DNA of 32,652 bases, taken from Nitrospiria bacterium. GTDB lineage: Bacteria > Nitrospirota > Nitrospiria > JACQBZ01. A program made the translations under genes and the position numbers. How positions within the stretch are numbered: position 1 is the stretch's first letter; each line of letters begins with the position of its first letter. Of this stretch, positions 1-32,652 are shown one piece after another. The stretch lies in contig DATKAN010000021.1 of the NCBI GenBank assembly GCA_035498035.1, positions 1 through 32,652 of the forward strand, given 5' to 3'. A model generated the notes under the pieces. That model had not been told where the DNA came from. It searched no databases and saw only the letters and a program-made list of their open reading frames with translations.

Positions 1-1684
1 TGCCTGAGGCGTCACGGCTAAGCACTCTATAATGGTACGCCGTGGAGGCCTGAAGACCGGTCAGCGATTGGCCGTGGGAAGTCACCAGCGTGCTGTTGAC
101 TGTTGTCGACGATCCATAAGCCGTCGTGGTTCCATATTGAATCTGAGTATCCGAGAGCTCATTCGTGGTCCACGAGATCGCGGCGCCTGAACTGGTGATG
201 TTGCCGGACCCGATGTTGGAGATCACCGGCGGGGTGGTGTCGGGCGCGGCCGGGGTCGTGAAGGTGTTATCGCCGGAGGTCGCCAGATTGGAAGCGGCGT
301 CGGCGCTCTTCACGCGGAAATGGTAGGTGGTGGAGGCCGACAGGCCGGTCAATGCGACGCTGTGGCCGGTGACCATCGTGGAATTCAAGGTCGTCGACGA
401 GCCGTAGGCGGTGGTCGTTCCGTATTCGACCTGGGACGAGGACGCTTCATTCGTCGTCCAGGTAATATTGGCCGAATTGAACTGGATATTGCCGGACGCC
501 ACAATCGAGATCACCGGCGGGGTGGTGTCGGGCGCGGCCGAGGTGGTGAAGGTGTTGTCGCCCGAGGTCGCGAGGTTCGAGGAGGCGTCGGCGCTCTTCA
601 CACGGTAATGGTAGGTGGTGGAAGCGGCCAGACCGGTCAGTGTGACGCTGTGGCTTGTGACCAATGTGGAGTTCAGCGTCGTTGACGATCCATAGGACGT
701 CGTCGTTCCGTATTCCACTTGCGAGGAGGACGCTTCATTCGTCGCCCATGTGATGATTGCGCCCGTGTTTGTAATATTGCTCGCGGTGATCCCTGAGATG
801 ACCGGCGGGGTGGTGTCCGGGGGCGTCGAGGTCGTGAAGGTGCCGTCACCGGAGGTGGCCAGATTGCCGGCGGCGTCCCGGCTCAGGACCCTGTAATGAT
901 ACAGCGTGGAGGCCTGAAGACCGGTCAGCGCTTGGCTGTGCGAAGTCACCTTGGTGCTATTGAGAGTGGTGGATGACCCGTAGGCCGTCGTGGTACCGTA
1001 TTGAACCTGAGTATCCGAGAGTTCATCCGTGGTCCACGCGATCGTCGCGCCGGAGGTGGTGATGTTGCTGGACGCAATTCCCGAAATCACCGGCGGGGTG
1101 GTGTCCGGGGGGGTCAAGGTCGTGAAGGTGCTGTCACTCGAGGTCGCCAGGTTGCCGGCGGCATCCCGGCTCAAGACACGGTAGTGGTAAAGCGTGGTGT
1201 CGAGAAGACCGGTCAGCGCTTGGCTGTGCGAAGTCACCTTGGTGCTATTGAGAGTGGTGGATGACCCATAGGCCGTAGTGATACCGTATTGAACCTGAGT
1301 ATCCGAGGCTTCATTCGTGGTCCAGGAAATCGTCGCGCCGGAAGTGGTGATGCTGCTCGAGGCGATCCCCGAAATAACCGGCGGGGTGGTGTCCGGGGGC
1401 GTCAAGGTCGTGAAGGTGTTGTCGCCGGAGGCGGCCAGGTTGCCGGCGGCATCACGGCTCAAGACACGGTAGTGGTAAAGCGTGGCGGCAAGAAGGCCGG
1501 TCAGGGCCTGGCTGTGGGAAGTCACCTTTGTGCTATTGAGCGTGGTGGACGACCCGTAGGCCGTAGTGATACCGTATTGAACCTGAGTATCCGAAGCTTC
1601 ATTCGTGGTCCAGGTAATCGTTGCGCCGGAACTGGTGATGCTGCCGGCTCCGATGGCCGAAATGACCGGCGGTGTCGTATCGGC
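1..1684 (-). repeat. Tandem 288-bp coding repeats (FN3 modules)
   Basis: The motif ACCGGCGGGG (or a close variant) recurs at 225, 513, 801, 1089, 1377 and 1665, exactly 288 bp (96 codons) apart. Each unit encodes one FN3 module beginning DTTPPVIS. The units near 900-1660 are almost identical at nucleotide level, and those near 230-620 form a second similar pair. This indicates recent duplication or recombination inside the gene. The period is seen directly; the duplication history is inferred. Confidence 0.92.
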
Positions 1685-2017
1685 AAAGGTTTTGCTTCCT
1701 TCGTTCGAGAATCCGCTTTCGTTTCCCGAGCTGTCATACGCCGTAACGGTAAAATAGAAGGTGCCGGTGCCCAACCCGGTCACCGTGTACGTGGTTTGAT
1801 TACCGGCATCAATCGTTGTACTGTATATTCCGGAGGAGGTCCCGTAATAAACCTTGAACCCGGCAAGATCGGTCAGGGGAGAACCGTCCGTATTGGTGGT
1901 CGGTGCGTTCCATGTCAGCGAGGCATCACCGGCCAATGCGGGGGAATGGGACTGGAGGACTAAGAGGACGAAAAAAACGACACTGAATATAAAGCCTTGC
2001 TTCCAAGACGTATGCAT
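1..2017 (-). CDS. Secreted fibronectin type III repeat protein (3' end off window)
   Basis: An open frame runs from ATG at 2017 to the left edge without a stop, giving 672 codons; the C terminus lies outside the window. The N terminus is a signal peptide (hydrophobic core FIFSVVFFVLLVL, probable cleavage after SPALA). Residues ~30-112 form one FN3 domain (GFKVYYGTSSG, FTVTAYDSSGNES). Six further FN3-like modules follow, each opening with DTTPPVIS and containing a WTTNEASDTQVQYG-type strand and a Y-H-Y-R-V core. FN3 arrays of this kind occur in extracellular and surface proteins, often beside an enzyme, cytochrome or anchor domain, which here would lie off the window. The start has GGAGGG 10 nt upstream. 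Expression appears controlled by a sigma-54 promoter and a GEMM riboswitch. Function beyond surface localisation is unknown. Confidence 0.88.
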   Translation of the reverse strand, partial: MHTSWKQGFIFSVVFFVLLVLQSHSPALAGDASLTWNAPTTNTDGSPLTDLAGFKVYYGTSSGIYSTTIDAGNQTTYTVTGLGTGTFYFTVTAYDSSGNESGFSNEGSKTFADTTPPVISAIGAGSITSSGATITWTTNEASDTQVQYGITTAYGSSTTLNSTKVTSHSQALTGLLAATLYHYRVLSRDAAGNLAASGDNTFTTLTPPDTTPPVISGIASSSITTSGATISWTTNEASDTQVQYGITTAYGSSTTLNSTKVTSHSQALTGLLDTTLYHYRVLSRDAAGNLATSSDSTFTTLTPPDTTPPVISGIASSNITTSGATIAWTTDELSDTQVQYGTTTAYGSSTTLNSTKVTSHSQALTGLQASTLYHYRVLSRDAAGNLATSGDGTFTTSTPPDTTPPVISGITASNITNTGAIITWATNEASSSQVEYGTTTSYGSSTTLNSTLVTSHSVTLTGLAASTTYHYRVKSADASSNLATSGDNTFTTSAAPDTTPPVISIVASGNIQFNSANITWTTNEASSSQVEYGTTTAYGSSTTLNSTMVTGHSVALTGLSASTTYHFRVKSADAASNLATSGDNTFTTPAAPDTTPPVISNIGSGNITSSGAAISWTTNELSDTQIQYGTTTAYGSSTTVNSTLVTSHGQSLTGLQASTAYHYRVLSRDASG

Positions 2018-2040
2018 GAATCGGATGCCCTCCAATATAT

Positions 2041-2072
2041 AAAAAAACCGCCAAAAAAATTCCCTTTGGCGG
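2041..2072 (-). terminator. Intrinsic terminator of the riboswitch expression platform
   Basis: On the minus strand CCGCCAAA (2072-2065) pairs perfectly with TTTGGCGG (2055-2048), followed at once by seven T (2047-2041). It sits between the GEMM aptamer and the start codon of the FN3 gene, so it would stop transcription before the gene unless the upstream RNA folds to prevent it. Confidence 0.85.
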
Positions 2073-2103
2073 CTCGGCGGGCATGGCTTGTTTCGGATTT
2101 GGA

Positions 2104-2230
2104 GGTCCGTTCGGGCTGGTAAGCGGCTCGACTGAATTCGCCGAGATCACGCCGAAATCCAGATCCTCGCTTAGCTTTAGCCCCGTTGCTCTGCGTCACA
2201 GGGTTTCCCCTGATTTGCTCTGAGCAAAGG
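2104..2230 (-). ncRNA. GEMM-I riboswitch aptamer (cyclic dinucleotide; A20, cGAMP-type)
   Basis: Read on the minus strand, the leader contains the GEMM-I core in order: CAGAGCAAA (2222-2214), a hairpin CAGGG-GAAA-CCCUG with a GNRA tetraloop, GACGCA (2197-2192), then AGC, and a second helix opening with CUAAAGC like the tetraloop-receptor strand. GGGCU (2183-2179) pairs with AGCCC (2117-2113), and UAAGCG (2173-2168) with CGCUUA (2125-2120). Aligned to the Vibrio Vc2 aptamer, the base equivalent to G20 is A (position 2219) and A47 is kept (2192). A20 marks the GEMM-Ib class that senses 3',3'-cGAMP in Geobacter, although some A20 RNAs also bind c-di-GMP. The P1 helix and 3' boundary are uncertain, and the second helix is longer than in Vc2. 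Confidence 0.72.
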
Positions 2231-2280
2231 ATGGCCGGATCAATTCGTGATCGGGCCGGATGAAATTATTTATAGGATCG

Positions 2281-2311
2281 CAATATGTCGTATGCGACCC
2301 CATACGTATTG
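2281..2311. repeat. Inverted repeat spanning the -12 element and start site
   Basis: CGTATG (2289-2294) and CATACG (2301-2306) are perfect arms around a 6-bp centre, extended by CAATA (2281-2285) and TATTG (2307-2311) with a 3-nt bulge. It overlaps the -12 element and expected start site of the sigma-54 promoter, so it could be a repressor site or a 5'-end hairpin in the riboswitch transcript. Role unknown. Confidence 0.5.
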
Positions 2312-2325
2312 CAAGAGATTTGCCA
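2310..2325 (-). promoter_or_regulatory. Sigma-54 (-24/-12) promoter of the riboswitch/FN3 transcript
   Basis: The minus strand reads TGGCAAATCTCTTGCA, an excellent match to the RpoN consensus TGGCAC-N5-TTGCA, with GG and GC separated by exactly 10 nt. The start would be near 2299, leaving about 70 nt before the aptamer. Two sigma-54 activators are encoded nearby (3167-4483 and 6670-8226). Confidence 0.75.
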
Positions 2326-2453
2326 AAACGGCCGGGACGAATGGAATTTATATAACTTGCTGAATCGGCATGATTAATTGGTTTTGAGCTTGGTACTCCC
2401 GGCGAGGGAATTATGCGGGGGGTTTTTATAAATTAGAATATTATTTCAAAGAT

Positions 2454-3170
2454 TTGAAATCCCGGGCGATGACTCCGAAGATTCCTTATAATAAGAAACG
2501 AATGAAAGGGTGGCTGATTTTCATCGGATTGTTCGCGGGTGTGTCATTGTTTATAGGGCTCCTTCACATGAACGACGGCAGCTTTCTTTATCCGGAAGGA
2601 ATGAAAACGTTTCTGAAGAATCGCTTGGTGAAAGTCGTGCCCGCAAATGAGATTTTTTCCGGGGCCTCGCGTGATTCGAACGGGATCATCTATGTGCTCG
2701 GCGGATCGCAGCGGAGTCTCGAGAGCCGGTTTATCAAGGCGTCCGCCCTTTATCGGGACGGAGCGGCCGGGAGGGTGCTGATCATGAGCCGTCGAGGGAT
2801 TACGGAGTACAACCCCATGCTTGGACGAAATCTGACGAACGACGAATGGGCGGTCGACCGATTAATGGATCTCGGCGTGCCCAAATCCGATATCGAGCTT
2901 GTGTCCATTCCGGAGAGTTTCTGGGGGACCTTCCATGAAGCCAGGGCCATTTCGGAATTGACCCTTAAAAGAGGGCACCGGTATTTATTGCTGGTCTCTT
3001 CTCTTTACCACACGAGGCGGGTTTGGGACAGTTTCTCGAAAATGCTTCAAGGCCGGAATGTCTCTCTCTACGTTTACCCGTCGGAGGACCCTTCAAAACT
3101 CAAAGACCTTGTCATCGAGTACGTCAAGCTGCTGACCTACGATAACCTCCTGTTGCCTCTTTCGGGTTAG
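2454..3170 (+). CDS. DUF218 (YdcF/SanA-like) membrane protein
   Basis: A 238-residue protein with a basic N terminus, one membrane helix (about residues 19-38, GWLIFIGLFAGVSLFIGLL) and a DUF218 domain. Visible family motifs are IIYVLGGSQ near residue 80, SRRGITEYNP, ESFWGTFHEARAI and LLVSSLYHTRRVW near residues 180-196. Members of this family (SanA, ElyC, YdcF) act at the cell envelope in polysaccharide or lipid-carrier metabolism, but no reaction can be read from sequence. The TTG start gives the longest frame; ATG at 2469 or 2502 is equally possible because no clear Shine-Dalgarno separates them. It diverges from the FN3 gene and its stop codon overlaps that of the convergent FHA regulator. 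Confidence 0.85.
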   Translation: MKSRAMTPKIPYNKKRMKGWLIFIGLFAGVSLFIGLLHMNDGSFLYPEGMKTFLKNRLVKVVPANEIFSGASRDSNGIIYVLGGSQRSLESRFIKASALYRDGAAGRVLIMSRRGITEYNPMLGRNLTNDEWAVDRLMDLGVPKSDIELVSIPESFWGTFHEARAISELTLKRGHRYLLLVSSLYHTRRVWDSFSKMLQGRNVSLYVYPSEDPSKLKDLVIEYVKLLTYDNLLLPLSG

Positions 3171-4483
3171 GATTTCGAAAGCTGCTTGATATCGATCCCC
3201 AGCTTCTTACATTTATAATAGATGCTTCCCCGGCTGACCTTGAGGACGGCGGCGGTTTTGGCCGTGTCCCAGTTGCATTCCCTGAGCGTATCGATCAGCA
3301 ATTGCCGGTTGATCTCATCGAACGATTTCGACGGGATGCTTAAATCGTTCTGAAGCTCGAGATCCGCTTCATCGATGAGATGAGGGGGAGAGGTTGAGAT
3401 AAAGGCATTGTAAATGGTATTTTCAAGTTGCCTTACGTTTCCGTGCCAGTGATGTTCACGGAGTTTTTCGGCGGCCGATTCGGTAAGGACGGGTCGCTGC
3501 GAAAGCTTGTGCTCATGGGTGATCTTGGAAAGGATATGATCGATCAACAGAGGAATATCCCCCTTGCGGTCCCGAAGCGGAGGGAGATGGATCTGGACGA
3601 CCCGGAGACGGAAATAGAGGTCGGATCGAAACTGCCCGTCGCGAATGGCCACCTCCAGGTCCTTGTTGGTCGCCGTAATCAGACGGACGTCGGATTGGAG
3701 CAGGCGGGTCCCTCCGAGATGGCTGAACGATTTGTCCTGAATGAAACGCAGCAACTTGGCCTGCGCGGACAGGGCGAGTTCTCCGATTTCATCGAGGAAG
3801 ATCGTGCCCCCCTCCGCCTGTTCGATCCACCCCTTCTTGGCGGCTAAGGCCCCCGTAAAAGCTCCCTTCTCAAACCCGAACAGCTCGCTTTCGATCAACG
3901 TGTCGGGAATGGCGGCGCAATCCAAGGCCACGAACGGCGATCCCCGGCGTGGACTGAGTGAGTGGATCGCCTTGGCGACAAGCTCTTTTCCCGTGCCGCT
4001 TTCTCCCCGGATCAGAACCGAAGCCGGGCTGTGCGAAACCCGTTCGATCGTCTTGTAGAGCCGGTGCATCTTGGGATCTTCTCCGACCAGCAACCCGAAA
4101 TGAAGGTGCCGGAGGGAGGCCTCGGGGGGTGCGCTGTCCGGTTTTTCCAATTTGTCGGAAGGGGTCGGATAGATCAGCGGCTGGGTTACCTCGTCCAGAT
4201 GCGCGCTGCATCGCAGCGTGAAAGGATAAATCCCGATGGTGCATTCTTCCGCCATCGGCCGGGCCCCTTTGACAGGGGCGTCCTCAAGGACGGTCCCGTT
4301 CGTGCTGTGATCCTCCAAAATGTAGTGTGCGCCGCGTTTTTCGATCACCGCGTGAAGACGGGACACCATGGTGTCCGCAAGGACGATATCACTGTTTTCG
4401 GACCGGCCGATCGTGATTCGGTTCTTGGAAAACGTTGTTTTCTTAAGCAGTTTGTCTTTGAGGAATATTTTGAAATCAAGCAT
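3167..4483 (-). CDS. FHA-domain sigma-54-dependent transcriptional activator
   Basis: 438 residues in three parts. The FHA domain (about 1-95) has the phosphothreonine-binding signature GRS (26-28), SRLH (41-44) and STNGT (60-64). The AAA+ sigma-54 interaction domain (about 130-360) has Walker A GESGTGKE (160-167), the GAFTGA loop (207-212), Walker B IFLDEIG (228-234) and the RSDLYFRL arginine-finger region. A Fis-type helix-turn-helix ends the protein (about 395-430, CNWDTAKTAAVLKVSRGSIYYKCKKLG). Such proteins couple a phosphothreonine signal, usually from a Ser/Thr kinase, to RpoN promoters. Sigma-54 promoters at 2310 and 6353 are natural candidate targets. No kinase gene is visible nearby. 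Confidence 0.93.
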   Translation of the reverse strand: MLDFKIFLKDKLLKKTTFSKNRITIGRSENSDIVLADTMVSRLHAVIEKRGAHYILEDHSTNGTVLEDAPVKGARPMAEECTIGIYPFTLRCSAHLDEVTQPLIYPTPSDKLEKPDSAPPEASLRHLHFGLLVGEDPKMHRLYKTIERVSHSPASVLIRGESGTGKELVAKAIHSLSPRRGSPFVALDCAAIPDTLIESELFGFEKGAFTGALAAKKGWIEQAEGGTIFLDEIGELALSAQAKLLRFIQDKSFSHLGGTRLLQSDVRLITATNKDLEVAIRDGQFRSDLYFRLRVVQIHLPPLRDRKGDIPLLIDHILSKITHEHKLSQRPVLTESAAEKLREHHWHGNVRQLENTIYNAFISTSPPHLIDEADLELQNDLSIPSKSFDEINRQLLIDTLRECNWDTAKTAAVLKVSRGSIYYKCKKLGIDIKQLSKS

Positions 4484-4585
4484 AAGGACCTGATGAATGA
4501 TCGGGCAAGAACGCTTTAGAATACCATGGGTTTACTGCGTTGATCCGTAGTAATTAGTTTACAGGAGGATGCCCTTAAGGAGCAA

Positions 4586-4640
4586 GTGGATTTGTATGCC
4601 GGGTCGTATCGGGTTTCCCCATATTAGTTCCATAATCCAC
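4586..4640. repeat. Spaced inverted repeat in the intergenic region
   Basis: GTGGATT (4586-4592) and AATCCAC (4634-4640) are perfect 7-nt arms 41 nt apart, between the divergent FHA regulator and the beta-barrel gene. On the minus strand it would lie in the leader or upstream region of the regulator. It could be a regulator site or leader fold; nothing further supports a role. Confidence 0.3.
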
Positions 4641-4667
4641 GGAAAATTTCGCTAATTCGTGATATTA

Positions 4668-4676
4668 TGCTAAAAT
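4668..4676 (+). promoter_or_regulatory. Possible extended -10 promoter for the beta-barrel gene
   Basis: TGCTAAAAT combines a TGN extension with a near-consensus -10 TAAAAT (4671-4676), 56 nt before the TTG start at 4732. The -35 position 18 nt upstream (TTTCGC) is poor, as is usual for extended -10 promoters. Confidence 0.35.
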
Positions 4677-4731
4677 TTTTATGATCCGGACGGCATAATG
4701 CGTAACATCTAGACCCCGAAAGGCAGTCCAT

Positions 4732-6315
4732 TTGTCCCGTGCCCGAAACAGGATACGCGCGGCGGCGGTTTTAGTTTTCGTCTCGTTCATTGCGACCCCC
4801 GCGTTTTCGGCCGATACCGTCCCGCCTCCGTCCGACGAAAATATCGGATTCAAAAAAATCGGCCTTCTGAACCCCGAAGACCGGACCACCCAACGGTTCA
4901 CAAAAGATATCGGGAAACGGATCAGGCATGAGCTGGCTGCGGCCTTCCGTTTTGAGATCGTTCCCCAGCCGAAACTCGCCCGGGAACTTCCGTTGACCAT
5001 CCCGGACCTGACCGCCCTCGGGAAGAGGTTTGATTTGGACGGGATCATCACGGGGATGGTCAAAATCGAGGGCGATCACCTCAAAATCGATCTGAATCTT
5101 CTGGACGCGAAGACGGGCGCTTTGTTTGCCCGGGAGTTCGTCCTCATCAAGGACTACAAGGACCCGGCCGCCGTAGAGGAAGGGGTTCGGACCCTTGTGG
5201 GCAAGATGATCGGGCGGATCCCTTACGAAGCCGTGATCGCCGGGGTTAACAAAAAGGGCGGGACGGTCACGGTCGGGGCGGGCCGCCTGAACGGTCTGGG
5301 GAATGGGACACCGGTCCAGGTGTTTCGTATCGTGAAAGTGACCCGCCATCCCTTTACCCGGGAGGTGATCGGGGTTGAAAAAATGAACGTGGGGACCCTC
5401 GTCGTCGTTCGTGCGGATGATCGATTCTCCGAGGCCAAACCGCTCCGCTTGGAAAGCGGCCAGGTCATTGAGCAGGGTCAGTACGTCGTATTTAAACCCT
5501 CTTCCCGACTTTTATCCGAGATGGGTTCAAAGCAAAACGAACTTCTGGCGCGGCAGGAGCGGGAATGGATGGACATGGAAGCGGCGGCCTCGAAAGGGAA
5601 GGAGAAAGAAAGGCCGACGCATAAACATTCGCGTGGAGAGCTCGGCTTGTACGGGGGAACGGCTTGGTCCCGTTTTCGTTTCAATTCAGATCAGATGGAG
5701 TTCAGTAGGAACGTTTCCTCCTTCGCGATGGCGAGCGCTTTCGCCGAATTCTGGATGATGCCTTCTTTCGGGGTTGATGGCGCTTATCAGATCGGGTTCG
5801 CCAAGCTCGAGAACTCGGGCGGCAATTCGATCAGCGTCAAGTCGCGGCCTTATTGGTATTCCACCCATCTGAAATATCGCTTTATTTTATGGCCCGGAAC
5901 GACCGATTTGGAGCTGATCGGCCTCGCGGGGTATGCATGGTATGTCTACCGTGTTTCCGAAACGGATGGCGAATTTCTTGGCAACACCCAGTATCGGGGA
6001 CCCAGTCTGGGGCTGGAAGGACGCCTCCCTCTGTCATCGAAGATCTCGGCCCGCCTCGGAGTCGATTATCAACCGGATTTGGCCGTGAATGAGCACCCCG
6101 TGACCAGCGGAGAGAACGCATCCTCATGGTCGATCGGATTTCATGCCGAAGGTCGTTATCGCCTCGGATCGAATTATTGGATCTCGATACGTTATTTATT
6201 TAATGACGTTTTCGCGAGCTATTCCGGAACGGGGACCCGGTCCGGGGGGGTGACAGGGGCAAAGACGACGGATGAACTGAACAGTGTGATGCTTGGGTTT
6301 GGGGCTGAATTTTAG
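4732..6315 (+). CDS. Envelope protein: TolB/FlgO-like N-domain plus outer-membrane beta-barrel
   Basis: 527 residues with a signal peptide (ARNRIRAAAVLVFVSF, cleavage after AFSA near residue 27). Residues ~38-150 (IGLLNPEDRTTQRF, DLDGIITGMVKIEG, LLDAKTGALF) resemble the assembly domain of TolB/FlgO/CsgG-type proteins, which recurs in periplasmic faces of outer-membrane machines. Residues ~165-250 are beta-rich, and a charged linker follows (~265-300). From ~302 alternating amphipathic strands end in GFGAEF with a C-terminal Phe, the usual outer-membrane barrel signature. The start is TTG at 4732, supported by the signal peptide. The gene stands alone between two regulators. A role in surface export is inferred; I cannot name a family with confidence. 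Confidence 0.75.
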   Translation: MSRARNRIRAAAVLVFVSFIATPAFSADTVPPPSDENIGFKKIGLLNPEDRTTQRFTKDIGKRIRHELAAAFRFEIVPQPKLARELPLTIPDLTALGKRFDLDGIITGMVKIEGDHLKIDLNLLDAKTGALFAREFVLIKDYKDPAAVEEGVRTLVGKMIGRIPYEAVIAGVNKKGGTVTVGAGRLNGLGNGTPVQVFRIVKVTRHPFTREVIGVEKMNVGTLVVVRADDRFSEAKPLRLESGQVIEQGQYVVFKPSSRLLSEMGSKQNELLARQEREWMDMEAAASKGKEKERPTHKHSRGELGLYGGTAWSRFRFNSDQMEFSRNVSSFAMASAFAEFWMMPSFGVDGAYQIGFAKLENSGGNSISVKSRPYWYSTHLKYRFILWPGTTDLELIGLAGYAWYVYRVSETDGEFLGNTQYRGPSLGLEGRLPLSSKISARLGVDYQPDLAVNEHPVTSGENASSWSIGFHAEGRYRLGSNYWISIRYLFNDVFASYSGTGTRSGGVTGAKTTDELNSVMLGFGAEF

Positions 6316-6352
6316 CATTGCATTGGTGGTAAAAATTTGTGGCCTGGCCCTC

Positions 6353-6368
6353 TGGTCCGGGAGTTGCA
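6353..6368 (+). promoter_or_regulatory. Sigma-54 promoter upstream of a 58-residue membrane protein
   Basis: TGGTCCGGGAGTTGCA matches the -24/-12 consensus, with GG (6354-6355) and GC (6366-6367) separated by exactly 10 nt. The predicted start is near 6379, about 30 nt before the ATG at 6411. Confidence 0.7.
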
Positions 6369-6410
6369 TTATTACTCACCATTAAATACCGATGGTGGGA
6401 GACTCGGGTA

Positions 6411-6587
6411 ATGCGGAGGCGGACAGGTCAAATTTTTCTTTTATCTTGCGGTGTTATATGCATGCTCTTTGGGGTTGTTTTTAACCTCCTGCCGGGAATA
6501 ATCAAGAAAAGCGACGTAATGACACCGCTTTTAATCGGCATTGGCCTCATTATATTGACCGGTTTGGCCAAGAAGAAAGTCACCTGA
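6411..6587 (+). CDS. Small two-helix membrane protein, function unknown
   Basis: 58 residues beginning MRRRTG, with two hydrophobic segments (about 8-31 and 39-53) and a basic C terminus (AKKKVT), consistent with a two-pass inner-membrane protein with both ends inside. ATG at 6411 is preferred over the frame's earlier GTG (6339), because GGGAG lies 9 nt upstream and the sigma-54 promoter at 6353-6368 would start transcription downstream of the GTG. I do not recognise a family. It lies between the barrel gene and the exopolysaccharide operon, so control by one of the two flanking sigma-54 activators is likely. Confidence 0.6.
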   Translation: MRRRTGQIFLLSCGVICMLFGVVFNLLPGIIKKSDVMTPLLIGIGLIILTGLAKKKVT

Positions 6588-6617
6588 CCCGAAAACCGAA
6601 ATTCTCTCAAAAATTTC

Positions 6618-6647
6618 TTGACACCGCCGGCGACATAAACATAGTAT
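6618..6647 (+). promoter_or_regulatory. Sigma-70-type promoter of the exopolysaccharide operon
   Basis: TTGACA (6618-6623) and TAGTAT (6642-6647) are separated by 18 nt. The predicted start is near 6654, just before the ATG at 6670. No other promoter is evident through 14569, where genes are closely packed. Confidence 0.6.
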
Positions 6648-6669
6648 TTGACGTGGAAGATGCTATAAT

Positions 6670-8226
6670 ATGGAAAAGTTTTTCCACAATATTCCCAATC
6701 AATGGAGTGATGAATTTAAGTCCTCTTCTGTTCTAATGGGTCGGATTTCTATGGACAACGGCCGTATTTTTCTCATCAGTGCTGATCAAATCATGAGAAA
6801 TTATCTGAAGAGTTTTATTTCTCATTTTGACCATAAACTTTTTATGCCGTTGAATCCGGAAGCCTTCTGGGAAGAACTGGAGACGGTCAAGCCCTCGGTG
6901 GTTGTATACGACCTTTGGCGGATCAATCCCAATACACTCGATTACCTTCGGAGACTCAAGCAGCTCGGGGAATCCACAAAGGTGATCCTTCTCGCGGGCG
7001 CCATGCAGCTTCCGGTGTTAAAGGATCTTTCGAGCGCGACCTCATGGAAGATTGTGACCAAACCGTTTCTTCCCCAGGAGTTGAAGACCTCCATTCTGGA
7101 AGCCTTCGGAAAACTTCGGAATACGATTCTGGGTCCGACCGATCTGGTGCCCCAAACGGCCGTGACCGGACACAAGGGCTACCATCCCCAGTTGCTTCTG
7201 GAAACCAGCCGCCGCATGCAGGAAGTGAGAGCGATCATCGATCATGTTGCGAATACGAATGTGACGATCCTGATTCGCGGAGAAAGCGGGACCGGAAAGG
7301 AGTTGGTCGCGCGAAGTCTTTATGAATCCTCGAACCGATCGGGAAAGGCATTTATAACGGTCCACTGTCCGGCGATTCCGGAAGGTCTGCTGGAAAGCGA
7401 GTTGTTCGGGTATGAAAAGGGCTCCTTTACGGGAGCCTTCCGCCGGCGTCCCGGAAAATTTGAGATGGCCAATCACGGGACCATCTTCCTGGATGAGATC
7501 GGCGATATTCCCTTCGAGCTTCAATCCAAGCTTCTGCACGTTTTGCAGCGGGGGGAGTTCGCCCTGCTCGGCGGAAACGAGCTCAAGGTGGATGTTCGGA
7601 TTCTGGCGGCGACCAACAAGGACCTTGAAAAAGCCGTGGCCGAAGGGACCTTTCGCGAGGACCTCTATTACCGGCTGAATGTCGTGAGTATTTTCCTTCC
7701 CCCGCTTCGGGACCGCAAGGAAGACATCCCGTTGTTGATCGAACGATTTATACAGAAGTACAATCAGCAGTTTAATAAGGAATGCCAAATGCTCGGCGCC
7801 GGCACCTTGAAACGGCTGATGGATTATAACTGGCCGGGCAATATTCGGGAGCTGGAAAACCTGGTCAAGCGGATCGTGATCATGGGCCACGAGGAAACCA
7901 TTGTCCAGCAGTATCAGAATGAAAGTCGCTTGCCGGTCAACCCGAAATCCGTTCCTGTCCTTGCGGCCCCGGCGGAAGCGCAACCCCCGGTCGAGGATAA
8001 ATCGCAGCCGTCGGGCAACCATTCCTCATTTTTGCCCCTGAAGCATGTCGCGCGCGAGGCCATGAAAAAAGCCGAAGGAGAAGCGATCTTGAGAGCCCTG
8101 GAGCAGACGCACTGGAACCGCAAGGCGGCGGCGCGGCTCCTCAAGATCAGTTACAAAGCGCTTCTGTACAAGATCCGACAATGTAATCTGGAAGGGGAGC
8201 CGGGACCCTCGGAGCCGGTCCGATGA
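6670..8226 (+). CDS. Receiver-like/AAA+ sigma-54 response regulator (PrsR-like)
   Basis: 518 residues. Residues ~31-147 form a CheY-like receiver: D81 sits at the phospho-acceptor position (VVVYDLW) and K131 in VTKPF, but the acidic pocket is reduced to SAD (37-39) and the usual Thr/Ser is Ala (LLAGA), so phosphorylation is uncertain. The AAA+ domain (~178-410) has Walker A GESGTGKE (204-211), GSFTGA (251-256) and Walker B IFLDEIG. A Fis-type HTH ends the protein (THWNRKAAARLLKISYKALLYKI). It heads an exopolysaccharide operon, as PrsR-type activators do in PEP-CTERM/exosortase genomes. No histidine kinase adjoins it. The ATG at 6670 leaves ~30 extra residues before the receiver; internal ATGs at 6736 and 6751 are alternatives. 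Confidence 0.9.
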   Translation: MEKFFHNIPNQWSDEFKSSSVLMGRISMDNGRIFLISADQIMRNYLKSFISHFDHKLFMPLNPEAFWEELETVKPSVVVYDLWRINPNTLDYLRRLKQLGESTKVILLAGAMQLPVLKDLSSATSWKIVTKPFLPQELKTSILEAFGKLRNTILGPTDLVPQTAVTGHKGYHPQLLLETSRRMQEVRAIIDHVANTNVTILIRGESGTGKELVARSLYESSNRSGKAFITVHCPAIPEGLLESELFGYEKGSFTGAFRRRPGKFEMANHGTIFLDEIGDIPFELQSKLLHVLQRGEFALLGGNELKVDVRILAATNKDLEKAVAEGTFREDLYYRLNVVSIFLPPLRDRKEDIPLLIERFIQKYNQQFNKECQMLGAGTLKRLMDYNWPGNIRELENLVKRIVIMGHEETIVQQYQNESRLPVNPKSVPVLAAPAEAQPPVEDKSQPSGNHSSFLPLKHVAREAMKKAEGEAILRALEQTHWNRKAAARLLKISYKALLYKIRQCNLEGEPGPSEPVR

Positions 8227-8288
8227 CCTGAGGTCGTTTGCTGTCCGCGCTTGGTCTAACGGCAGGATCCATTAAGGAGATAAGGGCC

Positions 8289-8801
8289 ATGATGCAGAAT
8301 CCGACAAACCCGGATGACGGGATCGACACCCGTTGGACCCAACCCCTGGACAGGAACTTTTTTGAATATCTTCTTGAACTAGAAGTCCGGAAGGCCACCC
8401 GATATTTGTATTACTTTTCATTGCTGGTGGTCCAGCTGGATCGCCTCAGGAGTCCGGCCCCCGGCCCCGCGGAGGAAGCCGTGCATCGTACCTTGGGATA
8501 TCTCATGCGCGATGAAATTCGGGGGACGGATCTTCTCGGGAAACGGATGGACAATAGTTTTTTCATCGTTCTTCACTACACCGACCTGGAGAATGCCATC
8601 CGGGTGGGACAGCGGATACGCGAGCGCGTGGAGCATTACACCTTTGAAACCGGCACGGAGAATAACCGCCGCACCATCAGCATCGGGGTATCCTGTTTTC
8701 CCACCACCGCCAACGATGTGGCGGGCTTGATTCAAAAGTCGGAACAATTGTTGATGAACGCCCAGGGAAAGGGCGGCAATCTGGTCAGCATGCCGGAATG
8801 A
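8289..8801 (+). CDS. Degenerate GGDEF-domain protein
   Basis: 170 residues. The fold pattern of a diguanylate cyclase runs from ~20 to 168 (FSLLVVQLDRL, LGYLMRDEIRGTDLLGKRMDNSFFIVL, RTISIGVSCFP, LIQKSEQLLMNAQGKGGNLV). The catalytic GG[DE]EF is replaced by KRMDNSF, so cyclase activity is not expected; binding a nucleotide or a partner is more likely. ATG at 8289 is chosen for the AAGGAG at 8274-8279; the frame also extends upstream to 8238. It lies 62 nt after the sigma-54 activator and 13 nt before the polysaccharide export lipoprotein, which suggests a post-translational role in exopolysaccharide control. Confidence 0.85.
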   Translation: MMQNPTNPDDGIDTRWTQPLDRNFFEYLLELEVRKATRYLYYFSLLVVQLDRLRSPAPGPAEEAVHRTLGYLMRDEIRGTDLLGKRMDNSFFIVLHYTDLENAIRVGQRIRERVEHYTFETGTENNRRTISIGVSCFPTTANDVAGLIQKSEQLLMNAQGKGGNLVSMPE

Positions 8802-8814
8802 GGGCGAAGATCGT

Positions 8815-9750
8815 ATGAAATTTTCAAAAACCCAACGCAGAACGCTTCTCATAGTTGCCGCGAGTCTTCTGGCCGTAGCCTGTCGATCGATGCCGTCCCC
8901 GTCGGATTCAGCCTCCAAAAATGACCAGTCCATCACCGACCTTCGGGTGATGGACCTCTCGGATAAAACGGAAATCGTGGTTCAGGGGGAAAAGCCGATC
9001 ACCTACACCTATCTGCTGCTGGAGAATCCGCCGAGGATGGTCGTCAATCTTCTGTCCATGAACCGCGGCTCCTTCACGCAAGCGATCAAGGTGGATAAAG
9101 GGGTGATTCGTGAGATCAACGTCCATGACGGGCAGAATCCTCACTTGGCCGTTCAGTTGGAGGTGCTCCTCAATCAATCCTCAAAGCCGGACATCCGGAC
9201 CCAGAACAACTCCTTGCTGATCGATTTTCCACGGCCCCAGATCGACGGCCAACGGGTGGTGGACGAATACCGCATCGGGCCGGAGGACGTATTGGAGATC
9301 ATGGTCTGGAAGAATGCCGATCTCACGCGGACGGTGACGGTGAGGCCCGACGGGAAAATATCGCTGCCCCTGATCGGCGACGTTCAGGCCAGCGGTCTGA
9401 CCACGGCGGAATTGAAGACGGACGTGACCCGAAAGATGAAGGATTACATCGCCGCCCCGGAGATCTCGATCCTGGTGACCACCATCAACAGTTATTTCTA
9501 TTACATCACCGGGGAGGTCGCCCATCCGGGAAAGTATCCCTTGAAGGAACGGACGACCGTCCTGCAGGCGATTTCCATGGCCGGAGGATTTACGCCGTTT
9601 GCCTCCAAGAACGGGATGTCGCTGTTTCGCAAGGATCCGAACAACTCCGCCGAGGTCAAGTTACGGGTACGCTATGACGACATCATTTCAAGCGAGGATC
9701 CCCGGAAAAATCTCGAGCTCCAATCGGGCGACACAATTGTCGTCCCGTAG
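8815..9750 (+). CDS. AMIN-domain polysaccharide export (Wza/GfcE-type) lipoprotein
   Basis: 311 residues. A lipoprotein signal ends LLAVAC with Cys23 as the lipidation site. Residues ~40-138 (TDLRVMDLSDKTEIVVQGEKP, NPPRMVVNL) look like an AMIN domain, a peptidoglycan- or envelope-targeting domain better known in amidases and the PilQ secretin. Residues ~150-225 are the Poly_export domain (YRIGPEDVLEIMVW, VRPDGKISLPLIGDV). Residues ~226-311 are an SLBB domain (YYITGEVAHPGKYPL, LQAISMAGGFT, SGDTIVVP). It should form the periplasmic/outer-membrane exit for a capsular or exopolysaccharide, working with the Wzc-type protein two genes downstream. It overlaps the next gene by one nucleotide. Confidence 0.9.
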   Translation: MKFSKTQRRTLLIVAASLLAVACRSMPSPSDSASKNDQSITDLRVMDLSDKTEIVVQGEKPITYTYLLLENPPRMVVNLLSMNRGSFTQAIKVDKGVIREINVHDGQNPHLAVQLEVLLNQSSKPDIRTQNNSLLIDFPRPQIDGQRVVDEYRIGPEDVLEIMVWKNADLTRTVTVRPDGKISLPLIGDVQASGLTTAELKTDVTRKMKDYIAAPEISILVTTINSYFYYITGEVAHPGKYPLKERTTVLQAISMAGGFTPFASKNGMSLFRKDPNNSAEVKLRVRYDDIISSEDPRKNLELQSGDTIVVP

Positions 9751-10973
9751 TGAACCAAGGAAACGAGGAAAACCTGAACGGATGCCGTATTCTCACAGCC
9801 ATTGTGGCGCTGGGCCTTTCACTGGCGGTTATTCCCGGCACCGTTTACGGGGGGTGGCAATGGTCTTTGGGATTGGGAGCCGGGACGCGCTACGATACCA
9901 ACGTCCAGATCGCATCCGATGGTCACCCGGATGCGGTATACTCCGTTAATTCACAGGTCGGGATGACTTATCAAGGGTCGAAAATGAATTTGACCGGATC
10001 ATACGGATTGGGTTTTGAGCTGTTTCAAACCTACAAGAATCTCAACCGGGCCTCGCAGAGCCTTTCCATCGATGGAGACCTGAGCCGGATGATGGGGCCC
10101 GTTTTTCCCGATAATTCCACTCTGCACTTTTCGGAAATGATGGTTGACGCGCCCTTCCTTCCCAATTTTCAGTCGGCCGTGGCTCCCAATCCCAGTGTGA
10201 CCACCGGAGGGGTGAGCACGCCGAGGACCAATACCTTTCTGAACTTTTTCAGTATCTCCGAATCCTCCCCGATTACGGCCCGGACCGGTATCCAATTCTC
10301 CTACCAAAACACCTACACCACTTACGACGATCCCGCGCTGGTTGACAGTCTGACGAATGTGTTCGCGATCGGTTTAAGCCATGACCTGAGCCGGGTCGAT
10401 ACGGTGAATGGCAACGTGTCCTACAGCCGCTTCGACCCCCACGGCGGGGGACCATCGTTCACATATATGCTGACGGTGGGGGAGAAGCATATATTTTCGG
10501 AGGTCATGACTGGAAGCGTGAATCTGGGAGCGGGCGCGGCCGTGCTTCCGAGCTCAAATCACCCCGACTTTATCAGTATGGGAAACATGTCCCTGACAAG
10601 GAGTCTGAGCGAAAAGCTTCAATTGAGCGTGATGGGGGGGCGGAATTTCAGCACCAATAACGGCGGGATCGCCAACACGGTCCTTATAACGGATAGCGGG
10701 ACGGTCTCCCTGAGCCGGCAAATGTCGAGGTTTTTAAGCGCGAATGTCGCATTGAATGCGGCCAGGAACTATTCGCTCGGCTCGGCCACGTCCGCCGGTT
10801 TTCATACCGATATCCATTCCCAGAATGTCAATGTTGGGTTGAATTACCAGTTCGCCACTTGGCTGAACGGACATCTTTCCTATAACTACACCCGACAAGA
10901 GGAGGCTGGGTCCACACAGGGCGACCTGATCCAGAATCAATACATCTTCGCCCTTCAGGGGCATTGGTCTTGA
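9750..10973 (+). CDS. Outer-membrane beta-barrel protein of the exopolysaccharide locus
   Basis: 407 residues starting with GTG overlapping the previous stop. A signal peptide is visible (ILTAIVALGLSLAVIPGTVYG), followed by alternating hydrophobic/polar strands throughout (WSLGLGAGTRYDTNVQ, MNLTGSYGLGFELFQTYKN, VNVGLNYQFATWLNGHLSYNY) and a C-terminal strand ending QGHWS. The composition and operon position match the putative beta-barrel proteins found between Wza-like and Wzc-like genes in PEP-CTERM-type exopolysaccharide clusters, where they are thought to help move polymer across the outer membrane. No Shine-Dalgarno precedes the GTG; CTG at residue 9 is an alternative, or translation is coupled to the upstream gene. 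Confidence 0.8.
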   Translation: MNQGNEENLNGCRILTAIVALGLSLAVIPGTVYGGWQWSLGLGAGTRYDTNVQIASDGHPDAVYSVNSQVGMTYQGSKMNLTGSYGLGFELFQTYKNLNRASQSLSIDGDLSRMMGPVFPDNSTLHFSEMMVDAPFLPNFQSAVAPNPSVTTGGVSTPRTNTFLNFFSISESSPITARTGIQFSYQNTYTTYDDPALVDSLTNVFAIGLSHDLSRVDTVNGNVSYSRFDPHGGGPSFTYMLTVGEKHIFSEVMTGSVNLGAGAAVLPSSNHPDFISMGNMSLTRSLSEKLQLSVMGGRNFSTNNGGIANTVLITDSGTVSLSRQMSRFLSANVALNAARNYSLGSATSAGFHTDIHSQNVNVGLNYQFATWLNGHLSYNYTRQEEAGSTQGDLIQNQYIFALQGHWS

Positions 10974-10983
10974 GAGGAATCCG

Positions 10984-13155
10984 ATGTCTTCACAGATGAC
11001 CGGCATGGTATGGCAGGATTATGTGGAGATTTTTTTACGCCGACGCTGGTATGTCATCGTCCCTTTTTTCCTATCCGTGATCGTCAGCGTTGTATTGTGT
11101 TTTGTGTTGCCCAAGACCTATAAATCCACCACGTTGATCACCATCGAGCAGCAGAAGGTTCCGGAAAACTATGTCAAGTCGACCGTTTCAACCGACATTG
11201 ACGAAAGGCTCGGCAATATCGAGGTGCAGGTCACGAGCCGGACCCTGCTGCAGTCGGTCATCGACGAATTCGGACTTTACAAGGGGGAAGCGAAGCGGAT
11301 GACGCCCGACGAGGTGGTGGACCTGGTCCGGAAAAATGTCGAGGTCAAGGTCGAGCGGGGGAAGAAGGACATCGACGCCTTCAGCATATCATATGAGGGG
11401 CCCGATCCCCGGACCGTGATGCAGGTGACGAATAAATTGGCCTCCCTCTTTATCGAGGAGAATCTCAAGGTCCGTGAAGAGTTTGTGGAGGGGACCTCGG
11501 ATTTTCTGGACAACGAGCTGACCGGGATCAAGGCCGACCTCGAAGCCCAGGAAAATAAAATACGTCAGTACAAGCAGCAAAACATGGGGGAGCTTCCCGA
11601 GCAGACCTCGGCCAACCTTCGAACCCTGGACCGGCTCCAACTCGAGCAACAAACGGTCGGCGAGGCCCTGTCAAGGGCCAAGGAACGCCGGGCCTTTTTA
11701 CTGGAGAGCAACTCAAAACGGGTCTTGTCCTCCCAAGACCATGACGCGGGGGATCGCTTGGAGGCCTTGACCCCGGCCCAGAGGTTGGTCCGGTTGAAAA
11801 GCGAACTGGCGGACCTCCAAACGCGGTTCACGGACAAATATCCGGATGTGGTTCGCGTCAAAGGCGAGATCGCGGAACTGGAGGCGGGTCTCAAGGCCAG
11901 CGCTTCCGAGGCCAAGGATTCCAATTCCGGAAAGTCAAAGGAAGGGGGACAGAAGGACGCAACAACCGAGGCCGTTGCCGCTCCCGCGGACGACTTTCAG
12001 GGGGAATATAATCAAACCCTTCTCGATATCCGCCGTCTTGAAGACCGACAAAAACAGATCGCGGCGCAGATGAAGGCCTACGAGGCCCGCGTGGAACATG
12101 CCCCGCTCCGGGAACAGCAGATGCTGGCCTTGATGCGGGATTATGAGAGCACCAAGGCGCATTATCAATCCCTCCTGGACAAAAAACTCAACGCACGCAT
12201 TTCGGAAAATCTTGAAAAGCGGCAGAAGGGGGAACAATTCCGCATCCTCGATCCGGCCACGCTGCCGACAAAGCCCTACAAGCCGGATCTGTTCCGGGTG
12301 GTCCTCATGGGTCTCCTGGTGGGCCTTTCCTCCGGCGGCGGGGCCGCCTTCCTCCGTGAGGTGATGGATAATTCCTTCAAAAGGGCCGAGGAAGTGGAGA
12401 CCGTTCTCGGTCTCAACGTGTTGGCCTCCATTCCGAACATCGGCGAGACCAGCGTCCGGCCGAGAACACCCTCGGGGATTGCGGAAAAATTGGATCCCAC
12501 GCTGGTCACGATCACGGAGCCCGTTTCGTTGGCGGCCGAGCAGTATCGGGTCGTGTGCGCCAAGCTCAATAAAATCTCCAAGGATCTGGGTTCCCGCGTG
12601 ATCGCGGTGATGAGCTCGGTCAAGAATGAGGGGAAGACCCTGACCTCCATCAACCTGTCCGCCGCGCTGGCCAAGGACTTCAACCGCCGTGTCCTGTTGA
12701 TCGAGGCCGATCTCAAGAACCCCTCGCTGTCCCGGCTTCTGGGACATCCGATGAACGGCGGTCTCGTGAATCTGCTGTCGCTCCAGACCGATCTGGACCA
12801 TGTCGGCCTGACCTATTTTGACGGGCGTCTTACGGTCCTGCCGGCCGGAAAGAGCATGGGGGACGATCTTCGTCTTCTCGGTTCGGAGCAGATCCGGGAG
12901 TTTCTGGAACAGGCGAAGGGCCGTTATGATTTTATTGTCCTGGATATTCCTCCGATTCTTCCGTTGGCCGACGCCAACGTGATTACCGGGCTGGCCGATG
13001 CGATGATCATGGTCATCTGGGCCGAACACACCCCGCAACGTCTGGTGCAGCGCGCGATCGCCGATCTGGACAGCCGCAAGATTCTCGGCGTCGTATTAAA
13101 CGACGTCAAATCGTATATGTCGCATTACTATTATTATCATCACCAAAAAAAATAG
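10984..13155 (+). CDS. Wzc/ExoP-type polysaccharide co-polymerase with BY-kinase domain
   Basis: 723 residues. The Wzz domain has TM1 at ~22-42, a long periplasmic region with coiled coils (~165-245 and ~340-415), the proline-rich PATLPTKPYKPD (424-435) and TM2 (~437-457). The cytoplasmic bacterial tyrosine kinase domain follows: Walker A VKNEGKT (546-552), Walker A' LLIEADLK (571-578) and Walker B IVLDIPP (651-657). A tyrosine cluster near the C terminus (Y711, Y715-718) is the expected autophosphorylation tail. The first Asp of Walker A' is Glu here, which is unusual. The protein controls chain length and export through cycles of tail phosphorylation. No separate tyrosine phosphatase is seen nearby. 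Confidence 0.95.
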   Translation: MSSQMTGMVWQDYVEIFLRRRWYVIVPFFLSVIVSVVLCFVLPKTYKSTTLITIEQQKVPENYVKSTVSTDIDERLGNIEVQVTSRTLLQSVIDEFGLYKGEAKRMTPDEVVDLVRKNVEVKVERGKKDIDAFSISYEGPDPRTVMQVTNKLASLFIEENLKVREEFVEGTSDFLDNELTGIKADLEAQENKIRQYKQQNMGELPEQTSANLRTLDRLQLEQQTVGEALSRAKERRAFLLESNSKRVLSSQDHDAGDRLEALTPAQRLVRLKSELADLQTRFTDKYPDVVRVKGEIAELEAGLKASASEAKDSNSGKSKEGGQKDATTEAVAAPADDFQGEYNQTLLDIRRLEDRQKQIAAQMKAYEARVEHAPLREQQMLALMRDYESTKAHYQSLLDKKLNARISENLEKRQKGEQFRILDPATLPTKPYKPDLFRVVLMGLLVGLSSGGGAAFLREVMDNSFKRAEEVETVLGLNVLASIPNIGETSVRPRTPSGIAEKLDPTLVTITEPVSLAAEQYRVVCAKLNKISKDLGSRVIAVMSSVKNEGKTLTSINLSAALAKDFNRRVLLIEADLKNPSLSRLLGHPMNGGLVNLLSLQTDLDHVGLTYFDGRLTVLPAGKSMGDDLRLLGSEQIREFLEQAKGRYDFIVLDIPPILPLADANVITGLADAMIMVIWAEHTPQRLVQRAIADLDSRKILGVVLNDVKSYMSHYYYYHHQKK

Positions 13156-13177
13156 GGCGTTAAAACGTTCGTGAACC

Positions 13178-14569
13178 ATGTTGCTGTCGAGTCCAGGAAA
13201 TTTGATCCGCCGCGTCGGATTCATCTTAATCGAGAATCTGCTGCTCTGCGCCAGCGTGCTGATCGCGGTATCGCTTCGCTTCTTCCTCAATGAAGTCTCC
13301 CCCCTCTCGAACGGACTGGTCTATCTGAAAGCGTTCGTGATCGCCTCGATCTGTCAGGTCAGTTTCTATTACAACGACCTTTATGTCATTCGACTGTTCC
13401 ACCAGCGCCGCGAGTGGACGATCAAGTTCGTTCAATCGCTGGCCGCGGCCGCGATCCTCTTATCCGCGGTCTATTATCTTTTTCCGTCCCTGATCATCGG
13501 TCGGGGGATCTTCCTGATCACCCTGGTCCTGCTGCCGTTGGCCGTGATCGGATGGCGGTTCTCCTACGACCGGCTCAGCCGATTCAGCGGGATGAGGGAC
13601 CGGGTCGTCATTCTGGGGTCCGGCTCGCTGGCCCGGAAGATCGGGGAGGAGGTCCTTCACAATCATCGGGACGCCTACGATATCATTGGTTTTGTGGACG
13701 AGGACCCGAGGCGGGTGGGGGAGAGCGTGGTCAATCCGAAGATCATCGGCGATTATACCGCGCTCTCGGCCATCGTATCCCAGCAGAGCATCGACCGGGT
13801 CATCGTGGCCTTGCCGGACCGGCGGGGCAAGCTGCCCGTGAACATGCTGCTGGATTGCAAATTTCAGGGGACGGGGGTTGAAGACGGCGTCAACTTCTAC
13901 GAACGGCTGGTCGGAAAGATCCTCGTCGAGAACCTGAAACCCAGCTGGTTTATTTTTTCATCCGGGTTTCAACAATACCGGCTGGCCCGCGTCACCAAGC
14001 GCGTTTTGGACCTGGTCCTGGCCTCCGCGGCCCTCCTGGTCAGCCTGCCTCTGTTCCCCTTCATCGCGGTCCTGATCCGCCTGGATTCCCCCGGTCCCGC
14101 CTTCTTCCGTCAGGAGCGGGTGGGGGAGGGGGAAAGGGTGTTCACCTTGTTGAAGTTCCGTTCGATGCGGGTGGATGCGGAGGCGGCGACCGGGCCCAAG
14201 TGGGCCCAGGATCAGGACGATCGAAGGACGGCCGTGGGGAGGTTCCTTCGGAAGTCGAGGTTGGACGAGCTGCCCCAGCTCATCAACGTTTTGAAGGGCG
14301 ATATGAGCTTTGTCGGGCCCCGTCCGGAACGGCCGTTTTTTGTCGCGGTATTGCTGAAGGAAATTCCCTACTATTCCGCCCGTCACGCGGTGAAGCCGGG
14401 AATCACCGGCTGGGCCCAGATCCGATACAGTTACGGGGCCTCGAAGGAAGACGCCTTGGAAAAACTTCAATACGATCTTTACTACATCAAGAACCTTTCG
14501 ATCTGGCTGGATCTGACCATTCTCTTTGAAACGATCAAGGTGGTCCTGCTGGGTCGGGGCGCCCGCTGA
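13178..14569 (+). CDS. Polyprenyl-phosphate sugar-1-phosphate transferase (WcaJ/EpsB type)
   Basis: 463 residues. Four N-terminal membrane helices lie within ~12-126, followed by a Rossmann-like CoA-binding_3 domain (VVILGSGSLARKIGEEVL at ~144). The C-terminal bacterial sugar transferase domain starts at KRVLDLVLASAALL (274), with a membrane segment, the LLKFRSMRVDAE motif (325-335), SRLDELPQLINVLKGDMSFVGPRPE (split across 360-384) and PGITGWAQ. This enzyme loads the first sugar phosphate onto undecaprenyl phosphate at the inner membrane, beginning repeat-unit synthesis. It lies 22 nt after the Wzc gene and is the last gene of the operon. Its sequence style matches the PEP-CTERM-associated subgroup. 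Which sugar is used cannot be read. Confidence 0.94.
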   Translation: MLLSSPGNLIRRVGFILIENLLLCASVLIAVSLRFFLNEVSPLSNGLVYLKAFVIASICQVSFYYNDLYVIRLFHQRREWTIKFVQSLAAAAILLSAVYYLFPSLIIGRGIFLITLVLLPLAVIGWRFSYDRLSRFSGMRDRVVILGSGSLARKIGEEVLHNHRDAYDIIGFVDEDPRRVGESVVNPKIIGDYTALSAIVSQQSIDRVIVALPDRRGKLPVNMLLDCKFQGTGVEDGVNFYERLVGKILVENLKPSWFIFSSGFQQYRLARVTKRVLDLVLASAALLVSLPLFPFIAVLIRLDSPGPAFFRQERVGEGERVFTLLKFRSMRVDAEAATGPKWAQDQDDRRTAVGRFLRKSRLDELPQLINVLKGDMSFVGPRPERPFFVAVLLKEIPYYSARHAVKPGITGWAQIRYSYGASKEDALEKLQYDLYYIKNLSIWLDLTILFETIKVVLLGRGAR

Positions 14570-14581
14570 GGAAGCCGGCCC

Positions 14582-14989
14582 TTACGAATTGTTCCCCTCC
14601 CTTGAACCCAGCAGTTCCCGCCACTTTTCCGGACCTTCCTCGATTTTAAAATTTTTCGTCGCGATAAAGGTTCCGTCGTAGTAAAGGTTCACCTTGAATT
14701 TTCCCCCGCCGTATTTTAGAGAGAGAAAATTTAAGAAAGCGGATGCCTCGAGAAGCGATTCAAAGTCGGGATAGCGGTACATGTCCAGGTCGAGAAACTG
14801 GACGATCATCCCCACCTTGTCGCTCACCATGATCTTGATCTCGAAGTCCCGGTGCATCTTCCGGTAACGCGACTGCATTTCCTCCAGCGGCATGGCCCCG
14901 GTGGACGCGGTCCGGGTGATCTTCCGGACGTACTCCTGAAACATGTCCCAGATCCAGCCGTGGTAGGGTTGATCCTGCGGAGCGCTCAT
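14582..14989 (-). CDS. Unknown 135-residue protein of the NorQ/NorD module
   Basis: A soluble 135-residue protein with no signal peptide or membrane helix and no family I can name. It contains mixed helix/strand segments (MFQEYVRKITRTAS, EIKIMVSDKVGMIVQFLDLD, KFKVNLYYDGTFIATKNF). It follows the NorD-like gene by 21 nt on the same strand, with GAGG upstream of the ATG, and is the last gene of a four-gene unit. Co-transcription suggests an accessory role in the same complex-activation task. It converges with the sugar transferase gene, whose stop is 12 nt away. Confidence 0.7.
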   Translation of the reverse strand: MSAPQDQPYHGWIWDMFQEYVRKITRTASTGAMPLEEMQSRYRKMHRDFEIKIMVSDKVGMIVQFLDLDMYRYPDFESLLEASAFLNFLSLKYGGGKFKVNLYYDGTFIATKNFKIEEGPEKWRELLGSREGNNS

Positions 14990-15010
14990 CGCTTCGGGGC
15001 CTCCCTCCTT

Positions 15011-18000
15011 CTAGGTCGTCAATCGTTTGTAAATTCGGGGCAGTTTGTCCGGCAGCGTCGCGACCCGGTCGATGATCGTATGACCGACCTCGCCGTACAT
15101 CTCGGTCACGTAGCGGCTGGCCTCCTGGTCGATCGTGATGCAGTACGGATGAACGCCGCGCATCCGGGCTTCCCTCAGCGCGTGCTTCGTGTCCTGCAGG
15201 GAATAAGCGCCGGCATAGCCGGCATCCAGGGGTTTTCCGTCGCTCAACAGGATGAGCAACCGGGTCTTCGCCCGTTGTTGTCCCAGTTTGGCCAGCGTGT
15301 GCCGGATGGCCGTTCCGTCCCGATTCTGGTTCAGGGCCCGCATCGCGCCGATCCGTTCATGGATGACGGGGTTGAAGGCGTCGGAGAAATCCTTGATGAC
15401 GTAGAAATCGACCCGGTCCTTCGAATCCCCCGAAAATCCGTAAATCGCGAAAGCGTCTCCGACGGCCTGAAGGGCTTCGGCCATTAAAATCAGGGCCTCC
15501 TGTTCGACCTCGATGACGCGTTTACGGGACGAGGGGATCTGCCGGCCGGTCGAGCCGCTCATATCGATCAGAAAGGCGACCGCCACGTCGCGCACCTGTT
15601 TCTCGTTCCGGATGTAAAAGTTCTCGTGCGGCGTCTGGCCGCTGCGCAGCTCGGTGCGGGCTTCGACAATGGCGTCCATGTCGAGTTGATCGCCGCCGGC
15701 CTGCCGCTTCACCTTCCGGAAGGCTTCCGGCCTCAGGCCCTGAAAATGGCGCCGGAGAAGCCGCAGGACCGGCGCGTTGGAAGAAAGGGTCTCCTGAACC
15801 CTCCGGCTCGATTCCGGCCGGAGACGGTGTTCGTACAGACGGCACCAGCGGGGCCGGTACTCCTGGGCCGCGTCGTCCCATTCGTCATAGAGAAAAATCG
15901 GGGTTTCGGAGTCCCGGGCCGGCCGGGAAGGGGCGGGCGCGTCTTTGAATCCGAGGTCGGGCGCCTTTTCCTTCGTGGCGGCTTCCGTTTGGCTGTTTTC
16001 CAGGAATTTATTCCGGGGCTCGCCCGAAGGGGAGGCCGGAGGAGCGGACCCTGTGCGGGCCGGATCGATCGGGACCGTCTTTTCTTCGGAACGGGACCGG
16101 ACCCAGTCGGGATGCATCACGCCGCGGTATGAAAACGCGGACGGGGAAGGGCGCGTCTCCCGCCGCTGGGAAGCGGCCGTCGGATCCGAGTGAGGATCGG
16201 CTGTCTTTTCCTGCACGCCGAGGGGATCGGACTCGCCCGCTACCGACGGAAAGCGTTTGAATTGTTCTTCAAGAAAACGGTAGAGCCGGGCCAATACCCG
16301 GAGGGAGTCGGTCGACGTGGCGGCCGGGTTCTTGACCTCAAGAAGGAGATCGTACGCGCCCGAGACGGTTTCGGCCAGCTCCAGCGGGACCTCGGTCGTG
16401 TCCGTGATCGAAAGCTGGAGCAGGGCTTCATGAACCGCCGTCCGCGGGGGAAGGGCCTCCAGCTTCGGCCGGGATTGGAGGTCCAGCGCGACGATCTGGT
16501 CCATGTCACGACGCGCGCCGGGATACTGGGCCCGAAGCCGGAAATCGACCCGGGCGTCTTCCAAAACGGTCCAGAGCGCCCGGGCCCAGGACGGGTTCGG
16601 GAAAAGGTTCAAATAATCGGCGACGGTAAGAACCCCGCCGGGTTCCGACGACGCCCGGCCGTATTCGGTCCGCACCCCGTCGATGACCTCTTGCATGGCC
16701 CGAAGGTCCGGCTCAAAGGTTCCGAACTCAAGGTGTCCGGCCTCATGCAGCGTGGAGGTCTTGTACAGCCGGAAGTTATCCTCGTCACGGGGGAACAGGC
16801 GAATCCGGGACGGGAGAAAGATCGTCCGTCCGTCGCCGGTCGGGGCATCGCCGACCGTCTCCCGAACGGGATCCGGAAGATCCGCGGTCGGCCTGATCGC
16901 GACGGATCGTCCGGAGAGGGCCTCGGCGAACAGCGTCAGGGTCCGGCCGACCGTCTTGAGGGACACCCCGCCGATAAGCCGCTCGGTCGTTTCCTGCCCC
17001 GTTTTCGATCGTCCGCTGAAATACGCCCGGGCGCGTTCGGGGTTCCCCGCCAGCAGGGAGAGACCGGCGTCGACCCAGCCTATGAAGTCGGCCGGGTTGT
17101 ATTCGAAGGCCCGGAAAATCTTCGAACCCTCTTTCAGATAGTCCAGAACGACGGACGCTTCCCGGTCCGATCGAATCGAATCGGCCACCCGCTGCGCCTG
17201 GGAGAGGAACAGACGACGGCGGGCCGGGGATTCCATCTCCCGAAGAATCGTCGGGCCGGATCGAAGATAGTCCATTCCGAGGGCGGCGGCCCGGCGGGAC
17301 AGCCCGATTCCCAGTTCCAGGAACGGCCGTCGAAGGTCCGGCGGTTCGATGCTTGCGAGTATTTCGGGGCTGAGGCGGAAGAATTCGATCGCGTTCAGAT
17401 AATCGGGTTTGCCCAATGTGTTCGGCTCGACCAGGAGACGCCCCAATTCAACCCAGCGCGGAAGGTCGGCGATCGGAATCGGGTGAAGGACCCTGGGACT
17501 GATCCGGAAATATTCGACCGCCAGCACCGTGTCCTCTTCCGCCAGCCGTCGGCCGGTTTCCATCCAGACGGTCAGGTCGTCCGTTCCGATTCCGGGGGGG
17601 AGGTGAGGACAGGCCCGGATGAAGTCCATGAGAACGCCGTAATGACCGTCGCTGAGCTCGAGCCCCAGTCGAAGGAGCGCGGCCCGTTGGGGAGTATGGA
17701 TCTCTGACAGGAGGTCCGGACTCTCCAAAAAATATTTCTGCGCCGCCGCGGAGGACTGCGACGCCATCGACGTGCCCAGATCCAGCCAGGAAAGGGTTTG
17801 AGCCGGATCCCACATTTCGAGGACCCGGGGAAAATTTCGGAGACCGATGGCGGCCGGTTTCGGCGCGGCCTCGACCAGCTCCTCCAGAAGTTCAAGGAGC
17901 GCGCTTCGATCCGACGGGCTGACGGCGGAGACGGCCTTCAGAAACGCCTGTCGCTGGGCGGAATCCAGCTCGCGGTCGCAAAGGCGGGTCAATGCGGAGG

Positions 18001-18031
18001 GGAGCGGCACCGGCGGGTTCGGGTCGGTCAT
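15011..18031 (-). CDS. norD: NorD/CbbO-type von Willebrand factor A protein, extended
   Basis: 1006 residues, longer than typical NorD (roughly 600-800). Residues ~80-345 hold about seven degenerate 38-46-residue helical repeats (METGRRLAEEDTVLAVEYF, VELGRLL...AIEFFRLSPEIL, LELGIGLSRRAAALGMDYL). A central domain carries HEAGH (429-433) and, later, VLEDARVDF (489-497), resembling an HEXXH metalloprotease site with a downstream Glu. A low-complexity linker spans ~600-710. The C-terminal VWA domain has an intact MIDAS: DMSGS (823-827), DGT (905-907) and LLSDG (928-932). With NorQ, such proteins remodel metal enzymes such as nitric oxide reductase or Rubisco. The target here is unknown, since neither enzyme is in the window. 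It starts 6 nt after the norQ stop. Confidence 0.9.
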   Translation of the reverse strand: MTDPNPPVPLPSALTRLCDRELDSAQRQAFLKAVSAVSPSDRSALLELLEELVEAAPKPAAIGLRNFPRVLEMWDPAQTLSWLDLGTSMASQSSAAAQKYFLESPDLLSEIHTPQRAALLRLGLELSDGHYGVLMDFIRACPHLPPGIGTDDLTVWMETGRRLAEEDTVLAVEYFRISPRVLHPIPIADLPRWVELGRLLVEPNTLGKPDYLNAIEFFRLSPEILASIEPPDLRRPFLELGIGLSRRAAALGMDYLRSGPTILREMESPARRRLFLSQAQRVADSIRSDREASVVLDYLKEGSKIFRAFEYNPADFIGWVDAGLSLLAGNPERARAYFSGRSKTGQETTERLIGGVSLKTVGRTLTLFAEALSGRSVAIRPTADLPDPVRETVGDAPTGDGRTIFLPSRIRLFPRDEDNFRLYKTSTLHEAGHLEFGTFEPDLRAMQEVIDGVRTEYGRASSEPGGVLTVADYLNLFPNPSWARALWTVLEDARVDFRLRAQYPGARRDMDQIVALDLQSRPKLEALPPRTAVHEALLQLSITDTTEVPLELAETVSGAYDLLLEVKNPAATSTDSLRVLARLYRFLEEQFKRFPSVAGESDPLGVQEKTADPHSDPTAASQRRETRPSPSAFSYRGVMHPDWVRSRSEEKTVPIDPARTGSAPPASPSGEPRNKFLENSQTEAATKEKAPDLGFKDAPAPSRPARDSETPIFLYDEWDDAAQEYRPRWCRLYEHRLRPESSRRVQETLSSNAPVLRLLRRHFQGLRPEAFRKVKRQAGGDQLDMDAIVEARTELRSGQTPHENFYIRNEKQVRDVAVAFLIDMSGSTGRQIPSSRKRVIEVEQEALILMAEALQAVGDAFAIYGFSGDSKDRVDFYVIKDFSDAFNPVIHERIGAMRALNQNRDGTAIRHTLAKLGQQRAKTRLLILLSDGKPLDAGYAGAYSLQDTKHALREARMRGVHPYCITIDQEASRYVTEMYGEVGHTIIDRVATLPDKLPRIYKRLTT

Positions 18032-18037
18032 GGCCGA

Positions 18038-18868
18038 TCAAGGAAAAATGCTGTTGACGATTTCGGAGAGGCTCCGATGCATATCGGGGTCGTCCGTGAT
18101 GGGCTGGGTGACGGCCGCCTCGCAGGCCGTCCGGGGATCGATTCCTTTTTGAATGAGCTCTCCGGCATAGACGAGCAGGCGCGTGCTGACGCCCTCCTCC
18201 AGTCCGTGGTTTTTCAAATTCCGGACTTTCTCGCCCAGTTTGACGAGGCTCTGTGCGACGGCCTCGCCCAGGCCGGTCTCGTGTCGGAGGATGCGGACCT
18301 CCATCTCTTTCGGGGGGTAATCGAACTCGATCGCCATGAACCGTTGCTTGGTGCTTTGCTTGAGCTCCTTGAGGACGCTTTGATAACCGGGATTGTAGGA
18401 AATCACGAGCATGAACTCGTCCACCGCCTCGATCACCTGGCCCTTCTTCTCGATCGGAAGGATCCGCCGGTCGTCCGTCAAAGGATGGATCACGACCGTC
18501 GTGTCCTTGCGGGCCTCCACCACCTCGTCCAGATAACAGATCGCGCCGTGTTTGACGGCCAGGGTCAGCGGGCCGTCGACCCAGACGGTCTCATCGCCCC
18601 GGAGGAGATAACGTCCCACGATGTCCGAGGCCGTCAGGTCTTCATGGCAGGCGATCGTGATCAGCGGGCGCTTGAGCTGGTAGGCCATGTGCTGGACGAA
18701 GCGGGTCTTGCCGCAGCCCGTCGGGCCCTTGAGCATGACCGGCATTCGATTCAGGTAGGCGGTGCGGAAGAGCTCCGCCTCGCTCCGGACCGGGATATAA
18801 AAAGGCTCCTGCGCGATCCGGTACTGATCGATCTCCAGTTCCAGTCCTTTGAGCCGCTCGGCGCTCAT
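18038..18868 (-). CDS. norQ: MoxR-family AAA+ ATPase, NorQ/CbbQ/NirQ type
   Basis: 276 residues, the normal length. Walker A GPTGCGKT is at 48-55, Walker B AICYLDEV at 109-116, sensor region ISYNPGYQ at 156-163 and the arginine-finger region [13 protein letters not shown] at 173-185. The N-terminal [11 protein letters not shown] and the CbbQ_C-type tail ([20 protein letters not shown], split between ~226 and 245) place it in the CbbQ/NirQ/NorQ subfamily. It forms a hexameric motor that works with the VWA partner encoded next to activate a multi-subunit metalloenzyme. Its ATG overlaps the preceding membrane-protein stop by 4 nt, so the two are translationally coupled. Confidence 0.94.
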
Positions 18869-19194
18869 GAGCTTGACTTGACCCGGTGGCTGAGAACGAA
18901 GAAGATGCCCGTGAGGATCGTCCCGTAAAAAAGGATCATCTTGTACCAGTAGGTGACCACCGGATCAATCTCGTAGACCTTAAAAACAATGCCGGCCGCA
19001 ACGGTCATGGCGATCAGGCCCCATTTATGCCAGGTCTCGACGCTGCTATGGACGAAAAGGATGACGCCGGACAGGAATAAGATCACCGGCATGATGTCCA
19101 GGTCATGTTCGATGGAAAGCAGGATGTTCAGAAACCCCATGATGATCATGGCGAGCCCGATCAGCCGCTCGATGGATAAGAGTTTTTGGTCCAC
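18865..19194 (-). CDS. Four-helix membrane protein heading the NorQ/NorD module
   Basis: 109 residues with four hydrophobic segments (about 10-28, 33-49, 57-72 and 83-102), predicting a small polytopic inner-membrane protein. It contains two acidic residues beside helix 2 (EHDLDI) and an aromatic YWYKM loop. The start is GTG at 19194, with GGAG 8 nt upstream. It shares a 4-nt stop/start overlap with norQ, which argues for a joint function, perhaps anchoring the ATPase near a membrane target. I do not recognise a named family. Confidence 0.75.
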
Positions 19195-19220
19195 GCGACA
19201 TACTCCGTGCAGAGGTGGTT

Positions 19221-19250
19221 AGGTTAGCATAGAATCCGACGGTGTGTCAA
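19221..19250 (-). promoter_or_regulatory. Sigma-70-type promoter of the NorQ/NorD module
   Basis: TTGACA (19250-19245) and TAACCT (19226-19221) on the minus strand are separated by 18 nt. The predicted start is near 19214, 20 nt before the GTG at 19194. The four genes 19194-14582 follow with gaps of at most 21 nt. Confidence 0.6.
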
Positions 19251-19280
19251 CGCGGCCGGCGGCCCGGATGGCCCCGTCCT

Positions 19281-20351
19281 TCAACCGATGATTTTGAGGG
19301 TCTGGCGTTTGGCGTTCTGGATGCTGATCTGGGCCGCGATGGCCCGGGCGATTTTTCGGAACGCCTCGGCGGTGGGGGAGTCGGGGTGGGAAACGAGAAC
19401 CGGAGCCCCGCTGTCCCCGCCGACCCGGACCTCGGGATCGATCGGGATCTCTCCAAGAAACGGAACGTCGAGTTTCTCCGCGGCGAGCCGGCCCCCGCCG
19501 TGACTGAAGATCTCGGTCCGTTCGTGGCAATGCGAGCAGACAAAGTAGCTCATGTTCTCGATGATTCCGAGCACCGGAACGTTTACCTTCTGGAACATGG
19601 CGAGCCCTTTTTTGGAATCGTGCAGCGCGACGTTCTGGGGGGTGGTGACGATGACCGCCCCGGTCAAGGGCACGAGTTGCGAGATCGAGAGTTGCGCGTC
19701 GCCCGTTCCCGGCGGGAGATCGACGAGGAGATAGTCGAGTTCGCCCCACTCCACGTCCCGGAGGAACTGCTGGATCGCTCCGTGGATCATGGGGCCGCGC
19801 CAGACGATCGGCTGGTCTTCGGGGACGAGGTATCCCATCGACATGAGTTTGACTCCGTGGCCCACGGCCGGGAGCAGTTTGTTGTCCCGCTGGCTCGGCG
19901 GTTCCTCGGCCCCCATCATCATGGGGATGTTCGGGCCGTAGAAATCGGCGTCCATCAAGCCGACCTTCGCGCCCGTCTCGGCCAGCGCGACCGCGAGCGT
20001 GGCGCTGACGGTCGATTTTCCCACGCCGCCCTTCCCGCTGCTGATCGCGATCGCGTTTTTCACCAACGGGATGTAATCTTCTTTGACGCCGCTGATCCCC
20101 TTGGTGACATTGGAGGTCATGTTGATGTCCACCTTGGATACGCCCGGAAGGGCCGCGATGAGACGTTGGGCCTCCTCGCGCATCTGGTCCCGGACGGGGC
20201 AGGCGGGGGTGGTCAGGACGATATCAAAGCCGACCTGGGAATCCCGGATCTTGATGTTCTGGACGAAGCCCAGCGCGACGATATCTTTGTGGAGATCCGG
20301 ATCCTGGATCTTGCTTAAGGCGGCCAATACTTCTTTCTCGGTTACGGGCAT
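19281..20351 (-). CDS. mrp: Mrp/ApbC-type Fe-S cluster carrier ATPase
   Basis: 356 residues. The N-terminal MIP18/DUF59 domain (~5-78) has the TTPACPVRDQM motif. The ParA-like P-loop ATPase (~98-340) has the deviant Walker A KGGVGKS (107-113), MDADFYGPNIP (133-143) and DLPPGTGDAQ (211-220). Cys272-x2-Cys275 (CSHC) is the cluster-bridging pair of ApbC/Nbp35 homodimers. It delivers 4Fe-4S clusters to apoproteins in the cytoplasm. GGAG precedes the ATG by 7 nt. It has its own promoter and lies next to, but separate from, the NorQ/NorD unit and the peroxide operon that contains Fe-S protein genes. Confidence 0.96.
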   Translation of the reverse strand: MPVTEKEVLAALSKIQDPDLHKDIVALGFVQNIKIRDSQVGFDIVLTTPACPVRDQMREEAQRLIAALPGVSKVDINMTSNVTKGISGVKEDYIPLVKNAIAISSGKGGVGKSTVSATLAVALAETGAKVGLMDADFYGPNIPMMMGAEEPPSQRDNKLLPAVGHGVKLMSMGYLVPEDQPIVWRGPMIHGAIQQFLRDVEWGELDYLLVDLPPGTGDAQLSISQLVPLTGAVIVTTPQNVALHDSKKGLAMFQKVNVPVLGIIENMSYFVCSHCHERTEIFSHGGGRLAAEKLDVPFLGEIPIDPEVRVGGDSGAPVLVSHPDSPTAEAFRKIARAIAAQISIQNAKRQTLKIIG

Positions 20352-20374
20352 AATTGGTCTCCGTATATGGTTCT

Positions 20375-20404
20375 ATTTTACGGGCCGCGGAGTTGCTACG
20401 TCAA
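20375..20404 (-). promoter_or_regulatory. Sigma-70-type promoter of mrp
   Basis: TTGACG (20404-20399) and TAAAAT (20380-20375) on the minus strand, spacing 18 nt, with a predicted start near 20368, 17 nt before the ATG. Confidence 0.6.
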
Positions 20405-20414
20405 CGGGTTTTTA

Positions 20415-20508
20415 CTAATACAAACGAAAATATTAGACTGACATTCGGCGGGTGGCCGGAGACGGGGCGCCCCGCCGAGCGCAGCCGGGGTCCCTACACC
20501 GGGCGGGG
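20415..20508. repeat. Inverted repeats between mrp and the peroxidase gene
   Basis: CTAATA (20415-20420) and TATTAG (20431-20436) flank a 10-nt centre just upstream of the mrp -35 element. CCCCGCC (20470-20476) and GGCGGGG (20502-20508) flank a 25-nt loop downstream of the peroxidase gene. The first could be a regulator site; the second could help end the peroxide operon transcript but has no T tract. Neither role is proven. Confidence 0.3.
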
Positions 20509-20574
20509 TGGCGAGCACGGTGGGGCTGTCGAAGGACAGGACCCGGCAATGGAACAGGATTATTGTCGTTTGTA

Positions 20575-21636
20575 TTACATCGGGAACTCGGAGGGCGGCG
20601 TGATGTTCTGCCACCCTTCGCCGCTGAGACTGTTCAGGAACTCGACCAGGTCCTTTTTCTCGTTTTCCGTGAGATCGAGCGGGATGATCAGCGGGTCCTG
20701 GAAGGGATTTTTGATTCCGCCCTGGTTATAAAAATTCACCACGTCCATCAAGGTGGCGAAGCGGCCGTCGTTCATATACGGCGCGGTCCGTGAAATTTCG
20801 CGCAGGCTGGGGGTTTTGAAGGCGCCCATGTCCTTGGGGTCCTTTGTGACGTGAAACCGCCCCGTGTCCACCATGTCCTTGTCGAACCCGATCCCGAGGT
20901 TGTGGAACTTCTCATCCGTGAAGTTGAAGCCGGAGTGACACTTTGTGCAGCGGGCCTTGTTCCGGAAGAGGTCCAACCCTCGCTTCGCGGCCGGCGAGAG
21001 GGCGTTTTCTTCACCGCCGACGTCGAATTTGTCGAAGGGGCTGTTGCCGGAGAGGATCGTACGCTGGAAGCTGGCGATGGCCTTCCCGATCTTATCGACC
21101 GTGATCTCGCCGCCGAAGACCTCCTTGAACTCTTTTTTATAGCCCTCGATCTTGTTCATCTTCTCGATCATTTCCTTATAGTCGGCGAAACCGTGCTCGA
21201 CCGGGTTCACGAAGGGCCCGACCGACTGGTCTTCGAGCGTGGCCGCCCTCCCGTCCCAGAACTGGGCCTTGGAAAAGGCCCGGTTGATCGCCATCGGGGC
21301 GCTTCGTCCCCCCTGCTGGTGCCGGACCCCGGAGGAGACGGGCTGACCGTCGGTGAAGGCGAGCGCCGGCATGTGGCAGACGGCGCAGGCGATCGTGTTC
21401 TCCTTGGACAGGCGCTTGTCAAAGAAAAGCTGCCGTCCCAGTTCAACTTTTTCCCGGGTCAGAGGGTTGTCGTTCGGCACGTAAAATTGATCCGCTTCCA
21501 GTCCCAGCGGAATCGGCGGTCTGAATTCCTTCGGCTCCGCTCCGATGGCCTGGAGTGAACCGAAGAGCAGAACGACCAGCGCGGCCGTGAGCCCCGCGCC
21601 TTGTGCGATGGACCATTTGCTTGAACCTCGTTTCAT
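20575..21636 (-). CDS. Di-haem cytochrome c peroxidase (CcpA/MauG family)
   Basis: 353 residues from ATG 21636, chosen for GGAGGGG 6 nt upstream; the frame extends further upstream without signal-peptide logic. A signal peptide precedes cleavage near IGA (residue 33). Two haem c sites are CAVCH (84-88) and CTKCH (230-234). TPSLREISRTAPYMNDG (275-291) is the conserved electron-transfer-haem region with Met289. It reduces hydrogen peroxide to water in the periplasm with electrons from cytochrome c. It is the last gene of the PerR operon, 40 nt after DUF3501, so the operon couples a periplasmic peroxidase to cytoplasmic rubrerythrin. Confidence 0.95.
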   Translation of the reverse strand: MKRGSSKWSIAQGAGLTAALVVLLFGSLQAIGAEPKEFRPPIPLGLEADQFYVPNDNPLTREKVELGRQLFFDKRLSKENTIACAVCHMPALAFTDGQPVSSGVRHQQGGRSAPMAINRAFSKAQFWDGRAATLEDQSVGPFVNPVEHGFADYKEMIEKMNKIEGYKKEFKEVFGGEITVDKIGKAIASFQRTILSGNSPFDKFDVGGEENALSPAAKRGLDLFRNKARCTKCHSGFNFTDEKFHNLGIGFDKDMVDTGRFHVTKDPKDMGAFKTPSLREISRTAPYMNDGRFATLMDVVNFYNQGGIKNPFQDPLIIPLDLTENEKKDLVEFLNSLSGEGWQNITPPSEFPM

Positions 21637-21676
21637 GGTGATCCCCTCCTTCAGGGTTATGACAATGGATCGTTGT

Positions 21677-22258
21677 TTAAAGAAAATCTTCCGAAAGTTC
21701 GTGCCGGACATCCTTGCCGAGCGGCGTTCGGACCCGGTAATGGGGATGGTCCGCGGTCAGCGCCGCCGGAACTTGATCGTTGCGGAAGGCGGCCCGCTGT
21801 TCCGGGGTGAAACGGAAGCGGACATAATGAACCGCGCTGAGCTTCTCCTCGTTGCTGTGCCCTTCCTCGAACCGTCCGTCGATCCGGTCGGCGCCGATTT
21901 CGAAAAAAAGGCAACGACCGTTATCGATCCCGCGGAGTTGATCCAAGGTCTCCTTGATTCGTTCGGGCTCCGTGATCTCGATGAACAGCGTGGCCGACAA
22001 CTCACCCGGACCGGCGATCAGCGGGTTGTAAGTGTCCAGCTCGTCCTGGATTTTGGCCGGATCGTAGATATGCTCCACGCGCATCATCTCCTGAATCTGG
22101 AACAGGACCGTGTCCCGGTTCTCGAACACCAGCGTGATCCGTTCCCCGAGCGGAACCCGGCGCCTTTTCTTGAGGGCGATGATCCGATCCCGGAACGGTT
22201 TGCGAACGGCCTCGTATTCCGGGAGCGGCTTGATGTCTTTGAGCTCAAGCGTGTTCAT
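21677..22258 (-). CDS. DUF3501 family protein
   Basis: 193 residues, cytoplasmic, with no signal. The DUF3501 pattern is visible: an N-terminal EYEAVRKPFRDRIIALKKRRR segment, a strand TLVFENRDTVLFQIQEMMR, YNPLI and the C-terminal HPHYRVRTPLG. Function is unknown. Genes of this family are repeatedly found next to rubrerythrin and an Fe-S CCG-domain protein, exactly as here, which suggests all three act together in oxidant detoxification. It begins 15 nt after the Fe-S protein stop. Confidence 0.85.
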   Translation of the reverse strand: MNTLELKDIKPLPEYEAVRKPFRDRIIALKKRRRVPLGERITLVFENRDTVLFQIQEMMRVEHIYDPAKIQDELDTYNPLIAGPGELSATLFIEITEPERIKETLDQLRGIDNGRCLFFEIGADRIDGRFEEGHSNEEKLSAVHYVRFRFTPEQRAAFRNDQVPAALTADHPHYRVRTPLGKDVRHELSEDFL

Positions 22259-22273
22259 GGGAATCTCCAGTTA

Positions 22274-23584
22274 TTATTTCAACCCGTAGGCCTTCTGAAC
22301 CACCTGAATCGGGTGGACCGACTTCTTCCCGGTGCTTTGGGTGAGCGCGATTCCGGAAAGGGGACAGTCCGAAACGGCCACGTCCGGCTCCGCATTCTCC
22401 ACGGCCGCGAAGGCCTTTCGTCCGACCTTGAGCGAGAGGTCGTAGAATTCCTTTTTGACCCCGAACGTGCCGTCATGCCCGGAGCACCGTTCGATCACTT
22501 CGACGGTGGCTCCGGGAATCAACTTCATCAGGTCGCGCGACTTCAACCCGATGTTCTGATCCCTCAGATGGCAGGGGACCTGGTAGGCGATCTTCCCGGG
22601 ACTGGACACGAAATCCTTCGCGAGCTTTCCCATCCCTTCGAGTTTCATGAGGTATTCGCAGAGGTCGTACGTGTTGGCCGCGACCTTTCGCGCCTCCTCG
22701 GTCGGAACGAGGTCCGGATATTCCTTCTTCAGCATCAGGCTGCAGGTCGGCATCGGCGATACGATCTTGTAGCCCCCGTCCACCGCGGCCGCGAGACGCT
22801 TCAAATTCGACCGGGCTTTCCGGCGAACCGCGTCCAGATCCCCGATGTCGAAATAGGGCATTCCGCAGCATTCCTGTTCAGGACAGATCACCTCGACGCC
22901 GTTTTTCTCGAGGACCTGAATCGCGGCCTTGCCGATCTCGGGATCGTGGCGGTTGACGTAGCAGGTGTAGAACAAGGCAATCTTCTCGGTTGTGGGGGCA
23001 GGTCCCCGTGCCTGCCCTATGTCAGTGCGGCCACGGAGAGCCGCCCCTACGGTAGATCTACCTGATTTCCGAATTTGTCCGAACCACGATGCAAACGACC
23101 GCCACCGGAAGTCCGGGAACAGCCGCTCCCGGTGAATGCCCGTCACGCCCTCCAGCATCCGGCGGAAGAACGGCCGGCGGAGGGCCCAATTGGCCAGGGG
23201 CGCGATCATCCCGCCCAAGCGTCCCACGAAATCCACGTTCACCAAAAGACGGTCCCTAAATCCGGCCGGCCGCCGTTTCGCCATCAGATGTTTTCCCCAA
23301 AGCATCAGCCGCGGAAAATCCAGGTCGTATGGGTGCGGCGGACAATAGGGACAGTGGTTGAAACAAAGCTTGCAGTAATAACAGAGATCCACCACCCGAT
23401 CGTGAAGCGGCGCGTCAAGCGCGGCGACCTCGCCGTCCTTGTCGTCGATGCCGCGGAACAGGACATCAAAGGACGGACAGAGGTTAAAACACCTCCGGCA
23501 TCCGTTGCAGATCTCGTAGACCCGCAAGGTTTCGGCCCGGAGGGCTTCCGGTTCTTTGAATCGGGGGGAGTCGAAGGCGATCAT
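22274..23584 (-). CDS. Fe-S/CCG-domain oxidoreductase (GlpC/HdrD-like)
   Basis: 436 residues from ATG 23584, 17 nt after the rubrerythrin stop. Two 4Fe-4S motifs lie at 26-36 ([11 protein letters not shown]) and 68-81 ([14 protein letters not shown]). Two CCG domains follow: the first from CYVNRHDP (~208) with [12 protein letters not shown], the second with CHLRDQ and [10 protein letters not shown]. This is the electron-transfer architecture of GlpC, glycolate oxidase iron-sulfur and HdrD subunits. In the PerR operon it probably passes electrons to rubrerythrin. Residues ~177-199 ([19 protein letters not shown]) are encoded by an inserted palindromic repeat in the linker between the Fe-S and CCG parts; the frame remains open. 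Confidence 0.92.
22992..23050. mobile_element. Double-hairpin palindromic repeat inserted in a coding region
   Basis: The element starts GTGGGGGCAGG (22992) and its other end is the near complement of this (23050): 18 of 24 terminal bases match as inverted repeats. Inside are two hairpins, GGCAGG/CCTGCC and GCGGC/GCCGC, both with a similar loop containing CCGTG. This layout is that of REP/MITE-like dispersed repeats. It adds ~20 codons in frame to the Fe-S protein. No transposase is present. Mobility is inferred from structure only. Confidence 0.7.
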
Positions 23585-23601
23585 CCCGTTTCCCCGGCGA
23601 A

Positions 23602-24030
23602 TTACTTCTTGATGCTGTCCAGGGCCTTGGTAAATCGTCCCGCATGGGACTTTTCGGCCTTGGCCAGCGTCTCGAACCATTCCGAGATCTCTTCGAACCC
23701 TTCTTCGCGGGCGGTCTTGGCGAATCCGGGATACATCTGGGTGTACTCGTAGGTTTCGCCTTCGATCGCGGACTTCAGATTGGCCGCGGTGTCGCCGACG
23801 GCCACGCCCGTGACCGGGTCGCCGACCTCGGCCAGGTAATCAAAATGTCCGAAGGCATGCCCGGTCTCGCCCTCGGCCGTGTCCCGGAACACGCCGGCGA
23901 TGTCGGGTTGTCCCTCGATGTCGGCGCGACGGGCAAAATAAAGATAGCGTCGGTTGGCCTGGGATTCTCCGGCGAATCCATCCTTTAGATTTTGCCAGGT
24001 CTTCGATCCTTTCAAGGCTTTCTTGGCCAT
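23602..24030 (-). CDS. rbr: Rubrerythrin (erythrin domain only, no rubredoxin)
   Basis: 142 residues from ATG 24030, with AGGAGG upstream. The ferritin-like di-iron fold is clear: [20 protein letters not shown] (31-50), [15 protein letters not shown] (63-77), [11 protein letters not shown] (102-112) and [11 protein letters not shown] (126-136), providing the Glu and ExxH ligands. The C-terminal rubredoxin domain of classical rubrerythrin is missing, so electrons must come from another protein; the Fe-S protein encoded next is the natural candidate. The protein reduces hydrogen peroxide in the cytoplasm. It begins 5 nt after the PerR stop codon. Confidence 0.95.
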
Positions 24031-24035
24031 GGTGC

Positions 24036-24485
24036 TTACCTCCTTTTTTGGGGTTTGGTTAGTTTGGATTTGCAATCGCTGCAGTAGCCGTGAAATTCGA
24101 CCCGGTGTCCCGTGATCCGGTAACGGTGCTTGGCCTTGGGCGATAGGGCCAGGCGATCCAGGGTGTCGTCGTAGAGGTCCTCGATTTTTTTGCAACGCAG
24201 GCAGACGAGGTGATGATGGGCGGCCTGGTTGGCGTCAAACCGGGCCTTGTCGTGCCAGAGGCTGATCTCCGACGCGATCCCGACGTCCTTCAGGCTCTCG
24301 AGGGTGTTGTAGACCGTGTTCATCGACAGGGTCGGGTAGGCCTTCTTGACCGTCGAGTAAAGATCCTCCACGCTGGGATGTTCGGTCGACCCGGCCAGCG
24401 CCCGGTAGATGGCATACCGCTGGCTCGTGAACTTGAGGCCGCGATCCTGGAAATGCCTTCGAAGCTGCTCGGGCGTGAGGAACAT
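24036..24485 (-). CDS. perR: PerR-type Fur-family peroxide sensor/repressor
   Basis: 149 residues from ATG 24485 with AGGA upstream. The winged helix (~1-85) has TSQRYAIYRAL and the recognition helix SMNTVYNTLESL. The metal-sensing site contains RFDAN with Asp and HHH, the PerR pattern (Fur usually has Glu here). Two CxxC pairs (CLRC and CSDC) hold structural zinc. In PerR, iron-catalysed histidine oxidation releases the DNA. The gene heads the peroxide operon and carries a palindrome just upstream, implying autoregulation. A Fur or Zur role is less likely given the residues and operon contents. Confidence 0.92.
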   Translation of the reverse strand: MFLTPEQLRRHFQDRGLKFTSQRYAIYRALAGSTEHPSVEDLYSTVKKAYPTLSMNTVYNTLESLKDVGIASEISLWHDKARFDANQAAHHHLVCLRCKKIEDLYDDTLDRLALSPKAKHRYRITGHRVEFHGYCSDCKSKLTKPQKRR

Positions 24486-24497
24486 AAGAATGATTCC

Positions 24498-24513
24498 TAA
24501 TTGATAATAATTA
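24498..24513. promoter_or_regulatory. PerR/Fur-type operator
   Basis: TAATTGATAATAATTA is a near palindrome (TAATT/AATTA arms) resembling Fur/PerR boxes. It lies directly downstream of the -10 element of the perR promoter, where a repressor would block initiation. A similar sequence sits at 29192-29207. Confidence 0.7.
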
Positions 24514-24514
24514 C

Positions 24515-24544
24515 TGTTTACCACATGGGGGGAAAGGTTGTCAA
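24515..24544 (-). promoter_or_regulatory. Promoter of the peroxide-defence operon
   Basis: TTGACA (24544-24539) and TAAACA (24520-24515) on the minus strand, spacing 18 nt, followed at once by the PerR-type operator and then the perR start. Confidence 0.6.
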
Positions 24545-24554
24545 GCGCAAAAGA

Positions 24555-25007
24555 TTATCCGTCCGCCCTCCGCACCGGTACCTCGCGGCCTTCTTCCAGA
24601 TCTAACAGATCCGGCCATGCGGTGATGTCGGTGCGGTGCGGGGCGAGCCGGTTCCGGATTTCATCGAAACGGCGCTGGCTATCCTGGTTACGAGGTTTCC
24701 GGCTCAGAAAGGCCCGGTTCCAGGATTCGATTTCCTCGGGATTCCGGGTTGCCGCCTTTTCCCGGACCCAGCCCAGCAGTTCCCGGTCGTCCTTTATCTG
24801 GACCGCCTCGTAGAAGGCGTCCGGGTCGATCGTCAGGAATTCGAGCAGCGCGAGGTCCAGGGGGCAGGGATAGATATACTCCCCGACGGTGCCCGCCGCC
24901 TTGGCCCGCGCCTTGTCGGCCATGCGGGCGAGGTGGGCGTACCCCCCGAGCGTCTCGCCGGGGCTTCGGGGAAACTGACGGGTGAGATCGGGCGGTTTGA
25001 CCTTCAT
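24555..25007 (-). CDS. DUF5069 family protein
   Basis: 150 residues, soluble. The opening (LTRQFPRSPGETLGGYAHLARMADKARAKAAGTVGEY, about residues 8-44) and the CPLDLALLEFLTIDPDAF segment are characteristic of DUF5069, whose function is not known. AAGGAGG lies 8 nt upstream of the ATG. It is upstream of perR on the same strand, separated by 69 nt holding the perR promoter and operator, so it may be transcribed separately. The C-terminal third is charged and outside the conserved core. Confidence 0.85.
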   Translation of the reverse strand: MKVKPPDLTRQFPRSPGETLGGYAHLARMADKARAKAAGTVGEYIYPCPLDLALLEFLTIDPDAFYEAVQIKDDRELLGWVREKAATRNPEEIESWNRAFLSRKPRNQDSQRRFDEIRNRLAPHRTDITAWPDLLDLEEGREVPVRRADG

Positions 25008-25020
25008 GGATCGGACCTCC

Positions 25021-25049
25021 TTGTCGCGCGCGGGGGGATGGTTTATACT
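25021..25049 (+). promoter_or_regulatory. Promoter of the SGNH hydrolase gene
   Basis: TTGTCG (25021-25026) and TATACT (25044-25049), spacing 17 nt; start near 25056, leaving a leader of about 77 nt that contains a 7-codon ORF. Confidence 0.5.
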
Positions 25050-25067
25050 GAATGCCGTTTGTCGTAC

Positions 25068-25097
25068 AGTTTATCTCAGGAGGAACGCGAAATTCAA
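25068..25097 (-). promoter_or_regulatory. Promoter of the DUF5069 gene
   Basis: TTGAAT (25097-25092) and TAAACT (25073-25068) on the minus strand, spacing 18 nt, 61 nt before the ATG at 25007. It is divergent from, and interleaved with the transcript of, the SGNH gene. Confidence 0.45.
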
Positions 25098-25112
25098 CCG
25101 GAGGTTAGGATC

Positions 25113-25136
25113 ATGGTTGGAAAACGTCCGTCATGA
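25113..25136 (+). CDS. Seven-codon leader ORF coupled to the SGNH hydrolase
   Basis: ATG at 25113 is preceded by GGAGG at good spacing and encodes MVGKRPS, ending in a TGA that overlaps the ATG of the next gene as ATGA. The main start at 25133 has no Shine-Dalgarno of its own, so ribosomes probably load at the leader ORF and re-initiate. It may be simply a coupling device. Confidence 0.4.
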   Translation: MVGKRPS

Positions 25137-25723
25137 CCCGGCCGCTTCGAATCATCGCGTTCGGCGACAGCCTCACCGTGGGCTATCAATCGCCGACGGC
25201 CGAAAATCCGGACGGGGCGGCCACGCCCTACGGACGGTTTTTACAGGAACGGCTGGGGGAATCGGCCGAGGTCTTGATCCGCGGCCTCAACGGCGAGCTG
25301 ACGGGCGAGATGGCCTTGCGCCTGGGGACGGACGTCCTTCCGCTTCGGCCGGATTACGTCATCGTCCTCGGGGGGACCAACGATCTCGGGTGGGGCGCGC
25401 GTCCCCCGGACGTGATGCGAAATCTCGTGACGATCTACGAGCGGGTCCGCGGCGCGGGCGGGCGGCCCGTGGCCGTGACCATTCCCTCGATCCTCGGCTT
25501 CGACGACGGGATTCCCCCCCGACAAACCCTCAACCGCCTCATCCTGGAATACAGCCGGACCAAACCGCAGCCGGCGGTCGATCTCTTCACGGCCACGGCC
25601 GAGCCGGAAACGCTCCGCTTGGCCGGGGCCTATTCCAACGACGGCCTCCATCTGAGCACCGAGGGCTATCGGGTATTGGCCGGGCTGCTTTATGAGGAAG
25701 TTTTCTCGGGGATCCCAAGATGA
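25133..25723 (+). CDS. SGNH/GDSL-family hydrolase (TesA-like)
   Basis: 196 residues with the family blocks: FGDSLTVGY (block I, Ser12 nucleophile), a Gly in block II (RGLNGELTG), GGTND (block III Asn) and DGLHLSTEGY (block V Asp and His of the catalytic triad). No signal peptide is visible, so it appears cytoplasmic. Members are esterases, thioesterases or lysophospholipases; the substrate cannot be read. Its stop lies in a 12-bp palindrome shared with the stop of the convergent dcd gene. Confidence 0.9.
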   Translation: MTRPLRIIAFGDSLTVGYQSPTAENPDGAATPYGRFLQERLGESAEVLIRGLNGELTGEMALRLGTDVLPLRPDYVIVLGGTNDLGWGARPPDVMRNLVTIYERVRGAGGRPVAVTIPSILGFDDGIPPRQTLNRLILEYSRTKPQPAVDLFTATAEPETLRLAGAYSNDGLHLSTEGYRVLAGLLYEEVFSGIPR

Positions 25724-25732
25724 CCCGGGTCA
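25721..25732. repeat. Palindrome containing both convergent stop codons
   Basis: TGACCCGGGTCA is a perfect 12-bp palindrome. Its left TGA ends the SGNH gene and its right half ends dcd on the other strand. It is too short to be a convincing terminator. Confidence 0.8.
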
Positions 25733-26281
25733 GATCCGGGGAACGGTGATTCCGCGCTGGGCCTGGTATTTCCCCTTCTTGTCGGCGTAGGAGGTTTCGC
25801 AGGGCTCGTCGCTCTCGAAGAAGACCACCTGGGCAATGCCCTCATTGGCGTAGATCTTGGCGGGCAGCGGGGTGGTGTTGGAGATCTCGAGGGTCACGAA
25901 CCCCTCCCATTCCGGCTCGAACGGTGTCACGTTCGTGATGATCCCGCAGCGGGCATAGGTGCTTTTGCCGACGCAGATCGTCATGACGTTTCGCGGGATT
26001 TTGAAATATTCCACGCTCATTCCCAGGGCGAACGAATTGGGCGGGATGATGCAGATCGGGCCCTTGAAATCGACGAAAGATTTCAGGTCGAAGTTCTTGG
26101 GATCCACGATCGTCGTGTTGATGTTGGTGAAGATCTTGAACTCGTCCGCGATCCGGATGTCGTAGCCGTACGACGAGACGCCGAACGAGATCACGCCCTG
26201 CCGGATCTGTTTTTCCTCGAAGGGGGCGATCATCCCGTGTTCATTCGCCATCTTTCGGATCCACCGGTCGCTCTTGATCAT
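25730..26281 (-). CDS. dcd: dCTP deaminase
   Basis: 183 residues, normal length. Family signatures are [13 protein letters not shown], the phosphate-binding [31 protein letters not shown] with the catalytic Glu, and the C-terminal GKYQAQRG. It converts dCTP to dUTP in the cytoplasm for dTTP synthesis; whether it also hydrolyses dUTP cannot be decided by eye. The ATG overlaps the kamA stop by 4 nt (ATGA), so the two are translationally coupled although functionally unrelated. Confidence 0.96.
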
Positions 26282-27393
26282 TCATCGCCTCCGTTGTTCA
26301 GAATTTTGAAGGGCCCCTTCGCCCCCCGCGGGTTGGCCGAGACCTTGTCCGGCTCGACCTGGGGGTATCGGTAGACGCGGCCCCCGTAGTTTTTCAGTAC
26401 CGCCTCCCGGCCGTTGAGCTCGACGAGGTAATCGGCCGGCAAGAGCGGGATCTTTCCGCCGCCGCCCGGCGCGTCGATCACGTAGTGCGGAACCGCCATT
26501 CCGGACGTATGGCCCTGGATCGACTTGAGAATCGCCAGGCCGTCCTCCACCGGGGTCCGGAAATGGTTGGTTCCCCGGGTCAGATCGGCCTGATAAATGT
26601 AGTACGGTTTGACCCGGCAGGCAAGAAGTTTTTGCAACAGGCGCTTCATCACCTCCGGGTCGTCGTTCACCCCCTTGAGCAGAACCGTCTGGCTTCCCAG
26701 CGGGATCCCGGCGTCGGCCAGCCGTTCGCAGGCTTGTTTCACCTCCGGGGTGATCTCGTCGGGGTGGTTGAAGTGCAGGTTCATATAGATCGGGTGATAT
26801 TTTTTGACCATCGCGCAGAGGTTTTCGGTGATCCGCGAGGGGAGGCTCCCCGGAACGCGGCTTCCGATCCGGATGATCTCCAGATGCGGGATCGCCCGAA
26901 GGGCCTTGAGGACCCGCTCGAGGTGATCGTCGGTCAGCAGGAGCGGGTCGCCTCCGGAAAGTATGACGTCCCGGATTTCGGGATGGTCATGAATATAATC
27001 CACGGCCCGGTCGAGGTCTCCTTTGGATATGAACCCGGGCTTGCCCACCAGTCGCTTGCGAGTGCAGAAGCGGCAGTAGATGGGACATTGGTTCGTGACC
27101 ATCAGCAGGACGCGATCGGGATAGCGGTGGACCAGGTGCGGGACGGGGCTGTCGGCATCCTCGTTCAGCGGGTCGGCCGCGGCCAGGAGGTCATCGCCCT
27201 CGATCGCCTCCGGGACGACCTGTTTCCAAACGGCGTCGCCCCTTTCCTTGATCAGCTTCAGCACGTGGGGTGTGATCCGCATGCGGTATTCCTTCATGAC
27301 GTCCCGGATCGCGTCCGGGTCCACGCCCAGCTCGCGGGCGAGGTCTTCCGGTTTCGTGATGCTGGCTTGAAGCTCGCGTTGCCAATCTTCCAT
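26278..27393 (-). CDS. kamA: Lysine 2,3-aminomutase family radical SAM enzyme
   Basis: 371 residues from ATG 27393 (AAGGAGG just upstream; an ATG five codons earlier at 27408 lacks a Shine-Dalgarno). The radical SAM cluster motif is CPIYCRFC, with C103, C107 and C110. The PLP-lysine motif is [12 protein letters not shown], and [11 protein letters not shown] carries a substrate-binding Asp region. The enzyme interconverts L-alpha-lysine and L-beta-lysine using S-adenosylmethionine and PLP. Products serve as osmolyte precursors or in elongation factor P modification (EpmB); no ablB- or epmA-like partner is in the window, so the role is open. Confidence 0.93.
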
Positions 27394-27488
27394 TCGGCCT
27401 CCTTGCATGGATGGTTTAAAATATCGCTTCCGCGGGCCCTGCTTTACGACTCAATCCACAGGCCGGTTGGGGTGGGCCCAAGAGGCGA

Positions 27489-27585
27489 CTCGGCTTGCGT
27501 TTGGGCACACGGCTTGGCGAAGGACGCGGCCTGGAACGACAGGCAAATTTTGCGTGCCTCACCTTCGCAAAATTTAGCGGCCGAG
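27489..27585. repeat. Cluster of nested inverted repeats in a gene-free gap
   Basis: The 287-bp gap between kamA and the ATP-grasp gene holds four arm pairs: CTCGGC (27489-27494)/GCCGAG (27580-27585), GCGAAGG (27517-27523)/CCTTCGC (27562-27568), AAATTTTGCG (27545-27554)/CGCAAAATTT (27566-27575) and AGGCA/TGCCT (27541-27545/27555-27559). The second and third pairs share three bases and are mutually exclusive. It could be a structured RNA, a double terminator or an eroded repeat element. No T tract follows. The rest of the gap shows nothing I can name. Confidence 0.45.
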
Positions 27586-27680
27586 CCTTAGCCGGGTCAA
27601 ACGGAGGCCGCCGGAGCCGAAGGGGCCCGGTCCCAATCCGCGCCTTCGATTTAACCGCTCCGCCCGGCCACCCGCGCGCA

Positions 27681-29165
27681 TTAATCCTTCACGGCGCAGG
27701 GCGCCATCACGGCCTCGGTCATGCCGTGGATCAGTTTCTTGTCCAACGGGCAGATCGTCGCCAGGATCCCCCCCAGATCGGCCTTTTCCCCGTCGATGAA
27801 ATAGTAGGGGGACAGACGGACGCGGCCGCCCATGAGCCTGGGCTGCGGTTCGGACGGGTCGTCGTACCAGACCGAAACCTTCCGGCCCCCGTGGAACTCC
27901 TGCAGGATGGACGGAGACCGGGGAAATTGGGCCTGGGCGTCGGCGAGCGCCCGGGCCCATTCCTCTTCGGGAAGGTCGTGCCCCACCACCACACCCCGGC
28001 TGCCCCAGGCCTTCTCGGAGAAGCCGGAGGGTTTCAAGACGTAATGACGTTCCTTCTGCGTGAGCGCGGTCAGCTCCGCCCAGTGGCTCACGGGCCGCTG
28101 CCGGATCGAGAGGCCGGGAATCACGGCGTGCGGCGGAACCGGCTGCGGGTCCACGATCCAGGTCTTCGGAAATATCCGAAGAAGCGCCGCGTCGGTTTTT
28201 TCACCCAAGGTTTCCGTCCAGACCGGTCGGAGCGCCGGATGATGAAACAGCGCGAAGGCCATCTTTTCTTCCAGGCAGGTCTTGGCCGGGGGGGTGATCT
28301 TGACCTTTTCCTTCCGGGCGCTGTAGAGGATCAGCTCGGATTTCGGGATGTTCTTGAGATCGAACAGTTCGAAGAAACGGTACACCACATCGATCGGAAC
28401 GGGGGCGCCCTGATGGTCGACGGTCAGTCCTTCCTCGGTAAACCGGATCTGCTCCGGCTCGATTACGAAGGTGCGGAGTCCCGCACGGGTGAGGCGGTTT
28501 CCGAGCCACCGCATCTCGGGACGATAGTCTTCGGATTCCTCGGAAACGACGACGGCCAGCGTTGGACCGGGACCGCCCGCGACGGACCGGACCATTGCGG
28601 CGAAGCCCTCGACCATTCCGTCCGCCCCGCCGATGACGTCGACGCCCAATTCGGAATAATGAAGCGACAGATTTCCCGTCAGGCCGATTCCCCCGGGAAC
28701 CGAGTCCAGCTCGGTCACGATCCACCCGTCGTCGGTGAGAATCAGGTCCGGACGGATGACGCCCGGGAGGTCCGCTTTGAACCGGTTCATCCGTCCGTAA
28801 TCAACGACGGCCTCGGGTTTTCCCTGATCGAGGTACCGGCTGATCCATCGGGGCTGGGACCCGCGAACGCTGGCGAAGTAAAGGCGGTTCAAGGCCGTAT
28901 AGAAGGCGAGCAAGCGGGGTCCCAGGTCCCGGATCGCCTCGAGGTCGGCGGCCGATATCCAAAAGGGTTCCGGCGATACCCGCCAGGCCATCCGGCTGAC
29001 GGCCCCGTCGGATGCGGGGGCCTCTTTCTCCGATGGAGGGTGGAAGAGGCCGTCCCGGATCAGCCGGCTCCGGATCTCCCCGCAACGGCTTCGGATCCAT
29101 TCTAAATTCGGGGGTTCTTTTGTCTTGAGACCGGACGGTTGTGACGGAGTTTGACGGGGCAACAA
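27681..29165 (-). CDS. ATP-grasp-like protein of unknown function, probable PerR regulon
   Basis: 494 residues, soluble. HYVLKPSGFSEKAWGSRGVVVG (split around residue ~390) resembles the ATP-binding strand and glycine loop of ATP-grasp ligases, and IVTELDSVPGGIGL (~148-161) resembles a metal- or substrate-binding Glu region found in glutathionylspermidine-synthase-like and permuted ATP-grasp proteins. These join a carboxylate to an amine at the cost of ATP. I cannot assign a substrate. The start is TTG 29165 or the adjacent TTG 29162, with GAGGAG just upstream. A PerR/Fur-type box overlaps the -10 element, pointing to induction by peroxide or iron limitation. Confidence 0.7.
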   Translation of the reverse strand: MLPRQTPSQPSGLKTKEPPNLEWIRSRCGEIRSRLIRDGLFHPPSEKEAPASDGAVSRMAWRVSPEPFWISAADLEAIRDLGPRLLAFYTALNRLYFASVRGSQPRWISRYLDQGKPEAVVDYGRMNRFKADLPGVIRPDLILTDDGWIVTELDSVPGGIGLTGNLSLHYSELGVDVIGGADGMVEGFAAMVRSVAGGPGPTLAVVVSEESEDYRPEMRWLGNRLTRAGLRTFVIEPEQIRFTEEGLTVDHQGAPVPIDVVYRFFELFDLKNIPKSELILYSARKEKVKITPPAKTCLEEKMAFALFHHPALRPVWTETLGEKTDAALLRIFPKTWIVDPQPVPPHAVIPGLSIRQRPVSHWAELTALTQKERHYVLKPSGFSEKAWGSRGVVVGHDLPEEEWARALADAQAQFPRSPSILQEFHGGRKVSVWYDDPSEPQPRLMGGRVRLSPYYFIDGEKADLGGILATICPLDKKLIHGMTEAVMAPCAVKD

Positions 29166-29191
29166 TCGCTCCTCGTTTATGCGGGCCAGGA

Positions 29192-29207
29192 ATTGATAAT
29201 GATCAAT
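29192..29207. promoter_or_regulatory. Second PerR/Fur-type operator
   Basis: ATTGATAATGATCAAT has perfect ATTGAT/ATCAAT arms around 4 nt. It shares the core AATTGATAAT with the operator at 24498-24513 and overlaps the -10 region of the ATP-grasp gene promoter. Confidence 0.65.
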
Positions 29208-29235
29208 ATTAACACGCCCCGAATAATAGCATCAA
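29206..29235 (-). promoter_or_regulatory. Promoter of the ATP-grasp-like gene
   Basis: TTGATG (29235-29230) and TAATAT (29211-29206) on the minus strand, spacing 18 nt; the -10 overlaps the operator. Confidence 0.55.
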
Positions 29236-29313
29236 GCGGTTTTTCTTCCTTTTGGCGGAGGAGCCGGCATAACAAATCGCCCTAGCGGGGAGGGTCATGG
29301 TCAACAGGGTCTC

Positions 29314-30060
29314 TTATTTTAAAGCAGGTGAATTCCCCAGGAGGTCCCGCAGCCGGTCGGGATAGTTGGTAAACAAGCCGTCCGCTCCCATGGCGAGATA
29401 CCGTTTCATCAGGGACGGGCGGTTGACGGTGTAAACATAGACCGGAAGGCCGGCGGAGTGGGCCCGGGTCAAAATGGTTTTCGTGAAACGATGGGTTGAG
29501 ATATGGATGGAATGGGCCGTTAACGATTCGGCCGCATTCAATATGTCCCGCGGCCTCGTCTTTCGCGTCAGGAGTCCCAGGGGGATCCCGGAATCGAGCC
29601 CGCGAAGGGTATTTAAAGCCGCGATATCGAACGACGAGATCGCGACCCTGTCCCCGGCGCGGTGTCGGGCGATCGTCTCCAACACCCGTCGTTCGATCCC
29701 GGAATAAAAGGGCGAACCGCGCTTGATTTCGATGAAGACGCGGAGGCGGCCGGCGGCGAATCCCAACACCTCGTCCAGCGTCGGCACCCGCTCGCTCCGG
29801 TAGCTTCCGTCCCACCAGGAGCCGATATCCAGGTCCTTGATCTGTTTGAGCGTGAGCTCCCGGACCGGGCGCGGATCGCCCGCCGTCCGCCGAAGCGTAA
29901 AATCATGGAGGACGACCAGGCCGCCGTCGGCGGTCTGGTGCACGTCCAGCTCGATCCAGTCCGCGGACTGCTCGACCGCAAGACGGAACGCGGCCATCGT
30001 ATTTTCGGGCGCGTGGCCGGAGGCCCCACGGTGGGCGATGATCAGAGGATGATGTGTCAT
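29314..30060 (-). CDS. Glycerophosphodiester phosphodiesterase
   Basis: 248 residues from ATG 30060 (MTHHPLIIAHRG). GDPD signatures: IIAHRGASGHAPENTMAAF (catalytic His and Glu with Arg), ELDVHQTADGGLVVLHD (metal-binding Glu/Asp and second catalytic His), VFIEIKRG, and the C-terminal YTVNRPSLMKRYLAMGADGLFTNYP (split across about 25 residues). It cleaves glycerophosphodiesters to glycerol-3-phosphate and an alcohol. With no signal peptide it acts in the cytoplasm, like UgpQ. Longer starts at 30078 or 30135 are unlikely because the probable promoter -10 (30081-30076) overlaps the 30078 ATG; the message would have a leader of only ~9 nt and no Shine-Dalgarno. Confidence 0.93.
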   Translation of the reverse strand: MTHHPLIIAHRGASGHAPENTMAAFRLAVEQSADWIELDVHQTADGGLVVLHDFTLRRTAGDPRPVRELTLKQIKDLDIGSWWDGSYRSERVPTLDEVLGFAAGRLRVFIEIKRGSPFYSGIERRVLETIARHRAGDRVAISSFDIAALNTLRGLDSGIPLGLLTRKTRPRDILNAAESLTAHSIHISTHRFTKTILTRAHSAGLPVYVYTVNRPSLMKRYLAMGADGLFTNYPDRLRDLLGNSPALK

Positions 30061-30075
30061 ATGGGACTTGTGTGA

Positions 30076-30104
30076 CATATAACATTTGCCGCGGGGGCTG
30101 TCAA
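30076..30104 (-). promoter_or_regulatory. Promoter of the phosphodiesterase gene (very short leader)
   Basis: TTGACA (30104-30099) and TATATG (30081-30076) on the minus strand, spacing 17 nt; start predicted near 30069, about 9 nt before the ATG at 30060. Confidence 0.6.
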
Positions 30105-30121
30105 AAGGAATTCCGCGTCTC

Positions 30122-30151
30122 TTGACAGACGCCATAAAATTGGATTATTCT
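30122..30151 (+). promoter_or_regulatory. Promoter upstream of the secreted-protein gene
   Basis: TTGACA (30122-30127) and TATTCT (30146-30151), spacing 18 nt, facing right. The start would be near 30158, leaving a leader of about 240 nt before 30396. In this gene-free 30061-30395 stretch I see only the two divergent promoters and a weak near-palindrome (CTATAC/GTATAC near 30303-30319). Confidence 0.45.
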
Positions 30152-30395
30152 GAAAACGCTTTTTAACGTTCAAAATAAGCGTGGTCAGGGTGTCGGGCCT
30201 TATCGCCCCGGGAATGCCATGATCTCTCCATCCTTTGAAATCACTCCGAACATTTCAATCATTCATCAAATGCGGCCATGACACGAAAGGGGGTGAATCG
30301 CCCTATACGAAGGGTATACGTCCCGGTTTTACTGTAGCGATGATCTGTTTTTCGGGTTCCGGTTCTTGATCCGTCAATCACACAGGAGGCGCCAA

Positions 30396-30992
30396 ATGCA
30401 GCCGATTCGAATGGGCATCGTTGGTTTTGTATTGATGATGGTCTTGTCCGTCAGTGTTGCGGCCGTTTCAATGGCCGAGATGAGCAAAAGCCCGATCGGG
30501 AAGATGTCGAAAGAACAGTTGATCAAGACCGCCGAGAGCGCCGCCCCCGCGGAAATCTCAAAAGACGCGACGATCATGATACCCGGCCCCGACGGTAAGT
30601 TGATGGAGGCCCGAAAGGGAACGAACGGCTTCACCTGTATCCCCGATATCGACGGCCAGAAGAAGCCGGACCCGATGTGCGGCGACCCGGCCGCCTGGCA
30701 ATGGGCGAACGATTTGATGAGCGGGGCGGAGAAACCGACGAATACGGTTCCGGGAATCGCGTATATGGCACAGGGGGGCTGGCATTTTGAAAAGGACGGA
30801 AAGATCTTGATGAAAAACGAGCCGGGCGCAAAGCTCCTGACCGAGCCGGCGCATTGGATGGTCTTCTGGCCGTTTGACGCCAAAACAGCCGGCCTTCGGA
30901 CCATGCCGAACAAAATGGGCGCTTATATCATGTGGGAAGGCACCCCGTATGCCCATCTGATGATTTATCAGGATCCGAGAAAGATGAAGTAG
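30396..30992 (+). CDS. Secreted protein of unknown function
   Basis: 198 residues from ATG 30396 with AGGAGG upstream. A signal peptide (MGIVGFVLMMVLSVSVAAVSMA, split at about residues 6-27) predicts export to the periplasm. The mature part has few cysteines (two: FTCIPD and DPMCGD), many Trp/Met (WQWANDLM, GGWHFEKDG, HWMVFWPFDA, GAYIMWEGTPYAHLMIYQDP) and no haem motif. It looks like a compact globular domain found as a hypothetical protein elsewhere; I cannot name it. It is followed after 65 nt by a DUF1059 gene and a shared terminator. Confidence 0.8.
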   Translation: MQPIRMGIVGFVLMMVLSVSVAAVSMAEMSKSPIGKMSKEQLIKTAESAAPAEISKDATIMIPGPDGKLMEARKGTNGFTCIPDIDGQKKPDPMCGDPAAWQWANDLMSGAEKPTNTVPGIAYMAQGGWHFEKDGKILMKNEPGAKLLTEPAHWMVFWPFDAKTAGLRTMPNKMGAYIMWEGTPYAHLMIYQDPRKMK

Positions 30993-31057
30993 GTCGGAAT
31001 ATAAAAATCGAGGGGGCTCATCCGATGCGCCCTTCTCTCAACCAAAAGGAGGATGTC

Positions 31058-31264
31058 ATGCCTACGAAACAGTACAAGAAGTTAGGGTGTCTGGACGCAA
31101 ATCCGACGGGGGGCTGCGCGTTTGAAATCCGGGCCGAGACCGAGGACGAGGTGATGCGGATCATGGGCGATCATGCCAAGGTCATGCACAAGATGGCCTC
31201 CCTTCCGCCGGAGATGATTTCCAAGGTCAAGTCCGCCATCAAGACCGTGCCGGTCAACGTATAA
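31058..31264 (+). CDS. DUF1059 family small protein
   Basis: 68 residues from ATG 31058, with a full AAGGAGG at 31047-31053. The DUF1059 pattern is complete: KLGCLDANPTGGCAFEIRAETEDEVMRIMGDHAKVMH, with two Cys and a His-rich end (split over about residues 6-43). Function unknown; the Cys/His arrangement could bind metal. It is probably co-transcribed with the secreted protein and ends 20 nt before a strong terminator. Confidence 0.88.
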   Translation: MPTKQYKKLGCLDANPTGGCAFEIRAETEDEVMRIMGDHAKVMHKMASLPPEMISKVKSAIKTVPVNV

Positions 31265-31283
31265 CGGACGGCCCGCCGAATCC

Positions 31284-31323
31284 AAAACCCCCGGTGCCGT
31301 GGTCATGCGCCGGGGGTTTTTAT
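31284..31323 (+). terminator. Intrinsic terminator
   Basis: AACCCCCGG and CCGGGGGTT form a 9-bp stem around a loop of about 16 nt, followed by a T run. It ends the secreted-protein/DUF1059 transcript and, with the A run on its left, might act in both directions. Confidence 0.85.
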
Positions 31324-31330
31324 TTCCAGG

Positions 31331-31360
31331 TTGAGTTCCCACCGCGTCTTGCAGTACAAT
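31331..31360 (+). promoter_or_regulatory. Promoter of the fumarase gene
   Basis: TTGAGT (31331-31336) and TACAAT (31355-31360), spacing 18 nt; start near 31367, 36 nt before the TTG at 31403. Confidence 0.6.
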
Positions 31361-31402
31361 TATCCCACCGTTTAATACAAACCTGATTTTGTGGAGAGAC
31401 CT

Positions 31403-32652
<1,250 letters not shown>

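Follow-up and report, generated by a model that had tools for sequence, protein, structure and literature searches.

An FN3 surface-protein gene in a Nitrospirota genome is preceded by a leader that is, with near certainty, a real GEMM-I riboswitch aptamer, and the base at position 20 is certainly A. The leader probably acts as a GEMM-Ib (A20) transcriptional ON riboswitch for 3',3'-cGAMP, with the dinucleotide predicted to be supplied by a GacA-like enzyme encoded in the same genome. This appears to be a known kind of riboswitch in a phylum without an earlier report; a literature search, with most subscription journals outside its coverage, returned no paper on this system in Nitrospirae or Nitrospirota.

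Host genome and downstream gene

The window, by which we mean the whole stretch of 32,652 nucleotides analyzed here, is an entire contig of a 2.67 Mb genome that is 99% complete. The protein encoded at window positions 22274-23680 has its nearest named relatives, at 74-80% identity, in three Nitrospirae groundwater MAGs, and the host is therefore taken as a member of the Nitrospirota. The initial annotation had proposed that cGAMP signaling would extend to another lineage if the organism were not a Geobacter relative, and these identities indicate that it is not one. The ORF downstream of the leader has Pfam matches to fn3 (PF00041, 4.3e-35) and the FN3-like Pur_ac_phosph_N (2.9e-49), in six stretches each, in agreement with the assignment of the riboswitch to an FN3 gene; NCBIfam gave this protein no specific name, only repeat similarity far under the cut-off. 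Elsewhere in the window, the plus strand at 8815-14569 carries a run of exopolysaccharide-type genes, judged from their ORF sequences as polysaccharide export-like, chain-length/tyrosine-kinase-like and sugar transferase.

An A20 aptamer of the GEMM-I family

In an Rfam scan of the whole window, RF01051 (c-di-GMP-I, GEMM-I) was the sole family above its gathering score, matching 2229-2065 on the minus strand over the full-length model (1-87) with 49.6 bits (E = 5.5e-7) against a gathering cut-off of 35 bits. This covariance-model search had been suggested in the initial annotation, and the sequence shows the core elements named there: CAGAGCAAA at 2222-2214, the GAAA-capped hairpin at 2212-2199, GACGCA at 2197-2192 and CUAAAGC at 2180-2174. 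The features of the leader and its gene, all on the minus strand and in window coordinates, are as follows.

2063..2230 (-), GEMM-I aptamer from P1 5' strand to P1 3' strand (RF01051 covers 2065-2229; P1 added by hand from pair counts in 27 relatives)
2225..2230 (-), P1 5' strand CCUUUG, pairing with 2063-2068
2219..2224 (-), J1/2 CUCAGA, ending in A20 (base-by-base reading)
2219 (-), A20 specificity base (RF01051 alignment; A in all 34 true copies of the subclass described below)
2214..2228 (-), possible competing hairpin UUUGCUCAGAGCAAA (folds at -3.8 kcal/mol; no support from covariation)
2199..2212 (-), P2 hairpin with GAAA tetraloop (RF01051; four P2 pairs changed on both sides in relatives)
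2180..2189 (-), P3 5' strand, pairing with 2072-2082
2090..2173 (-), 84-nt P3 insertion between the aptamer halves (RF01051 alignment; shorter in orthologue L083)
2072..2082 (-), P3 3' strand (RF01051 and pair counts)
2063..2068 (-), P1 3' strand CAAAGG, common to the terminator 5' arm (pair counts, terminator overlap)
2041..2072 (-), intrinsic terminator, the expression platform (stem CCGCCAAAGG/UUUUUGGCGG, U7; layout alike in nearly all relatives)
2028..2033 (-), Shine-Dalgarno-like GGAGGG (sequence)
2..2017 (-), FN3-repeat secreted/surface protein gene, ATG at 2017, running off the contig end (ORF and Pfam)

Position 20 is G in c-di-GMP binders and A in cGAMP binders. Alignment to RF01051 equates G20 of Vc2 with A2219, as had been read by eye, and the remaining ligand-contact equivalents are kept (A18 as A2221, A47 as A2192, C92 as C2069). 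Within the core, G2218 pairs with C2193 and C2217 with G2194, and J2/3 is A2192. The aptamer resembles RF01051 as represented by Vc2 in secondary structure, which is identical, and scores above the curated threshold, but differs from it at the ligand-selecting position, which is A here and G in Vc2.

The aptamer is interrupted by the P3 insertion, on which the initial annotation was silent and which puts the 3' half at 2063-2089. In a same-genus orthologue (L083) the insertion occupies this P3 site too but is shorter. With a shorter placement at 2119-2229 the RF01051 score falls to 36.2 bits, and P2 contains one U-U mismatch. We considered a second aptamer within the insertion and rejected it, given the low score of the 2119-2229 placement and an orthologue that lacks most of the insertion.

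Expression platform

The aptamer is followed on the minus strand (2072-2041) by the terminator that had been claimed, CCGCCAAAGG-GAAUU-UUUUUGGCGG and U7, with a folding energy of -12.8 kcal/mol. Bases of the P1 3' strand double as part of the terminator 5' arm, so P1 and the terminator are mutually exclusive, and the position of this strand within the arm gives a ligand-ON layout. The strand-sharing recurs across the copies examined, and almost every one of them has a U-run behind the terminator. In free folding, P1 forms in a transcript ending at 2061 and the terminator in the whole leader, whose free MFE structure contains a UUGCUC/GAGCAA pairing. We infer terminator-type ON control, its sign taken from this anatomy. 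A promoter search detected no sigma-70-like promoter upstream of the riboswitch.

A candidate cGAMP synthase in the same genome

The genome has 25 GGDEF matches, two of which carry Ser at the PleD D344 position: L017 (GAF-GGDEF) and L027 (FHA-GGDEF). A search for a Hypr-type GGDEF, also proposed at the outset, led to L017 (G000:C58), which is GacA-like by sequence. In the PDB it matches 6D9M best, the Hypr GGDEF domain from GacA of G. metallireducens, with 168 bits against 127 for the runner-up, and it is nearest to GacA among the GGDEFs of the genome, at 49% identity. L017 reads FKHVNDVHGHLMGS, with the Ser of the Ser/Thr test for the PleD D344 position at 348; it has Phe at the cross-dimer position of GmGacA Tyr304, where canonical enzymes carry Arg, and its motif is GGDEF, not GGEEF. 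These residues match the Hypr specificity determinants described previously (Ser, non-Arg at Tyr304, GGDEF; PMC6456294). Like GacA (GSU1658/Gmet_1914, 6D9M), L017 also has an RxxD I-site; unlike GacA, it is a Nitrospirota GAF-GGDEF without the receiver domain, and its product is a prediction. We infer that L017 is a GacA-like Hypr GGDEF and a putative cGAMP synthase.

A tree of 57 GGDEF domains unites 23 Hypr-type proteins of Nitrospirota in one clade (support 100/98) adjoining GacA (90/67), and together they stand apart from the canonical GGDEFs of the genome. Eight other Ser-type domains make up a second group, which attaches to the Hypr/GacA group (89/87). This second group, with Asp at the Tyr304 position, includes L175, L176, L177, L168, L170 and others from families f17 and f18. 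The other Ser-type protein of the host, L027 (1042-1992, plus strand, G000:C38), is placed elsewhere in the tree, on a long branch; it combines a specificity-position Ser (LKGVNEKHGHLAGS) with a GGDEF motif, and in the PDB it is closest to the FHA-GGDEF 6hbz. The window itself encodes a GGDEF-like protein (8238-8801, plus strand) whose signature is degenerate, MDNSF standing in place of GGDEF, and it is likely inactive.

The A20 subclass in Nitrospirota and its genes

A search for further copies, again suggested initially, recovered five GEMM-I matches in the host genome, each of them A20; a conserved subclass (CUUUGnUCAGAGCAAA...GACGCA) accounts for four, and the fifth is of another subtype. 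We defined the subclass by a CUUUGnUCAGAGCAAA start followed by GACGCA(G)AGC and searched 396 Nitrospirota genomes with A or G permitted at position 20. The pattern yielded 34 true copies in 22 of the 396 genomes, spanning nine families, and every copy has A20. Three further matches in family f2 (G197, G218, G281) were discarded as chance, having G20 and, by eye, no P2 hairpin between the motifs.

In an alignment of 27 copies, P1, P2 and P3 show 97.1% standard pairs and 58 two-sided changes, versus a shuffled mean of 16.1; the structure was drawn partly from these same sequences, so slid controls are biased towards it, and for some pairs of P1 the changes are one-sided. The terminator in relatives is 97.8% paired, with four two-sided changes. 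The competing hairpin UUUGCUCAGAGCAAA, which the initial annotation thought could mask the ligand site, can form, but covariation lends it no support: its pairing is not maintained across the subclass, and we do not retain it as a conserved masking element.

The genes behind the A20 copies of the host include a PD40 protein that also carries a domain of the hydrazine synthase alpha middle type (PF18582) and three CxxCH motifs (L178:378-2858, plus strand, G000:C23), a di-haem DHOR oxidoreductase, and an operon for two cytochromes, of 14 and 24 haems, a protein whose C-terminus is barrel-like and a membrane protein, the last two assigned by eye and without a Pfam name. The fifth copy, of the other subtype, lies upstream of a sigma-54 activator-like ORF. 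FN3 proteins follow subclass copies in many relatives, from at least four families; in G089 a copy precedes a 38-haem cytochrome and a porin-like protein, and in G063 one precedes PilM and PilN. In Geobacter, multihaem cytochromes of the outer surface and genes within pilMNOP are among the GEMM-Ib targets (PMC6456294). The Nitrospirota A20 targets resemble this cGAMP regulon, a likeness meant at the level of gene type and not of orthology.

Proposed mechanism and alternatives

As the leader emerges, the aptamer would enclose the ligand, its adenine opposite A2219 and its guanine opposite C2069. Bound ligand would stabilize P1 (CCUUUG/CAAAGG), sequestering part of the terminator 5' arm, and with that arm held by P1 polymerase would continue into the FN3 surface-protein gene. 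When ligand is absent, CCGCCAAAGG would pair with UUUUUGGCGG and transcription would end. The cGAMP would come from L017, and the same signal would turn on other envelope genes as well as the multihaem-cytochrome operons. The sequences show the aptamer family, A20, the exclusive P1 and terminator, an enzyme of Hypr type and the shared target types; the identity of the ligand, the ON sign and the enzyme product are the putative parts of this scheme.

The scheme has close counterparts in the Geobacter GEMM-Ib/c-AMP-GMP riboswitches (Gmet_0970, the GSU1761 pgcA leader, 4YAZ), with which it shares the GEMM-I fold, A20, the C92 and A47 equivalents, the terminator-type ON layout, and multihaem cytochromes and pilMNOP among the targets. 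An A20G change switches Gmet_0970 to c-di-GMP (PMC6456294). In contrast to the Geobacter riboswitches, the Nitrospirota copies have J1/2 nUCAGA, with GACGCAGAGC in place of GACGCAAAGC; relative to the 4YAZ riboswitch, two J1/2 contacts differ, A9 and A11 there being C here (our own mapping from PMC6274999). The putative cGAMP binder described here also differs in its Nitrospirota host, frequent FN3 surface-protein targets and variable P3 insertions.

An alternative that we consider unlikely, while giving it real weight, is that the aptamer in practice senses c-di-GMP or both dinucleotides, A20 being a tolerated variant. A natural Desulfobacca A-variant gained c-AMP-GMP affinity with perhaps only a slight loss for c-di-GMP (PMC9481103), and the many canonical GGDEF domains in the host genome mean that c-di-GMP is probably also present. 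However, A20 is invariant in the subclass even though G20 copies are present in some of the same genomes, and nearly all subclass genomes carry the enzyme motif. The Hypr motif FKxxNDxxGHxxGS occurs in 157 of the 396 Nitrospirota genomes (101 of 169 genera) and in 21 of the 22 genomes with the A20 subclass, the exception, G088, being 77% complete. For this association the hypergeometric P rises from 2e-8 at genome level to 0.004 for genera and a non-significant 0.16 for families (the counts for the two higher levels were made by hand), a weakening which indicates that shared ancestry accounts for part of it. Conversely, in family f2, provisionally labeled "Nitrospira-like", the Hypr motif is absent among 58 relatives, with a TCN-coded form likewise at 0 among 58 relatives, and all seven aptamers retrieved from this family are G20.

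Two other readings concern the function of the leader and the direction of control. The low-scoring shorter placement and the P2 mismatch could indicate a decayed, non-functional aptamer, interrupted by its insertion, ahead of a constitutive terminator; this is highly improbable, as the core, P1 and terminator are kept in the same-genus orthologue and big P3 insertions recur beside intact cores (for example L120, L123 and L179). There is slightly more room, if still very little, for an OFF switch in which the UUUGCUCAGAGCAAA hairpin or the UUGCUC/GAGCAA pairing masks the site and ligand promotes termination. Both pairings can form, and the latter is that of the free leader MFE, but P1 and the terminator draw on the same strand in the copies examined, a P1-closed transcript is unable to form the stem, and complementarity in the 5' hairpin is lost in several copies (UUUGAUC, UUUGUUC, GCAGUGC). 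Moreover, expression of Geobacter GEMM-Ib targets drops on gacA deletion (PMC6456294), as ON control would predict.

Distribution and significance

The occurrence of an A20 riboswitch and the matching enzyme type in one Nitrospirota genome indicates that the cGAMP route probably reaches well beyond the bacteria of its discovery. On a wider view, to which we give even chances on the sequence comparisons above, signaling by Hypr GGDEF enzymes and A20 GEMM-I riboswitches would be an old, widespread trait of the Nitrospirota, governing EET-type multihaem-cytochrome operons, type IV pilus genes and FN3 surface proteins, with some members adding serial c-di-GMP aptamers as a two-signal gate. In the study of the GacA structure, an origin of Hypr GGDEFs in ancestral Deltaproteobacteria was proposed, and whether the cGAMP lifestyle paradigm reaches further was left undecided (PMC6456294). 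If the wider view is true, the system is not restricted to Deltaproteobacteria and may have originated elsewhere. A receptor, a GacA-like enzyme and similar targets across many Nitrospirota families make questions of origin and spread directly testable, and they provide a way into the regulation of multihaem-cytochrome operons in a mostly uncultured phylum.

Other GEMM-I arrangements

In some relatives G20 and A20 GEMM-I aptamers lie in series before one FN3 gene (L121:301-555, G023:C16; L089:464-1487, G008:C48; L123, G023:C20). L121 and L089 have a terminator-like hairpin and U-run of their own behind each aptamer, possibly forming a two-signal gate, and L089 has a possible promoter between the two aptamers. 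The tandem c-di-GMP/c-AMP-GMP cluster of Desulfobacca acetoxidans (PMC9481103) similarly holds G20 and A20 GEMM-I aptamers in one region, but there AdoCbl riboswitches are added, whereas the Nitrospirota aptamers stand directly in series before a single FN3 gene. Double or triple tandem A20 riboswitches precede FN3 genes in L093 (G008:C46), L086 (G005:C29), L120 (G023:C17) and L127 (G042:C2). A GEMM-I match of 69.7 bits upstream of a lipoprotein (L036, G002:C37:64744-64834) has C at position 20. Finally, a recurrent lipoprotein family, with an N-terminal region and then ...LPTEISAVP..., is found mostly behind G20 GEMM-I copies, several of them among L031-L059 and L101-L134.
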